A stretch of DNA of 64,000 nt from an uncultured Prevotellaceae bacterium. Lineage in GTDB: Bacteria > Bacteroidota > Bacteroidia > Bacteroidales > Bacteroidaceae. The notes under the pieces were generated by a model. That model was given only the letters and a program-made list of their open reading frames with translations, was not told the origin of the DNA and searched no databases. A program made the translations under genes and the position numbers. Position 1 is the stretch's first letter. Each line of letters opens with the position of its first letter. The stretch spans positions 1 to 64,000 of the forward strand of contig CAMOKH010000109.1 in NCBI GenBank assembly GCA_946617675.1, written 5' to 3'. Below, piece by piece: positions 1 through 64,000 of the stretch.

Positions 1-6
1 CGATGT

Positions 7-64
7 TCCCACGGCCTGGGACAAACGTCCCACGCCGTGGGACAATTATTCACCGCCCATGAAT
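7..64. repeat. phased palindrome array A (3 units, centres 14, 35, 56)
   Basis: TCCCACGGCCTGGGA; GTCCCACGCCGTGGGAC; ATTCACCGCCCATGAAT; exact 21-bp centre spacing. Confidence 0.75.
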
Positions 65-295
65 GTCGGCCGCGGCGGCCGGGTGCAGGTTCGGGTGGCG
101 GTTGGTTGGCGGCAGTCAGGGGTTGGCGGCGGCGTAACAGACTGACAGTGAGGACGTGGTGCGGGAAGTGTGAGAAGTGCGGGGTATTACCTGCGATTAG
201 CAACTATAGCATAAAAATTTCCTTTGTGACGTAAAAAATTCTATAGTTATGTAACAATTCGTTATGCAGAAAAACTCCTTTTGTAGCCTCTACCA

Positions 296-847
296 TTACA
301 ACCCGACTTTGTACTTGTCTGGTATCTCTTCAAGGCGTTTCGGACGAATCTGGTTCAGACCTTTCACTACACTGTGCGACGGCACATCCTTGGTAACAAT
401 GGCACAGGCTCCGATAATGACATCATCGCCTATCGTAACGGGGCCAATGACTGTTGCCTTTGAACACAGCATACAATCATTTCCTATCTTCGGATGACGG
501 CGTACATGATTGAGTATCAAATCTCTGTCATTTTTAACGGCAGCCATGGCGACAAAGAAAGGATATACTTTGCAGTTGTCACCTATTTCCGCTGTAGGCC
601 CAATCCTGATGCCCATCGGATGACGAATCTGGAAGTTTTCACCAATTTTAGCCCGTCGAGAAATTTTTAACTGGTATTTTTCCTGCAATATATTTTCCAG
701 CCTCAACGCCCGCTTGCAATTGATGTAGCCTCCTTTTTCATACAGGCGGCGCATCTTCCAGAATTTGCGCTCCACCTTCCTGTCGTAATTACTGATACAC
801 AAAAGATCAGTCAGCCAAAGTTTGATGTCTTTCAGAATACTCATCAC
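296..847 (-). CDS. serine acetyltransferase-like hexapeptide acyltransferase
   Basis: 183-aa ORF with hexapeptide repeats (IGENFQIRHPMGIRIGPTAEIGDNC, IGPVTIGDDVIIGACAIVTKDVP); ATGA overlap with upstream flippase gene. Confidence 0.85.
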   Translation of the reverse strand: MMSILKDIKLWLTDLLCISNYDRKVERKFWKMRRLYEKGGYINCKRALRLENILQEKYQLKISRRAKIGENFQIRHPMGIRIGPTAEIGDNCKVYPFFVAMAAVKNDRDLILNHVRRHPKIGNDCMLCSKATVIGPVTIGDDVIIGACAIVTKDVPSHSVVKGLNQIRPKRLEEIPDKYKVGL

Positions 848-2346
848 AATTTCTTTTTACCTTTATTCTTTTTACCTTTTATCTTCTTGATTAATGGTTT
901 TACCGCCACACAGAAATATTGGTAAGCCTCTGGACGAACAAGTACTGACCATGCTGCATAAAACACTATGAATACGCCCAGTTTCAGCAATCCGTCCATA
1001 TAAAGTGATAGGGAGCAGAATGCTCCGACAGCGTATGTCATGGCAGCGGCAACAAGCGAGGCCAGTAGCACCGGCATGATGTCAAGGAGCTGGCGCAGCC
1101 AACTATAACCTATATATTTAGATACTAACCAGATATTTATATAATAAGAAAACCACGTGTTGAGCACCATGCCCACAAGCAGTCCTCTCATGCCATCCAA
1201 CAACAAACCCGCGACGACAAGGACAATACCAATGACTCGCTTGACAAACGTCCAAACAAACATCGTACGACTCTTGCCAATGGCAGCTACCGACTGGTAG
1301 TTCACCGACTGCAAACTATATGCCAGTCCAGCAACGCACAACACCTGAAAATAAGGCACACTGTCGGCCCATCGTTCGGAGTAGAGGAAGATAAACAGCG
1401 GTTTGGCACAAAGCAGCAAGATGAACATTAGGGGAAAAGTAACGTAGGATAAAGTCAATGTTATCTTCTTAATCATGTCGCCAAGTGCAGTCTTGTTGTC
1501 CTGCATTTCGGCATAGAGGGGATATGTAACCTGCGACATTATTTTCGAAATACTGGTCGAAGCCAGCCGTTCTGTGGAGTTCGCCTTGGAATAATACCCC
1601 ATCGTGGAGGCACTGTAAAACCGACCTATCAGTAGCCCCTGTATCTGATGCCCAAACTGATTCAGCAAGTTTGTGAGGAACATGTAGAAGCCGAAACTGA
1701 ACAATTCGCGGAACGACTGCCAGGAGAACACCCACTGCGGACGCCAGCGCACGCAAAACCAGAACACCAGGGCAGGAATTAGGGCCGTAAGGATGTACTG
1801 CGCCACCAAAGCCCACACGCCATAGCCGTGATAGGCCATGATGATGGTTACACTGAGTGCGATGAGTGATGTCATGATGGTGACGACGGAGAGCAGTTTG
1901 AAATTCAATTTCTTACGCAACTGGTTCTGCTGCACAATGTTGAATGCATAGATAAATAGGATGATTCCCTGCACCCGCAGCACATCACTAAGCAGGGGGA
2001 TACCATAGAACCGCGCAATGGCTGGTGCCGACAGGTAGAGCACTGCATAGAGCACCGCCGATAAGCCCAAATTCCAGAAAAAGACAGTAGAATAGTCGGT
2101 CTGTGTCGGCTGTTTCTTCTGTATCAGTGCCGAACCGAAGCCGCCGTCAATGAACGACTCCGCCAAAAGCATGAAAATCATCAGCATGCCGATGCAGCCA
2201 TAGTCGTAAGGGGTGAGCAGGCGCGCAAGAATGATGCCCGACACGAACTGTATCAGCATCGTCGAGTATCGCTGCAATGCCGTCCACGCCACGCCCTTGA
2301 CCGCTTTCTGTTTGAGACTTTTCTCAGACATATAATTTTGATTCAT
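844..2346 (-). CDS. oligosaccharide flippase / lipopolysaccharide biosynthesis protein (Wzx-like)
   Basis: 500-aa polytopic membrane ORF; N-terminus KAVKGVAWTALQRYSTMLIQFVSGIILARLLTPYDYG is typical of polysaccharide flippases. Confidence 0.88.
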   Translation of the reverse strand: MNQNYMSEKSLKQKAVKGVAWTALQRYSTMLIQFVSGIILARLLTPYDYGCIGMLMIFMLLAESFIDGGFGSALIQKKQPTQTDYSTVFFWNLGLSAVLYAVLYLSAPAIARFYGIPLLSDVLRVQGIILFIYAFNIVQQNQLRKKLNFKLLSVVTIMTSLIALSVTIIMAYHGYGVWALVAQYILTALIPALVFWFCVRWRPQWVFSWQSFRELFSFGFYMFLTNLLNQFGHQIQGLLIGRFYSASTMGYYSKANSTERLASTSISKIMSQVTYPLYAEMQDNKTALGDMIKKITLTLSYVTFPLMFILLLCAKPLFIFLYSERWADSVPYFQVLCVAGLAYSLQSVNYQSVAAIGKSRTMFVWTFVKRVIGIVLVVAGLLLDGMRGLLVGMVLNTWFSYYINIWLVSKYIGYSWLRQLLDIMPVLLASLVAAAMTYAVGAFCSLSLYMDGLLKLGVFIVFYAAWSVLVRPEAYQYFCVAVKPLIKKIKGKKNKGKKKL

Positions 2347-2490
2347 TAAATCCTCTACAACATATTACTAATGGCCCGACCCGGCCGCATAGCGGTCATC
2401 TAAATCGGCAGCACCCCCCTCCTCTTATGCCCCCCTCTATATATAGAGAGGGGGGCTATAAAGAGGGGGGATACTGCTTACGATTTACCA

Positions 2491-2591
2491 CGAACCGCTA
2501 TCCGGTTCGTTTGGAGGCGCTATCCGCTTCGTTTGGAGGCGCCATTCACCCCGTTTGGAGGCGCCATCCGACTCGTTTGGAGGCGCCATCC
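2491..2591. repeat. 22-bp tandem repeat array B (4 full units plus partial)
   Basis: Units at 2496-2517, 2518-2539, 2540-2561, 2562-2583: CGCTATCCGGTTCGTTTGGAGG / CGCCATCCGACTCGTTTGGAGG. Confidence 0.9.
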
Positions 2592-2592
2592 A

Positions 2593-2760
2593 TTAACCAA
2601 CGGTGTAGACGTAGATGACGGCGGCGACCATAATGATTGCCATGATACAGAGAAACACCTTGAGCCATTTTTCAAGTTTGCGACGTAGGGCAATGGCATT
2701 CAGGCTACGTTCCTTGAAACGGGTCGCGCCGTCCTTATGGCGATGATGATGTCTTGACAT
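2593..2760 (-). CDS. small single-pass membrane protein (55 aa), unannotated
   Basis: Below the ORF-track cutoff. Reverse complement of 2593-2760 reads MSRHHHRHKDGATRFKERSLNAIALRRKLEKWLKVFLCIMAIIMVAAVIYVYTVG*: basic/His-rich N-terminus and one hydrophobic helix; lies between export lipoprotein and flippase genes on the same strand. Confidence 0.65.
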   Translation of the reverse strand: MSRHHHRHKDGATRFKERSLNAIALRRKLEKWLKVFLCIMAIIMVAAVIYVYTVG

Positions 2761-2776
2761 TATTAGGAGATACTGG

Positions 2777-3571
2777 CTATTTCAGAATTGTATATAGCAG
2801 GGTAGCGATAGAGACGAGGACGCTGGTTCCCGTGAACCACAGATGGGTGGTGTTGCCGACACTGGAGTTACGAGCCTTGACCTTGTTGGGCTCTACATAG
2901 ACAACATCGTTCTGCTGCAGGTAGTAATACGGCGAATTGATGATGTCGGCATCGTTGAGGTTGAGGGTATGGATTTCCTTTCGGCCATTGGCATCTTCGC
3001 GGATGAGCTTGACGCGGTCGCGGACGCCATAGATAGACAGGTCGCCAGCCTGAGCCAAGGCCTCGAGAATGGTGATCTTCTCATTGCTGACGTTGAACAT
3101 ACCGGGACGGTTGACCTCGCCGAGGACGGAAATCTTGTAGTTGGACATGCGGACTGTGACCACGGGGTTCTCGGTTTCATTCAGATAGGGTTTGATTTTG
3201 TCGTGGATCATCTTCTCGCACATGGACTTCGTGAGGCCACCGACCTCGAGTGTGCCGAGAATCGGGAATTCGATGCAGCCTTTATTATCGACCAGATAGG
3301 TCTGAAGAGCGCGGCTGGTACCAATATTGCGGTTAGCAGCAGACGTGTTTAAGGCTGTTGATACAATCAGGTTAAATGGTTCGGAGGCCTCCGGGTTTAC
3401 TGTATTGACAGTAATCGTGAGGATATCCTTCGGCATAATCCGGGCATCGTACAGGAAGTTGGACCGCGAAAAGTCAATCTCCTCGCTGTTTTTAAGATAG
3501 GCGATGTTCTTGACTGAGCCGCAAGAAGCGAATGCCAATGACAACAATGCAAAAATAAGTACTTTTTTCAT
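2777..3571 (-). CDS. polysaccharide biosynthesis/export lipoprotein (Wza-like, SLBB)
   Basis: Lipoprotein signal (MKKVLIFALLSLAFASCGS), export motif RIMPKDILTITVNT, SLBB-like VLGEVNRPGMFNV. Confidence 0.9.
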   Translation of the reverse strand: MKKVLIFALLSLAFASCGSVKNIAYLKNSEEIDFSRSNFLYDARIMPKDILTITVNTVNPEASEPFNLIVSTALNTSAANRNIGTSRALQTYLVDNKGCIEFPILGTLEVGGLTKSMCEKMIHDKIKPYLNETENPVVTVRMSNYKISVLGEVNRPGMFNVSNEKITILEALAQAGDLSIYGVRDRVKLIREDANGRKEIHTLNLNDADIINSPYYYLQQNDVVYVEPNKVKARNSSVGNTTHLWFTGTSVLVSIATLLYTILK

Positions 3572-3600
3572 AGGGGGATGTTTTTAACGTTTAATGCAAA

Positions 3601-4044
3601 TTAGAAGGGCCACCAAGACTTCTTCTTTGAGTGTGAGTGGTACGGTTCGCCATAGTCAGTTTGGCCGGAATAGGCCTCGTCAATGAGATGGCGCCACTGC
3701 TTGCCTCTGGAAATCATACGGTAGATGGTGCCCCAGTCGGGCAAACCTCCGACGTTACGGTCGTCGATGAAGATGTCGGCTTTCAGCTTACGCGTGAATG
3801 TGGGGTTGTTGTCGGTGGTCTCCTCTGGATAGTCACGGTTGGCGGCATAGAACTCTACACCGCGCTCCCGACACCAGTTGAGGGCGTCGTCGAGGAGTTT
3901 GCCCTCGCGACAGGACCAGAGGACCAGACGATGGCGATCTGCAATGAGCATCTTCAGGGTATCGATGGCGAAAGGACGCTCCTGGCCAATCTCGGGATAC
4001 TTGTTCTCGACGATGGTACCATCGAAGTCAACGGCAATGACCAT
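3601..4044 (-). CDS. HAD-like hydrolase
   Basis: N-terminal VDFDGTIVENKYPEIG (HAD motif I) and DIFIDDRNVGG motif. Confidence 0.8.
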   Translation of the reverse strand: MVIAVDFDGTIVENKYPEIGQERPFAIDTLKMLIADRHRLVLWSCREGKLLDDALNWCRERGVEFYAANRDYPEETTDNNPTFTRKLKADIFIDDRNVGGLPDWGTIYRMISRGKQWRHLIDEAYSGQTDYGEPYHSHSKKKSWWPF

Positions 4045-4053
4045 GAGAATGAT

Positions 4054-4095
4054 TAATTAGTAATGAGTAATTAGTAATGAGTAATTAGCAATGAG
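4054..4095. repeat. 14-bp (2x7) tandem repeat x3
   Basis: TAATTAGTAATGAG x2, TAATTAGCAATGAG. Confidence 0.9.
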
Positions 4096-4098
4096 TGA

Positions 4099-6642
4099 TT
4101 ACTTCTTGATGGAGTCGTCGTCCTTGTTGCCGTAGTGGGATTCTGCGTACTGGCCATAGCTGCCGTAATTGCCGTAGTTGCCATAGCCGTACTTACCATA
4201 GCCATAACGGCCATAGCCGTAGCGACCGTACTTGCCATAACGGCCGTAGCCATAGTAATAGCCATACTTACGACGGGACATATCAATACCGTTAAGCACG
4301 ATACAAGGATTGGGCATCTTTTCTTCCTTGGCCAGGGTGTTGAGCAGACCGATAGACGATTTGGGCGTATAGTCGGCACGGGTGACAAAGACGGTCATGT
4401 CGGCCTGCTGGCCAATCTGGATGGTATCGGTAACCAGACCAACGGGGGCGGTGTCGAAGATGACATAGTCGTAGTCCTCGCGCAGCATCCTGACAATCTC
4501 TGCGAAATTCTCACGGGCCAGGAGCTCGGTGGGGTTCGGGGGAACGGGACCAGCCAGCAGGAGGTCGAGATTGTCGTTTACGCCGGAAGGACGTATCTGA
4601 GAGCGAAGGGCACTCTTGGTCACCTTGTCGAGGGCCAGCAGCGACGTGAGGCCCTCGAAGTGGTCGGAGATGCTGAAGAGGCGTCCCAAGGCGGGCTTGC
4701 GGATGTCGAGACCGCAGAGGATGACCTTCTTGCCGAGGAGGGCAAACGACACGCCGAGGTTGGCGGCATTGAAGGTCTTACCCTCGCCAGAAGTGCTGGA
4801 GGTGAAGAGGATGACCTTCTCATCGCCCTTCAGCATGAACTGGATATTGGTGCGCATGGAGCGGAATATCTCGTCAATCTGGTTGTTTTTGTTAGCCTGC
4901 ACCACGATGCCGGCCTTGTCCTTGACATTCTCAGAGGCGACAGCCACATCGGCAATGATGGGCAGGTCGGTGAGATGGACCAGATCCTCGTGGCCTTCAA
5001 TCTTATAGCGGAAGAGGGAGATGAGGAAGAGGCAGAGAAGGGGGAGCAGCAAGCCGGCGGCCAATGCCGACAAGAGGATGACGGCCCTTTTCGGACTGAC
5101 CTGGCCCATGAACAAAGGCTCGTCAATGAGTTTTCCGTTATCAGCCGTGGCAGCCAGGGCAATGCTGTTCTCCTCACGCTTCTGGAGGAGCAGCATGTAG
5201 AGCGACGACTTGACATCCTGCTGGCGGCCGACCTGCGTCAGGACACGCTCCTGAACGGGAGCTGCAGAGACACGCCCCTGGAACTTGGAGAACTGCGACT
5301 GGATACCCTGGCGATTGATATCGGCAGAGCGGCGGGCCTGCAAGAGGGCCGTCTGAATAGAACTCTGGAGCTCCTCAATCGTAGCTGTCAGCGTCTGAAC
5401 CTGCGGTGCCTGCTCGCTGGCAGCCTTCAGCAGGCGGTTACGGTCCTGGACGGCCTGGTTGTAGCTGTTGATGAGATTGGTAGAGGCGCCATCTGTCAAG
5501 CCGACATTCGACGGAATGAGCTGGTACTTGTTACTGGGGTTATTGACATACTCACGCAGGTTATCAAGCACCTGCACCTGGGCATTGGCCTCAGAGAGAC
5601 GGGCCGAGAACTCATTAGACATACGCACCGACTGGGTGGCGTCGATGCCGAGATTAGTCACGGCATTCTGCTGCTTGAACTTCTCAATCTCGCCCTCGGT
5701 AGTGCCTAACTCCTTATTGATGCGGTTCATACGGTCGTTGATGAACTCCTCGGTGCGCATGGCAACCTCGTTCTTGTCGGCATTGGCCTGACGGTTGTAG
5801 CAGACGGTGAGCTGCCGCAAAAAGTCAATACCACGGCGATAGTTCGGGTCGTTTAACGTCAGCAGGGCAATAGAGTTCATCTTTGAAGACGGCTCGATGG
5901 ACATGCGTGCCAGATAACTCGTGGCAACGGCCATCGGCGGACGAATCGTGACCAAGAAGGTGGTGCCCTCCGGGAGTTCCCTGCCCGGCGCCGCCGTCAT
6001 GGTGACGGTGCCTAAACGAGTCTTGAATGAAGCCGGCAGCGACTTAGCCCGGCGCTGGAAGGTCTCTATCTCCTGTCCGTTCACGACGACACTGCCCGCC
6101 ACCATATAGTTGGGGCCTTCGCGCCACAGCTTCATCTGCAGCCACTGCATACGCTCCAGCAAGACGTAATCGAGTGAGTCAAGATGCTGCGGGTCGAGGT
6201 CAACATTTACCGGCTGCCTATTGTAGACAATCGGGTCGATGATACGCCCATCAGTGCGGTATTCGGTGTAGAGCTTCAGGTCCTTGACCACATCGCGCAG
6301 CAGGATGCGCGACCTCAGGACCTCCACCTCGTTCTCGATACCCGTGGAGTTGCTCAGAAAGCCCAGATCCTCGACATTGGACAGCATCTGGGCGGGATTC
6401 TTCTGCTTGTTCTCATCCTTGATGAGCATACGGGCCGACACCTGATAGACCGGTTCCTTGTAGCGCAAATAGATAAGAGCGCCACTCACACAGATGATGA
6501 GCGACAGAAGAAACCACTGCCAGTTGAGCACCAGCACAGCAAACAGGTTGGACAGGCTGAACCATGAATTGGTCTTTGAGTCCTGACTCTCCTCTAATAA
6601 ATCCTCGAGCTCGTCGAGGCTGATTTTCTTTTCGTCAGACAT
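4099..6642 (-). CDS. Wzc-like polysaccharide co-polymerase with C-terminal BY-kinase domain and Tyr-rich tail
   Basis: Wzz-like N-terminus, Walker A SSTSGEGKTFNAANLG, Walker A'/B-like ILCGLDIRKP and YDYVIFDTAP, C-terminal YGYYYGYGRYGKYGRYGYG tail. Confidence 0.93.
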   Translation of the reverse strand: MSDEKKISLDELEDLLEESQDSKTNSWFSLSNLFAVLVLNWQWFLLSLIICVSGALIYLRYKEPVYQVSARMLIKDENKQKNPAQMLSNVEDLGFLSNSTGIENEVEVLRSRILLRDVVKDLKLYTEYRTDGRIIDPIVYNRQPVNVDLDPQHLDSLDYVLLERMQWLQMKLWREGPNYMVAGSVVVNGQEIETFQRRAKSLPASFKTRLGTVTMTAAPGRELPEGTTFLVTIRPPMAVATSYLARMSIEPSSKMNSIALLTLNDPNYRRGIDFLRQLTVCYNRQANADKNEVAMRTEEFINDRMNRINKELGTTEGEIEKFKQQNAVTNLGIDATQSVRMSNEFSARLSEANAQVQVLDNLREYVNNPSNKYQLIPSNVGLTDGASTNLINSYNQAVQDRNRLLKAASEQAPQVQTLTATIEELQSSIQTALLQARRSADINRQGIQSQFSKFQGRVSAAPVQERVLTQVGRQQDVKSSLYMLLLQKREENSIALAATADNGKLIDEPLFMGQVSPKRAVILLSALAAGLLLPLLCLFLISLFRYKIEGHEDLVHLTDLPIIADVAVASENVKDKAGIVVQANKNNQIDEIFRSMRTNIQFMLKGDEKVILFTSSTSGEGKTFNAANLGVSFALLGKKVILCGLDIRKPALGRLFSISDHFEGLTSLLALDKVTKSALRSQIRPSGVNDNLDLLLAGPVPPNPTELLARENFAEIVRMLREDYDYVIFDTAPVGLVTDTIQIGQQADMTVFVTRADYTPKSSIGLLNTLAKEEKMPNPCIVLNGIDMSRRKYGYYYGYGRYGKYGRYGYGRYGYGKYGYGNYGNYGSYGQYAESHYGNKDDDSIKK

Positions 6643-6668
6643 ATTACGTTGTATTGATTATTCGTCGT

Positions 6669-7256
6669 TTACTTTTCTTCAGCCGCCTCGTCAGGCAAAT
6701 AGACGAGGTGCTTCTTTGGGACGTGAGTGATGGCCACCGCCGCCACATCTTCAATCGGGATGACGACGCATAGGTGTTTCTTGAAACTCTTGATACGCCC
6801 CTTGACACCCGCGAATGGGCCTTCAGTAATCTGCACCAGCGCACTGGGCCGACAGGCGAAGTCGAGGTTGTTGAGGAAGACCACCTGGTCGGAGGCTTTT
6901 GAAGACACCCTGATAAAGTCGTCCATCTTACCGTCGGCAACATGCACGACTTCCGACTGCCGACGTCCCTCAGCATCGGTCACCGTACGCATGATATAGC
7001 GCAATGGTTCGTAGAATTGTTTGTTGGCCTTGATGACGCGCAGGTCCTCAAGGGCGATGCGGACGAAGATGAGGTTACTGATGGCCGGCACGAAATCCAT
7101 GGCCGTCTCGCTAACCCGTCTGAACTCCATCGGCACGAAAGTCTGCGTGACCGCCTCCTCGTTGTCGAGGTAATCCTTCAGGTGCATCAGCCGCGACGGA
7201 CTTGAATGGCTAATGCGCAGTGGAAACCAGTGAATGTCGGTTTCGCTTAACATCAC
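6669..7256 (-). CDS. upxY: UpxY family NusG-like transcription antiterminator
   Basis: 195 aa; WFPLRISHSSPSR start, NLIFVR, VQITEGPFAGVKGRIKSFKKHLCVVIPIE (KOW-like); first gene of polysaccharide operon. Confidence 0.85.
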   Translation of the reverse strand: MMLSETDIHWFPLRISHSSPSRLMHLKDYLDNEEAVTQTFVPMEFRRVSETAMDFVPAISNLIFVRIALEDLRVIKANKQFYEPLRYIMRTVTDAEGRRQSEVVHVADGKMDDFIRVSSKASDQVVFLNNLDFACRPSALVQITEGPFAGVKGRIKSFKKHLCVVIPIEDVAAVAITHVPKKHLVYLPDEAAEEK

Positions 7257-7370
7257 ATCTTGGGGTCACCGCATAGGAAATGCGGAGACAACAAAAACAT
7301 CACAGTCTGGAACGAGTCTTTGTAGTACTTATAGGAAGCGACCTTAAAGACATTCTCCATTTTTCGGGTG

Positions 7371-7378
7371 CAAAGGTA
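7371..7378 (-). promoter_or_regulatory. Bacteroidetes-type -7 box (TACCTTTG) for upxY operon
   Basis: CAAAGGTA on + strand, ~115 bp upstream of upxY start. Confidence 0.6.
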
Positions 7379-7462
7379 AAAAGAATTATTGAATCTTACG
7401 CAAAAAAAGACAAAAATAAATACTTTATTTATTATAATGCAACAGTTTTACAAAAAAAGCAT

Positions 7463-7470
7463 TACCTTTG
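7463..7470 (+). promoter_or_regulatory. -7 box TACCTTTG for SLBB export operon
   Basis: TACCTTTGCAC upstream of 7545. Confidence 0.6.
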
Positions 7471-7544
7471 CACCGTTTTTGCGCCTCTGGCACAATATTT
7501 CGTACCCCAACGGGGTTATTATATAGTTAACAAATGTCATCAGA

Positions 7545-10067
7545 ATGAAACGATTAGCCAGTTTTCTACTCTGCTTAGTACTCACTGCCTCGGCGGCATG
7601 GGCACAGTCGGGCATGACCGACAACCAGGTGATGGACTACGTCATAGAACAGAACGCCAAGGGCGTGTCACGTCAACAGATTGTCACGCAGCTCATGCAG
7701 CGCGGCGTCACCATCGACCAGATACGCCGCATCCAGAAGAAATACCAACGACAGATTAAGAACGGCGCACTCGGCGCCGAGGACATCACCGCCGGTTCAA
7801 AGGAGGTGAAGGCCCGCATGCGCGAAGCCAACGGCGAGAAGCGCCAGGATGAGGTGGAGCGCGAAAAGCGTGGCGTCTCAAGCTACCGCATCAAGGAGAA
7901 CCGGCCGAAGACGAAGAAGAACACCTACGACGAGAAGGACGAGGAGTATATGGAGATGGACGACGCCATGGACTTCATGATGCCCGACTCGCTGAAGTAC
8001 TATTACGAAGAGGAGCAGACCAAGGGTCGCAAGATATTCGGCCACGACGTGTTCAACAACCGCAACATGACCTTCGAGAGCTCGATGAACATCGCCACGC
8101 CGCAGAACTACCGCTTAGGCCCGGGCGACGTGGTGAACGTTGACATCTGGGGAGCGTCGCAGGAGAGCGTCTCAGAGACCATCTCGCCTGACGGCACCAT
8201 CACCATCGAGGGCGTAGGCCTGGTCGAGCTGGGCGGACTGACGGTGAGTCAGGCCAAGAGCCGCCTGCGCCAGGTCATCGGTCCGCGCTATCAGGGCTCG
8301 CAGATACAGCTGACCGTCGGCCAGACGCGCACCATCACCGTCAGCGTCACCGGCGAGGTGAAGATGCCCGGCACCTACACCATGTCGGCCTTCGCCACCG
8401 TCTACAACGCGCTCTACATGGCGGGCGGCCCCAACGACATCGGCACGCTGCGCTCGGTGAAGGTGTTCCGTGGCGGGCGCCAGATTTCGAGCGTCGACGT
8501 CTACGCCTTCCTGCTGAACGGCCAGCTGACGGGCGACGTCCGCCTGCAGGACAACGACATCATCACCGTCGGCCCCTACGAGTCGCTGGTGTGCATCGCC
8601 GGCAAGGTGAAGCGCCCCATGTACTACGAGATGAAGAAGACCGAGAGCGCCGCCACGCTGCTGCGCTATGCCGGCGGATTCACCGGCGACGCCTTCACGA
8701 AGTCGGTCCGCGTTCACCGCAAGGCCGGCGCGCAGTACTCGGTGTTCAACGTCGGCGAGTTTGACATGAACGACTTCAAGGTGATGGACGAGGACTCGAT
8801 TACGGTCGACTCCACCATCGTGCGCTATCAGAACATGGTGCAGGTCATCGGCGCCGTCTTCCGTCCGGGCATGTACCAGGCGGGCGGCCATATCAGCACC
8901 GTCAAGGCGCTCATCGAGGCTGCCGGCGGACTGACCGAGGAGGCCATCGGCCAGCATGCCGTCATGCACCGCACGCGCCCCGACCGCTCGCTCGAGGTGA
9001 TGAGCATCGACATCAGCGGCATCCTTGAGGGCAGCACGCCCGACGTGCCCATCAAGAACGAGGACGTGCTCTACGTGGCCAGCAACGAGGAGCGCGAGGC
9101 CGACAAGACCATCACCATACACGGCGAGGTGGCTTACCCGGGCACGTATAAGTACGCCGCCAACCAGACGGTGGAGGATGCCATCCTGCAGGCTGGCGGA
9201 ATGACCAACGCCGCCTCACTGGCCAAGGTCGACGTGGCGCGCCGCATCATCGACGCCGAGGCCACCGAGGCCAGCGACACCCTGGCCTACACCTACAGCT
9301 TCAAGATTGACAAGGACTTCAGTATCAGTCAGGCCAACGACTTCACGCTGCAGCCCTACGACGAGATATACGTCCGCCGCAGTCCGAAATACAACGAGCA
9401 GCAGAACGTCACCGTTGAGGGCGAGGTACAGTTCAGTGGCAGCTACACCCTGTCGAGCAGCGGCCAGCGCCTGAGCGAGATTATCAAGCAGGCCGGCGGA
9501 CTGACCAAGCGCGCCTATCCCGAGGGCGCCAAGCTGCTGCGTAAGATGACCCAGGAGGAGCGCGAGCAGATGGAGACCATGCTGCGCACGGCCCAGCGCA
9601 ACACAGGCAGCGACTCCATCGACGTGAAGAAACTGGCCACACAGATGACCCGCAACGTAGGTATCGAGCTCGACAAGGCACTGGCCAACCCCGGCAGCGA
9701 CGACGACCCGATGCTGTTCGAGGGCGATCGCATCGTCGTGCCCCGCTACACGGGCACGGTCAGCATCAACGGCGAGGTGCTTTACCCCAACACCGTGCGT
9801 TACAAAGAGAACCTTTCGGTGAAAGACTATATCGACCTGGCCGGCGGTTTCACCTCTTCAGCAAAGAAGAACCAGACCATCATCATCTACATGAACGGCT
9901 TGGTGGCCAAGGCCGACCGTAAGCACAAGCCGACCCCCGGCTGCCAGATTCTCGTCCCCACGAAGCGCATGCGCCGCGGCTTGGGCCTGCAGGAGTGGAT
10001 CAGCATCGGCACCAGTGCCGCCTCGCTCGGCACCATGATAGCCACTATTGCTAACCTGACCAAATAA
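7545..10067 (+). CDS. multi-SLBB capsule/exopolysaccharide export outer membrane protein
   Basis: 840 aa with signal peptide; YRLGPGDVVNVDIWGASQ (Poly_export) and several SLBB-like repeats (VTGEVKMPGTY, VIGAVFRPGMY, IHGEVAYPGTY, VEGEVQFSGSY, INGEVLYPNTV). Confidence 0.92.
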   Translation: MKRLASFLLCLVLTASAAWAQSGMTDNQVMDYVIEQNAKGVSRQQIVTQLMQRGVTIDQIRRIQKKYQRQIKNGALGAEDITAGSKEVKARMREANGEKRQDEVEREKRGVSSYRIKENRPKTKKNTYDEKDEEYMEMDDAMDFMMPDSLKYYYEEEQTKGRKIFGHDVFNNRNMTFESSMNIATPQNYRLGPGDVVNVDIWGASQESVSETISPDGTITIEGVGLVELGGLTVSQAKSRLRQVIGPRYQGSQIQLTVGQTRTITVSVTGEVKMPGTYTMSAFATVYNALYMAGGPNDIGTLRSVKVFRGGRQISSVDVYAFLLNGQLTGDVRLQDNDIITVGPYESLVCIAGKVKRPMYYEMKKTESAATLLRYAGGFTGDAFTKSVRVHRKAGAQYSVFNVGEFDMNDFKVMDEDSITVDSTIVRYQNMVQVIGAVFRPGMYQAGGHISTVKALIEAAGGLTEEAIGQHAVMHRTRPDRSLEVMSIDISGILEGSTPDVPIKNEDVLYVASNEEREADKTITIHGEVAYPGTYKYAANQTVEDAILQAGGMTNAASLAKVDVARRIIDAEATEASDTLAYTYSFKIDKDFSISQANDFTLQPYDEIYVRRSPKYNEQQNVTVEGEVQFSGSYTLSSSGQRLSEIIKQAGGLTKRAYPEGAKLLRKMTQEEREQMETMLRTAQRNTGSDSIDVKKLATQMTRNVGIELDKALANPGSDDDPMLFEGDRIVVPRYTGTVSINGEVLYPNTVRYKENLSVKDYIDLAGGFTSSAKKNQTIIIYMNGLVAKADRKHKPTPGCQILVPTKRMRRGLGLQEWISIGTSAASLGTMIATIANLTK

Positions 10068-10102
10068 GAGGTGAGAAGTAAGAAGTTAGAAGTAAAAAGT
10101 AT
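10068..10102. repeat. heptamer repeat x5
   Basis: GAGGTGA GAAGTAA GAAGTTA GAAGTAA AAAGTAT between SLBB stop and Wzz start. Confidence 0.8.
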
Positions 10103-11153
10103 GGAAGAGAACAAGACAGACAACAAACCGATAGACCTGATAGCGATAGCCAAGTCGCTATGGTCGCAGCGTAAGGTTTATTATAAGGTATTGCCGGCCA
10201 CGCTAATCATCACATACCTGCTGATGGTTTGCATACCGCGCTACTACAAGTGCGAAATCAGTCTGGCACCTGAGACCAGCGGCACGTCAATCTCGGGCTC
10301 GATAGAGTCGCTGGCCTCGTCGTTCGGACTCAGTTCGCTCGGCAAGCTCAACTCCACCGACGCCATCTACGCTGAAATCTACCCCGAGGTCGTAGGCTCG
10401 AAGAACTTCATTGCCGAACTGATGACCGTTGACATCAAGACCAAGGAGGGCGACGTGGCGTGTAACTACTTCACCTACCTGCGCGACCACCAGAAGGCGC
10501 CGTGGTGGGGCTACATCAGGTCGTTCATCACCGAGTTGTTTTCCGACACGCCCCGCGACACCAGCAGCGGCAAGGAGAAACTCTCTGTGTTTAACCTCAC
10601 CAAGCATCAGGAGATGCTCTTCGACGCCGTGAAGGACAAAATCAGCTGTAAATACGACAAGCGGACAGACATCGTCTACATCGTCGTGAAGGACCAGGAC
10701 CCGCTGGTGGCCGCCATGATGGCTGAGGCGACGAGTGCCAAGCTGCAGGAGTTTATCATCAAGTACCGCACGAACAAGGCGCGCATCGACTACGAGTACT
10801 ACAAGAAGCTCAGCGAAACGGCAAAGGCCGACTACGAGGAAGCCCTCGTGAAGTATGCCGCCAGCGCCGATGCCCATACCAACACGGTGCTCGCCACCTA
10901 CCAGGCTAAGCTGGAGAGCATGGAGAACGACATGCAGGCCAAGTACAACATCTACACCGCCATGAACACCCAGATGCAGGGTGCCCAGGCCAAGTTGCAG
11001 GAGGCCACCCCGGCCTTCACCGTCATCGAGAGTGCCTCTATCCCCCATAAGCCGGCAGGTCCAAAAAGAATGATTATGTCTATCCTGATGACCATGCTCG
11101 CCGCCTTCGTCGTGACCGTCCGACTGTTGATGAAGAAAGAAAAAGCATCTTAA
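10101..11153 (+). CDS. Wzz/chain-length determinant-like protein without kinase domain
   Basis: N- and C-terminal TM segments (YYKVLPATLIITYLLMVCIPRYYKCEISL ... RMIMSILMTMLAAFVVTVRLLMKK); ORF track starts upstream at 10071, ATG at 10101 more likely. Confidence 0.82.
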   Translation: MEENKTDNKPIDLIAIAKSLWSQRKVYYKVLPATLIITYLLMVCIPRYYKCEISLAPETSGTSISGSIESLASSFGLSSLGKLNSTDAIYAEIYPEVVGSKNFIAELMTVDIKTKEGDVACNYFTYLRDHQKAPWWGYIRSFITELFSDTPRDTSSGKEKLSVFNLTKHQEMLFDAVKDKISCKYDKRTDIVYIVVKDQDPLVAAMMAEATSAKLQEFIIKYRTNKARIDYEYYKKLSETAKADYEEALVKYAASADAHTNTVLATYQAKLESMENDMQAKYNIYTAMNTQMQGAQAKLQEATPAFTVIESASIPHKPAGPKRMIMSILMTMLAAFVVTVRLLMKKEKAS

Positions 11154-11156
11154 TAA

Positions 11157-12221
11157 ATGGTCGTATCGCTCGTCTTGCTTTTCATCACCTGCTTTTCCCT
11201 GTCGTTCGTTGAGGATCGGCTGGGCGACAGAGAGAAAAAGATTCTCTACGTTCTCTTTGGGATAGCCATGATTATGATAGCAGGAACGCGCGAGGTGGGC
11301 TCCACGCCCGACACTGAGTCGTACGAAGAGATGTTCTACTCTGGGGAGGACAGCATTTCAATGTTGCTCACCGAACCCTCCTTCGGCATCATTACCAACA
11401 TCCTGCAGTCGATGTCGCTGGGCATCAACGCCCTGTTCTTCGTCTACGCCATCCTTGCCGTGCCCATCCAGCTGTTGGCCCTCTGGCGATTCTCGAAGAT
11501 TCCGCTGCTGATGCTGACCGTCTACCTCTCTTATTATTATATGATTCACGACATGGTGCAGATACGCTGTGCCGTCGCCTCGGGTCTGTTCTTATGGGCC
11601 ATCTACTTCTACGTCGAACGTAAGCCGGTGCTCACCCTGCTGTTCATTCTGATAGGCATTTTCTTCCACTTCTCAGCCGCAGCGGGACTCATCATCTTCT
11701 TCCTGGGTAACGGTTTCCCCCGGTGGCAGCGCTACCTGCTCTACGCCATCGTGCCCGTCGGGCTCGTCGTCTACGTCACCCATATCGACATCTTCTCACT
11801 CGTCCCCGATGAGTTGGGCGGCCTGAAGCTGATGAAATACCGCACCATGAGGGAAAAAGGCATCGAGGATGAGTTGGCCGGATGGAAATTGGGGAGCAAC
11901 CTCCTGATATGGATGAACATCGTGCTCTACTATGCGTGCATCTATTATCACGACTACTTGGTGAAGCACTTCAAGTACACGTCGGTGGCTATCAAGCTGC
12001 AGGGCGTAGGCTTCATTTTTCTCTTCTTTGTCAACGCGTTGAGCATGGTGGTCGGCAACCGCATGTGCGACTACTTCTCCATAGCGTCGGTATTGCTGTG
12101 GACGGCCTCTGTCTATGCCTTCACACCGATCATCATCGGCAAGATTATCAACAACGTGATATCTGCCGTCAGGTTTGTTGCCAGCGTGCTGGCCTACGGG
12201 CTGGCCCTGATGTTCATGTAA
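11157..12221 (+). CDS. EpsG family / O-antigen polymerase-like membrane protein
   Basis: Polytopic 354-aa ORF; GTREVGSTPDTESYEEMF and MIHDMVQIRCAVASGLFLWAIYF resemble EpsG family. Confidence 0.8.
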   Translation: MVVSLVLLFITCFSLSFVEDRLGDREKKILYVLFGIAMIMIAGTREVGSTPDTESYEEMFYSGEDSISMLLTEPSFGIITNILQSMSLGINALFFVYAILAVPIQLLALWRFSKIPLLMLTVYLSYYYMIHDMVQIRCAVASGLFLWAIYFYVERKPVLTLLFILIGIFFHFSAAAGLIIFFLGNGFPRWQRYLLYAIVPVGLVVYVTHIDIFSLVPDELGGLKLMKYRTMREKGIEDELAGWKLGSNLLIWMNIVLYYACIYYHDYLVKHFKYTSVAIKLQGVGFIFLFFVNALSMVVGNRMCDYFSIASVLLWTASVYAFTPIIIGKIINNVISAVRFVASVLAYGLALMFM

Positions 12222-12233
12222 AGCGCACATGTC

Positions 12234-13682
12234 ATGAGTCTGAAGAAGAATTTCATCTATAGCTGCTTTCTGACGGTATCTACCTACCTGTTTCCGCTGT
12301 TGGTCTACCCCTACGTGTCGAGGACGCTGGGACTGTCGAACATCGGTATCGTCAACTTTGTCGACAATCTGGTCAACTACTTCGTCTACCTCTCCATGAT
12401 GGGCATCTCGACAGTAGGCATCCGCGAGATTGCCGCCGTGCGCAGCAACCGCCAGTCCCTGTCGGCCACGTTCATCTCGTTGCTGTCGCTCACCATCATC
12501 ACCACACTGATAGCCATCGCGACCCTGTGGATAGCCATGTACACCGTGCCCAAGCTGTTCCCCTTCCGCGACCTGCTCTACGTGGGTCTCGTCAAGCTGG
12601 TGTTCAACCTGCTGCTCGTCGAGTGGTTCTTCGTGGGCATGGAGGACTTCAAGTATATCACGCAGCGCTCAATACTCATCAAGTGTCTCTACGTGGCGTC
12701 GGTCTTCCTGTTTGTCAGGGAGCCAGCCGACTACAAGTTCTACTTCTTTCTGGGCGTGGCCGTCGTCATCGCCAACGCCCTCGTCAACATCGTCTACAGC
12801 CGGCGCTTCGTCAGCTACTCCTTCCGGCGGGTCAACCTGAAGCCCTATTACAAGGCGTTTCTCATCATGGGCGTCTACATACTGTTTACCAACGTCTACA
12901 CCTACCTGAACCCCGTGTGGCTGGGTTTTGTAAGAGATACTGACGAGGTAGGCTACTTCACCACCGCCACCAAGCTGCACCACATCATCATGGCCGTACT
13001 GCTCTCGTTTACGAACATCCTGTATCCGCGTGTCTCAAACCTGCTGGCCGAGGGCAACAAGGAGGAGTTCTGGAATAAAATCAACACCGCCTTCGAGGCC
13101 ATATTCCTCTTCTCGTTTCCCACCATCGCATTCCTGCTGGTGGCAGGCCCCGACCTGCTCCACCTGTGCGTGGGCGACGGCTTCGAGGGGGCTTACCTGC
13201 CCCTGAGAATCATTTCGCCGCTGGTGCTCGTCATCGGTATCGAGCAGATTCTCGTCATTCAGATTCTCCTTGCCATGCATCAGGACATCATCGTGCTGCG
13301 CAACTCGTTTATCGGCGCCTTTGCAGCGCTCATCCTGAATATCCTCATCACGGCCAGTCTGGGAGCACCGGGGTCGGCCATCGTCTGGGTCATGGCCGAA
13401 TGTGTCATCATGGTATGCTCAGCGTCTGACATTTACCGCAAGTACCACTATCTGATGCCCGTCAGGAGAATGGCCATCTATTGCCTGTCGTACATTCCTC
13501 TCTTGCTGATTGCCTTCTTCATCTACCGCGAAGTGGGCAACAATTACACCATGCTTGCCGTCGTGGCTGCTGTCGTCATCGTTTACGCCTTCCTGACCGA
13601 GGTCTTCGTCCTGAAGAACAAGGTGGCCATGCAGCTCGCCGACACCGTTCGTCAATTCTTGCATTCACGTCATAACCATTAG
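12234..13682 (+). CDS. oligosaccharide flippase (Wzx-like)
   Basis: 482-aa polytopic ORF; FPLLVYPYVSRTLGLSNIGIVNFVDNLVNYFVYLSMMGI. Confidence 0.88.
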   Translation: MSLKKNFIYSCFLTVSTYLFPLLVYPYVSRTLGLSNIGIVNFVDNLVNYFVYLSMMGISTVGIREIAAVRSNRQSLSATFISLLSLTIITTLIAIATLWIAMYTVPKLFPFRDLLYVGLVKLVFNLLLVEWFFVGMEDFKYITQRSILIKCLYVASVFLFVREPADYKFYFFLGVAVVIANALVNIVYSRRFVSYSFRRVNLKPYYKAFLIMGVYILFTNVYTYLNPVWLGFVRDTDEVGYFTTATKLHHIIMAVLLSFTNILYPRVSNLLAEGNKEEFWNKINTAFEAIFLFSFPTIAFLLVAGPDLLHLCVGDGFEGAYLPLRIISPLVLVIGIEQILVIQILLAMHQDIIVLRNSFIGAFAALILNILITASLGAPGSAIVWVMAECVIMVCSASDIYRKYHYLMPVRRMAIYCLSYIPLLLIAFFIYREVGNNYTMLAVVAAVVIVYAFLTEVFVLKNKVAMQLADTVRQFLHSRHNH

Positions 13683-13692
13683 TCAGATTCCT

Positions 13693-14382
13693 ATGCTCTT
13701 GATCCTGCTCATATTAGTCGCACTGCTCTACTCGAAGTGGATTCTCATCACGCTGACATTCCCGTGGGTCAGCCTGCTCTTTCAGTTCCGGCGCCACAAA
13801 GGTACCGTGAGGAAAGTGCTGGCCGTGCCCGGCCTGGTCATTGAGCGCCTGACCAAGGACGGGGCCTCAAGGTTCATCATCCTGAACATCGGCTTCATCC
13901 CCTCGGTGACCTTACGCCGCGCGCTCTACCGCATGCTCGGGGCTGAGGTGGAGCGCCGCGCCGTGGTGCACTACCGCACGGAGCTCAGGGCACCTTACCG
14001 TCTGACCATCGGCCAGGGCAGCATCATCGGCGACAACGCCATCCTCGACGCCCGTAACGATCTCCGTATAGGCCGCAACGTCAACCTCTCGTCGAACGTG
14101 TCAATCTATACCGAGCAACACGACTACCGCGACCCGATGTTCGGCTACGATAACGAAAGAAACAAGGCCGTCGTCATCGGCGACCGCGTGTGGATAGGCA
14201 GCAACGTCGTCGTGCTGCCCGGCGTCACCATCGGCGAGGGCGCCGTCTGCTGTGCGGGCTGTGTCGTCACCCGCGACGTCGCCCCTTACGACGTCGTGGC
14301 CGGCATTCCCGCCCGTAAGATCAGCACGCGTCCTCAGACGCTGCAGTACGAGTTCGACGGCACGACGTGCTGGTTCTATTAA
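13693..14382 (+). CDS. hexapeptide-repeat acyltransferase (WcaF/maltose O-acetyltransferase-like)
   Basis: IGRNVNLSSNVSIYTEQHD...VIGDRVWIGSNVVVLPGVTIGEGAVCCAGCVVTRDVAPYDVVAGIPARKI. Confidence 0.88.
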   Translation: MLLILLILVALLYSKWILITLTFPWVSLLFQFRRHKGTVRKVLAVPGLVIERLTKDGASRFIILNIGFIPSVTLRRALYRMLGAEVERRAVVHYRTELRAPYRLTIGQGSIIGDNAILDARNDLRIGRNVNLSSNVSIYTEQHDYRDPMFGYDNERNKAVVIGDRVWIGSNVVVLPGVTIGEGAVCCAGCVVTRDVAPYDVVAGIPARKISTRPQTLQYEFDGTTCWFY

Positions 14383-14385
14383 TCG

Positions 14386-15591
14386 ATGACGTCCATGAAA
14401 AGACTCCTCCTGATTACGCTGCTCGCCGCCTGCCGGCTGCTGCCGACGTCAGCCGCCGACGCTGAGATGCCCATCATTGCCTTCAACGGCGTGCCCAGCT
14501 GGCAAACCGCCGACGCCCACTTCCTGACGTTCAGCGAGTGTGGCTTCAACGTCAGCCTGGCCCCCTATCCGTCGCTCGACCAGCTGGTCAAAGCCTGCCG
14601 CTCGGCCGAGCGAAGCGGCGTGAGGGTGCTGGGGCGATGCCCTGAAATGGTGAGCAACCCCACACTGGCCGCCCGGACGCTGAAACAAGAGCGGGGCTTC
14701 TACGGCTACTACATGCAGGACGAGCCGTCGGTGGCTGAAATCCACGAGCGCCAGAAGGAGATAGAGCGGCTGGCGACGACCGACATGACGCACGTGTTCT
14801 ACATCAACCTCTTCCCCTGCTACCGCGAGGACTGGATTCAGTCGGCCACGAAGGCCAAGACCTACCCCGAATACCTGAGGGCGGCCTTGGCGACGTCCTG
14901 CCAGCAGCTGTCGTTCGACTTCTACCCCGTCACGACCGGCGGTCTCAGGCCGACGTGGTATCACAACCTTGAGATGGTGCGCAGCGAGAGCCTCGCCGCG
15001 GGCAAGCCCTTCTGGGGCTTCGTGCTCTCCGTGCCCCACGACGTGCCCTTCACGCCCGCCACCTACTACCCCACCCCGACGCTGCCCGCACTACGGCTGC
15101 AGGTGTACGCTAACCTGGCCTACGGCGCTCAGGCCATTCAGTACTTCACCTACTGGACGCCCGCCCCGGGCCGCTTCAACTACCACGACGCACCCGTCGA
15201 CATGAACGGCCGGAAGACTGCCACCTACGCCACTGTCCAGCAGATGAACAGCGAGCTTAGGTCCGTGGCGCGGCTGTTCTACGGCTCGCGCGTGCTGACG
15301 GTCGGCCATCTGGGCGACATTCCCCAGGGCACGACCCGCCAGACCGAAATGCCCCTCAACATCCGCTCGCTGAGGATTTCCGGCCGGCGGGGAGCCATCG
15401 TCTCGCAGCTCGAGAAAGACGGCCACCGCTACCTGGCCGTCGTCAACAAGGACCACGAGCGCAGGATGACGGTCAGAATCAGGACGCAGAACGACACGCC
15501 GCGCCACCTGACAAAGACGCTCCAGGAGGAGCCGATGAAGCAGTCGTACACCGTCGCGGCGGGTGACATCCTCCTCTTCCGGCTGAAGTAG
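14386..15591 (+). CDS. secreted glycoside-hydrolase-like (TIM-barrel) protein
   Basis: Signal peptide; FNGVPSWQTADAHFLTFSECGFN, YGYYMQDEPSVAEIHER, LRLQVYANLAYGAQAIQYFTYWTP resemble GH42-like secreted enzymes. Confidence 0.6.
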   Translation: MTSMKRLLLITLLAACRLLPTSAADAEMPIIAFNGVPSWQTADAHFLTFSECGFNVSLAPYPSLDQLVKACRSAERSGVRVLGRCPEMVSNPTLAARTLKQERGFYGYYMQDEPSVAEIHERQKEIERLATTDMTHVFYINLFPCYREDWIQSATKAKTYPEYLRAALATSCQQLSFDFYPVTTGGLRPTWYHNLEMVRSESLAAGKPFWGFVLSVPHDVPFTPATYYPTPTLPALRLQVYANLAYGAQAIQYFTYWTPAPGRFNYHDAPVDMNGRKTATYATVQQMNSELRSVARLFYGSRVLTVGHLGDIPQGTTRQTEMPLNIRSLRISGRRGAIVSQLEKDGHRYLAVVNKDHERRMTVRIRTQNDTPRHLTKTLQEEPMKQSYTVAAGDILLFRLK

Positions 15592-15641
15592 GCAGGAGGG
15601 CCACTTGCCGACAGCCCTATTTCACGTTTTTTCGCCCAATG

Positions 15642-15674
15642 TTTTGGCTATTCAAAATAAAAGAAGTACCTTTG
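15642..15674 (+). promoter_or_regulatory. promoter (-33 TTTTG, 20-bp spacer, -7 TACCTTTG) before GT2 gene
   Basis: TTTTG 15642-15646 and TACCTTTG 15667-15674; internal promoter in EPS locus. Confidence 0.7.
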
Positions 15675-15705
15675 CACCAAACAACTAACAAATGGGTACA
15701 CTCTG

Positions 15706-16614
15706 ATGAAGTTCTCCATCACCATACCGACATACAGGGCCCAATACCTCAGGGAGGCTATTGAGAGCGTTGTCAGTCAGACGTGTCCTGACTGGGAACT
15801 CATCATCGTTGACGACTGCTCGCCAGAGAATCTGCACGCCATCGTCAAGCCCTTCCTGGCCGACAGCCGCATCAGCTACTACCGCAACGAGCGTAACTGC
15901 GGAGCGGCGAACGTGGTCGACAACTGGAACATCTGCCTCGGTCACTGCACGGGCGACTACGTCGTCTGCATGGGCGATGACGACCGACTGCTGCCCTGCT
16001 GTCTGGAGGAATACCTGAGGCTGATAGCTCAGTACCCTGACCTGAACGTCTACCACGCCAGGACGAGAATCATCGACGAGGCGGGGAACGCTGTCGAGAC
16101 GCTGGCGGCGTTGCCTCCCTACGAGACCTGTCAGGAGATGCTTCGCGGCCAGTGGAAAGACAGACGCAAACAGTTCATCGGTGACTTCCTGTTTAGCCGC
16201 CAGTGGCTCGTCGCCAAGGGGGGCTACGTCAATTTCCCGTTAGCATACTGTAGCGACTGGGCCACGGCCAACCTCGCTGCCAAGGAGAAGGGCATTGCCA
16301 ACGGCGGACAGGTCATGTTTGAATACAGGAGTCACAACAAGACCATCTCGCGCTCGCAGAACCTGAGACTGACCGTCACAGCCTGCGACGAGGCGTTCCG
16401 GTGGTATGAGCACAACTTTGAGGGGCTGCTCCCCGACGTCTTCCGTCACTACTTCGCCAGCAGCATCAAGCGCTTGGTCATCATGGACGTTACAGGCAGG
16501 CCCCTTTGCGAAATGCCTTATTGGCTGTTTCGTGCGCCAAAGACGTTCATATCAAGAAGCGAGATGGCTAATGCCTGCCTAAGGGGCGTGGCAGCGAAAA
16601 TCCTTAAACCTTAA
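15706..16614 (+). CDS. family 2 glycosyltransferase
   Basis: FSITIPTYRAQYLREAIESVVSQTCPDWELIIVDDCS, VCMGDDD. Confidence 0.92.
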   Translation: MKFSITIPTYRAQYLREAIESVVSQTCPDWELIIVDDCSPENLHAIVKPFLADSRISYYRNERNCGAANVVDNWNICLGHCTGDYVVCMGDDDRLLPCCLEEYLRLIAQYPDLNVYHARTRIIDEAGNAVETLAALPPYETCQEMLRGQWKDRRKQFIGDFLFSRQWLVAKGGYVNFPLAYCSDWATANLAAKEKGIANGGQVMFEYRSHNKTISRSQNLRLTVTACDEAFRWYEHNFEGLLPDVFRHYFASSIKRLVIMDVTGRPLCEMPYWLFRAPKTFISRSEMANACLRGVAAKILKP

Positions 16615-16629
16615 TACGAGCAACCTGAC

Positions 16630-17793
16630 ATGAACATCCTCTTAGACTTCATACCATTCCAGATTAACGACGGCATCGGCGGGGCGGCGAGCTACGCCAA
16701 GGCCGTCAGCGACGAGATTTGCTCGAGCGTGGGTCCTCAAGACCAGCTGTTTGCCACTTACGACTCCTCACTGGGCACCGGCAGGCAGTACGACCACGAG
16801 GATTACGCTCGGCAGCACGACATCACGTTGGTAGACCTGTCAGCTGCACCACTGAGCCGGCATATCGCCCAGAACAACATCCAGGTTGTCTTCATCGCGA
16901 TAGCCCAGTTTTACAGCGCCTATGACCTGAGCGGGATAAGCTGCAGGGTGGTCATGGGCATACACGACATCTGGGATGTCGAGCGCGAGGACAACCACAT
17001 AGAGCTCATCATCCGCGACAGCCGACTGGAGAACACTTTCCGCTGGCTGAAACGGCTGGCAGGGTCGTTCAGCGGGCGCCACTACAGTCAGCAGCAGGCC
17101 ATCTACAACCACATCATGCCGCTATATGCCGCACCGGCCACCATATCATTTACCGTTTCAGAATACACTCGGGCAGCCCTGACCTACCACTTCCCCGTTT
17201 TGACCAATAAGGACATCCACGTGCTGTATTCGCCGGCGAGGGCGGTGCCCATACTGCCGGCTGTTGAGAACGAGCAGCTGAGGAGCCTGATTGACAACAA
17301 ACGGCAGTATCTGTTCATGCTGTCGGCAAACCGGCGTCTGAAGAATGCGAGACTGCTGGTCGAGGTGTATCAGCGACTACTGGCTGAGCATCCCGACCTG
17401 CACCTGGTGACGCTGAAATATGGCTGTTCGGTGCATCCGCAGCATGTGGACATCCCTTTCCTGACCGATGCAGACCTTCAGCACGCCTACAAGCATGCTT
17501 ATGCACTGGTCTTCACGTCGTTCTTCGAGGGATTCGGCTATCCACCTGTCGAGGCCATGAGATACCTGACGCCTACCGTGGTCTCAAATGTCACCAGCAT
17601 TCCAGAGATAGTGGGCGAGGCCGGCATCTATTTCTCGCCATTCTATCCTGCCGACCTGTTCCGCGCACTGAAGACGGTGCTCGAGGACCGCAACTGCCGC
17701 GCCACCCAGTTGTCGCGCCGCTTTGCTGAAGTAACAAAACGCCAGCAGGACGATCTGAAGAAACTGTCTCAGTTAATAATCAGCAACGAATAA
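16630..17793 (+). CDS. GT4-like glycosyltransferase
   Basis: GIGGAASYAKAV start and ALVFTSFFEGFGYPPVEAMRYLTPTVVSNVTSIPEIVGEAGIYFSP. Confidence 0.88.
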   Translation: MNILLDFIPFQINDGIGGAASYAKAVSDEICSSVGPQDQLFATYDSSLGTGRQYDHEDYARQHDITLVDLSAAPLSRHIAQNNIQVVFIAIAQFYSAYDLSGISCRVVMGIHDIWDVEREDNHIELIIRDSRLENTFRWLKRLAGSFSGRHYSQQQAIYNHIMPLYAAPATISFTVSEYTRAALTYHFPVLTNKDIHVLYSPARAVPILPAVENEQLRSLIDNKRQYLFMLSANRRLKNARLLVEVYQRLLAEHPDLHLVTLKYGCSVHPQHVDIPFLTDADLQHAYKHAYALVFTSFFEGFGYPPVEAMRYLTPTVVSNVTSIPEIVGEAGIYFSPFYPADLFRALKTVLEDRNCRATQLSRRFAEVTKRQQDDLKKLSQLIISNE

Positions 17794-17799
17794 ACTGCA

Positions 17800-18948
17800 A
17801 TGAAAGCAAGAGTTATAGCATACTACCTCCCACAGTTCCACCCCATACCCGAAAACGATGAAGCATGGGGACCAGGCTTCACCGAGTGGACAAACGTGGC
17901 AAAGGCCAAGCCCTTGTTCAGAGGACACTACCAACCGCGTATTCCCGCCGACCTGGGGTTTTACGACCTCCGGCTGCCGGAAGTACGCGAGCAGCAGGCC
18001 AATCTGGCTCGTGAGGCTGGTATTGAAGGATTCTGCTATTACCACTATTGGATGGGGAATGGTAAGCTGTTGCTACAGAGGCCTTTCCAAGAGGTGCTCC
18101 AGAGCGGCAGACCCGACTACCCTTTCTGCCTCTGCTGGGCAAACCACGAGTGGACCACCAGAACTTGGCAGAACGGAGGAAAAGAGAAAGTGATTGCACC
18201 AATGGTGTACAACGGGGAAGAGGACTACACTGCCCATTTCTACTATGTGTTATCTGCGTTTAAGGATAAGAGATACATTACTGTCGACGGGTTGCCACTA
18301 TTCTCCATCTACGACCCTTACCACTTTGCTGACGTGGAAGCTTTTATGGCGTTGTGGCGACGATTGGCATTGGAGAATGGTCTTCCAGGAATCCATTTCT
18401 CTGCAATGATAAACAACACCACCACTATCAAGCGAGCTGGCGACGGAAGTCTGAAGCGCGTGATACCCAATACAGAAAACAGCAGTGAAGTATTTTCTGA
18501 TATTCTCTCATTAGGATTCGACAGTATCACCTCGTACGGCAAAGCAAGGGGGGAAATGCTATTCAAAGGGAAATATCGCCGGATTATGACAAAATACATC
18601 CATAAGCATCTGCCATTCCTACCGGCATTGCGTTACAACTACCCGGAAACCGTGAGACATTTCTTTGCGCCTGAGGACCAGTGGGAGAATGTATTCCCTG
18701 TCGTCATTCCGCAATGGGACCGTACACCCCGAGCCGGCAAGGGAGAAGGCGTTTATATCAATGCAACCCCCGCTAATTTCGAGAAACACTTGTCAACAGC
18801 TATCAATATTATCAAAGACAAGACAGATGAGCACAAGATTATCTTTATCAAGTCTTGGAATGAGTGGGGAGAAGGAAACTACATTGAGCCAGACGAAAAA
18901 TACAGACATGGCTTTCTTGATGCAATTAAGAACGTTTTAGGTAAATGA
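17800..18948 (+). CDS. WbsX-like (GH99-like) protein
   Basis: VIAYYLPQFHPIPENDEAWGPGFTEWTNVAKAKPLFRGHYQPRIPADLGFYDLR and FIKSWNEWGEGNYIEPDEKYRHGFL. Confidence 0.92.
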   Translation: MKARVIAYYLPQFHPIPENDEAWGPGFTEWTNVAKAKPLFRGHYQPRIPADLGFYDLRLPEVREQQANLAREAGIEGFCYYHYWMGNGKLLLQRPFQEVLQSGRPDYPFCLCWANHEWTTRTWQNGGKEKVIAPMVYNGEEDYTAHFYYVLSAFKDKRYITVDGLPLFSIYDPYHFADVEAFMALWRRLALENGLPGIHFSAMINNTTTIKRAGDGSLKRVIPNTENSSEVFSDILSLGFDSITSYGKARGEMLFKGKYRRIMTKYIHKHLPFLPALRYNYPETVRHFFAPEDQWENVFPVVIPQWDRTPRAGKGEGVYINATPANFEKHLSTAINIIKDKTDEHKIIFIKSWNEWGEGNYIEPDEKYRHGFLDAIKNVLGK

Positions 18949-18955
18949 GGAACAG

Positions 18956-20110
18956 ATGAAGAAGCACCCGAAAGACATAATTTTCTACATTGACCCACAA
19001 TCAATGATAAATCTTGCAGCATATGACTATCATTTGCTGGCAGACATCAAAGACTTTGACGTACATTATATCTGTAGCAAACATTTAGACCACAAGGAAA
19101 ACCCTGACCATGTGTACCACAAGGTTTTCAACTATAACAAATTGGGAAATCCTGCATTCAAGGCATTCAGCTACGTGTTGACGTACATCAGGCTTCTCTC
19201 TCTCTTCTTTACGCTCAGGCCCAAATTGGTTCATGTCCAATGGTTCAGGCTACAGCATTTTGACCTGTATTATTATAGGTTGGCAAAGAAACTCTTTGGT
19301 TTCAAGCTGGTATATACTGCCCACAATATCCTGCCCTTAAATACTGGCGACCGCTATATGCCTGTGTTCTCGAAGATTTACGGCATTTGCGATGAAATCA
19401 TTGTACATTCAAACGACACCAAGGCGCAACTGGCCCGGAAATTTAGCCTCCCCGATGACAAGATTACCGTCATTCACCATGGCTACCTGCAACTAAATTA
19501 CGACAGGCAGAAATACAACGAAGAAGAGCAAGTATTCGACAAGAAATACAATTTCGGCGACAAACTTATATTCGCCTCCTTGGGGTTCCAAAACGCTTAC
19601 AAGGGCTATGATATCCTTGCCAGAGTATGGGCTGATACGCCACAACTGAACAACAATCACAATTGCATACTGCTGATGGTGGGAAAGAACCAAGGAGTTG
19701 ACTTCTCCATGTTGCAACAATGCAATAATGTTATCATTGAGGACCGAAAACTATCCAATGAAGAGTATTACTACCTGCTGTCCCATACCAGTGTGTATCT
19801 GTTGCCATATAGAAAGACCTCATTCTCGCAGAGTGGCGCTCTTATGACGACTATATCCGAAAGAATTCCCACGCTGGTAACTAATGTCGGAGGCCTGCCG
19901 GAACCCCTAAGGATTGCTCATATTGGATGGGTTATAGAAGAGGATGTGAACGAGGCTAATCTACAAGCCGCTCTGTTACATATCATGAGCCATCCAGAGG
20001 AAATCAGAAGAATCAAGAACGACGAACTTGCATGGAAAAAAGTACAGGCCTACTATGACTGGCACAACATCAGTCTACAGACACAGGATTTGTACCATAA
20101 GGCCATCTGA
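18956..20110 (+). CDS. GT4-like glycosyltransferase
   Basis: AHNILPLNTGDRYMPVFSKIYGICDEIIVHSNDTKAQL, VIHHGYLQLNYD, SGALMTTISERIPTLVTNVGGLPE. Confidence 0.87.
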   Translation: MKKHPKDIIFYIDPQSMINLAAYDYHLLADIKDFDVHYICSKHLDHKENPDHVYHKVFNYNKLGNPAFKAFSYVLTYIRLLSLFFTLRPKLVHVQWFRLQHFDLYYYRLAKKLFGFKLVYTAHNILPLNTGDRYMPVFSKIYGICDEIIVHSNDTKAQLARKFSLPDDKITVIHHGYLQLNYDRQKYNEEEQVFDKKYNFGDKLIFASLGFQNAYKGYDILARVWADTPQLNNNHNCILLMVGKNQGVDFSMLQQCNNVIIEDRKLSNEEYYYLLSHTSVYLLPYRKTSFSQSGALMTTISERIPTLVTNVGGLPEPLRIAHIGWVIEEDVNEANLQAALLHIMSHPEEIRRIKNDELAWKKVQAYYDWHNISLQTQDLYHKAI

Positions 20111-20128
20111 CAATTTAAAGTTTCATTG

Positions 20129-20136
20129 TACCTTTG
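20129..20136 (+). promoter_or_regulatory. -7 box TACCTTTG before TupA-like gene
   Basis: TACCTTTGCAA 19 bp before ATG 20155. Confidence 0.6.
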
Positions 20137-20154
20137 CAATCCCAATCCTTCATT

Positions 20155-21066
20155 ATGGAAATAAAAAGACAGTTGCTGCACATGGCGGCATGGATGCTAT
20201 ACCCATTACCTGATAAGCAGATGCTCCAGCTGGAGTATCGCATAAAAAACGGCAGGAGACTAAACCTTACCAATCCCGTTCGGTTTACCGAAAAGATACA
20301 ATGGTATAAGTGCTATTACCGCAACCCGCTGATGCTCCAATGCACAGACAAGTACCAAGTAAGAGAATATGTGAATAGGAAACTCGGGACAGGCCAATAC
20401 CTCAACAATCTCTATCAGCTGGTTGACAGGGCCGAAGATATTGACTTTGATTCACTCCCAGAGCAGTTTGTAATTAAGACCACTGACGGTAGCAGCGGCG
20501 ATAATGTCCTGATAGTAAAAAACAAGCAGGAACTCGACATCCCCCAGGCTATTAAGAAAGTAAACAAATGGCGCAACAGGCGTAACTATGTCATTTCAAG
20601 GGAATGGGCTTATCGTGGTGCGGGGAAATCCCAGATTGTCGTGGAACAGTATCTGAAAGACAGCAGCAATGCTGACGAAGCACTTAACGACTATAAATTC
20701 CTCTGTTTCAACGGTAAGTTCCAGTATATGTGGGTAGACAAAGACCGCTATACCAATCACACCAGATGCTTCTATGACCGGGATTTCAAATGGATTCCCG
20801 GCATCGACTTTGAGTATCCTGCGTCTGCCACAGAATTCCCACTGCCAGACAATGTGACGGATATGGTGCCTATCGCAGAAAAGCTCTCAGAAGACTTTCC
20901 ATTTGCCCGCATAGACCTATATAACATACAGGGCAGAATCGTTTTTGGGGAAATCACATTCTACCCTGGCAGTGGATTCCACAACACGACACCTGACAGT
21001 TTCGACTTTGAGCTTGGACGCCATTGGAAAATGTGTAATAACACAACTACATCCCCCACACCATGA
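20155..21066 (+). CDS. TupA-like ATP-grasp protein
   Basis: FTEKIQWYKCYYRNPLMLQCTDKYQVREYV, QFVIKTTDGSSGDNVLIVKNK, FYPGSGFHNTTPDSFDFELG; ATG at 20155 fits the -7 box at 20129-20136 better than ORF-track start 20134. Confidence 0.85.
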   Translation: MEIKRQLLHMAAWMLYPLPDKQMLQLEYRIKNGRRLNLTNPVRFTEKIQWYKCYYRNPLMLQCTDKYQVREYVNRKLGTGQYLNNLYQLVDRAEDIDFDSLPEQFVIKTTDGSSGDNVLIVKNKQELDIPQAIKKVNKWRNRRNYVISREWAYRGAGKSQIVVEQYLKDSSNADEALNDYKFLCFNGKFQYMWVDKDRYTNHTRCFYDRDFKWIPGIDFEYPASATEFPLPDNVTDMVPIAEKLSEDFPFARIDLYNIQGRIVFGEITFYPGSGFHNTTPDSFDFELGRHWKMCNNTTTSPTP

Positions 21067-22648
21067 TGTTGCGTCCGTTATACTGGCAGGACTTGTGCCA
21101 GATGCGTTCATCCCATGACTTCTCTTTCGTACGGTCAAAGATGATGAGGTGTCCCTCGTCCACGCTGCCTACGGTGTCCATGTATTCCCACGTCTGCTGC
21201 AATCCCTTTTCGATGATGGCGTCGAGCGAGCCGCGTTTAATCTTCAGCTCCAGCACTACACGCTGAACGGGGCCGCCGTAATGGTCGGTCAGAGGCTTGC
21301 GTATAAGCAGGTCGGTGCGCCGCCGCCCGAGTCCGTATTCTCTGTCAATATAACCGCCGCCGTTGACAATTCTTTGCAGAAAAGCTTGCAGCAACAGCTG
21401 CGGACCTGCCTCGGCATAGTCGAACTTCTGAATCCACGAGTCGCTGTTCTGTCGGAAGAACTGCTGGAAGTCTGTCAGCAGTTTCACCATGTCAATGCTG
21501 CCGTCAGCCCGCTGATACCACTGCGGCTCCTGGATGAGGGTCTGCTGGGTGTTCCAAGTGAGCTCCCGGGGAATGATTTCACGATATATGCCGTTGGCAA
21601 TGCGTATAGGTTTCCCCCGGTCGCGAGTGATGAGTCCCATGTCGGTAACATACTGTATGTCGTCAGCCTTCATCTTTTCCTCGTCAGGCTCCTCGGCATT
21701 GGCAAGGATAGGCTCTATCACCCGCTTGACGCGCTCTTCCTGCAACTTATAGATTAAGATGTCTATATGCGTGTCGCGGCGGTAGATGATGCGCTCTTGT
21801 GCCCGGTAAATCATCTCTGGGGTGATGGTGATGCTGCGGTCGCGGTTTTCGGTCATCTTCCATGTCACCTCATGGGCCAGGGCGTTCACTAACCACGGCT
21901 GGCCCTCGGTGGCCTCCCATACCATGGGGAAACAGGCTTCGTCCCACTGTTGTCCTGTCTCGCGCGTATGCTGCATATAGAGTTCACGTATTTCCTCCTT
22001 GGAGAAATTGCCTAATCTCAGCGACTCGGCCTTGATGTTGAAAGCCGAACCGCCGGTGACGATGTCCTGGTTGGAGAGCACGATGCGATAGTCGCGAACG
22101 TCGCGAACGCCACAGAGCACAATGGTCTGAGGGAAGGCTGCCGGGCGGTTGGGATAGCCGGCACGAAGTTGACGCAGCACGCTCACAAGAGAGTCGCCCA
22201 CCAAAGCGTCAATCTCGTCAATAAAGAGCACAAGTGGTCTTGGCAGACTCTCCGACAGACGTCGCAGGAAGGTGGCAAGCATGGCATCCTTGCCCGTCTG
22301 CTGCACACTTTCAGCCACTTGGAGCGGAAGGTCGTTTTTCAGAATACCGCGCATCTCTTCTGCCAATGTGTCTACAGTCGACTTTATCACGCTCTGCACG
22401 TCGTTGCGCGAAGCCTGGCCGCCCTCCACGTTGGCATAGACGGCGATGTAGTCGCCCCGCTCGTTGAGATAGTCGCGCAAGGCGAGCAGGCACGACGTCT
22501 TACCCGTCTGGCGAGGCGCATGGAGCACGAAGTAGCGCTGCTGAAAAATTAACGACATCATCTCATCAAGGTTAAACCTGGCAAGAGGGTCAATCGAGTA
22601 ATTAATATCGGTCTTCTGCGGTCCCGCCGTATTAAAGAATTTCTCCAT
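21047..22648 (-). CDS. AAA+ ATPase of the Bacteroidetes ATP-binding/PD-(D/E)XK-like family
   Basis: Walker A HAPRQTGKTSCLLALRDYL, Walker B RPLVLFIDEIDALVG, C-terminal YGLGRRRTDLLIRKPL...RVVLELKIKRGSLDAIIEKGLQQTWEYMD; start likely MEKFFNTAGPQKTD at 22648. Confidence 0.85.
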   Translation of the reverse strand: MEKFFNTAGPQKTDINYSIDPLARFNLDEMMSLIFQQRYFVLHAPRQTGKTSCLLALRDYLNERGDYIAVYANVEGGQASRNDVQSVIKSTVDTLAEEMRGILKNDLPLQVAESVQQTGKDAMLATFLRRLSESLPRPLVLFIDEIDALVGDSLVSVLRQLRAGYPNRPAAFPQTIVLCGVRDVRDYRIVLSNQDIVTGGSAFNIKAESLRLGNFSKEEIRELYMQHTRETGQQWDEACFPMVWEATEGQPWLVNALAHEVTWKMTENRDRSITITPEMIYRAQERIIYRRDTHIDILIYKLQEERVKRVIEPILANAEEPDEEKMKADDIQYVTDMGLITRDRGKPIRIANGIYREIIPRELTWNTQQTLIQEPQWYQRADGSIDMVKLLTDFQQFFRQNSDSWIQKFDYAEAGPQLLLQAFLQRIVNGGGYIDREYGLGRRRTDLLIRKPLTDHYGGPVQRVVLELKIKRGSLDAIIEKGLQQTWEYMDTVGSVDEGHLIIFDRTKEKSWDERIWHKSCQYNGRNIMVWGM

Positions 22649-22666
22649 AGCTATTATTTTTGCCCA

Positions 22667-22674
22667 CAAAGATA
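22667..22674 (-). promoter_or_regulatory. -7 box TATCTTTG for AAA ATPase gene
   Basis: CAAAGATA upstream of 22648 start. Confidence 0.55.
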
Positions 22675-22748
22675 CGAAGAAAAAAGGGAAAAGCAAGCAC
22701 GAAAGAGAAAAAACAAGCTTTCATGGCTCAAAATCACAAAATAATTCG

Positions 22749-22756
22749 TACCTTTG
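22749..22756 (+). promoter_or_regulatory. -7 box TACCTTTG before GT2 gene 22782
   Basis: CGTACCTTTGCAG. Confidence 0.65.
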
Positions 22757-22781
22757 CAGCCGATTTGCGTAAGAACAGCGA

Positions 22782-23579
22782 ATGAAACAGGAGTTAGTGT
22801 CAGTCATCATGCCTACCTATAATGCCGGCAAATACCTTGCCGGCAGCATCGACAGCATACTGGGACAGACCTACCAGAACCTGGAACTGCTCATCACCGA
22901 CGACTGCTCGGACGACGACACACGGCAAATTCTGAAGGACTATGCACAGAAGGACCAGCGCGTGAAAGTGACATACCTCAAGGAGAACTCCGGACCGGCC
23001 ATTGCCCGCAACCGCTCCATCGAGCGCGCCAGGGGGCGCTACATCGCTTTCTGCGACTGTGACGACCGCTGGATGCCCGAGAAGCTGGAGAAGCAGATTG
23101 CCCACATGACGCGCAAGGACTGCGCCCTCAGCAGTTCGTCGTACCTCATCTGTGACGACGACAACCAGGTGACGGGCATCAGCGTCTCGCCGAAGTACCT
23201 CACGCTGAGCATGATGAAGCGCGACAACAAGATAGGCTGCCTGACGGCCATCTACGACATCAAGCGCCTGGGTCACAAGTTCTACATGCCCGCCATCCGC
23301 AAGCGCCAGGACTGGGCGCTGTTTCTCAACATCCTGAAGGACTGCCAGATCTGCTTCTGCCTGACCGAGCCGCTGGCCTACTACCGGCAGCACGACAACT
23401 CGGTGTCGAGCAACAAGCTGTCGCTCATCAAGTACAACGTCAACGTCTACGAGACGGTGTTCGGATACTCCACGTGGAAGGCCTATCTCTACTTCTTCCT
23501 CTGCTTCCTTCCCGCCTACACCGCCAAGGTCATGAAGCGCCGGCGCGACAGCCGCAAATACCTGAAAAATCATTTTTAG
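22782..23579 (+). CDS. family 2 glycosyltransferase
   Basis: VSVIMPTYNAGKYLAGSIDSILGQTYQNLELLITDDCSDD; DW motif KRQDWALFLN. Confidence 0.94.
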   Translation: MKQELVSVIMPTYNAGKYLAGSIDSILGQTYQNLELLITDDCSDDDTRQILKDYAQKDQRVKVTYLKENSGPAIARNRSIERARGRYIAFCDCDDRWMPEKLEKQIAHMTRKDCALSSSSYLICDDDNQVTGISVSPKYLTLSMMKRDNKIGCLTAIYDIKRLGHKFYMPAIRKRQDWALFLNILKDCQICFCLTEPLAYYRQHDNSVSSNKLSLIKYNVNVYETVFGYSTWKAYLYFFLCFLPAYTAKVMKRRRDSRKYLKNHF

Positions 23580-23588
23580 CCGTTATTC

Positions 23589-23620
23589 TTTGTCCATACG
23601 GTTTTTTTTTCGTACCTTTG
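23589..23620 (+). promoter_or_regulatory. promoter (-33 TTTG, 20-bp spacer, -7 TACCTTTG) for sugar transferase
   Basis: TTTG 23589-23592, TACCTTTG 23613-23620; ~110-nt leader follows. Confidence 0.7.
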
Positions 23621-23731
23621 CAGCCGTTTTGCAGAAAGGCGGCGGCCAGACATGGCCGTAATGCCAAAAAAGGCAAAGAAAAATAGTAATCACGTGCAAT
23701 AAATGTTGCCCTCTGCCGTTATATATAAAAA

Positions 23732-24394
23732 ATGACAAGGAGTACATCGCGCAAAAGAGCATCTATGACGAAACTCAACAATGGATATATCTTAGATGGC
23801 ATGAATGAATTCGAACGCAACGTCAAACGTGGGTTCGACTTTGTGGTGTCCATTATCTGCATGCTGGTCTTCTCGCCTCTTTTCGCCTATTGCTATTTCA
23901 TGATCAAGCGCGACGACGGCGGACCCGTCATCTACAAGCAGGAGCGCATAGGCCGCTTCGGCCGGCCATTCTACATCTACAAGTTCCGCAGCATGAAGGT
24001 CGGCGCCGAGGCCAACGGCCCCGAGCTCTGCGACTCTGAGGACGACAACCGCCTGACCAAGGCCGGCCGCTTCCTCCGTGCCCACCATCTCGACGAGCTG
24101 CCCCAGTTCTGGAACGTCTTCAAGGGCGAGATGTCGTTCGTAGGCCCGCGCCCCGAGCGCAAGTTCTTCATCGACCAGATTATGGAGCAAGACGAGCGCT
24201 ACGAATATCTGTACCAGATACGCCCCGGCATCTCGTCGCTGGCCACGCTCTACAACGGCTATACCGACACGATGGAGAAGATGCTGAAGCGCCTTGAGAT
24301 GGATCTCTACTACCTGGAGCACCGCTCCTGGTGGCTCGACTTCAAGATTATCGGACTGACCTTCCTCCGTATCGTCTTCGGCAAGAAATTCTAA
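23732..24394 (+). CDS. bacterial sugar transferase (undecaprenyl-phosphate sugar phosphotransferase)
   Basis: KRGFDFVVSIICMLVFSPLFAYCYFMIKRDDGGPVIYKQERIGRFGRPFYIYKFRSMK...TKAGRFLRAHHLDELPQFWNVFKGEMSFVGPRPER. Confidence 0.95.
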   Translation: MTRSTSRKRASMTKLNNGYILDGMNEFERNVKRGFDFVVSIICMLVFSPLFAYCYFMIKRDDGGPVIYKQERIGRFGRPFYIYKFRSMKVGAEANGPELCDSEDDNRLTKAGRFLRAHHLDELPQFWNVFKGEMSFVGPRPERKFFIDQIMEQDERYEYLYQIRPGISSLATLYNGYTDTMEKMLKRLEMDLYYLEHRSWWLDFKIIGLTFLRIVFGKKF

Positions 24395-24410
24395 GTTGGC
24401 GCAGGGTTTA

Positions 24411-24441
24411 GGGATTTTCCCCTGCCGTTTAGGGAAAATCC
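24411..24441. repeat. two palindromes 21 bp apart (array G), also a 10-bp inverted repeat
   Basis: GGGATTTTCCC (centre 24416) and GGAAAATCC (centre 24437); GGATTTTCCC/GGGAAAATCC. Confidence 0.6.
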
Positions 24442-24522
24442 TTTGCAGGAGTCAGGATTTTGTTGTTTCTTTGCACCGAGAAAAAGAAACAAACATGTCG
24501 AACCGATAAAAACTCTACGATT

Positions 24523-25512
24523 ATGAAGAAACTGATATTCGCACTGATGGTGATGCTGACCACAGCCGTGTCGGCAAGTGCAATGAGCTACGAGCAGGCC
24601 CGCAACGAGGCCCTGTTCCTCACCGACAAGATGGCCTACGAGCTGAACCTCACCGACGCCCAGTACGAGGCCGCCTACGAGATTAACCTCGACTACCTGA
24701 TGGGCGTCACGGGCCAGGCCGACGTCTTCGGCACCTACTGGGAGCGCCGCAACCTTGACCTGAGCTACATTCTCTACACGTGGCAGTGGGACCTCTTCCG
24801 CGCAGCCACCTACTTCTACCGCCCGCTCTACTGGGATGCCGGCTACTGGCACTTCGGCGTCTACGCCCGCTACCCGCACCGCGACTACTTCTACTTCGGG
24901 CGTCCACACTTCTACGCCACCTACCGCGGCGGTCACGCCTGGCACCTGAACGGCGGGCGCAGCTACTACCACGGTCGTGCCGACCACTTCCGCCCCTCAC
25001 TGCCCCACGGACGTCAGCACTTCGGCATGCGCAACGGCTTCGACCGCGGCGACTACCGCGGCTCACGCGCCGGCAGTTCGACCCGCATCACCGGCCGTCA
25101 GGGCGGACGCGACAACGGGCGCTCAATAGGCAACCGCAACATGGGCGGCAACCGCAATGCGGGCGGTGGCAACCGCACCGTCATCGACAACCGCACCTAT
25201 AACTACAACAGCGGCAACAACAGCAACAACCAGCGCAGCGGCGGCCGCTTCGGCGGCAGCAGCCTGGACCGCAGCCCGGGCAACTCGGGCAGCATGAACC
25301 GCCAGTCAGGCAGCATTGAGCGCGGCGGCAGCCGCAGCTACGGCAGCAGCGCCACGCCTACCCGCTCGTTCGGCGGCAGCCGCAGCTCAGGCAGCATCGG
25401 CGGCAGCCGCAGCTCTGCCCCCACCCGCTCGGCAGGCAGCTCGGCCGGCAGCCGCTCGTCAGGTGGCAGCCACGGTGGCGGACACTTCGGTGGCAACGCA
25501 GCCCGCCGATAA
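24523..25512 (+). CDS. secreted hypothetical protein with Gly/Ser/Arg-rich low-complexity C-terminus
   Basis: Signal peptide at internal ATG (MKKLIFALMVMLTTAVSASA), Tyr/His-rich middle, long GGSRSSG-type tail. Confidence 0.75.
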   Translation: MKKLIFALMVMLTTAVSASAMSYEQARNEALFLTDKMAYELNLTDAQYEAAYEINLDYLMGVTGQADVFGTYWERRNLDLSYILYTWQWDLFRAATYFYRPLYWDAGYWHFGVYARYPHRDYFYFGRPHFYATYRGGHAWHLNGGRSYYHGRADHFRPSLPHGRQHFGMRNGFDRGDYRGSRAGSSTRITGRQGGRDNGRSIGNRNMGGNRNAGGGNRTVIDNRTYNYNSGNNSNNQRSGGRFGGSSLDRSPGNSGSMNRQSGSIERGGSRSYGSSATPTRSFGGSRSSGSIGGSRSSAPTRSAGSSAGSRSSGGSHGGGHFGGNAARR

Positions 25513-25517
25513 TCACA

Positions 25518-26027
25518 CTACAACGTGAGCGTGCGGACCTCGCAGTTCTGCATACGCTCCACCTCACTCATCTGCTTGCCGTAGTGCACAGCCTGTATCG
25601 CCTTGTTGACGATGCCGTGCCCTACGGCAAGCACTGTTTTTCCCGCGTACCTTATTCTTATATAGTCCAGGAAGCGGCCGGCACGCCGCAGCAGCTCGTC
25701 GAGCGTCTCAATATCGTCGGGCCACGGCTCGCCCTTCAGACTGGGAATGTAGCGGCCGGTGAACGAGCCCCAGTCGCGCTCGCGCAGCAGCGGTGTGGTC
25801 ACGACTTCCAGTCCACGGGGCTCAGCCAGTATGCGGGCCGTGTCGACAGCCCGCCTGAGGTCGCTGGCCACCACGGCGTCGATAGCGTCGGCGGCCAGTC
25901 GGTCGCGCAGCGCCTCGGCCTGACGTATGCCCTCGGCCGTGAGCTGCCCCTGGGTCTGTCCCTGCATAATCTGGCCGACGTTATCCACGGTCTCGCCGTG
26001 GCGTACTAAAAGCAAAATGGTCTTCAT
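25518..26027 (-). CDS. histidine phosphatase family protein (phosphoglycerate mutase-like)
   Basis: LLLVRHGETVDNVGQIMQGQTQGQLTAEG (RHG motif); internal ATG at 26027 preferred. Confidence 0.92.
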   Translation of the reverse strand: MKTILLLVRHGETVDNVGQIMQGQTQGQLTAEGIRQAEALRDRLAADAIDAVVASDLRRAVDTARILAEPRGLEVVTTPLLRERDWGSFTGRYIPSLKGEPWPDDIETLDELLRRAGRFLDYIRIRYAGKTVLAVGHGIVNKAIQAVHYGKQMSEVERMQNCEVRTLTL

Positions 26028-26030
26028 TGG

Positions 26031-26094
26031 TGCAAAGTTACGAAATAATTCATAATTCATGATTCATAATTCATAATTATTTCGTAACTTTGCG
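26031..26094. promoter_or_regulatory. mirror-image divergent promoter pair (TAACTTTG on both strands)
   Basis: TGCAAAGTTACGAAATAATT (26031-26050) and AATTATTTCGTAACTTTGCG (26075-26094): 19/20 inverted match. Confidence 0.75.
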
Positions 26095-26114
26095 CCATCA
26101 ACAAGCAAGACATC

Positions 26115-26741
26115 ATGAAAATCCTACAAAGTTCAGTCTTCCGCGCCTTGTGCGCCATCGTCATCGGCATCCTGCTCATTAAGTTTCCCGACAACACGGT
26201 GAAAGGCATCACCGTCGCCATCGGCGTGCTGTTCCTCGTGTCGGGGCTCATCTCGTGTGTCACCTACTTCTGGGCGAAGCGCAACGTCAGCGAGTACAAG
26301 ATCTACGACGCCGAGGGCAACCTCGTGGCCGGCGAGCAACCGACGTTCCCCATCGTGGGCATCGGCAGCGCCATCCTGGGCCTGATCCTGGCGCTGACGC
26401 CGACGGCCTTCGTCTCGGCGCTGATGTACATCATCGGGGCCATCCTCATCCTGGGAGCCATCAACCAGTACATGAACCTCATCGGGGCGCGCCGCTACGG
26501 CAGCGTCAGCTTCTGGTTCTGGGTCATGCCGACGCTCATCCTGCTCACCGGCGTCTACGTCATGGTGAAGCCGCTGGCGCCGCTGGCGACGGCGATGCTC
26601 GTCCTTGGCTGGTGTACGCTCGTCTACGGTGTGGTGGAACTCATCAACGCCATGAAGTTCTACAACGACAAGAAAGCCTGGCTGAAGTCACAAGAACAGC
26701 AACCACAACTCGACAACTTTGAGGAGATCTCAGAGAAATAA
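26115..26741 (+). CDS. DUF308/HdeD-like membrane protein
   Basis: Six-TM-like ORF; FRALCAIVIGILLIKFPDNTVKGITVAIGVLFLVSGLIS. Confidence 0.78.
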   Translation: MKILQSSVFRALCAIVIGILLIKFPDNTVKGITVAIGVLFLVSGLISCVTYFWAKRNVSEYKIYDAEGNLVAGEQPTFPIVGIGSAILGLILALTPTAFVSALMYIIGAILILGAINQYMNLIGARRYGSVSFWFWVMPTLILLTGVYVMVKPLAPLATAMLVLGWCTLVYGVVELINAMKFYNDKKAWLKSQEQQPQLDNFEEISEK

Positions 26742-26775
26742 GAGGTAATAAAAACTGACCCTAACCCAACTGACC

Positions 26776-26809
26776 CCACCCCTGCCTGGCTTCTCCCCGA
26801 CAGGGGTGG
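26776..26809. terminator. hairpin between convergent DUF308 and udk genes
   Basis: CCACCCCTG ... CAGGGGTGG. Confidence 0.6.
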
Positions 26810-26821
26810 AGTTAGTAATAT

Positions 26822-27436
26822 TCAGACTCCCGTGACGATGCCCTGGATGTAGGTCTTCAGGATGTGTATGCCGGTGCGGTTGTCGCCGCCCCAGGGAATG
26901 ATGAGGTCGGCGAACTTCTTAGTGGGCTCGATGAACTGCTCGTGCATGGGCTTGAGCACCTTCTCGTAGCGGTCGAGCACCATGTCGACGGTTCGTCCGC
27001 GCTCGACGACGTCGCGGCGTATGTTACGTATCAGGCGCACGTCGTCGTCGGTATCGACGTAGATTTTCAGGTCCATCATGTCGCGCAGCCGTTTGTAGTG
27101 CAGTGCCATGATGCCCTCGATGATGATGACGGGCTTCGGCTCCACGTGCACGGTCTCCTTCTGTCGGTTGCTCTCTATATACGAGTAGGTGGGCTGCTCT
27201 ACGGCCTCGCCGTTCTTCAGCAGTCGTATGTGCTCGGTCAGCAGCTTCCAGTCGAAGGCGTCGGGGTGGTCGAAGTTGATGGCCGCCCGCTCCTCGGGCG
27301 TCATGCCCGTGGTGTCATTATAGTACGAGTCGAGGGGTATGACGGCCGCACAGTGTGGCGGCAGCGCCTTCGCGATGCGCCTGACGACGGTAGTCTTGCC
27401 CGAGCCGGTTCCGCCGGCAATTCCGATAATAGTCAT
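26822..27436 (-). CDS. udk: uridine kinase
   Basis: IIGIAGGTGSGKTTVVRRIAKAL, PLDSYYND, NFDHPDAFDWKLL, IEGIMAL. Confidence 0.95.
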   Translation of the reverse strand: MTIIGIAGGTGSGKTTVVRRIAKALPPHCAAVIPLDSYYNDTTGMTPEERAAINFDHPDAFDWKLLTEHIRLLKNGEAVEQPTYSYIESNRQKETVHVEPKPVIIIEGIMALHYKRLRDMMDLKIYVDTDDDVRLIRNIRRDVVERGRTVDMVLDRYEKVLKPMHEQFIEPTKKFADLIIPWGGDNRTGIHILKTYIQGIVTGV

Positions 27437-27663
27437 GATGATATTTACGATTTACTGATTTTCGATTTACAGATTATTATTTACCAATTATTTGATTTAC
27501 TTCCCGGTGATGATGCGTATGATGGCAGTCACGTCGGCCACGTGGTATAGTTTTAGATGTGACAATGGAATGATGGTGCAAAGATAGCAAAAAAGATTGG
27601 AACGTCCAAACAATTTAGAAGAAAAAAATAGCCATCCGCCGCCGTTAGGCCATCGTCTTCTTA

Positions 27664-27702
27664 AATGTTCACCAACTGGTGTTACACCAAGTGGTGAACA
27701 TT
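27664..27702. repeat. 11-bp perfect inverted repeat containing two CACCA-NN-TGGTG palindromes
   Basis: AATGTTCACCA...TGGTGAACATT; CACCAACTGGTG and CACCAAGTGGTG. Confidence 0.8.
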
Positions 27703-27934
27703 CCTCTGGCCGGCTGTCGGCCGTAGGTTCTGGCTCGGAAAAACACGGGGGGGCACGGCCGGCGGCAGAAAAACTGTGTTCGCCGTGTGCCTCCGTGCCT
27801 AAAAAAAGGAGGGGCGAGGGACGGGAGCAGTAATCATACACATCTAAAAAACTTAGAAAAAAAGAAAAAATATTTCAGTAATCGAAAAAAATAGCGTAAC
27901 TTCGCGCCGTAATTTCACAACACGCTCAACGACA

Positions 27935-28963
27935 ATGAAGACATACCTTATGGCACTGGCCGCAGCGGCCTCGATGGCAACGGCAACGGCACAGGACAAA
28001 CCAAGCTACGACCGCAACCTACTGAACCACCTGGACGTGAGCATCACGGCCGGCTCAACGGGCGTGGGCTTCGACCTGAGCACCCCCGTCGGCGACTACG
28101 TCAGGCTGCGCACCGGTCTGAGCATCATGCCCCGGGTGGAGCTGCCCACGACGTTCAAGCTGCAGGTGGGCGACACCCTGGAGTCGAGCAAGTCGAAGTT
28201 CGAGCGGCTCTCCGAGCGACTCTCGGGCATCACGGGCCGCGAGGTGAAGCCACAGGTCGACATGATACGCGTGCCGACGTTCTGGAACTGGAACGTGCTG
28301 GTGGACGTCTACCCCTTCAGGCGCAACCGCCACTGGCGCTTCACCGCCGGCTTCTACTGGGGCAACAAGACCATCGGCCAGGCTTACAACACCGCCGAGT
28401 GCGTGCCCACGCTGCTGGCCGTCAACATGTATAACGGCCTCTACGACAAGCTGCACGGCGAGAAGACAAAGCAGGAATGGCAAGAGGTCAAGCTAATTGA
28501 CTTAGGCCCAGGCTATGAAGATATCAGCACCGATATCAATCTGCTGAAGCGGCTGCAGCGCAGCCTTGACTACAACGGCCGCATCGGCGTGAGCATGGGC
28601 CGCTACAGCCACGACATCAAGGACGACGAAGGCAACGTCATCCACAAGCAGGGCGACTACTACAAGCTGGTGCCCAACGAGGAGAGCATGGTGAAGGCCG
28701 AGATGTATGCCAACAACTTCAAGCCCTACCTCGGCTTCGGCTACGAGGGCCGGCTCGTCAAGGGCGACGACCGCTACAAGGTGTCCTTCGACTGCGGTGC
28801 CATGTTCTGGGGCGGCACGCCGCGCCTCATCACCCACGACGGCACCGACCTGACGCACGACGTTGAAGACATCCCCGGCGGCGTAGGCACCGACGTCCGC
28901 CTCATCGGTGCGCTGAAGGTCTACCCCGTGCTGAACATCCGGCTCACGCGCACACTGTTTTAA
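27935..28963 (+). CDS. secreted/outer-membrane beta-barrel-like hypothetical protein
   Basis: Signal peptide MKTYLMALAAAASMATATAQ; alternating residues, terminal aromatic (RTLF). Confidence 0.65.
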   Translation: MKTYLMALAAAASMATATAQDKPSYDRNLLNHLDVSITAGSTGVGFDLSTPVGDYVRLRTGLSIMPRVELPTTFKLQVGDTLESSKSKFERLSERLSGITGREVKPQVDMIRVPTFWNWNVLVDVYPFRRNRHWRFTAGFYWGNKTIGQAYNTAECVPTLLAVNMYNGLYDKLHGEKTKQEWQEVKLIDLGPGYEDISTDINLLKRLQRSLDYNGRIGVSMGRYSHDIKDDEGNVIHKQGDYYKLVPNEESMVKAEMYANNFKPYLGFGYEGRLVKGDDRYKVSFDCGAMFWGGTPRLITHDGTDLTHDVEDIPGGVGTDVRLIGALKVYPVLNIRLTRTLF

Positions 28964-28982
28964 GGCGCAGCGAAGTTGCTTT

Positions 28983-29329
28983 TCCTGCACTGACCACTGA
29001 CTGTCAGGCACTTACGCCTACTGCCAGCCCGTTTTTCCTGCACTGAAACCTGCACTGTAAAGTTGCACTGAACCATCAAGACGACCGGCCAAATGGAGGC
29101 GGTATTTACCCCGAAAGGTGGCGCTTTTCACCTCGAAAAGCGCCACCTTTCAGGGTGAAAAGCGCCACCTTTCAATTGTTCACCGCCAGTGAATAAAGAT
29201 TCACCAGCCATGAAACGTAGGAACAAGTGCAGGAACAAGTAGCAAGTGCAGGAAGGAGTGCAGGCAGCAGTGCAGGAAACAGGGGGCAAGCGGCCCGCAA
29301 CTGTCTGATAATCAGTGGTCAGTGCAGGA
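28983..29329. repeat. 18-bp perfect inverted repeat bounding a non-coding segment
   Basis: TCCTGCACTGACCACTGA (28983-29000) and its reverse complement TCAGTGGTCAGTGCAGGA (29312-29329). Confidence 0.85.
29091..29214. repeat. phased palindrome array F (6 units)
   Basis: Centres 29099, 29121, 29143, 29165, 29186, 29207; arms AAAT/ATTT, GAAA/TTTC x3, TTCAC/GTGAA, TTCA/TGAA around GGC/GCC cores; units 1-3 of the GAAA type also form a 17-bp inverted/direct repeat. Confidence 0.85.
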
Positions 29330-29386
29330 GTGCAGGAAAAAAATGCTGATAAGGCGTAGGCGGAGCCTGTCGCCTCATCAGCCTGT

Positions 29387-30994
29387 TTATTTCACGACGA
29401 CCTTGCGGCCATTGATGATGTAGACACCCTTGCGGAGCAGGCCCGACGAACGGGCATCGGACAGCACGCGACGGCCATAGACATCGTAAACGACGACGGG
29501 ACCGCCGCCAGCCTGAACAGCATTCACGGCCGAGACGACATTCACCGTCAGCGTGCCGTTGACGTAGCTGAACACGTAGTTGTCGGCCTGACCACCGGCG
29601 ACCGTGATGGCATAGTCGCCGACGGGGCTGTCCTTAGTGGCCGTGGTCGACGCCGTTGGCCTGACCTTCAGCACCGACTCCGTCTCGCCGTTGACGAAGC
29701 CCTCGTAGGTGAGCACGAACTCAGGGTTCTCCTGGCCCTCTTCCCTTGAGACATCGGCTGCGCTGACCGTCAGTTCGGCAGGCGTGATGGTCAGCACACC
29801 GTCGGCCAGCGTGGTGAAGCCGTTGGTGACAGACCCGACAGCAACCCGGATGGGATAGCGGCCCACGGGCGACGTCGCCGTGGCAGGGCACGACAGGGCG
29901 GGTGTGCCCATCAGCTCGGCGCCGCTGACGGTGTAGCCGAACTCCGGGTTGTCCTCGCCGTAGTGGCGCGTATAGTTGTTGGCGGTGATGGTGACGGCCT
30001 CAGACAGCATCTTGCTGTACTCGGTCTCGGTGAGCACCTTCAGCGTCGTGGGCGTGCCGAGAGGCACCGTCAGGTAGGCGGTGTTGGCCGGGATATGCTT
30101 CAGGTCCGACCGGCGGACGAAGGCGAGCGAGCCGTCGGCAGCCTTTCCGAGCACGCGCATGGTCGACGCATTATAGGCAACGACGTTGGTGTGGCTGCCG
30201 GCATCGGGATTGCAGAAATAGACGCCGGTGAGCTGGTTGTCGGCGGGCGCCTTGGCCGACGACGTCAGCAGGTTCAGCTTGTTGTCGGCAGCCTGGCCTG
30301 ACGTACTCTCGACGATGACGGGCGTGCCGCCGGGCACGACGGACGACATCTCCCTGACGACGACACAGGCGCGGCCAGCATCGACCTTGGTCACGTAGTA
30401 GGCCTTCATCGCCGACGAGGCGAACGAGAAGGGGAACGACGTATAGAAGGTCTTGTAGTAGCGTCCGCCGGCGTTGATGTCGGGCGTCAGGCCGAAGTAG
30501 TTGTCGCCGGTGTTCTTCACGGGCTGGATGAGCCAATACCTCGAATTGGGTGAGTTGGTACACACCGTACCGTAGATCTTCTCCTCGGGGCTGAGCATCC
30601 AGCTGGGAATGACGTCGTCCAGGTACTTCGTCATGCCGCTCTCGGTGGCATAGGCCGAGTAGGTGCCGTCCTCCCAGTCGTAGATCATGAGTTCGCGCTT
30701 AATCATCTTGTAGGTCGACATGCCCTGGCTCTGCAGGTCGTAGCCCTTGCTCATCTTCTTGATGTAGACGACGGAGGCGGGGTCAGAGACGACGCGCTCG
30801 AAGCCCATCACCGTGCGCAGGGCGTTCAGGTCGGCGTCGGTGGTCGACATGTTCACGCTGCCGCGGTTGTCGACGACGGTGATGAACCGTGTGGTCTTCT
30901 CGTTCTGCACGCGGTAGTAGCCGTCGCCGTTGAGCTGTGCCCACGACGTGGCGGCCGAGAGGGCTGCGACTGTCAGTAGTTGTATTCTCTTCAT
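29387..30994 (-). CDS. secreted protein with MBG-type repeats and C-terminal sorting-like segment
   Basis: Signal peptide MKRIQLLTVAALSAATSWAQ; MBG-like YTRHYGEDNPEFGYTVSGAEL and ENPEFVLTYEGFVNGET; C-term VYDVYGRRVLSDARSSGLLRKGVYIINGRKVVVK. Confidence 0.75.
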   Translation of the reverse strand: MKRIQLLTVAALSAATSWAQLNGDGYYRVQNEKTTRFITVVDNRGSVNMSTTDADLNALRTVMGFERVVSDPASVVYIKKMSKGYDLQSQGMSTYKMIKRELMIYDWEDGTYSAYATESGMTKYLDDVIPSWMLSPEEKIYGTVCTNSPNSRYWLIQPVKNTGDNYFGLTPDINAGGRYYKTFYTSFPFSFASSAMKAYYVTKVDAGRACVVVREMSSVVPGGTPVIVESTSGQAADNKLNLLTSSAKAPADNQLTGVYFCNPDAGSHTNVVAYNASTMRVLGKAADGSLAFVRRSDLKHIPANTAYLTVPLGTPTTLKVLTETEYSKMLSEAVTITANNYTRHYGEDNPEFGYTVSGAELMGTPALSCPATATSPVGRYPIRVAVGSVTNGFTTLADGVLTITPAELTVSAADVSREEGQENPEFVLTYEGFVNGETESVLKVRPTASTTATKDSPVGDYAITVAGGQADNYVFSYVNGTLTVNVVSAVNAVQAGGGPVVVYDVYGRRVLSDARSSGLLRKGVYIINGRKVVVK

Positions 30995-31109
30995 ACGTAT
31001 TTCAGTGAGCTGATTCTTTGACGTGAAACTGACCTTACCGCTATGCGTGCTGTAGGCGGCATAGAAGTAAGGTCAGTTAAAGTTGGTCGATATCTATATG
31101 CTGACCGGA

Positions 31110-32267
31110 TTACTCGGCGATACAGATGGAGACACGGTTCTTGTCGTTCTCAGCAAACGGCTGCACGCGGGCACCCTTTGAGTCGTAAGAGATGCGGCTC
31201 TCGGCGATGCCGTAGGTGGTCTTCAGGGCCTTCACGACGACATCGGCGCGCTGGGCGGCCAGACGGTCGTTGATCTTGTCGTTACCCGTACCGGCGTCAG
31301 CATAGCCGGTGACGATGACCTTTGCAGCGGGATACTTGTTGAGGTAGTCGGCGATGTCCTTGACCTTCTGCTCCTCAGCCTTTGAAATCTTGAAGGAGTT
31401 GATGGTGAAGAACACGTCGCGGCGCAGCGGCTCGACCTTATCGGCCTTGGGCTCGGCAGCCACGGGCACCTCGACACGCTTCTCGACAATCTTCTCGACG
31501 TAGCGAATCTCGGGCTCGGGAGCGGGAATGAAGCGCGAGGTGTGGGTAGCGCCGAGGTTGATCTTCAGGCCGGCGAGGGCATTGAAGTACCAGTCGGCGT
31601 TCTCAGCCTTCTTTGAGTTGTAACGGTCGCTGAGCACGTTGGCGTTAACCTCGAGTCCGACAGAAACCTTGTCGTTGAGGCGGAAGTCGCCCGTCAGACC
31701 GGCACGGCCGGTGACGCGCACCTTCGTGCCGTCCCAGACGTACTCCATGTTCTGGGCACGGTCGGCAGCGGGCAGATAGCCGCCGCAGGCAGCGATGTAG
31801 TTGTTCTTAACCTTCTCGGCATCGTCGTTGCTGAAGCCGATGTTGGCACCGACGCCAACGAAAGCACCGAGGTTGAACAAGCGGTTGGGATTGTAACCGG
31901 CCAGCATGTTCGACAGGTTGAAGGTCAGGTCGAGCGAGGGAGCAACATACTTCCACTTCCAGCTGTCATAGAAATTGCCTGCGCCGAAGTCCTTGTTGCT
32001 GATACCGGCAGTGCTTTGCCAGGCATTCACCGACAGGCGTGCGCCGATAGCCTTACTGAAGTTGTAGCCCAGGGCTGCCTGTACGTTATAGGAAATAAGA
32101 TCCTTGAAATCAATCTCGCCCAGCGTATACTGTGCGCCTACCGGCTGCAGCTGGATATACATGTGCGGATTGAAAACATATTCAGTCGTGCCTTTAGGCT
32201 CCTGGGCCGATGCTGAAAGCACGCCCAGAAGCATAAGACCTGACAATATTGTTTTCTTCATTTTCAT
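31110..32267 (-). CDS. OmpA family outer membrane protein
   Basis: N-terminal beta-barrel-like region; OmpA-like C-term KDIADYLNKYPAAKVIVTGYADAGTGNDKINDRLAAQRADVVVKALKTTYG. Confidence 0.92.
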   Translation of the reverse strand: MKMKKTILSGLMLLGVLSASAQEPKGTTEYVFNPHMYIQLQPVGAQYTLGEIDFKDLISYNVQAALGYNFSKAIGARLSVNAWQSTAGISNKDFGAGNFYDSWKWKYVAPSLDLTFNLSNMLAGYNPNRLFNLGAFVGVGANIGFSNDDAEKVKNNYIAACGGYLPAADRAQNMEYVWDGTKVRVTGRAGLTGDFRLNDKVSVGLEVNANVLSDRYNSKKAENADWYFNALAGLKINLGATHTSRFIPAPEPEIRYVEKIVEKRVEVPVAAEPKADKVEPLRRDVFFTINSFKISKAEEQKVKDIADYLNKYPAAKVIVTGYADAGTGNDKINDRLAAQRADVVVKALKTTYGIAESRISYDSKGARVQPFAENDKNRVSICIAE

Positions 32268-32282
32268 TTTATCTACTCTTTT

Positions 32283-34871
32283 TTAGAATTCAACATAGAA
32301 CTTCTTAATCATCACAACGCCGAGGTAGTCAACGGCTGTATAGGTAAGCTCGTAAATCTTACCGGCCTCGCCCTTGAGCGTGCAGTTCTGCATGCCATCG
32401 ACAACCTTGAACATATTCTCGCCACCGTTGGCAGCAGCAGCCAGCGACTTAGCCTCAGCCACGTCGAGCTCGGCCTTGGTCTTGGCATCGTACACATTGG
32501 TCACAGCCACGAACTTCTTGTAGATAGGAGCAAAGTACTGCATGCTGTAGGTGGTGGGAACGAGGGTCAGCTCGCCATTGGAAGCCTTGGTGGGCAGAAC
32601 CAGGTCGCGGCTGAGCAGGGCCACCTTGTTGTCCTGCAGACCGAACATGGTGATGTAGAGCGAACGGTGAGCGTTGTTCATCACGCGCAGGATGTGGTTC
32701 TCGATGCGGGTCCAGTACTTGTCGATAGCGGCGTAGGCGCTGGCCTTGGCGTCCTCGACGTAAGTCTGGAAGTTGTTGGTGGCATAGACCTCGTTGAAGA
32801 ACTCGGCCATCTTCTGGTTAGCCTCGCTGCCGGCGCCGTAGTTGGCGTTGATGGCATCGACCAGCTCCTTGATGGTCTCGGTAGCGTCGCCATAGACGTC
32901 GTCAATAGCGCAGTCAACGGTGACGGTCTCGCCGCTGGCAGTCTTGCCATTCAGCACACCGGTAACCTTGACCAGGATGCGGCCGTTCTCGTCGACGGTG
33001 ATGTCCTTACCGAAGTCGACGTCCTTGAACTGGAACTCATAAGCCGGGAAGTTAGGCACCTTGACCTCGAGCTGGGCGATGACGCGGGCGATGACCGAAC
33101 GCGTGCGGCCGAAGCCCTCGACGTGGTTGAAGGTCTTGTCCTTCATGAATGCGAACGACAGGGGCTTGATGGCTACGGTAGCCAGGTTGTACTGCGAGAA
33201 GATGTCGTGAGCCTGCTCGTCGGCATCGGTCCACGAAGCCTTCAGGCCGTAAGCGGGAATATCGTTCTGCAGGCTGGTCATCACCTTACCGGCGGCTTCA
33301 GCCACCGAGATGCGTGTACGCTCCTTGAGCACCAGCTTGATGGCGTCCTCAATACCCTTGAAGTCGACAGTGACCTTAGCCTTGTCGATATCCTCGGCCT
33401 TGAGGGTAGCCTTAGCCTGATAGAAGCCGTTCTCAACGCTGCGGGTGTCGCGGAAGACGCCCATGTTCAGCTCGGCGTTAGAGGGCTCCAGCGGGCTGAG
33501 GGTAATCGGCGACTCGTTCTTTGCGCTGCTCTCGAGGCTCATCACCTGACCGGTGAAGTTGACGCTGCTGGGGTTGACCGTCACGTAGATGGTACCGGCG
33601 TTACCTGTAACGTCGCCGTTGACGTCGGCCACGAAGCGCTCGTCGCCCTTGGTGAAGTAGCCCTGAATGTCCTTCAGGCTGCTGATGCCCATCACCTCGA
33701 AGCTACGCGGTGTCCAGAGGTCGATATCGGAAGCCTCAAGATAGTACTTGGCGTCGCGTGCGGGGAACTCAATGCCGTTGTCGGCCTTACCGTAGTAGGC
33801 GGCCAGCATGTACTGGTTGATGCCGAACGGGGTATTGAAGTAGCCGAGGACAGGGTTCTCAGTGCCCTGGGCAATGATGCCGGTAATCATCTTGGTCAGA
33901 TCGCCCTTGATCTTGACCAGTTCGGCGTCGATCTTGTCGATGTCAGCAGCCAACTTATCGATGGAGCCGTTGACCTCGTCAATCTGAGCCTTCAGCTCGT
34001 CCTTCGTCACCAGCGTCTTGACGGTCTCCTCAAGCTGGCCGACGGTGGTCTCGACGGTGCCAATCTTGGTGGCGTTCTGCTCAGCCTTACTCATGGCGTT
34101 CTGAGCCACGGTCTTAGCCTCGTCGGCGGCAGCCTTAGCCTCGTTGACGAGCGCGGTGATGTCGTCCTTCTTCATATAGTTGCTCTCGATGGTCTGCAGA
34201 CGACCGAGGACATCCTTGCCGACCAGCTCCTTCAGAGCGTCGATGGTCTCCTTGTTAGCATTGATCCAAGCCTCGTTGGTCTCAGCCTTGGCCAGTGCGT
34301 TGGCAGCCTTGGTGTTGACCTCGGTCAGCTTGGCGTCCCAACCGGCCACCAGCTCCTGGAGGTCGGAAATCTTCTTGTTGATCTCGGTGAAGTCGCAGGT
34401 GCACTTGCCACCGTTCTTGGCCAGCTCGAGGGCCTCGTCGGCGATAGCCTTGACGTTGATGATGGTGGTGTTCAGCTCGTTGATCTGGTCAACGACGGGC
34501 TTGTCACCCAGACCGGCCAGCTTGGCGTTGATGGCGTCGATGAGAGCCTTCAGCTGGTCGATGGCGGCCTTGTTGGCAGCAATCTTGTCTACACAGCTCT
34601 GAACCGAGGCCACTGTGGCAAACTTGGCGTCAGCCTCTGCCTTTTCGTAGAACTTGGTCAAATCGCACTCGCACGACTTGATAGCTTCCACCGTTGCCTT
34701 CAGGCTGTTAACCTGAGTCTGCAGAGCCTCACGCAGACTAGCCTCCTTGGCAAGGTCGCTCTTCAGCTCTGTGCTGAGGTCCTCATTGTAGTCCTTACAG
34801 GACACTAATGAACCCACTGATGGCATGGTAACAGCCATCACGAGAAATGCATTTACAATTTTCTTCTTCAT
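32283..34871 (-). CDS. large secreted lipoprotein with coiled-coil N-terminal half
   Basis: Lipoprotein signal ...PSVGSLVSCKDYNEDLS followed by long heptad-rich stretch; 862 aa. Confidence 0.75.
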   Translation of the reverse strand: MKKKIVNAFLVMAVTMPSVGSLVSCKDYNEDLSTELKSDLAKEASLREALQTQVNSLKATVEAIKSCECDLTKFYEKAEADAKFATVASVQSCVDKIAANKAAIDQLKALIDAINAKLAGLGDKPVVDQINELNTTIINVKAIADEALELAKNGGKCTCDFTEINKKISDLQELVAGWDAKLTEVNTKAANALAKAETNEAWINANKETIDALKELVGKDVLGRLQTIESNYMKKDDITALVNEAKAAADEAKTVAQNAMSKAEQNATKIGTVETTVGQLEETVKTLVTKDELKAQIDEVNGSIDKLAADIDKIDAELVKIKGDLTKMITGIIAQGTENPVLGYFNTPFGINQYMLAAYYGKADNGIEFPARDAKYYLEASDIDLWTPRSFEVMGISSLKDIQGYFTKGDERFVADVNGDVTGNAGTIYVTVNPSSVNFTGQVMSLESSAKNESPITLSPLEPSNAELNMGVFRDTRSVENGFYQAKATLKAEDIDKAKVTVDFKGIEDAIKLVLKERTRISVAEAAGKVMTSLQNDIPAYGLKASWTDADEQAHDIFSQYNLATVAIKPLSFAFMKDKTFNHVEGFGRTRSVIARVIAQLEVKVPNFPAYEFQFKDVDFGKDITVDENGRILVKVTGVLNGKTASGETVTVDCAIDDVYGDATETIKELVDAINANYGAGSEANQKMAEFFNEVYATNNFQTYVEDAKASAYAAIDKYWTRIENHILRVMNNAHRSLYITMFGLQDNKVALLSRDLVLPTKASNGELTLVPTTYSMQYFAPIYKKFVAVTNVYDAKTKAELDVAEAKSLAAAANGGENMFKVVDGMQNCTLKGEAGKIYELTYTAVDYLGVVMIKKFYVEF

Positions 34872-35106
34872 TAGAACTAAAAAATTTTATTATTAAACAT
34901 GTTTATTCTATATAAATAAGGTATCATACCATAATAAAAGGATGAGATTACAGTCTCACGACTAACCTACATTCCATTATTCCCGTGCAAAATTAAGAAT
35001 TTTTTCAGAACCTGCAAAGAAAAAGTGATTTTTTTTACTCTGTCCTTTAGCTTTTTTTAGTTTTGCCAGACAAAAAGCTGGCAGCAAGAAAAAAAAAGGA
35101 GAAAAG

Positions 35107-35139
35107 TTTTGCCTATTTGAAAAAAACATCGTACCTTTG
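35107..35139 (+). promoter_or_regulatory. promoter for L31 (-33 TTTTG, 20-bp spacer, -7 TACCTTTG)
   Basis: TTTTG 35107-35111; TACCTTTG 35132-35139. Confidence 0.72.
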
Positions 35140-35177
35140 CAGCCCGAAAATATCATTAACACATAACAAGGAATAAA

Positions 35178-35432
35178 ATGAAGAAAGGAATCCATCCAGA
35201 AAACTATCGCCCCGTCGTGTTCCGTGACATGTCCAACGGCGATATGTTCCTTACGAAGTCCACGGCAAAGACCAACGACACAGTGGAATTCGAAGGTGAA
35301 ACTTACCCAGTGGTAAAAGTCGAAATCTCAAGCACCTCTCACCCGTTCTACACTGGTAAGAGCAAGCTCGTTGACACGGCCGGTCGCGTCGATAAGTTCA
35401 TGAGCCGCTACGGTAAGGCTGCGAAGAAATAA
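35178..35432 (+). CDS. 50S ribosomal protein L31 type B
   Basis: [32 protein letters not shown]...[32 protein letters not shown]. Confidence 0.97.
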
Positions 35433-35461
35433 GATACTTCACACTGAAAAGAAATACCAAA

Positions 35462-35509
35462 AAGTGCGTCAAGGGTAGTTGCATATACCCGTGGCGCACT
35501 TCTTTTTTG
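35462..35509 (+). terminator. intrinsic terminator after L31
   Basis: AAGTGCG..AGGGTA..TACCC..CGCACTT followed by CTTTTTT. Confidence 0.8.
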
Positions 35510-35613
35510 CAGGAAAATCATTAAATTTCCGTAAAACCTTTGGCCGTCACGCCGAAAATTCATAAATTTGTGGCAAATTACGGTAACAAACCATCAATTA
35601 CAAAAACAAAGCA

Positions 35614-36165
35614 ATGAAAACAGTTTATGAATTTACTGTCAAGGACAGAAAAGGTAAGGACGTGTCGCTCAAGGAGTATGCTAACGAAGTGCTGCTGATT
35701 GTCAATACAGCAACAAAATGTGGCTTCACACCCCAGTACGACGAACTTGAGGCGCTCTACAAGAAGTATCACGCCGAGGGCTTCGAGATTCTCGACTTCC
35801 CCTGCAACCAGTTCGGACAGCAGGCCCCCGGTACCGACGAGTCGATACACGAATTCTGCAAGCTGAACTTCGGCACCGACTTCCCGCGCTTCAAGAAGAT
35901 TAAGGTCAACGGCGACGACGCTGACCCGCTCTTTAAGTTCCTGCAGGAGCAGAAGGGCTTCGCCGGATGGGACATGGAGCACCCCATAGCCCACATCCTG
36001 GACGACATGCTGACCAAGGCCGACCCCGACTATAAACAGAAGCCCGACATCAAGTGGAACTTCACCAAATTCCTCATCAACAAGAAGGGACAGGTCGTGG
36101 CCCGCTTCGAGCCCACGGAGAAGATAGAGAACATTGCCAAGCAGATAGAAGAGCTTCTTAAGTGA
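35614..36165 (+). CDS. glutathione peroxidase
   Basis: LLIVNTATKCGFTPQYDELEALYKKY (Cys-type), GFEILDFPCNQFGQQAPGTDESI, WNFTKFL. Confidence 0.96.
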   Translation: MKTVYEFTVKDRKGKDVSLKEYANEVLLIVNTATKCGFTPQYDELEALYKKYHAEGFEILDFPCNQFGQQAPGTDESIHEFCKLNFGTDFPRFKKIKVNGDDADPLFKFLQEQKGFAGWDMEHPIAHILDDMLTKADPDYKQKPDIKWNFTKFLINKKGQVVARFEPTEKIENIAKQIEELLK

Positions 36166-36216
36166 AAAGTGAAGAGTGAAAAGTGAAGAGTGAAAAGTGA
36201 AAAGTGTAGAGTGACA
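36161..36216. repeat. heptamer repeat x8 (14-bp superunit)
   Basis: AGTGAAA AGTGAAG AGTGAAA AGTGAAG AGTGAAA AGTGAAA AGTGTAG AGTGACA; overlaps gpx stop. Confidence 0.9.
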
Positions 36217-36221
36217 AACTT

Positions 36222-37157
36222 ATGCAACACACGAAATGCTTGATCATAGGCAGCGGGCCCGCAGGGTACACCGCTGCCATTTATGCCTCACGGGCTAACC
36301 TCAGCCCCATCGAGTACAGCGGCATGCAACCCGGCGGACAGCTGACACAGACCACCGAGGTCGAGAACTTCCCCGGCTACCCGCAGGGCGTCGACGGCAA
36401 CCAGATGATGATGGACCTGCGCGAGCAGGCCGAGCGCTTCGGCACCGACATCCGCGACGGCGAAATCGTGAAGGTAGACTTCTCGAAAGCCCCGTACGTC
36501 TGCACCGCTGACGACGGCACCGAGATCGAGGCCGACACCGTCATCATAGCCACCGGCGCCTCAGCCAAATACTTAGGGCTCGACGACGAGCGCCGCTACA
36601 ACGGCCAGGGCGTCTCGGCCTGCGCTACCTGCGACGGATTCTTCTACCGCAAGAAGACGGTGGCCGTCGTCGGCGGAGGCGACACCGCCTGCGAGGATGC
36701 CCTCTACCTGGCCGGACTGGCCAAGAAGGTGTACCTCATCGTGCGCAAGCCGTTCCTCCGCGCCTCGCAGGTGATGCAGCAGCGCGTCATGGAGCGCGAG
36801 AATATCGAGATCCTGTTTGAGCACAACACCGTGGGACTCTTCGGCGAGAATGGCGTCGAGGGCGCACATCTCGTCAAGCGCAAGGGCGAGCCCGACGAGG
36901 AGATGGTGGACATCGCCATCGACGGCTTCTTCCTGGCCATCGGCCACAAGCCCAACACCGACATCTTCCGCGAATGGCTCGACACCGACGAGGTGGGCTA
37001 CCTGAAGAAGATCGACGGCACACCGCGCACCAAGCTGCCCGGCATCTTCGTCGCCGGCGACTGCGCCGACCCCGTCTACCGCCAGGCCATTACCGCCGCC
37101 GGCAGCGGCTGCCAGGCTGCCATCGAGGCCGAGCGCTTCCTGCTGAACCGAGCCTGA
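36222..37157 (+). CDS. trxB: thioredoxin-disulfide reductase
   Basis: CLIIGSGPAGYTAAIYASRANL, CATCDGFFYRKKTVAVVGGGDTACEDA, GIFVAGDCADPVYRQAITAAGSGCQAA. Confidence 0.97.
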   Translation: MQHTKCLIIGSGPAGYTAAIYASRANLSPIEYSGMQPGGQLTQTTEVENFPGYPQGVDGNQMMMDLREQAERFGTDIRDGEIVKVDFSKAPYVCTADDGTEIEADTVIIATGASAKYLGLDDERRYNGQGVSACATCDGFFYRKKTVAVVGGGDTACEDALYLAGLAKKVYLIVRKPFLRASQVMQQRVMERENIEILFEHNTVGLFGENGVEGAHLVKRKGEPDEEMVDIAIDGFFLAIGHKPNTDIFREWLDTDEVGYLKKIDGTPRTKLPGIFVAGDCADPVYRQAITAAGSGCQAAIEAERFLLNRA

Positions 37158-37187
37158 ACGGGCCCGGCCGAGAGGTAAAAAAACAAG

Positions 37188-37221
37188 AAAGCCCCGCTTC
37201 ACAGCGGAGCTTTCCTTTTGC
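37188..37221. terminator. terminator hairpin after trxB
   Basis: AAAGCCCCGCT TCAC AGCGGAGCTTT then CCTTTTGCTTT. Confidence 0.75.
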
Positions 37222-37428
37222 TTTAAAACTAAATTAATCAACCATAAACCTTAACCATTAAAAATCTTTTCGCATGCAAAAGTACGAAATAATTCGTGTA
37301 CTTCAAGCACTTATTCTGTTTTTTCTTTTCAACAAGGGCCGAATTTAACGTTTTTTGGCTTAAAAGCCCTCATTTTCAACGCTTTTGAGACGAATACAAA
37401 AGGAAAAAAGCGATACCAAAACAAGATT

Positions 37429-38865
37429 TCAAGAAAAACTCTTATGGAGCGAACAACCCCAGAGACCGGCAAACGTCAGCAGGCCGTTGAGCATCAGCAG
37501 CTCGTAGCCGAAGCGGTAGCCGTAAACCGACTGCGCCAGGACATCGGCAGCAAGACAGAGCAGGGGCGAGACGACACAGACCAGCGGCACCCAACGGTCG
37601 GCTGGCCGACGCCGGGTGAAGAGTCCGAAGACGAACAGGCCGAGCAGCGGTCCGTAGGTATAGCCAACCATCGTGTAGATGGCGTCGATGAGCGACGTGC
37701 TGCCGACATAGCGGAACATGATAATGAAAAGGGCGAAGACGAGGCACATCAGTACGTGGACGCGGCGACGAAGGGGAACATCGGCGGGGCGCCGGCATAC
37801 GTCGACACAGAAGCTCGTAGTCATCGACGTGAGCGCCGAGTCGGCGGTTGAGAACGAGGCCGCAACGATGCCGAGGACGAAAATGATGGGGATGAGGGGG
37901 ATGACGGCAACAGAGTTGCCGTCCACGAGGAAGGTGTGGACGTAGGCGGGGAGAAGGGCGTCGCCAGTGGCGCCGGAGGTAGCGGGGAGCATGGTGAGCA
38001 GTACGCCGAGCGAGAGGAAGAGCAGGTTAACGGGGACGAAGGCCACGCCGTAGGAGCACATGTCCTTCTGGGCCTCGCGCAGCGTGCGGCAGGTCAGGTT
38101 CTTCTGCATCATGTCCTGGTCGAGACCCGTCATGACGACGACAATAAAGACGCCGCTGAGGAACTGCTTCCAGAAGTTGCGGGGCGAGGCCCAGTCGTCA
38201 AGAACGAAGACGCGGCTCATGGGACTGTCGGCCACGGCCTGCACCGCCTCGCCCAGCGACAGGCCCAGGTCGCCCACCACCATATATATAATAAGGAGGA
38301 GCGCCGTGAGCAGACAGAGGGTCTGCAGCGTGTCGGTGACGACGAGCGTCTTGATGCCGCCCCGGTGGGTGTAGAGCCAGATGAGCAGCACCAGCGCGGC
38401 GACGCCCGCCCAGAAGGGGATGGCGAGCGCATCGAACACGAACTGCTGCAGAATCATACAGACGACGTAGAACTTCAGGGCCGCGCCCGTCATCTTCGAC
38501 AGTAGGAAAAAGCCCACACCCGCCAGGTGGGAGCGCCGCCCGAGGCGCTGGCCCAGGTAGGTGTAGATGCTGGTCAGCCCCAGACGGTAGTAGAGGGGCA
38601 GCAGCACCGTGGCCACGACGACGTAGCCCACGATGAAGCCCAGGCAGACCTGGAGGTAGGTCATCTGCGATGTCAGCACCATGCCGGGCACCGAGACGAA
38701 CGTCACACCCGAGATGCTGGCCCCCACCATGCCGAAGGCCACCATCGGCCACGGCGAGCGCCGGTCGGCGCGGTAGAACGACTCGTTGGTTGAGCGTCGG
38801 CTGGTCAGTCGGCTGACGCAGAAAAGTACTGCAAAATATGCTAAAACGGTCAGAATTATTGCCAT
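37429..38865 (-). CDS. sodium:solute symporter family protein
   Basis: Polytopic; TSRRSTNESFYRADRRSPWPMVAFGMVGASISGVTFVSVPGMV; ATG at 38865 adjacent to a strong -7 box. Confidence 0.9.
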   Translation of the reverse strand: MAIILTVLAYFAVLFCVSRLTSRRSTNESFYRADRRSPWPMVAFGMVGASISGVTFVSVPGMVLTSQMTYLQVCLGFIVGYVVVATVLLPLYYRLGLTSIYTYLGQRLGRRSHLAGVGFFLLSKMTGAALKFYVVCMILQQFVFDALAIPFWAGVAALVLLIWLYTHRGGIKTLVVTDTLQTLCLLTALLLIIYMVVGDLGLSLGEAVQAVADSPMSRVFVLDDWASPRNFWKQFLSGVFIVVVMTGLDQDMMQKNLTCRTLREAQKDMCSYGVAFVPVNLLFLSLGVLLTMLPATSGATGDALLPAYVHTFLVDGNSVAVIPLIPIIFVLGIVAASFSTADSALTSMTTSFCVDVCRRPADVPLRRRVHVLMCLVFALFIIMFRYVGSTSLIDAIYTMVGYTYGPLLGLFVFGLFTRRRPADRWVPLVCVVSPLLCLAADVLAQSVYGYRFGYELLMLNGLLTFAGLWGCSLHKSFS

Positions 38866-38869
38866 AGCG

Positions 38870-38905
38870 TTTGCAAAGGTACGCTTTTTTTCGTACCTTT
38901 GCAAA
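38870..38905. promoter_or_regulatory. interlocked divergent promoters in perfect 14-bp inverted repeat
   Basis: TTTGCAAAGGTACG-CTTTTTTT-CGTACCTTTGCAAA; each arm holds the -33 of one promoter and the -7 of the other, 20-bp spacer both ways. Confidence 0.8.
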
Positions 38906-38938
38906 AAGATTCTTAAGAAACTGACTAATCTACGACAA

Positions 38939-41900
38939 ATGAAAGCTTTCAAGACCTTCAGAGAACTCATCACAGCCATACTGGCTGCCGTCAGCATCAG
39001 CGCCGGTGCACAGCAACTGGCCTTCCCCGGCGCACAGGGCTGGGGCCGTTTCGCCACGGGCGGCCGTGCGGGCACCGTCTACCACGTCACCAACCTCAAC
39101 GACTCGGGCACTGGTTCGCTGCGTGACGCCGTGAGCCAGCCCAACCGCATCGTCGTGTTTGATGTGGCGGGCGTCATCCGCATCAACTCGCGCATCGTGT
39201 TCAAGAGCAATATCACAGTGGCAGGACAGACGGCACCCGGCGAGGGCATAACCGTCTATGGCGACGGCATGTCGATGTCGGGGGCAACCAACGTTATTCT
39301 ACGCTACATGCGCTTCCGTATGGGCATAGACGGCACGAAGGATGGCGACTGTGGCGGACTGGCCAATGGCGGCAACATCATTGTTGACCACTGCTCATTC
39401 GCCTGGGGCCAGGACGAAAACTTCTCCATCAGCTGGGACAACAAGGGAACGGCTCCCCATGACGTGACCATCCAGAACAGCATCGTGGGGCAGGGACTGA
39501 TGGCACACTCTGCCGGTGGTCTCATCCAGGCCGACAACATCACGATGTACCGCGTACTGCTCTGCGACAACAAGACCCGCAACTTCAAGGTGAAGGGTGT
39601 CCACCAGTACGTGAACAACATCGTCTATAACTGGCAGTCATACGCCTACGAGATGGGCGGCGAGTCGTCGGGGTCGTCGTATGCCAACGTTGTGGGCAAC
39701 CTCTTCATCAACGGACCGCAGACCAGCTCGTCTGCCAACGGCTTTGCCGGCGGCAACAGCGACTTCCACTACTACGGCACCGACAACTGGCAGGACCGTA
39801 ACAAGGACGGTGTCTATAACCCCACATTGTTTACAGGCACCGGCAACAGCGACCCTGTCGCTACCCCCTACGACTACCCAGAGCTTCCAGCGTGGAGCGG
39901 TAACACGCTGATTGAGAAGTTGCTGCCCGACGTGGGAGCCTCCCTGCCCTACCGCGACCTGGCCGATGCCTATATGGTTAACGAGGTGCTGTCATTCGGC
40001 ACTGAGGGCGAACTCATCACGAAAGAGACGCTGCTCCCCATCGGCGACCCAACGACGTGGAGCTGGTTTACCGGCACAAAGCCGACAGATACCGACGGTG
40101 ACGGCATGCCTGACGAATGGGAGTCGGCCAACGGGACCAATCCCAAAAGCAACGACGCGATGACCATTGCCTCGAACGGCTATGCCAATATCGAGAACTA
40201 CATCAATTCCATTACACGCAACGACCGACAGTTCTACCTGCGTGACCCGATGCTGCTCAAAATGCTGACATCGACTCAGAACAGCTTGACTGCCACATGG
40301 TCCGACTTCAGTGACAATGAAGAAGGCTTTATCATTGAGATGAAGAAAAACGGAACGTTCGAGGAGGTCGGGCGAACGGCTGCCGGTGTCTCCACTTACA
40401 CTATTAACGACTTGGAGCCAGGCACTGGCTACGACATCCGCGTCTGTGCTTACAGCGGTACTACCAAATCGGGGTATACCGGCACCGTGAACATGAAGAC
40501 CCAACCAGAGCAGGTTGAAATAGTTGATGCCGAGACATTTGACGGGACGGGCGACGGCGACTGGCTCATTGCTCCTGAGGAGGACGAAACAATTACTTTG
40601 GGGGTTGCCACGCCTAAGAATACGGTGGTGGTGCGTTCCGATGCCCATGTCACCATCAACGGCAGCGGATACATCAGCGGTGGAGCCTCGCTCAATAAGA
40701 CCGGCAACGGTACGCTGACCATTGCCAGCAATCAGCAGTATGAAGGACCTACCGTGCTCCATAAAGGTATTTACGAGTTTTCAACGCTGAAGAACGGCGG
40801 CGTAGCCAGCGGATTGGGCATGAGCCAGGAGTTTGCCCAAAACTGGGTGATGGACGGCGGTGTCTATAAGTACACTGGTGGCAGTACGTCAACCAACCGT
40901 TCGGCCAAGCTCACCAGCGACACTGAGTTGAACATTGCCAATAGCGGAGCTGTGGTAACCATGTCGGGTAGCATAGAAGGAACGGGCAATTTGATAATAG
41001 GAGGTGAAGGCAGGCTTACTGTCAACAGCGAGAACTTCTTCAACTTCGACGGAAACCTTGTGCTCAGTGGCGGCGAGGTCAAGCTGAACACGAAAGCCAT
41101 CTCGGAGGCCGGCATCGGCAGTGCAAAGAAACTGGTTATGCAGGGAGGCTTGTTAACCACCGTCGGTACGAACGAAGTGTCCGCAACCATCAACTTCCCC
41201 ATAGAAGTGGTGGCCGGCACGACGTCGACGACCCAGTTCGACCGCTGGAACGCCAACAAATGTAAAGTCACCGGCAGTGGCACCTTGGAGTGGGGCGTGT
41301 GCTATCTGCGTGAATATATCGAGGGAAACTGGGACAGCTTTACTGGCCAGCTTGTCATCAAGCCCTTTGGCAACTACGGCGACAACCGCCAGTTTGCCAT
41401 CCGCAACAGCAACGGCATCAAGAATGCCACCATCGAACTGAAGAGTGGTACAGCCATTAACGGTGCACAGAATGAGTCAACCTACTATTTAGGAGGCCTT
41501 TCAGGAGAGTCGGGCTCATTCCTGTCGGGTTTCAATGTGAAGGCTAAAGGCAGTGGAACCTGGATTGTCGGCGGTGCCAACACCAACGAGGAGTTCAATG
41601 GAGTCATCAACGACAACGACCAGGCCGGCTCACATCCCGGCAAAACGAGTATCGTGAAGGAAGGAACGGGCGACTGGCGCCTGACAGGCAAGAACACCTA
41701 CAGCGGCACAACCGTTGTGAGTGGCGGCCGCCTCATTGTCGACGGTACACACTCTGGCTCAGGAGCTGTTACCGTGAAGAGCGGTGCCAAGCTTGCCGGT
41801 ACTGGCTCACTGGCCGGCAATGTGAAGTTCGAAAACGGCTCAACACTGCAGGCCAACAGTGCCGTCAGCAGCAAGAAGTGCCTGACGTTCAACGGTACGC

Positions 41901-43522
41901 TCACCCTTAACAGCGGTGCAAAACTGATGTTGGGCAACGGAACGCTGAGTACTGCGCCTGCTGTGGGCACCAAGTATCAGGTGTTTAACGGCACCGCCAA
42001 CGGCACGTTTGCCGAGATTATTCCTGCCACTCCTGGCAGTGGATTGAAGTGGGACACCACCAATCTTTCCAAGGGTGTACTGAAGGTGATAGGCGAAAAT
42101 GACGAGCCAGGCGACGATTCCGGCGACGATAGCGACCCGAACGTACTCATCGACATCGACTTCTCCAGCCCCGTCCAAGGCAGCCAAGGTGCTTACTACA
42201 TCAACGGCTCCAAGGGGCAAATGACATTCACAGACTTCGAGACGAACAACAGTGCCGACAATCTTAATTTCACCGTCGGCTACGGCTCCAGCTGCCCCGG
42301 TGTCCTGCGTGTGGGTAACGGCTCTGCAACTGTAAGCATCCCGGAGGAAGACCAGGCAAAGGATGATGAAATCCTCGAGGTCAAGTTTGATGTATGGTTC
42401 GGCAATCTCTCTGGCAGGAATTTCTACTTCGACCTCCAAAATGCAAAAGGCGAGCGAGTAGCCGGATTCAGCATCAACTGCTACAACCACACGCTTGCCT
42501 ACAACGACTTTGACAATACTGACAATACCGGACTGGATATTCTCAGCAATAAAAAGAGTCTGGGAAGCAGTTCTATTGGCAATGCACAAATCTGCGTCAA
42601 CGACAACAAATCTACTTTCACCCTGCTCATCGACATGAAAGCCCATACCGCCAAAGGCATACTGGAAACGGCTACGGCTACGACGAAGGGCAGTGCCATA
42701 CTTCTGAATCCAAGTATTAGCGACCATCAGATTGCCAAGATTGTTGTTGGCTCAAACTACGACTATGCAGGCGCCCGCCGCTGCTGGTTCGACAACCTCA
42801 AGGTCAGCAAATACAGCGCCCCGTCAGTCTATCAAGCCCTATTGGCTTGGGGCAACATGACTCCTGCCTCTTATGACAACAGCGGTGTGAACAACATGAT
42901 GGTAAGCACTGGCAACGATGAGTCGCAAGGCTTCTCACTGGTATGTACCGGTAACCTGACGAAGGCATATAGCAGTGCCGGAACTCCGAAACTGAAAATC
43001 CCTTACAACGATGAGACCATCGAGCGGACGGCCATCAAGTGTTCCAACGGTGCCCAGAACACCATTTTCCTCCCCGAAGGCGTTAAGGCAACGAAACTGA
43101 CCATCTACAGTGTCACAGGCACTAACTCTTCCAACCGCACCAGTTACTGGAAGGAAGTTGCCGGAGTCAACTATACGGAGAGTACCACGACAGAGCTTGA
43201 CCTCGATGCTTCACGCGACAACCCCAACGCGGTGAGTTTCACCCTTGACAATGTCACAGAAAAAGTGACATTCACCAATACCGGTGAGCAGCAGTGCGTC
43301 ATCCTTTATCTGGAGTACCAGTATGGCGACCAGATTATCCCAGGCGACGTCAACGGCGACACCAAGGTCGACGCTGGCGACGTGACCGCGCTGGCCGACT
43401 ACCTCGCTGGCAAGGACCCGACGGGCTTTATCCTGGAGGCTGCCGACCTGACGGATGACGGCAAGGTGGACATCACCGACCTGACCAAACTCATCAACAT
43501 CATCATCGGCGGCAAGGAATAA
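38939..43522 (+). CDS. secreted pectate-lyase-like protein with FN3-like, PATR-like repeat and dockerin-like domains
   Basis: Signal peptide MKAFKTFRELITAILAAVSISAGAQQ; LAFPGAQGWGRFATGGRAGTVYHVTNLNDSGTGSLRDAV (PL1-like); GTTVVSGGRLIVDGTHSGSGAVTVKSGAKLAGTGSLAG; C-term GDVNGDTKVDAGDVTALADYL..DLTDDGKVDITDLTKLINIIIG. Confidence 0.9.
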   Translation: MKAFKTFRELITAILAAVSISAGAQQLAFPGAQGWGRFATGGRAGTVYHVTNLNDSGTGSLRDAVSQPNRIVVFDVAGVIRINSRIVFKSNITVAGQTAPGEGITVYGDGMSMSGATNVILRYMRFRMGIDGTKDGDCGGLANGGNIIVDHCSFAWGQDENFSISWDNKGTAPHDVTIQNSIVGQGLMAHSAGGLIQADNITMYRVLLCDNKTRNFKVKGVHQYVNNIVYNWQSYAYEMGGESSGSSYANVVGNLFINGPQTSSSANGFAGGNSDFHYYGTDNWQDRNKDGVYNPTLFTGTGNSDPVATPYDYPELPAWSGNTLIEKLLPDVGASLPYRDLADAYMVNEVLSFGTEGELITKETLLPIGDPTTWSWFTGTKPTDTDGDGMPDEWESANGTNPKSNDAMTIASNGYANIENYINSITRNDRQFYLRDPMLLKMLTSTQNSLTATWSDFSDNEEGFIIEMKKNGTFEEVGRTAAGVSTYTINDLEPGTGYDIRVCAYSGTTKSGYTGTVNMKTQPEQVEIVDAETFDGTGDGDWLIAPEEDETITLGVATPKNTVVVRSDAHVTINGSGYISGGASLNKTGNGTLTIASNQQYEGPTVLHKGIYEFSTLKNGGVASGLGMSQEFAQNWVMDGGVYKYTGGSTSTNRSAKLTSDTELNIANSGAVVTMSGSIEGTGNLIIGGEGRLTVNSENFFNFDGNLVLSGGEVKLNTKAISEAGIGSAKKLVMQGGLLTTVGTNEVSATINFPIEVVAGTTSTTQFDRWNANKCKVTGSGTLEWGVCYLREYIEGNWDSFTGQLVIKPFGNYGDNRQFAIRNSNGIKNATIELKSGTAINGAQNESTYYLGGLSGESGSFLSGFNVKAKGSGTWIVGGANTNEEFNGVINDNDQAGSHPGKTSIVKEGTGDWRLTGKNTYSGTTVVSGGRLIVDGTHSGSGAVTVKSGAKLAGTGSLAGNVKFENGSTLQANSAVSSKKCLTFNGTLTLNSGAKLMLGNGTLSTAPAVGTKYQVFNGTANGTFAEIIPATPGSGLKWDTTNLSKGVLKVIGENDEPGDDSGDDSDPNVLIDIDFSSPVQGSQGAYYINGSKGQMTFTDFETNNSADNLNFTVGYGSSCPGVLRVGNGSATVSIPEEDQAKDDEILEVKFDVWFGNLSGRNFYFDLQNAKGERVAGFSINCYNHTLAYNDFDNTDNTGLDILSNKKSLGSSSIGNAQICVNDNKSTFTLLIDMKAHTAKGILETATATTKGSAILLNPSISDHQIAKIVVGSNYDYAGARRCWFDNLKVSKYSAPSVYQALLAWGNMTPASYDNSGVNNMMVSTGNDESQGFSLVCTGNLTKAYSSAGTPKLKIPYNDETIERTAIKCSNGAQNTIFLPEGVKATKLTIYSVTGTNSSNRTSYWKEVAGVNYTESTTTELDLDASRDNPNAVSFTLDNVTEKVTFTNTGEQQCVILYLEYQYGDQIIPGDVNGDTKVDAGDVTALADYLAGKDPTGFILEAADLTDDGKVDITDLTKLINIIIGGKE

Positions 43523-43550
43523 CAGCTTGCAGCAACAGGGGAAAGGACAG

Positions 43551-43595
43551 AAAGCACGGCAAAAAAGAAAAAAGCCGTGCTTTTTGTTCTTCTTT
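43551..43595 (+). terminator. intrinsic terminator after pectate lyase-like gene
   Basis: AAAGCACGGC ... GCCGTGCTTTTTGTTCTTCTTTT. Confidence 0.8.
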
Positions 43596-43609
43596 TCATT
43601 TATTATTAG

Positions 43610-43617
43610 TACCTTTG
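43610..43617 (+). promoter_or_regulatory. -7 box TACCTTTG for trpB-pepT-antiporter cluster
   Basis: AGTACCTTTGCAC 36 bp before 43653. Confidence 0.62.
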
Positions 43618-43652
43618 CACACGGATACACCAATCCTATAAACTAAAGTATT

Positions 43653-45017
43653 ATGTCAAAGCAAAAGAAATTCATCCTCCAAGAGAGTGAGATCCCAACA
43701 CAGTGGTACAACATCCAGGCCGACATGGTGAACAAGCCCATGCCGCCTATTCACCCGGTTACGAAACAACCGCTGGGCGTTGACGACTTAGCACACATCT
43801 TCCCCCGCGAATGCTGCGTCCAGGAACTGGACACCGAGCACCGCTGGATAGACATACCCGAGGACGTACTCGAGAAGTACAAATACTACCGCTCTACCCC
43901 GCTGGTGCGCGCCTACGCCCTGGAGGAGGCCATCGGCACACCCGCCCACATCTACTTCAAGAACGAGTCGACCAACCCGCTCGGCTCGCACAAGATCAAC
44001 TCGGCCCTGCCCCAGTGCTACTACGCCAAGATGGAGGGCACAACCAACGTGACCACCGAGACGGGTGCCGGACAGTGGGGCGCTGCCCTCTCGTATGCCG
44101 CCAAGATCTACGGTCTCGACTGCGCCGTCTACCAGGTGAAGATTACCATGCAGCAGAAGCCCTACCGCTCCAGCATCATGCGCACCTTCGGCGCCGTGGT
44201 CGAGGGCTCGCCCTCGATGTCGACACGTGCCGGCAAGGACATCCTGACCAAGGACCCGACGCACACCGGCTCGCTCGGCACAGCCATCTCCGAGGCTGTC
44301 GAGCTGGCCACGACGACGCCCAACTGTAAGTACACGCTCGGCTCGGTGCTGAACCACGTGGGCCTGCACCAGACCATCATCGGCCTGGAGGCTGAGAAGC
44401 AGATGGAGATGGCCGGCGAATACCCCGACATCGTCATCGGCTGCTTCGGCGGCGGCTCTAACTTCGGCGGCATCTCGTTCCCCTTCATGCGCCACAACCT
44501 GCTCGACGGCAAGACGACGGAGTTCATCGCCGCCGAGCCCGACTCATGCCCGAAGCTGACGCGCGGACAGTTCCGCTACGACTTCGGCGACGAGGCCGGC
44601 TACACGCCGCTGCTGCCGATGTTCACCCTGGGCCACAACTTCAAGCCGTCGAACATCCACGCCGGCGGTCTGCGCTACCACGGTGCAGGCATGATCATCT
44701 CACAGCTCATCAAGGACGGACTGATGCACGGCGTCGACATTCCTCAGCTCGAGACCTTCGAGGCCGGCATGCTGTTCGCTCAGACCGAGGGCATCATTCC
44801 CGCCCCGGAGTCGTGCCACGCCATTGCCGCCACCATCCGCGAGGCCAAGAAGTGCAAGGAGAGCGGCGAGCAGAAGGTCATACTCTTCAACCTCTCGGGC
44901 CACGGACTTATCGACATGCCCAGCTACGACTCGTTCATCAAGGGCGACCTGCAGAACTACACCGTCACCGACGAGATGATAGCTGCAAATCTGGCTGAAT
45001 TGGACAAACAAAACTAA
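43653..45017 (+). CDS. trpB: tryptophan synthase beta chain, TrpB2-like
   Basis: GRPTPL-like YYRSTPLVRAYALEEAIG, PLP-Lys region NPLGSHKINSALPQCYYAKMEG, ETGAGQWGAALSYAA, GCFGGGSNFGGISFPF. Confidence 0.94.
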   Translation: MSKQKKFILQESEIPTQWYNIQADMVNKPMPPIHPVTKQPLGVDDLAHIFPRECCVQELDTEHRWIDIPEDVLEKYKYYRSTPLVRAYALEEAIGTPAHIYFKNESTNPLGSHKINSALPQCYYAKMEGTTNVTTETGAGQWGAALSYAAKIYGLDCAVYQVKITMQQKPYRSSIMRTFGAVVEGSPSMSTRAGKDILTKDPTHTGSLGTAISEAVELATTTPNCKYTLGSVLNHVGLHQTIIGLEAEKQMEMAGEYPDIVIGCFGGGSNFGGISFPFMRHNLLDGKTTEFIAAEPDSCPKLTRGQFRYDFGDEAGYTPLLPMFTLGHNFKPSNIHAGGLRYHGAGMIISQLIKDGLMHGVDIPQLETFEAGMLFAQTEGIIPAPESCHAIAATIREAKKCKESGEQKVILFNLSGHGLIDMPSYDSFIKGDLQNYTVTDEMIAANLAELDKQN

Positions 45018-45020
45018 TAT

Positions 45021-46244
45021 ATGGACATTGTAGAAAGATTTCTGAACTATACCAAGTTTGACACGCAGTCGGCAGAAGATGCCGACTGCGTTCCCAGTAC
45101 TAAAAAGCAACTGGTCTTTGCCGACTATCTGAAGAAGGAGCTCGAGGCCGAGGGCCTCGACGACGTCGAGATGGACGACAAGGGCTACATCTACGCCACG
45201 CTGCGGGCCAACACCAAGGACCGCGTGCCCACCATCGGCTTCATCTCGCACTACGACACCAGCCCCGACTGCTCGGGAGCGGGCATCAAGGCGCAGATCG
45301 TACACAGCTACGACGGCTCGGACATCCTGCTCTCTGAGGGCATCGTCTCGTCGCCGAAGAAGTTCCCCGAACTGCTGCAGCACGTCGGCGAGGACCTCAT
45401 CGTCACCGACGGCACCACGCTGCTCGGCGCCGACGACAAGGCCGGCATCGCCGAGATCGTGCAGGCCATGGTCTACCTGCAGCAGCACCCCGAGGTGAAG
45501 CACGGCAAGATACGTGTGGCCTTCAACCCCGACGAGGAGATAGGCATGGGCGCCCACCACTTCGACGTCGAGCGCTTCGGCTGCGAGTGGGCCTACACGA
45601 TGGACGGCGGCGACGTCGGCGAGCTGGAGTTCGAGAACTTCAACGCCGCACAGGCCAAAATTACCATCAAGGGCGTCAGCGTACACCCCGGCTACGCCAA
45701 GGGCAAGATGGTGAACGCTAACCGCCTGGCCGCCGAGCTGGCCGCCATGCTGCCCGACGACGAGACGCCCGAGGCCACCGAGGGCTACCAGGGCTTCTAC
45801 CACCTGCTGGGCATCACGTCGAACATCGAACAGGCCCGCATGAGCTACATCATACGCGACCACGACCGCGACCGCTTCGAGGACCGCAAGCGCTTCATCA
45901 AGCGCTGCGCCGAGCAGATGAACGCCAAGTACGGCGAGGGTACGGTCGACATCGAGGTGAAGGACCAGTACTACAACATGAAGGAGAAGATCGACCCGCA
46001 GATGCACGTCATCGACGTGGTGCTCCACGCCATGCAGGCCGTCGGCGTAGCGCCGAAGGTGAAGCCCATCCGCGGTGGCACCGACGGTGCGCAGCTGTCG
46101 TTCCGTGGCCTGCCCTGCCCCAACATCTTTGCCGGCGGGGTCAACTTCCACGGTCCCTACGAGTTTGTCAGCATCCAGTCGATGGAGAAGGCAATGCAGG
46201 TCATCGTCAAAATCTGTGAACTGACGGCAGGATACAATGGCTGA
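45021..46244 (+). CDS. pepT: peptidase T (tripeptide aminopeptidase)
   Basis: [84 protein letters not shown]. Confidence 0.97.
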
Positions 46245-48510
46245 ACTACCTGCAATGATTCAAGACCTGGCACTGATGCTTATCGTGGCAGGCATCGTGA
46301 CACTGGTGTTCAAGCGGCTCAAGCAGCCGCTTGTACTGGGCTATATCGTGGCCGGTTTCCTGGTCTCGCCCCACATGCCCTACACGGCCAGCGTGGCCGA
46401 CCGCGAGAACATCCAGCTCTGGGCCGACATCGGCGTGATGTTCCTGCTGTTCTCGCTGGGTCTCGACTTCTCGTTCAAGAAAATCCTAAAGATGGGCGCC
46501 TCGCCCATCATCTCGACCATTACCATCATTTTCTGTATGTCCATGCTGGGCATCGTCGTGGGCCACGCCTTCGGCTGGAGCCAGATGGACTGCATCTTCC
46601 TCGGCGGCATGCTGGCCATGTCGTCGACCACCATTATCTACAAGGCCTTCGACGACCTGGGGCTGCGCCAGCAGCAGTTTGCCTCGCTCGTCATGTCGGT
46701 GCTCATCCTTGAGGACATCCTGGCCATCGTCATGATGGTCATGCTCTCGGCCATCGCCAGCGGCAACAGTCCCGACGGCGGTCAGATGCTGGGCTCGATC
46801 CTGAAGATTGGCTTCTTCCTGATACTGTGGCTCGTGGTAGGCATCTTCGCCATACCCATTTTCCTGCGCTCCGTGCGCCGCCTCATCAACAGCGAGGTGC
46901 TGCTCGTCGTCTCGCTCGGCCTGTGCTGCGCCATGGCCGTCTTCTCGACGAAGGTGGGCTTCTCGTCGGCATTCGGCGCCTTCATCATGGGCAGCATTCT
47001 GGCCGAGACCGTCGAGGCCGAGCGCATTGAGAAGCTGGTGGAGCCGGTGAAGAATCTCTTCGGCGCCATCTTCTTCGTCTCCGTCGGCATGCTCGTCGAC
47101 CCGCAGATACTCATCTCCTACGCCGTGCCCATCGTGGTGCTCGTGCTCACCATCCTCATCGGCCAGTCGGTCTTCGGCTCGCTGTCGTTCATGCTCGGCG
47201 GCGAGAGTCTGAAGTCGGCTATGCGCTGCGGCTTCTCAATGGCCCAGATTGGTGAGTTCTCGTTCATCATCGCCTCGCTGGGCCTGTCGCTCGGCGTCAT
47301 CAGCGACTTCCTCTATCCGGTTGTGGTGGCCGTATCAGTCATAACCACTTTCCTCACACCTTACATGATACGGCTCGCCACGCCGGCTTATAACGCCCTT
47401 GAGCACCGGCTGCCCACCAAGATCATCAAGCTGCTCAACCACCTCTCGATGAGCCGTCCCAACACGACGGAGCAGAGCAAGTGGAAGCAGCTGCTCACCC
47501 AGATGACCGTCAACACCGTCGTCTACAGCATTCTCTCGTCGGCCGCCATCGCCATCAACCTGATGTTCCTGCTGCCGCTGCTGCGCCGCGTGGCCAACTA
47601 CGACTTCACGCTGCTGGGCATCCACATCGCACTGCCCCAGCTGCTCACCGGTCTCTTCACGCTGGGAGCCATTTCCCCCTTCCTGCGCGCCATGGTGATG
47701 AAGAAGAACCGCTCGGAGCAGTTCAAGGCCCTCTGGGCCGAGTCGAACCGCAACCGGCTGCCCCTGCTGTCGACCATCCTGGCGCGCGCCGTCATTGCCC
47801 TCGGCTTCATCTTCTACGTCTGCCAGCGGCTGGGCCACTTCTCGACGGCCGTCATCGTCACCCTCGGCGTGGTCATCCTGGCCTTCATCATCGTCTCGCG
47901 CTTCGTCAAGCACCGCAGCATCATGCTCGAGCGGCTGTTCATCAACAACCTGCGCTCGCGCGACATCGAGGCTCAGGTGCACGGCAAGAAGCGCCCCCTC
48001 TACGAGGGACGCCTGCTCGACCGCGACATTCACATTGCCGAGTTCGACGTACCGGCCGACTCACAGTGGATGGGCCAGACGCTGAAGCAGCTCTCCTTAG
48101 GCAGCCGCTACGGCGTACACGTCAGCAGCATCATGCGCGGCGGCCACCGGCTGAACATCCCCGACGGCGACTACATCATCTTCCCCGGCGACCGGCTGCA
48201 GGTCATCGGCAGCGACGACCAGCTGGCCCGCCTCGGCACCGCCCTCAAGGATGAGGTGCTTGGCGAGGAGAAGGACGTCGAGGCCCGCGAGATGAAGCTG
48301 CGCCAGCTCATCATCGGCCCCGAAAGTCCGTTCATCGGCAAGACGCTCAAGGAGAGCGGCATCCGCAGCCTCTACAGCTGTATGGTCGTCGGTCTGGAAG
48401 AAGGAAAGGAGAATCTCTCGCCCGTCAGCCCCACCCGCCGCTTCCAAGAGGGCGACATCATCTGGGTCGTCGGCGAGCAGGAGGCACTCGACGCCCTGCT
48501 GAACGGCTGA
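46237..48510 (+). CDS. CPA2 family monovalent cation:proton antiporter with TrkA-C domains (KefB-like)
   Basis: Polytopic N-terminus ([28 protein letters not shown]), two C-terminal TrkA-C-like segments; overlaps pepT by 8 bp. Confidence 0.92.
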
Positions 48511-48518
48511 CCGAGCGG

Positions 48519-48794
48519 TTATTTGTCGTTGTAATGTTCCTCAGCCTGAATAATCAGCACTGAAATACGCTCATCGTAAATGTCGTAAATGATACGGTCG
48601 TTTGCCGTAATATGACGCGAATAGGTTACGTCATTTCCACCGACCAGTGCCTCAGGATGGCCTAGCCCGGTTCGGGGATGCTGCATAATGTCAAACAATA
48701 CCTTTGTTGCCTTCTTGAACAAGCGAGGATTAGACTTCTTCCACTTACGGAGTGTCCTGTCTGCATCTTTGGAATACTCTATGCTGTAGTTCAT
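48519..48794 (-). CDS. yoeB: Txe/YoeB family toxin
   Basis: YSKDADRTLRKWKKSNPRLFKKATKVLFDIMQHPRTGLGHPEALVGGNDVTYSRHITANDRIIYDI..AEEHYNDK; ATGA overlap with upstream antitoxin. Confidence 0.9.
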   Translation of the reverse strand: MNYSIEYSKDADRTLRKWKKSNPRLFKKATKVLFDIMQHPRTGLGHPEALVGGNDVTYSRHITANDRIIYDIYDERISVLIIQAEEHYNDK

Positions 48795-49051
48795 AGACTA
48801 TCGAAGTATTTCTGCATATCCTCAGGAGTATTGCATACAATAGTCTCCCCGCGAGCCGACTCCTCACGTGCTCGCTTGATGTTACGCCGAATGTCAGGAG
48901 TGATGGTACGGTCGTCGCCGATATGAGCCACACGTACAGAGGCAATGCCACGAATAAGCTTCAGAGCCTTTCGGATTTCTGATGCCATAGCATTGTCTTC
49001 CAGCGTCACAATCATCTGGGTTGTTTGCGGGATTTGTGTTGTCACTGCCAT
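48791..49051 (-). CDS. antitoxin of YoeB-type module
   Basis: 86-aa ORF immediately upstream of and overlapping toxin by 4 nt. Confidence 0.8.
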   Translation of the reverse strand: MAVTTQIPQTTQMIVTLEDNAMASEIRKALKLIRGIASVRVAHIGDDRTITPDIRRNIKRAREESARGETIVCNTPEDMQKYFDSL

Positions 49052-49342
49052 AATTATAACCTATTGGATGAAAATATCGCTGCAAATATACGACATTTCC
49101 GGCATATTTCCAAACATTTCCCTGAGAAATCACCCACATAATAGTTAATCACAGGAAACAACCTGCACTTCCGACACTCCCTACACCTGTTGTAATATTT
49201 TAGGTGTAGGAAGTGTCGGAAGTGTAGGATAAAAAGTGCGAATGACAACTATAATAGCAAAATGGCACGAGGAACAGGCCGAAACAGGTACTTCGTACCG
49301 GCTTTCGGAAGGTGGAACCGACACCTGAACCGACACTCTGGC

Positions 49343-49447
49343 AAAAGGCGGCGGGTTACGAACAAAAGGCGGCGGGTTACGAACAAAAGGCGGCGGGTTT
49401 TGGGCAAAAGGCGGCGGGTTTTGGGCAAAAGGCGGCGGGTTTTGGGA
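49343..49447. repeat. 21-bp tandem repeat array D (5 units)
   Basis: AAAAGGCGGCGGGTTACGAAC x2 then AAAAGGCGGCGGGTTTTGGGC x2 and ...GGGA. Confidence 0.95.
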
Positions 49448-49554
49448 CTGATCAGGCACTGAAAAACACAGAAGAACACGGCTGGCCATAAAGGGGGCTC
49501 CGTGTCCTTCCGTGTTTTTCAGTGCCTAAAAATCAGCGGCGCGCGGTCTTTCTT

Positions 49555-52500
49555 TTACTTCGTCAGATACTGAATCAGCAGCGTCAGGTCGACGATATCC
49601 ACCGTGCCGTCGCCGTTCATGTCAGCATCACCGAAGGAGAACGACGAGGGATCGAGGCCGATGACATAGTCGCGCATGGTGGCGATGTCATCTTCGTCGA
49701 TGCAGAGGTCGCCGTTGGCATCGCCGCGAGCTCCGGCAAAGTCATACGTTACATTTCCTACCATCTCATATACGCTCCAACTCTTCTCATTGGCAGCATT
49801 CACCTGCGAAACCGTTATCAGGTTATCCCCAGCAGACTCGTCGGGGGACATAGCCCACATCTGACCACCCTGACTCCTAAGGCTGTTAATAAGCTTTGTC
49901 ATATCCCCGCCTCTAATCCTATTGCCGTAACACTCCAACCGCTCCAAATTATACATGCCAGACAGGTAGAGCTCCGACAGATAGTTGTTGTTACAACTCA
50001 GACCTTCGAGTGCTGTGAAATACCGAATACCCATAAGGCTGCTTATTCCCTTGGAACTCACGTTCATTTCTTTCACGCCGGCTATCTCGTCCGGTGTAAG
50101 GTAACCGTCAGAGCCATAACTCTGTTGCAGTAACCACGAGCGGAAGTTGTCGTCGGGGAAGTTCGTCTCGTTGATGGCGATGGCATCGTAGCCGGGATAT
50201 GGGTTTTCCCCTGACGTCAACACCTGCCAGCCCTTATCTTCCTTGGCAACCTTTACCTGCGCAGCTGATATCCTGTTGCCTTCGGAAGAGTTATTAGCAT
50301 ATACATTTAAACGTCCGTCTGACTTCTTGGGCAGGCTATTGATGAACGAGGTCATATTAGCGTCCTGAATCTTGTTGCCGTAGCACATTATTCTGAATAA
50401 TGCCGTGTTGTTTGTTACGCTGAGCGAAGTCAGCTGGTTGCTGTTGCAATACAGAGATTCGAGTTTCTTGCATTGCGATATGTTCAGGGATTGCAACTTG
50501 TTGCCAAAGCAGATCAGCGTCGTCAGCGATGCTTGCCACGCCAGGTCAAGCGAGGTCAGGTTGTTGCCTGTGCAGGTCAGACTTGTCAGCTCCCAGAAGT
50601 ACTCGATGCCCTTGAGGTTGGAAATGTTCTTGTTACTGACGTTCATCGACGTTACTTGTGCCAGTTCACTCTTCGTGAGCCGCCCGTTCTTGTCGGTATC
50701 GCAGTTGTTGCTGACCCACGTGCGGAAATTCGTGTCGGGGAAGGTGTTGGAATTGATGGCAACCTCAACTCTCAGCTCGACATTCGGGTAGTCCTTAAGA
50801 ATCGTGTTAAAGTACTGATACATGAAATAAAAGCTGGATACGGGCAAAATAAAGTTCCCAGCAAAGGTGCCGTATACGTACCCAGCATTGGTGCCGTAAG
50901 GGAATATGCCACATTTCCTCGTGTTCTTATTGCATTGAAAGCCATAAAGTGAGTTAGCCCAAGGGAAGAAAGTGTAAACATTGTCACTTTCACTGAAGCT
51001 GCCATTCATAAGAGGTTGAACAAAAGCCATCATCTCTGTGAGTATCTGTAAGTCGAGAGCGCTGAGCGTTGCGCCGTCATAGACGGTGATGACGTACGCG
51101 TCGGGATGGGAGTCGGAATGCGACACCCAATCCTGTTTACTCGAATCCCAAATCTGGACATCAAAGTTTTTTCCGGTGGCCGTCTGCACCTGAGCAGTGG
51201 TTATCTGGTTGCCCGTCGACGCCTCATTCTTCTTGACGCGCAAGCGACCTACAGTTTCACTCGTGGGCAGGCTGTTGACGAATGTCGTCATGTTCGAGCC
51301 GCTGAGTTTGTTACCAAAGCAATAGACTTCAACATAAGACAGTTTTGTGCTGCCGCCTTGCATCTTTAAGGAAGAAAGCTGGTTGTTTTCACAATACAGG
51401 AGAGCCAGATTCGTACAGGTCGACAGGTCGAGCGAAGTCAGCTTGTTGCCCGAGCACAGCAGTGTCTGCAGGTTCTTCAGCCCCGACACATTGAGAGAGT
51501 TCAGCTGGTTGTTTTGGCAGCGCAGTTCCGTCAGCGACTTATTGCTCCTCAGGTCAAGCGAAGTCAAGCTATTGCCATCGCATACCAATTTTCTCAGCGA
51601 CGTGAAGTATTCAATGCCTTTCAGACTGGAGATATTTTTGCTGGAAACGCCAATTGTCGTCACATTTGCTATCTCACTCTGGTCGAGCATTCCGTTCTTG
51701 TCGGTGTCGCAGCTGTTGCTAACGTAGTTGCGGAAGTTCCCGTCAGGGAAGTTGTTCGAGTTGATGCTGCAGACGAAATCGTAGCCGAAATAATAATTAT
51801 CATTAACATACATTGGTATCCAACCCTTCTTCTTGGCATTGCCCACCTGACGGCAGGTCATCGAGTTTTGGTCAGTGTTGTCTGCTTTGACATAAAGAAT
51901 TCTATTCGTGACGGTGGGCAGGCTGCTGATGAGCACATCCATGTTGCTGCCGCTGATCTTGTTGCCAGAGCAATCGATAGCTATCAACTTTGTATTCTTC
52001 GACAGGTCGAGCGAGGTTAAGCCGGTATTGGAACAGGACAATACCTCAAGATTGGTGAAGAAACCAATGCCCCTCAAGTCAGAGATAATCCAATTGTTGA
52101 CATCAATGCTCGTGACTTTATTGATATCTACTTTGGAAAGTCTGGCAATAGGTTCTCCAGAATCAACATCCGTTCTACAAATATTATAAAGAACATAGTA
52201 GCGGAAATTATCGTCTGGAAAGGTCTTTTCGTTCACTGTCTGCTCGATATCAAATGAAAAGGCATCGTATTTCCCTAAATCCGAGTCCACTTTTTTCAAA
52301 GCTTCCTTGGATTCTTTGCTAAGCCGCACAGCAAGTCCATAGGGTTGAACGTTGGCAGGCACACTAATTGTTTTAGCCTTTGTATCAATGCTGAACAGCG
52401 TATTGCCGTTCAGGTTCTTAAAAGTCAGAACATTTGACGATGTAGTTTCAAGGACCAATTTCCCCTCCACATTGGCAACGACCTGAAACATAGCCAAATA

Positions 52501-52626
52501 CTGATTAAACAATGACTTAAACTTATATCCGTCATAGATTGTTACAGGCGGGTAGACAGTTTGAGCCTGCGCCCCCGAAACCAAGGCGAGGAGCGCGATA
52601 ACGATTAATAATAATCTTTTCTTCAT
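49555..52626 (-). CDS. secreted LRR protein with EF-hand-like modules and C-terminal dockerin-like domain (LRR1)
   Basis: Signal peptide; repeats like LTSLDLSKNTKLIAIDCSGNKISG; NFRNYVSNSCDTDKNGMLDQSEIANVTTIGVS; C-term GDANGDLCIDEDDIATMRDYVIG..DMNGDGTVDIVDLTLLIQYL. Confidence 0.92.
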   Translation of the reverse strand: MKKRLLLIVIALLALVSGAQAQTVYPPVTIYDGYKFKSLFNQYLAMFQVVANVEGKLVLETTSSNVLTFKNLNGNTLFSIDTKAKTISVPANVQPYGLAVRLSKESKEALKKVDSDLGKYDAFSFDIEQTVNEKTFPDDNFRYYVLYNICRTDVDSGEPIARLSKVDINKVTSIDVNNWIISDLRGIGFFTNLEVLSCSNTGLTSLDLSKNTKLIAIDCSGNKISGSNMDVLISSLPTVTNRILYVKADNTDQNSMTCRQVGNAKKKGWIPMYVNDNYYFGYDFVCSINSNNFPDGNFRNYVSNSCDTDKNGMLDQSEIANVTTIGVSSKNISSLKGIEYFTSLRKLVCDGNSLTSLDLRSNKSLTELRCQNNQLNSLNVSGLKNLQTLLCSGNKLTSLDLSTCTNLALLYCENNQLSSLKMQGGSTKLSYVEVYCFGNKLSGSNMTTFVNSLPTSETVGRLRVKKNEASTGNQITTAQVQTATGKNFDVQIWDSSKQDWVSHSDSHPDAYVITVYDGATLSALDLQILTEMMAFVQPLMNGSFSESDNVYTFFPWANSLYGFQCNKNTRKCGIFPYGTNAGYVYGTFAGNFILPVSSFYFMYQYFNTILKDYPNVELRVEVAINSNTFPDTNFRTWVSNNCDTDKNGRLTKSELAQVTSMNVSNKNISNLKGIEYFWELTSLTCTGNNLTSLDLAWQASLTTLICFGNKLQSLNISQCKKLESLYCNSNQLTSLSVTNNTALFRIMCYGNKIQDANMTSFINSLPKKSDGRLNVYANNSSEGNRISAAQVKVAKEDKGWQVLTSGENPYPGYDAIAINETNFPDDNFRSWLLQQSYGSDGYLTPDEIAGVKEMNVSSKGISSLMGIRYFTALEGLSCNNNYLSELYLSGMYNLERLECYGNRIRGGDMTKLINSLRSQGGQMWAMSPDESAGDNLITVSQVNAANEKSWSVYEMVGNVTYDFAGARGDANGDLCIDEDDIATMRDYVIGLDPSSFSFGDADMNGDGTVDIVDLTLLIQYLTK

Positions 52627-52667
52627 AATTCTATAGTTTTTAGTTTATCGTTTATCTTCGTTTTGTC

Positions 52668-52853
52668 AACTGGGTGAGTTAGCGTTGTTAACTGGGCTTG
52701 TTAGTCGTGCTAACTCGGCGGGTCAGCAGCCTTTACCCGGCAGTAAACTCGCTCGAACCCGGCAGCAAACTGCCACGTACCCGGCGGGTAACTGGTGCGA
52801 GGCGGCGCCTCGTTGTCATGAAGCGGCGCCTCGTGATTCTGAAGCGGCGCCTC
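52668..52853. repeat. phased palindrome array C (9 units)
   Basis: Approximate centres 52674, 52696, 52718, 52739.5, 52761.5, 52784, 52805, 52826, 52847; perfect units include TACCCGGCGGGTA and CGAGGCGGCGCCTCG. Confidence 0.85.
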
Positions 52854-52924
52854 GTTGCGAAATGGTGCAGACCTCCCGTCTGCGGCCCGAAGTGCCGATG
52901 CACAGGGACTTTCGCACTTCGCAG

Positions 52925-52984
52925 ACCTCCCGTCACACCTCCCGTCACACCTCCCCTCTGACCTCCCTTCTTACCTTCTCTGGG
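52925..52984. repeat. 12-bp tandem repeat (about 5 units)
   Basis: ACCTCCCGTCAC ACCTCCCGTCAC ACCTCCCCTCTG ACCTCCCTTCTT ACCTTCTCTGGG. Confidence 0.8.
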
Positions 52985-53123
52985 GGACGTTCAACGGGAC
53001 CTTGACGGGAGGTGTCGGCGAGTGACCTCCCGTCCTCAAACCCCTATTCACACTGGGGTTTCGGATGAGAACGGGAGGTTGGGAGGTTTTTTTTGCTTTT
53101 ACTCTCCTATTTTATTACTTATT

Positions 53124-53350
53124 CACCTTATTTAATGATAATTGCTGCAAAGATACAAAAAAATGTGAATATTACCCCACCTAAATAGTTAATAATTATT
53201 AATCATGTACAATTATTCTGCTTTCTGCCGCGCGGCGGTCAGTGGGGTCGCCTCACTGACGCCAAGCGCCGCCTAACGTTCGTCAGGCGGCGCTTGATAT
53301 GCACAACTCACGTCCGGAATGAATCCGGCATAGCTTTTTACCTTTTCACT
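53124..53350. repeat. intergenic duplication, copy 1 (upstream of LRR1)
   Basis: Matches 56664-56905: same promoter box, AATAATTATTAATCA, GCCGCGCGGCG, AAGCGCCGCCT..AGGCGGCGCTT hairpin, CCGGAATGAATCCGG. Confidence 0.9.
53148..53155 (-). promoter_or_regulatory. -7 box TATCTTTG for LRR1
   Basis: GCTGCAAAGATACAAAA, identical context to LRR2 promoter at 56689-56696. Confidence 0.6.
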
Positions 53351-53422
53351 TTTTTACCTTTTCACTTTTTTACCTTTTCACTTTTTTACCTTTTTACTTT
53401 TTTACCTTTTTACCTTTTTAAG
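53335..53422. repeat. octamer array (TTTTTACC/TTTTCACT) running into LRR2 3' end
   Basis: 11 contiguous 8-mers; LRR2 stop codon (53402-53404) lies inside the array. Confidence 0.9.
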
Positions 53423-56400
53423 TTTTTCTATCAGTAGCGTCAGGTCGGTGATGTCGACCGTGCCGTTGTCGTCAAGGTCGGCCGACTTCAGTGAGAACGC
53501 ACTGGAGTTGCGTCCGAGGATGTAGTCGCTCAGTCGCTCCACGTCCTGCGTGCCGACCTCGCCGTTGCCGTCGGCATCGCCTTCGACGATGACACCGAGG
53601 TAGTCAGAGCCGTCTTCCCTCAGCACGCGCCACCCCTTCTGGTTGGCAGTATATACCTGAGCCGGCGTCATTGTGTTGAAGTCACGTCCCTCGCCGTAGA
53701 AGTAGTACAGTTTACCGTCGGTCGTCACGGGCAGGAGGCTGACAAACGAGCCGTCAATATTGTTGATCCAGCATTTCAGCTCGTTCAGCGACGTGAAGTA
53801 TTCTATGCCCTCGAGGCTCTTGATGCCACGGCTGACCAAATATGTATCGAACGATTTGGTGTGTTGTATCTCCACCTGGTTGAGGTATCCGTCCAAGTCG
53901 CCGTCGAAGCCCCTGATAATCATGGAGCGGAACGCATCGTCGGGGAAGTTTCTCTGGATGATGGGTACACCCTGGTCGATACCAGCATAGTCAGCGCCGT
54001 CGCGCGTGAGCACCCTCCAGCCCTTGGCTTTGAGAGCGTCCACCTGGGCGGTGGTGAAGCCGTTGCCCTCCGTTGCGCTCGTTGAGAACAGCCTGATGAC
54101 GCCGCCGTTGTCCGACAGGTCCCGAAGCAGGTAAACGATGGCGTATCCCCATATCTCGTTGTTGTCTATCCACAGTTCGCTGAGTTGCTGGTTATTGTCT
54201 AACCAGAGGTAGCTGATATTGTTGTTGCTTGAGACGAGCTTCTTGAGTGCCGTGAAATACTGGATGCCGTCGAGTTGTTCGATGCCCAGCCCCGACAGGT
54301 CCATCTCTGTCACCGCGTCAAGCTCGTCCTCGGTGAGCACACCGTCGGCCCCGTAGTTCTGAGCCAGCACCCACGAGCGGAAGTTCGGGTCGGTGAAGGT
54401 GTCCTCGTCGATTTCGACGTAGAAGGGAACGCCGGGGTAGTCCACCCACTCGGTGCCGTCATACATCTGGACCGTCCATCCATTGTCCTTAGCGGCCTCG
54501 ACATGTCTGGTCATCATCTCGTTGTCATCGTCTATACCTTCAAAGTAAACGGCCATCCATCCCGGATCTTCCTGACTGGTGTCAATGGTCCGCAGACAAT
54601 CTACCAGATAGGTCATGCCGTCTCCGCGAATCTGGTTTTTATAGCACTCCAGTCTTTTCAGCGCCCTGCAGTCCGACAGACCATTAAGATACTCCAGCTG
54701 GTTGTCGTAGCACGACAGTTCTGTCAGTGCCGAGCAGCCCGACACGTCAAGCTCGGTCAGCTGGTTGCTGAAACATTCCAGTGCCATCAGCGTATTGCAG
54801 TATGACACGTCGAGGGAGGTCAGCTGGTTGTCGTAGCAATTCAGTCTTATCAGCGACGTATAGCCCTTCACGTCGAGGGTGGTCAGCCGGTTGTTGTTGC
54901 AATCCAGTACTTTCAGCTCCGTGCAGCCCGACACGTTAAGCTCGGTCAGCTGGTTGTAGCGGCATTCCAGATCTGTCAGCGACGTGCAGCCCGACACGTC
55001 GAGGGTGGTCAGCTGGTTGCCGTAGCAAGTCAGTATTTTCATCGACGTAAAGTGCTCAATTCCTTTGAGGTTGACGATGCCCTTGTTGCTGACGTCGATG
55101 GTCGTCACCGCCGCAATCTCTTTGGGGGAGAGGTATCCGTCCCCGTCCTTGTCAACAGCCACACTGCTGACGTACGAGCGGAAGTTGCCGTCCGGGAAGT
55201 TCGTTTGGTCGATGGCAATGCCAGGAACTATGCCGGGGAAGTCTTTGTCACTACTTGTCAGCACACGCCAGTTCTTGGCCTTTGCAGCCTCCACCTGCAC
55301 AATAGTTATCTGGTTGTCATCGGTGCCATCTGGATTGTAAACTTTAAAGGTGCCGATGCCGTTCGTCACTGTTGGCAGGCTGTTTATGAGTGAGGTCATT
55401 ACTAAACCACGAATCTGATTGTTGTAGCAAATCAGTTCTGTAAGCGCCGTGTTATTCGACACGACAAGGGAGGTCAGCCGGTTTTTGTAGCATTGCAGAT
55501 ATTTCAGCGCCGCCTTATTCGACACATCAAGCGAAATCAGCTGGTTGTTGTAGCAAATCAGCAACACCAGCGCCGTATTATTCGATAAGTCAAGAGAATT
55601 CAACTGGTTGTTCTGGCAATACAGGAATCCCAACTCCGTAGAATTCGATAAATCAAGAGAAGTCAACTGGTTGTTCTGGCACTGCAGCAATATCAGCCCC
55701 GTGTTATTAGATAAGTCAAGAGAAGTCAACTGGTTGTTCTCGCAACGCAGTTGTGACAGCGCCGTAAAGTGTTCTATTCCTTTGAGGTCAGTGATGCCCA
55801 TGTCGTTGACATAGATGTGCCCGCTCGTCTCAATCTCCTCGAAACCAAGAAAACCGTCGCTGTCGGTGTCGCAGTTGCTCCGGACCCACGACCTGAAGTT
55901 TTCATCGGGGAAGTTGTCCTGGTTGATGGGAACACCTACGAAACCGCTGAAATCGTGCGTGCCGCCGTAGGGGGAATATGAAACAACCCGCCAGTTCTTG
56001 GCCTTGGCGATATCCACCTGCGCGGCGGTGATGATGTTCTGGTCGTTATCCCGGTCGAGCACAGTGAACAGCCCGAGGGGCAACTCGGTTGTCGGCTGGC
56101 ACAGCGGCAGGCTCTCCACGAGCTTCTTCATCTCGGCGTAACCAATTTGGTTGTTCGAGCAGTCAAGGTATGCCAGCTTCGGGTTGTTCGCGACATTGAG
56201 CGCGGTCAGCTGGTTGCCGGGACAGAACAGCATTCTCAGCACGGTGTTCTTCGAGACGTCAATCGAGGTCAGCTGGTTAGAGCCGCAATCCAGCCTTTCA
56301 AGCTTGGTGTTATGCGAGACGTCGATCGAGGTCAGACTGTTGCCGAAGACGTCAAGTTCCTTCAGCTCGGTGAAGTACTCAATGCCCGTGAGGTCTTCAA

Positions 56401-56608
56401 TATTCAAGTCAACGGCATTAATCTCCGTTATCTGGGCTATCTCGCTGTCGGTGAGCACCCCGTCAATGAGGTCGGGCTGGCAGTAGTCCTTCACATAAGA
56501 GCGGAAGTGCCAATCAGGGAAGTGATTTTCGTCGATGGTAACGTCGGCCAATGCCCCAGAAACCATGCCGAGGAGCACTATAATGATTGATAAAAGTCTT
56601 TTCTTCAT
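53402..56608 (-). CDS. secreted LRR protein with EF-hand-like modules and C-terminal dockerin-like domain (LRR2, paralogue of LRR1)
   Basis: Signal peptide; NNTGLILLQCQNNQLTSLDLSNSTELGFLYCQNNQLNSLDLS; NFRSWVRSNCDTDSDGFLGFEEI; C-term GDADGNGEVGTQDVERLSDYILG..DLDDNGTVDITDLTLLIEKL. Confidence 0.92.
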   Translation of the reverse strand: MKKRLLSIIIVLLGMVSGALADVTIDENHFPDWHFRSYVKDYCQPDLIDGVLTDSEIAQITEINAVDLNIEDLTGIEYFTELKELDVFGNSLTSIDVSHNTKLERLDCGSNQLTSIDVSKNTVLRMLFCPGNQLTALNVANNPKLAYLDCSNNQIGYAEMKKLVESLPLCQPTTELPLGLFTVLDRDNDQNIITAAQVDIAKAKNWRVVSYSPYGGTHDFSGFVGVPINQDNFPDENFRSWVRSNCDTDSDGFLGFEEIETSGHIYVNDMGITDLKGIEHFTALSQLRCENNQLTSLDLSNNTGLILLQCQNNQLTSLDLSNSTELGFLYCQNNQLNSLDLSNNTALVLLICYNNQLISLDVSNKAALKYLQCYKNRLTSLVVSNNTALTELICYNNQIRGLVMTSLINSLPTVTNGIGTFKVYNPDGTDDNQITIVQVEAAKAKNWRVLTSSDKDFPGIVPGIAIDQTNFPDGNFRSYVSSVAVDKDGDGYLSPKEIAAVTTIDVSNKGIVNLKGIEHFTSMKILTCYGNQLTTLDVSGCTSLTDLECRYNQLTELNVSGCTELKVLDCNNNRLTTLDVKGYTSLIRLNCYDNQLTSLDVSYCNTLMALECFSNQLTELDVSGCSALTELSCYDNQLEYLNGLSDCRALKRLECYKNQIRGDGMTYLVDCLRTIDTSQEDPGWMAVYFEGIDDDNEMMTRHVEAAKDNGWTVQMYDGTEWVDYPGVPFYVEIDEDTFTDPNFRSWVLAQNYGADGVLTEDELDAVTEMDLSGLGIEQLDGIQYFTALKKLVSSNNNISYLWLDNNQQLSELWIDNNEIWGYAIVYLLRDLSDNGGVIRLFSTSATEGNGFTTAQVDALKAKGWRVLTRDGADYAGIDQGVPIIQRNFPDDAFRSMIIRGFDGDLDGYLNQVEIQHTKSFDTYLVSRGIKSLEGIEYFTSLNELKCWINNIDGSFVSLLPVTTDGKLYYFYGEGRDFNTMTPAQVYTANQKGWRVLREDGSDYLGVIVEGDADGNGEVGTQDVERLSDYILGRNSSAFSLKSADLDDNGTVDITDLTLLIEKLKKVKR

Positions 56609-56663
56609 AAGCTATATTGGTTTTATTGGTTTTTAGTTAATTGGTTCTTTAACTCTTTTACCT

Positions 56664-56905
56664 TCACCTTATTTAATAATAATTGCTGCAAAGATACAAA
56701 AAAAATGTGAATCCCCCCCCTCAAACTGTTAATAATTATTAATCACGTGCAATTATTCTGTTTTCTGCCGCGCGGCGATTGGTAGGTCGCCGTTGCTAAT
56801 GTCAGGTGCCGCCTCACTGACGCCAAGCGCCGCCTCACTTTCGTCAGGCGGCGCTTGATATGCATAACACACGTCCGGAATGAATCCGGCATAGCTTTTT
56901 ACCTT
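56664..56905. repeat. intergenic duplication, copy 2 (upstream of LRR2)
   Basis: See copy 1. Confidence 0.9.
56689..56696 (-). promoter_or_regulatory. -7 box TATCTTTG for LRR2
   Basis: GCTGCAAAGATACAAAA. Confidence 0.62.
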
Positions 56906-56914
56906 TTCACCCTT

Positions 56915-58468
56915 TCACCTTATTATATATTCCTCAATGGTCCGCGTCTTGGTCGAGAACGAGAGGCCGACCTTGTGGAGGCGGCGACCGTCGAGGGCGT
57001 AGGAGACGAGGTAGCCTTTGCGGTCAATCTGGTCGATGGCCTCCTGTGCCGGGCGGTCAATCTTGAGCTCGATGACGTAGACGTCGGTGCGCGACTGCCA
57101 GACAACGTCCATGCGGCCCGTTGCCGTGCGAACCTCGGTCAGCAGATACATGCCCATCAGCGAGAACACCACGTAGAGCATCTGCTGGAAATGGCCCTCC
57201 GACGTGGCTCCCTCGGCATAGGGCACCGCCGAGAGGAACGTCTTCAGCCGCTCGAAAGCCTCGGACAGGTCTTCGGCGCGGATGGCGCGGTAGATGTCGG
57301 TGATGCTGTTGTGGGTCTTCAGCGTATTCTCCCAGACGTAGAAGGGCACCAATGCATCAATGACTCCTAACCGCACCTCCTGGTTCGGGTAGCCCAGGGT
57401 GTACTCGTCCAGCTCGCGGTCGTAGTCCTTGACGGTCAGGTAGCCGCTCTGGTAGAACAGCGGCAGCACGCTCTGCATCTGCTCGGTCGGCGCGTCGAAC
57501 TCGGTTGAGCGAGCCCTGATGCCGTCCAGCTGCGTAATGTCGGTTTGGAACTTCTGCAGCATCTTTACCAATACGGTGGGCGTGCCCGTCTCGAACCAGT
57601 GTGCAGCTATACGGCCGAATGAGAAGGTGTTGATCAGGCTGAAGGGATTGTAGACGTCGGTCAGGTCTTCGGCGAAGTGGTAGCCGTCGTACTTCTCCTT
57701 CAACTGGCGGTAGGCCTCGTCCTTCTCGACGCCCATTTTCTCTGCCATCTCTGCCACCGGCTCGTCCCACTGCTCGTGCAGCTCCTGTTCGCTGATGCCG
57801 CAGATAGTAGAGTAGCGTGGATCCATCGTGATGCGTCGCAGGTTATTCAGCTCGCTGAAGATGCTGAGCTGCGAGAACTTCGAGATGCCGGTGATGAAGA
57901 CGAAGCGCAGCCACGGGTCGCAGTCCTTCAGCGGCGAGTAGAAGGCGCGCAGGGCCTGCCGCATCTCGTCGAGCAGTTCGGGCTTGTGGAGCACGGTCAG
58001 CAGCGGGGCGTCGTACTCGTCGATGAGCACGACGACCTTCTCGCCGTACTTCTCGGCGCAGCCCTTGATGAGCGTTTCCAGGCGTGCGCCCAGCCCTTCC
58101 TTCGTGCATTCTATGCCGTATTTCTTCTCTAACCACTCCAACTGCAGCCCCACCATCTCCTGCAGGTTCTGGATGGTGCCGCCCTTGGCCGAGGCGAGGC
58201 TGATATGGAGCACGGGGTGCTGGCGCCATTCGGTCTCAAGGCGCGAAGCGGCAAGCCCCTCGAACAGGTCGCGGCGCCCCTCGAAGTAGCTCTTCATCGT
58301 CGAGACGAGCAGCGACTTACCGAAGCGGCGCGGGCGGCTGAGGAAAACGAACTGGAAACTGTGGGCGAGGTCGTAGACGTAGCCCGTCTTGTCGACGTAG
58401 GCGTAGTTGCCTTCGCGAATCTTCTCGAAGGTCTGTATGCCGATGGGGTATCTCTGTCTTTCTGTCAT
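56915..58468 (-). CDS. AAA-ATPase-like / PD-(D/E)XK nuclease-like family protein
   Basis: YPIGIQTFEKIREGNYAYVDKTGYVYDLAHSFQFVFLSRPRRFGKSLLVSTMKSYFEGRRDLFEGL; C-term MDVVWQSRTDVYVIELKIDRPAQEAIDQI; likely ATG at 58468. Confidence 0.94.
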   Translation of the reverse strand: MTERQRYPIGIQTFEKIREGNYAYVDKTGYVYDLAHSFQFVFLSRPRRFGKSLLVSTMKSYFEGRRDLFEGLAASRLETEWRQHPVLHISLASAKGGTIQNLQEMVGLQLEWLEKKYGIECTKEGLGARLETLIKGCAEKYGEKVVVLIDEYDAPLLTVLHKPELLDEMRQALRAFYSPLKDCDPWLRFVFITGISKFSQLSIFSELNNLRRITMDPRYSTICGISEQELHEQWDEPVAEMAEKMGVEKDEAYRQLKEKYDGYHFAEDLTDVYNPFSLINTFSFGRIAAHWFETGTPTVLVKMLQKFQTDITQLDGIRARSTEFDAPTEQMQSVLPLFYQSGYLTVKDYDRELDEYTLGYPNQEVRLGVIDALVPFYVWENTLKTHNSITDIYRAIRAEDLSEAFERLKTFLSAVPYAEGATSEGHFQQMLYVVFSLMGMYLLTEVRTATGRMDVVWQSRTDVYVIELKIDRPAQEAIDQIDRKGYLVSYALDGRRLHKVGLSFSTKTRTIEEYIIR

Positions 58469-58475
58469 CACGGCG

Positions 58476-58483
58476 CAAAGATA
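58476..58483 (-). promoter_or_regulatory. -7 box TATCTTTG for AAA-ATPase-like gene
   Basis: CAAAGATA only 7 bp from ATG at 58468. Confidence 0.55.
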
Positions 58484-58534
58484 CAAAAAGATTTCTTAAC
58501 TTCCAAGGATTTTCCAAAGAAAATCTGTGGGGGG

Positions 58535-61500
58535 TTAATACCACTGCACGGAGTTGGAGTAGCTGGAGCGCTTGTCGTACTTCAGGGCGTCGGTCAGCGT
58601 CGAGGCATTGCAGCGGAACGAGAAGTTGTAGCTGGTGTAAGGCGCGAGCACCACCGAGCACGACATGTTGAAGCAGTGGAGGTCGCGGCTGAGCGAGGCC
58701 GTGGTCATCGAGATCTTCTTGTTCTCGAAGTCATAGCCGCTGGAGAAGTTGATGTTCCAGCCGTCAGAGATGCGTATGTTGCCACTGATGTTCAGGTTCT
58801 GCGTGAACTCGTAGGGGTAGCGCATGGTGTTGTAGTTGAACTTCGACTTGTCGCGGCTCTCGCGCATGCTGATACCATATCCGAAGCTGAGCGACCAGGG
58901 CACTTTGAATGACATGTAGCCGTCGTCGTCAGTGGCCGCCTTTCCGGCGTCCTCCTTCCGGGCGGCACGCTTACCCTTCTCCAGGTCGAGGTCCATGTTG
59001 CTCTCCAGGGCGTTCTCTTCCTCCAGTTCCTCTTCCTCGGTCTTCTTGGCGGGCTCCTTCTTCTCGGTCTTCTCGCCGCGCAGCCACTTCAGGAAGTTGT
59101 TCACCTTGGTATTGTCGAGCGTGTAGGAGATGTTCTTCGAAATCTGGCTGAACGGGCCTATCTTGCCCTTCTCCCAGTAGGTGGTATGTTCGCTGAGGCG
59201 GGGCGTGGCTCCCACGGAGTCGGCCTCATAGACATAGCTGGCGAAGGTCAGGTTCAAGTTCAGCGTGTAGCTCTTCGAGAACTTGATGCGCAGCGTGGTG
59301 CTCACGTCGTCCATAGGCCTGATGTTGGTGGCCAGGTTGTAACCGGTGCGCAGGCTGAACTCGTCGATGAGCGACACCTTCTTCACCGAGTCGTCGGCGT
59401 TGCGCAGCTTCATCTCGACATTGTTCTTCAGGTCGATACTGATGCGACCCGTGCGGCTCGTGCTGACGGCCGAGATATTGCCCACACTGTAGGGCCAGTA
59501 CTCCACCATTGAGACGTTGCCGTCGGCGTCGGTCTTCTGGTAGTAGTCGTAGTAGCCGTAGCGGCTGGTGCTGAAGTTAGGCGCATACTGGAACGTGACC
59601 GTTGGCGTGAACACGTGGCGGATGGCCTGTATCTTGTCGCCGAAAATCTTCTTGTTAGGCACATACATACCGTAGAGGATGGTCGATGCCGACAGGTTCA
59701 TGCTCCAGTTATAGACGTTGTAGAAGCCGGTGAGGGTGTCGGTCATCTCCTTCTGTGTCGTCTCGTCCCACCACTTGCGGGCCTTGAGGAAGCCGGTCTT
59801 GTCGGTGAAGTTGAACGAGGGGTTGATGTTGATGACGTTGAGGAACGTGAAGTTGGCATTGATGGGTATGGTGTGGGTGATGCCGTTCTTCCAGTCGCGG
59901 CGGAAGTCGGAGTGCAGCAGCTTGTCCTCCTGGGTGTTGATGGAGTTGCTGAAGTCGGCACGATAGCTGACCGAGATTTTCTCGTACCAGCGCTCCTTGC
60001 CCACCATCTTCTTGCGCTTGAAGGGGTACATACGTGCCAGGTCGATGTTCAGTCGGGGCAGCGTCATCGAGATTGACGAGTCGCGCATGTTCTGCGTCAG
60101 GTCCATCGACGAGGTGATGGTCAGCCCGAGGTTCGAGAAGCGCGTGTTGTACGACACCGACGACGTGCGGATGGTCTGCGTCAGGGCCTGCGGGTTGTAC
60201 ATCGACGTGAGGTTGTTGCGCTCATAGCTGGTAGTGGCAAAGTTCACCCTGGCCTGCAGCGTCGAGAAGGGGTTGGCCTTAGAGTCCTGGTTGTGGGTCC
60301 ACGTCAGCTTGTAGCTGGTCGTCTTCTCGTAGTCGGGCAGGTTTTTCTCGCCGGCGATGGTGTTCTGGTAGCTGAACAGGAACGAGCCTCGGTACTTGTA
60401 GCGCTTGTTGTAGTTCGACGTGGCCGACACGCCCCACGAGCCCTTGGTGTAGATTTCGCCTATCAGCTTGAGGTCCATCTTGTCGGAGATGGCAAAGTAG
60501 TAGCCGCCGTCGCGCAGGTAGAAGCCGCGCTCGGTCTCGTCGCCATAGGTGGGCATGATGAATCCGCTGGAGTAGCTCTTCGTGAAGGGGAAGAAGCCGT
60601 AGGGGATGGCCAGCGGCAGGGGCACGTCGCACACCACGAGGTAGGCCGGTCCGAAGACGACATCCTTGCCCGGGCGGACCTTGGCGCGCGACATGGCGAT
60701 GTAGAAGTCGGGATGTGGGTCGTCGCACGTCGTATAGCGGCCGTGCTGCAGGAAGAGCTCGCCGTCGGCGCCGCGCTTCGACAGCTCCGAGGTCAGGAAT
60801 CCGTCCTCCTGCTGGGTGTACACCTGGGTGATGAGTCCCTTCTTGGTCTTGAAGTTGAAGGCCATGGTGTCGCTCTCGTACTCGTCGCTGCCCATCTTGA
60901 ACACCGGCGTGCCGCTGAGCTTGCGGGTGGTGCTGTCCATGATGCCCGTGGCGTGAACCAGCGAGCTGTCGAGCACCATGTATATCTTCTCGCTCTTGAG
61001 GTCCATGTTCTGATATTCCACGTGCGACGCACCGTAGAGATGGGCCGTTCCCGTCGAGGCCTCGTAGGTCAGCGAGTCGTTGGCCGTATATTTCACCGGG
61101 GCGTCGATGCCGTTCTTCTTGGCACGGTTCACGCTGTCGCGGGCCAGCGAGTCGTCTATCACCTTATTATATTTATAGATGGCCAGCTCGAGCGAGTCCA
61201 TCGTCGTCGTGTCGCGCTTCATCTTTGCGGCGGCAGTTTCGGCGCCACGCTCGGCAATCGAGTCAAGGGCGGCTACGGTGCGCGACTTCTTGCGGCGCCC
61301 TGACTTCTTCCCGCCGTTGTTACTGGTGAGCGTCGAGTCAGCCTTCGCCCGGCTGCGGATGGCCTTTGCCGCCTTCTTGCCGAGGGCGCTCAGGCTGTCG
61401 GTACCGCCTGCGGCAACGACGTCGGCCAGACTGTCGGCCATGGCCACGAGGTCGCCCAGGCTGTCGGCATCGGCCACGAGGTCGGCCAGGCTGTCGGCGT

Positions 61501-61771
61501 CGGTCACGACGCGGGCCACCATGTCGGCCAAGCTGTCGGGCACGACTGCCGACGGGTCGCCGCCGAGGGCCTCAGCCACAGCGTCGGCCAGAGCCTCGGT
61601 GTCGCCGGCCCGCTGTATCAGCGTGTCGAGTGGAATGTCGTCGGGCAGGGGCAAATCACTAATGGCCTTCGACACTTCCTTTTTGTTATCCCGGCGGAGT
61701 GACGAAGGCGTACATGCCCACATGCAGATAAAGGCAACGAACATCAGGAGGATGACCGTTTTCTGTTTCAC
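58535..61771 (-). CDS. lptD: putative LPS assembly outer membrane protein LptD (OstA-like)
   Basis: 1078 aa; SLTYEASTGTAHLYGASHVEYQNMDLKSEKIYMVLDSSLVHATG (OstA-like), DPHPDFYIAMSRAKVRPGKDVVFGPAYLVVCDVPLPLAIPYGFFPF, long C-terminal beta-barrel; GTG start. Confidence 0.88.
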   Translation of the reverse strand: MKQKTVILLMFVAFICMWACTPSSLRRDNKKEVSKAISDLPLPDDIPLDTLIQRAGDTEALADAVAEALGGDPSAVVPDSLADMVARVVTDADSLADLVADADSLGDLVAMADSLADVVAAGGTDSLSALGKKAAKAIRSRAKADSTLTSNNGGKKSGRRKKSRTVAALDSIAERGAETAAAKMKRDTTTMDSLELAIYKYNKVIDDSLARDSVNRAKKNGIDAPVKYTANDSLTYEASTGTAHLYGASHVEYQNMDLKSEKIYMVLDSSLVHATGIMDSTTRKLSGTPVFKMGSDEYESDTMAFNFKTKKGLITQVYTQQEDGFLTSELSKRGADGELFLQHGRYTTCDDPHPDFYIAMSRAKVRPGKDVVFGPAYLVVCDVPLPLAIPYGFFPFTKSYSSGFIMPTYGDETERGFYLRDGGYYFAISDKMDLKLIGEIYTKGSWGVSATSNYNKRYKYRGSFLFSYQNTIAGEKNLPDYEKTTSYKLTWTHNQDSKANPFSTLQARVNFATTSYERNNLTSMYNPQALTQTIRTSSVSYNTRFSNLGLTITSSMDLTQNMRDSSISMTLPRLNIDLARMYPFKRKKMVGKERWYEKISVSYRADFSNSINTQEDKLLHSDFRRDWKNGITHTIPINANFTFLNVININPSFNFTDKTGFLKARKWWDETTQKEMTDTLTGFYNVYNWSMNLSASTILYGMYVPNKKIFGDKIQAIRHVFTPTVTFQYAPNFSTSRYGYYDYYQKTDADGNVSMVEYWPYSVGNISAVSTSRTGRISIDLKNNVEMKLRNADDSVKKVSLIDEFSLRTGYNLATNIRPMDDVSTTLRIKFSKSYTLNLNLTFASYVYEADSVGATPRLSEHTTYWEKGKIGPFSQISKNISYTLDNTKVNNFLKWLRGEKTEKKEPAKKTEEEELEEENALESNMDLDLEKGKRAARKEDAGKAATDDDGYMSFKVPWSLSFGYGISMRESRDKSKFNYNTMRYPYEFTQNLNISGNIRISDGWNINFSSGYDFENKKISMTTASLSRDLHCFNMSCSVVLAPYTSYNFSFRCNASTLTDALKYDKRSSYSNSVQWY

Positions 61772-61776
61772 GGCTG

Positions 61777-61784
61777 CAAAGGTA
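61777..61784 (-). promoter_or_regulatory. -7 box TACCTTTG for lptD
   Basis: GGCTGCAAAGGTACAAC just upstream of start 61771. Confidence 0.6.
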
Positions 61785-61790
61785 CAACAA

Positions 61791-61825
61791 AGAAATGAGA
61801 AACGAGAAACGAGAAATAAGAAATT
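61791..61825. repeat. heptamer repeat x5
   Basis: AGAAATG AGAAACG AGAAACG AGAAATA AGAAATT. Confidence 0.85.
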
Positions 61826-61830
61826 ATGGT

Positions 61831-62322
61831 TTATTCAAACATTTTTGCCCAACGTAAGAACTTTTCCACACCTTCGTGGCCAAAACGTTCCAAACTCTGA
61901 GCCGTCTCGGCAACAGTCAGCACGCGGTCGGGGCGCGACTTCGAGTAGAACTTGTCGGCGTAACAGACCACCTGCTCCTCCAGCGTCTCGGGCTCCAGGC
62001 CGGGCAGCCCCGTGCCCGTATGGCGCTCGGCAACGCGGGCGTGGCGTGGGTAGCCCTCTTTCCTCAGCAGTTCGCCGCCGATGGGGCCGTGGCGCAGGTA
62101 AGGCTCCTGGCCGAAGCAGAATATCGACGGCGCCGAGCACCAGCGGATGCCGATGTCGTGGAGCATGGCCGCCTCGTCGACGAACTGGCGGTCAATGCCG
62201 AGCTCCGGGTGGCGGTCGCAGATCAGCAGACAGCGGTCGGCGACCTGCCGCGAATGCTTCAACAGCAGTCGCCGCAGGTCGCCGTCCTCCGGATAATATT
62301 TGTCTATAATGGCCTGATACAT
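61831..62322 (-). CDS. HD domain protein (phosphohydrolase-like)
   Basis: LLLKHSRQVADRCLLICDRHPELGIDRQFVDEAAMLHDIGIRWC; RHGPIGGELLRKEGYPRHARVAERHTG. Confidence 0.88.
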   Translation of the reverse strand: MYQAIIDKYYPEDGDLRRLLLKHSRQVADRCLLICDRHPELGIDRQFVDEAAMLHDIGIRWCSAPSIFCFGQEPYLRHGPIGGELLRKEGYPRHARVAERHTGTGLPGLEPETLEEQVVCYADKFYSKSRPDRVLTVAETAQSLERFGHEGVEKFLRWAKMFE

Positions 62323-62331
62323 CGTTTTAAA

Positions 62332-63996
62332 TCACCCCCGCTCTATCCAGGCAATAGTGTCGCCCTGACGAATCTGCTGACCGGGCTTCACACTGATGTC
62401 CACCAGCTTGCCGCCCATGGCGGCGGGAATCTCTACGATCTCGCCCCACTTCGTCTGCAGGTAGCAGAACGTCTGGCCTTCCTTGTACTGCTGACCGATG
62501 AACGGCTCGATGCACGGAGCCATAACGCCCTCGCCGCCAAAGCTCCAGATGAGCTGTCCGCTGAGCGGCGACTTCACGGCGTCGGCCTTCTGGTGCTTCA
62601 GCGCGTCAATCTCGTCTTGCGAGAGCTTCGTGCCGCCGCCCAGACGGGCGTCGCGGGCCTTCTGGATGTCGGCCAGCAACTGCTTCTTGGCCTGGCCGCT
62701 CCTGTACGGGCGGTACTGCTCGGGGTGCATGGCCAGCTCGAACAGCTCCTCGTCGTCCTGACCGTAGTCCCAGCCCTGCTCGTCCATCTCGCGGCGGAAC
62801 CCGTCGAGGGCGTTGGGAATGAGCGTGTGCGGGTCGACGTCGGTGAACTCGCGTTTCTGCTTCGCGGCCAGCTCTACCAGTTCGGGAGCTATCGTTCCGG
62901 GTATCTTGCCGCTCTTGCCCAGTATCATGCCCCAGATGGCGTCGTCCATCATCACGTAGCGGCCCTTGCCCTGCTCCATGGTCAGCAGGTTCATCAGGGC
63001 GATGTTCTTCGTGTACTGCGAGAAGGGCGTCACCAGTGGGGGATAGCCCACGCGCGGCCAGACGTACTCCACCTCGTTGAACAGGCGCACCAGCATGTCG
63101 TCCATCGTCAGCTCGGGCTCGCCCTTCTGGGCGCGCAGCTTGTCAATCATCTTCTTGATGCCGCCCAGGTCGGCCATCATCGAGCCCATCATGCCGCCGG
63201 GCAGTCCGCAGCCGAGCAGCAGCGACGACATGTGCTTGTTGGCCGGGTTGATGAACAGGCCCAGCCAGTCGTCAATGAACTCCTGCGTCAGCGTGCGGGC
63301 CTGCATGTAGGCCTGCATGTTCAGGTCGGCCACCTCGAAGCCCTCGTTCTTGAGCATCGACTGCACCGAGATGATGTCCGGGTGGACCTTACCCCACGAC
63401 AGCGGCTCGATGGCCGTGTCGATGATGTCGGCGCCGTTGTTGCACACCTCGAGGATCGAGGCCATCGACAGGCCCGGCCCCGAGTGGCCGTGGTACTGTA
63501 TCAGTATGTCGGGGTGCTTCGTCTTGATAGCCTTCGTCAGCTGGCCCAGCATGGCGGGCTGGCCGATGCCGGCCATGTCCTTCAGGCAGATCTCCTCGGC
63601 TCCGGCGGCAATCACCTCGTCGGCTATCTGCGAGTAGTACTCCACGGTGTGTACCGGACTGGTGGTGATGCAGAGCGTGGCCTGCGGCGTCATGCCGGCT
63701 GCCTTGGCCCATTTTATGGAGGGTATGATGTTGCGCGTGTCGTTCAGACCGCAGAAGATGCGGGGAATGTCGACGCCCTGGGCGTGCTTCACGCGGTACA
63801 TCAGCTGGCGCACGTCGTCAGGCACGGGGTACATACGCAGGGCGTTCAGGCCGCGGTCGAGCATGTGGGTCTTGATGCCCACCTCGTTGAACGGCTTGCA
63901 GAAGGCGCGCACCGCCGCGTTGGGGTTCTCGCCAGCCATGAGGTTCACCTGCTCGAAGGCGCCGCCGTTGGTCTCCACACGGCTGAAGCAGCCCAT
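62332..63996 (-). CDS. oxaloacetate/pyruvate carboxyltransferase (decarboxylase alpha) subunit with biotinyl-like C-terminal domain; 5' end outside window
   Basis: YRVKHAQGVDIPRIFCGLNDTRNIIPSIKWAKAAGMTPQATLCITTSPVHTVEYY, ICLKDMAGIGQPAMLGQLTKAIK, YHGHSGPGLSMASILEVCNNGADIIDTAIEPLSWG; C-term barrel-sandwich-like segment. Confidence 0.92.
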   Translation of the reverse strand: MGCFSRVETNGGAFEQVNLMAGENPNAAVRAFCKPFNEVGIKTHMLDRGLNALRMYPVPDDVRQLMYRVKHAQGVDIPRIFCGLNDTRNIIPSIKWAKAAGMTPQATLCITTSPVHTVEYYSQIADEVIAAGAEEICLKDMAGIGQPAMLGQLTKAIKTKHPDILIQYHGHSGPGLSMASILEVCNNGADIIDTAIEPLSWGKVHPDIISVQSMLKNEGFEVADLNMQAYMQARTLTQEFIDDWLGLFINPANKHMSSLLLGCGLPGGMMGSMMADLGGIKKMIDKLRAQKGEPELTMDDMLVRLFNEVEYVWPRVGYPPLVTPFSQYTKNIALMNLLTMEQGKGRYVMMDDAIWGMILGKSGKIPGTIAPELVELAAKQKREFTDVDPHTLIPNALDGFRREMDEQGWDYGQDDEELFELAMHPEQYRPYRSGQAKKQLLADIQKARDARLGGGTKLSQDEIDALKHQKADAVKSPLSGQLIWSFGGEGVMAPCIEPFIGQQYKEGQTFCYLQTKWGEIVEIPAAMGGKLVDISVKPGQQIRQGDTIAWIERG

Positions 63997-64000
63997 GTCG

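Follow-up and report, generated by a model that had tools for sequence, protein, structure and literature searches.

Organization of the LRR1/LRR2 locus

The window (the whole stretch of 64,000 nucleotides that was analysed) corresponds to contig C109 of a genome (G000) from a large Bacteroidales genus. The assembly comprises 2.14 Mb in 117 contigs and is 56% complete, and the relatives matched by sequence carry the name Prevotella. The genomes compared most closely are metagenome-assembled genomes (MAGs), in which genes were called by a simple home-made script based on codon usage. The features of the locus are as follows.

49127..49446, plus strand: second composite repeat, E1, consisting of a long hairpin and a 21-bp phased array (array B, 49340-49446)
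49555..52626, minus strand: LRR1, a leucine-rich-repeat protein with a dockerin domain
52644..53121 (approximate), unstranded: extra block of the LRR1 leader, comprising array C and the module, that the LRR2 leader lacks
52663..52854, unstranded: array C, nine phased palindromic or semi-palindromic units at a spacing of 21-22.5 bp
52867..53095, unstranded: ACCTCCCGTC / GACGGGAGGT inverted tandem-repeat module adjoining array C, a gene-less relative of a VapE-bearing element
53146..53156, minus strand: -7 region of the predicted LRR1 promoter, GTATCTTTGCA (TAnnTTTG type)
53402..56608, minus strand: LRR2, tandem LRR paralog with a dockerin domain, with the same promoter as LRR1 and a leader without the array

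The promoter regions of LRR1 and LRR2 are near-identical, including the GTATCTTTGCA sequence, which agrees with the commonest intergenic 11-mers of this genome. The LRR2 leader is about 70-80 bp long, and the LRR1 leader exceeds it by ~440 bp that consist of the ACCTCCCGTC module and array C. An earlier note on this DNA had placed the array between the predicted LRR1 promoter and the ATG, and the comparison of the two paralogs bears this position out. The difference between the leaders may reflect an insertion in LRR1; alternatively, it could be a deletion in LRR2. Prevotella sp. RGIG1522 (G445) lacks the entire LRR1-LRR2 island (window 49442-56912), and the junction falls at the end of array B. 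When array C and its flanks were compared with 150 genomes of the same genus, the matches were mostly to T-rich repeat, and the LRR1 coding part had no match outside this genome among the matches listed.

Other repeats are found at the locus and in the rest of the genome. A T-rich array of 8/16-bp units (CTTTTTAC/CTTTTCAC) lies downstream of LRR2 (window 53334-53420), and many genomes of the genus contain similar sequence. Tandem arrays of heptamers and of 12-mers are common in this genome. Adjoining E1 is a gene for a YoeB-like toxin with an overlapping small ORF upstream of it, likely a toxin-antitoxin pair (window 48519-49051).

Nine palindromes phased at two helical turns

Array C consists of the following units, all unstranded.

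52668..52680: unit 1, AACTgggtgAGTT, centre 52674
52689..52703: unit 2, TAACtgggcttGTTA, centre 52696
52709..52727: unit 3, GCTaACtCGGCGgGTcAGC, centre 52718
52732..52747: unit 4, TTTACcCGGCaGTAAA, centre 52739.5
52756..52768: unit 5, core only (ACCCGGCAGCAAA region), centre 52762
52778..52790: unit 6, TACCCGGCGGGTA, centre 52784
52798..52812: unit 7, CGAGGCGGCGCCTCG, centre 52805
52820..52832: unit 8, GAAGCGGCGCCTC, centre 52826
52841..52853: unit 9, GAAGCGGCGCCTC, centre 52847

The regularity of the array was assessed by dynamic programming over palindromes with an allowed spacing of 20.5-22.5 bp. The nine-centre chain scored 16.0, whereas dinucleotide shuffles of the same 216 bp gave a mean of 4.05 (sd 1.5, maximum 11.5) and none of 300 reached 16.0. 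Spacing windows that left out 21-22 bp gave a top chain score of 10.5. The palindromes are frequently imperfect, and tests of palindrome distance without the chain restriction gave only weak signals. Tandem Repeats Finder (TRF) resolved the array into three short families with periods of 22, 22, and 21 instead of a single repeat.

These results agree with most of what the earlier note had read from the letters. All of the palindromic units that it quoted are found in the sequence, and its count of nine units at ~21-22.5 bp is upheld by the chain score. The unit that it described as core only, near 52761, indeed retains little beyond the core at centre 52762. Its view that the units are not tandem copies of one sequence made by simple slippage is matched by the three TRF families. 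The extent that it gave (52668-52853) requires a small correction in that the array stands but its true start lies a few bases ahead of 52668. Helical phasing, which it also proposed, follows from the significance of the chain together with a genome-wide peak at 21-22 bp described below.

A class of phased arrays in this genome and its relatives

A sequence-blind scan counted four consecutive palindromes at one spacing, for spacings from 14 to 35 bp, in natural and in shuffled DNA. In 542 kb sampled from the window's own genome, there were 5 matches at 21 bp and 3 at 22 bp, other spacings gave 0-2, and shuffled DNA gave 0 at 21-22 bp. Likewise, 181 kb of loci from the genus gave 1, 3, and 1 matches at 21, 22, and 23 bp, respectively, against 0 after shuffling, with a weaker second rise at 33-35 bp. 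Because a peak appears at 21-22 bp in the own genome and at 21-23 bp in the genus, with nearly nothing after shuffling, array C is a member of a class and not a one-off.

Searches by pattern converge on the same picture. Paired CCCGNCGGG cores, searched as CCCGNCGGGN{11,14}CCCGNCGGG, matched 10 times in this genome and 0 times in the reversed control. The same paired cores matched 86 times against 0 for the control in RUG14560 (92% complete), which comes from the rumen and belongs to a different genus of Bacteroidales. With one mismatch allowed, AACCCGNCGGGTT had 22 matches in this genome and its reversed control 3. The nearest array to array C, at C80:12820, repeats, at 22-bp intervals, the two unit types found in the 3' half of array C. 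A further array of the class lies in the window itself.

2496-2591: 22-bp array with unit GTTTGGAGGCGCCATCCG, same class as array C

The earlier note had proposed a distinct repeat class, and had set beforehand as grounds against it equally long phased runs in shuffled sequence or a lack of such arrays elsewhere. Shuffling left no comparable runs at 21-23 bp, and similar arrays occur in this genome and in relatives, so the class survives through both the sequence-blind peak and the pattern matches. Phased palindrome arrays like these were not described anywhere in the literature searched, which lay largely outside subscription journals.

Several further chains deserve mention. The window begins with a chain of GTTCCCACGGCCTGGGACAAACGTCCCACGCCGTGGGAC... 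(1-90) whose family is dispersed over several other loci of this genome. At window 29000-29330, a phased palindrome chain (AAAGGTGGCGCTTTTC...GAAAAGCGCCACCTTTC) lies between inverted tandem repeats of the CCTGCACTG type, a layout like that of the composite elements described below. In a Tannerella MAG (L136:3200-3590), a stretch between two genes was read by eye as ~17 phased 22-bp units whose palindromes vary.

Unit anatomy and turnover

The form arm-CGSCG-arm' recurs in many units of this genome and of RGIG1522, with arms drawn from a small repertoire (TCTACC, TCAACC, GCTACC, AAAAGG, AAAACC, GCGAGG, GTTTGG, and GAATAG). In this genome, arms of the same unit agreed at 3.71 of 6 positions compared to 3.33 of 6 for reshuffles within arrays (p 0.002); the same test in RGIG1522 did not reach significance (p 0.06). 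At a site common to both genomes (L133 vs L013), the arrays differ and contain hybrid units such as GTTACCCGGCACCAAAC and GAATAGCGCCGCCAAAC. Furthermore, units of array B differ between this genome and RGIG1522 at core and spacer positions, whereas the adjoining element is identical over long stretches. The hybrid units at the shared site and the differences in array B indicate that units and half-units are exchanged faster than their surroundings change.

Can turnover alone account for the arrays? The main rival explanation is that they are neutral minisatellites without function, in which slippage makes the units and template switching at quasi-palindromes makes the symmetry. The exchange of half-units and the variation of units between sister genomes agree with it, as do the modest arm symmetry within arrays and the heptamer and 12-mer tandem arrays common in the same genome. 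However, slippage alone leaves unexplained why unrelated units keep a 21-23 bp spacing across many species, and why the element of RUG14560, described below, has a fixed three-unit form with free spacers. We regard a neutral origin as unlikely, if the strongest of the alternatives.

A dispersed module and its vapE-bearing relative

The module that adjoins array C has homologues at several places in RGIG1522 and in G067 of the same genus (E 1e-36 to 1e-14). Most copies elsewhere are flanked, on one side or both, by arrays phased at 22 bp whose unit sequences are different, such as GTTTAGTCCGACTAAAC and GCTAAATGGGTCAGTTAGC. In a three-palindrome chain test, the left-hand array was significant against shuffles in the window, in L279, L280, L286, and L287, and in the vapE-bearing L319; copies L281, L282, and L285 had no significant left-hand array in this test. 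At L288, the module lies directly 3' of a VapE-like gene (PF05272, E 4e-35; DUF3874 PF12990, 5e-7), which is a primase-helicase gene of the BT4734 type. The gene-less copies L286 and L287 retain, as recognized by eye, the end of an L288-type VapE-like gene ahead of the module. In L319, the order is array, short tandem repeats, vapE gene, inverted repeats, and conserved hairpin. Inverted tandem repeats flank both the module and a vapE-bearing relative; the ends of the element are approximate, and the junctions are strongly diverged. By sequence homology, the association with VapE is established for the module adjoining array C.

The composite repeat E1 shows a similar combination. It is present in about 30 copies in RGIG1522, and one site that holds an E1 composite with a 21-bp array in RGIG1522 has none here (L247 vs L064). 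One RGIG1522 copy lies directly upstream of a vapE gene, and a 21-bp array runs in frame inside that gene (L312). This in-frame phased array (L312:798-878) would encode heptapeptide repeats of the KAPGFAK type.

The full-length VapE proteins contain BT4734-like_N, VapE-like, and usually DUF3874 domains, and several of their genes are followed by an HU-HIG gene. Near the vapE genes of seven genomes, phased four-palindrome cassettes passed the threshold at 9 of 30 loci compared to 3 of 124 control stretches. Such a cassette consists of two identical outer palindromes (GTAAAACAAGTTGTTTTAC or GAATTCTCGAGAGAATTC) ~66 bp apart with two GC-core palindromes between them. A genus-wide repeat of the test in 30 genus members, which covered mainly the 3' side, gave no enrichment, with 3 of 30 DUF3874 loci against 3 of 29 control loci that were themselves repeat-rich. 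In RUG14560, which has the most arrays of all the genomes, no P0001-like VapE was found. Because the genus-wide test did not replicate the association and RUG14560 is rich in arrays without such a VapE, VapE cannot account for the whole class. HU-HIG-like genes occur in all five genomes tested, with 23 matches in RUG14560; the family profile also picks up ordinary HU proteins.

Does the array act as DNA or as RNA?

The earlier note had offered, as one of two ideas, that array C, as part of the LRR1 leader transcript, folds into a row of small hairpins; a regulatory RNA of this kind would control LRR1. The place of the array between promoter and ATG and the fold z-scores of -2.6 and -2.9 speak for it. 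However, the folds are alike on both strands, and the minimum-energy structures are long-range and do not form a chain of small hairpins. Rfam gave no family match anywhere in the window.

RUG14560 offers a broader test of the RNA idea. Its genome carries at least 23 stereotyped copies of an element with three ACCCGWCGGGT palindromes at exactly 23 bp and free spacers (records L118-L197). The spacers are mainly CGRYRNRYCG and largely alternate between purine and pyrimidine, and the outer arms are partly complementary. The spacer pairs did not covary, with one position pairing worse than chance; in the outer arms, a few positions lean toward compensation. Of the elements, 14 fall in tandem, 5 in divergent, and 6 in convergent regions, close to the baseline counts of 54, 19, and 15, a distribution that fits neither terminators nor leader RNA. 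The conserved, strand-specific, and position-specific pairing of a structured leader RNA is thus not what these arrays display. As convergent, tandem, and divergent regions are used alike at about baseline rates, any action of the arrays would be at the level of DNA, not through leader RNA. The hairpin chain of the earlier note did not hold up, and a regulatory RNA is in our view very improbable.

The arrays could instead be operators for a transcription factor specific to LRR-type genes. Same-face spacing and the position upstream of a gene are what such operators would show, yet LRR2 has the same promoter without the array, and convergent regions, too, hold several arrays of the class; it would be quite surprising if this explanation were correct.

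Comparison with known repeat elements

In layout, the nearest described element is BrickBuilt, a MITE/minisatellite of Porphyromonas gingivalis made of 23-nt tandem units with leader and tail modules in intergenic regions (PMC4596501). Its 19 copies are dispersed, the number of units differs between strains, and its inverted ends match insertion sequences of the IS5 family (PMC4596501). Like the present arrays, it belongs to the Bacteroidales and combines tandem units with a dispersed, intergenic distribution. The BrickBuilt unit, however, is near-constant (AGAYCATARTATCCTCTCRTRTG), whereas the arms here vary within and between arrays, and its ends are IS5-like, whereas the gene-bearing relative here has vapE. 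Compared with MITEs of the BrickBuilt type, the module and the E1 composites are likewise dispersed, intergenic, gene-less, and multi-copy. Presence and absence at identical sites is seen for E1, and for the array C block the comparison is between the paralogs LRR1 and LRR2 only. The near-constant tandem unit is lacking here since the arms vary.

PINSR, a 188-bp repeat of Prevotella intermedia, is lineage-specific, intergenic, and high in copy number, and was described without terminal inverted repeats (PMC4755523). Compared by description only, it is likewise a lineage-specific intergenic repeat of Prevotella. CRISPR arrays share with array C a regular array and a palindromic core, but they have invariant repeats and unique spacers of ~30 bp, whereas the units of array C vary and its spacers are ~10 bp.

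Iterons of plasmids are short, near-identical direct repeats that lie about two helical turns apart near the gene of a replication-type protein. Array C has the same phasing of about two turns, and the nearness to a replication-type gene is also alike. VapE and HU-HIG genes, whose products are candidate binders, adjoin some arrays. The difference is that iterons are near-identical direct repeats, whereas the units here are palindromic, variable, and chromosomal.

Least probable of the alternatives is that the arrays are REP/BIME elements spread by a RAYT-type Y1 transposase: they too are small, multi-copy intergenic palindromes in composites, and Y1 transposase genes are present in some genomes, but none was found in the own genome (56% complete), in G448, or in RUG14560 (92% complete, 86 pattern matches), and the units vary far more than those of REPs and keep a regular 21-23 bp phasing without a RAYT link. 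REP/RAYT membership was rejected because array-rich RUG14560 yielded no Y1 transposase.

A model for array C and its significance

The reading that we favour, and which we consider about evenly poised between right and wrong, is that array C belongs to the genome-wide and genus-wide class of phased intergenic arrays and flanks a copy, now without its gene, of an element with a VapE-bearing relative, and that its units would be bound by protein dimers on the same face of the DNA. Such a same-face array for a dimeric protein was the other idea of the earlier note, and it is the better of the two. Each palindrome would take one dimer in an iteron-like manner, so that several dimers align. Candidate binders are the VapE/DUF3874 protein of the element or the HU-like HU-HIG protein encoded beside many vapE genes, and the array might serve the element in replication, mobilisation, or compaction. 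At LRR1, array C would be a passenger that lengthens the leader, in a copy seated between promoter and ATG. The array would belong to a mobile or once-mobile composite element and evolve as units are exchanged, with phase and symmetry kept under constraint. In other words, units may expand, contract, and swap half-arms while the sequence drifts and the phase (21-23 bp, two helical turns) and symmetry stay.

A wider reading, which seems possible and which we hold only tentatively, is that the arrays represent an undescribed class of chromosomal cis-elements in the Bacteroidales that retain two-turn phasing and dyad symmetry as their sequence turns over. They would be bound by the VapE/DUF3874 or HU-HIG proteins of small chromosomal primase-helicase elements, would have spread with these elements, and would persist as gene-less relics, such as array C, in gene leaders. 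Standard searches by motif or homology miss sites in which spacing and symmetry are conserved in place of sequence. Should some protein recognise these arrays, bacteria that abound in the gut and rumen would possess an extensive and so far unrecognised layer of DNA organisation or mobile-element biology, and it would become possible to test what the widespread, uncharacterised VapE/HU-HIG gene pairs do.
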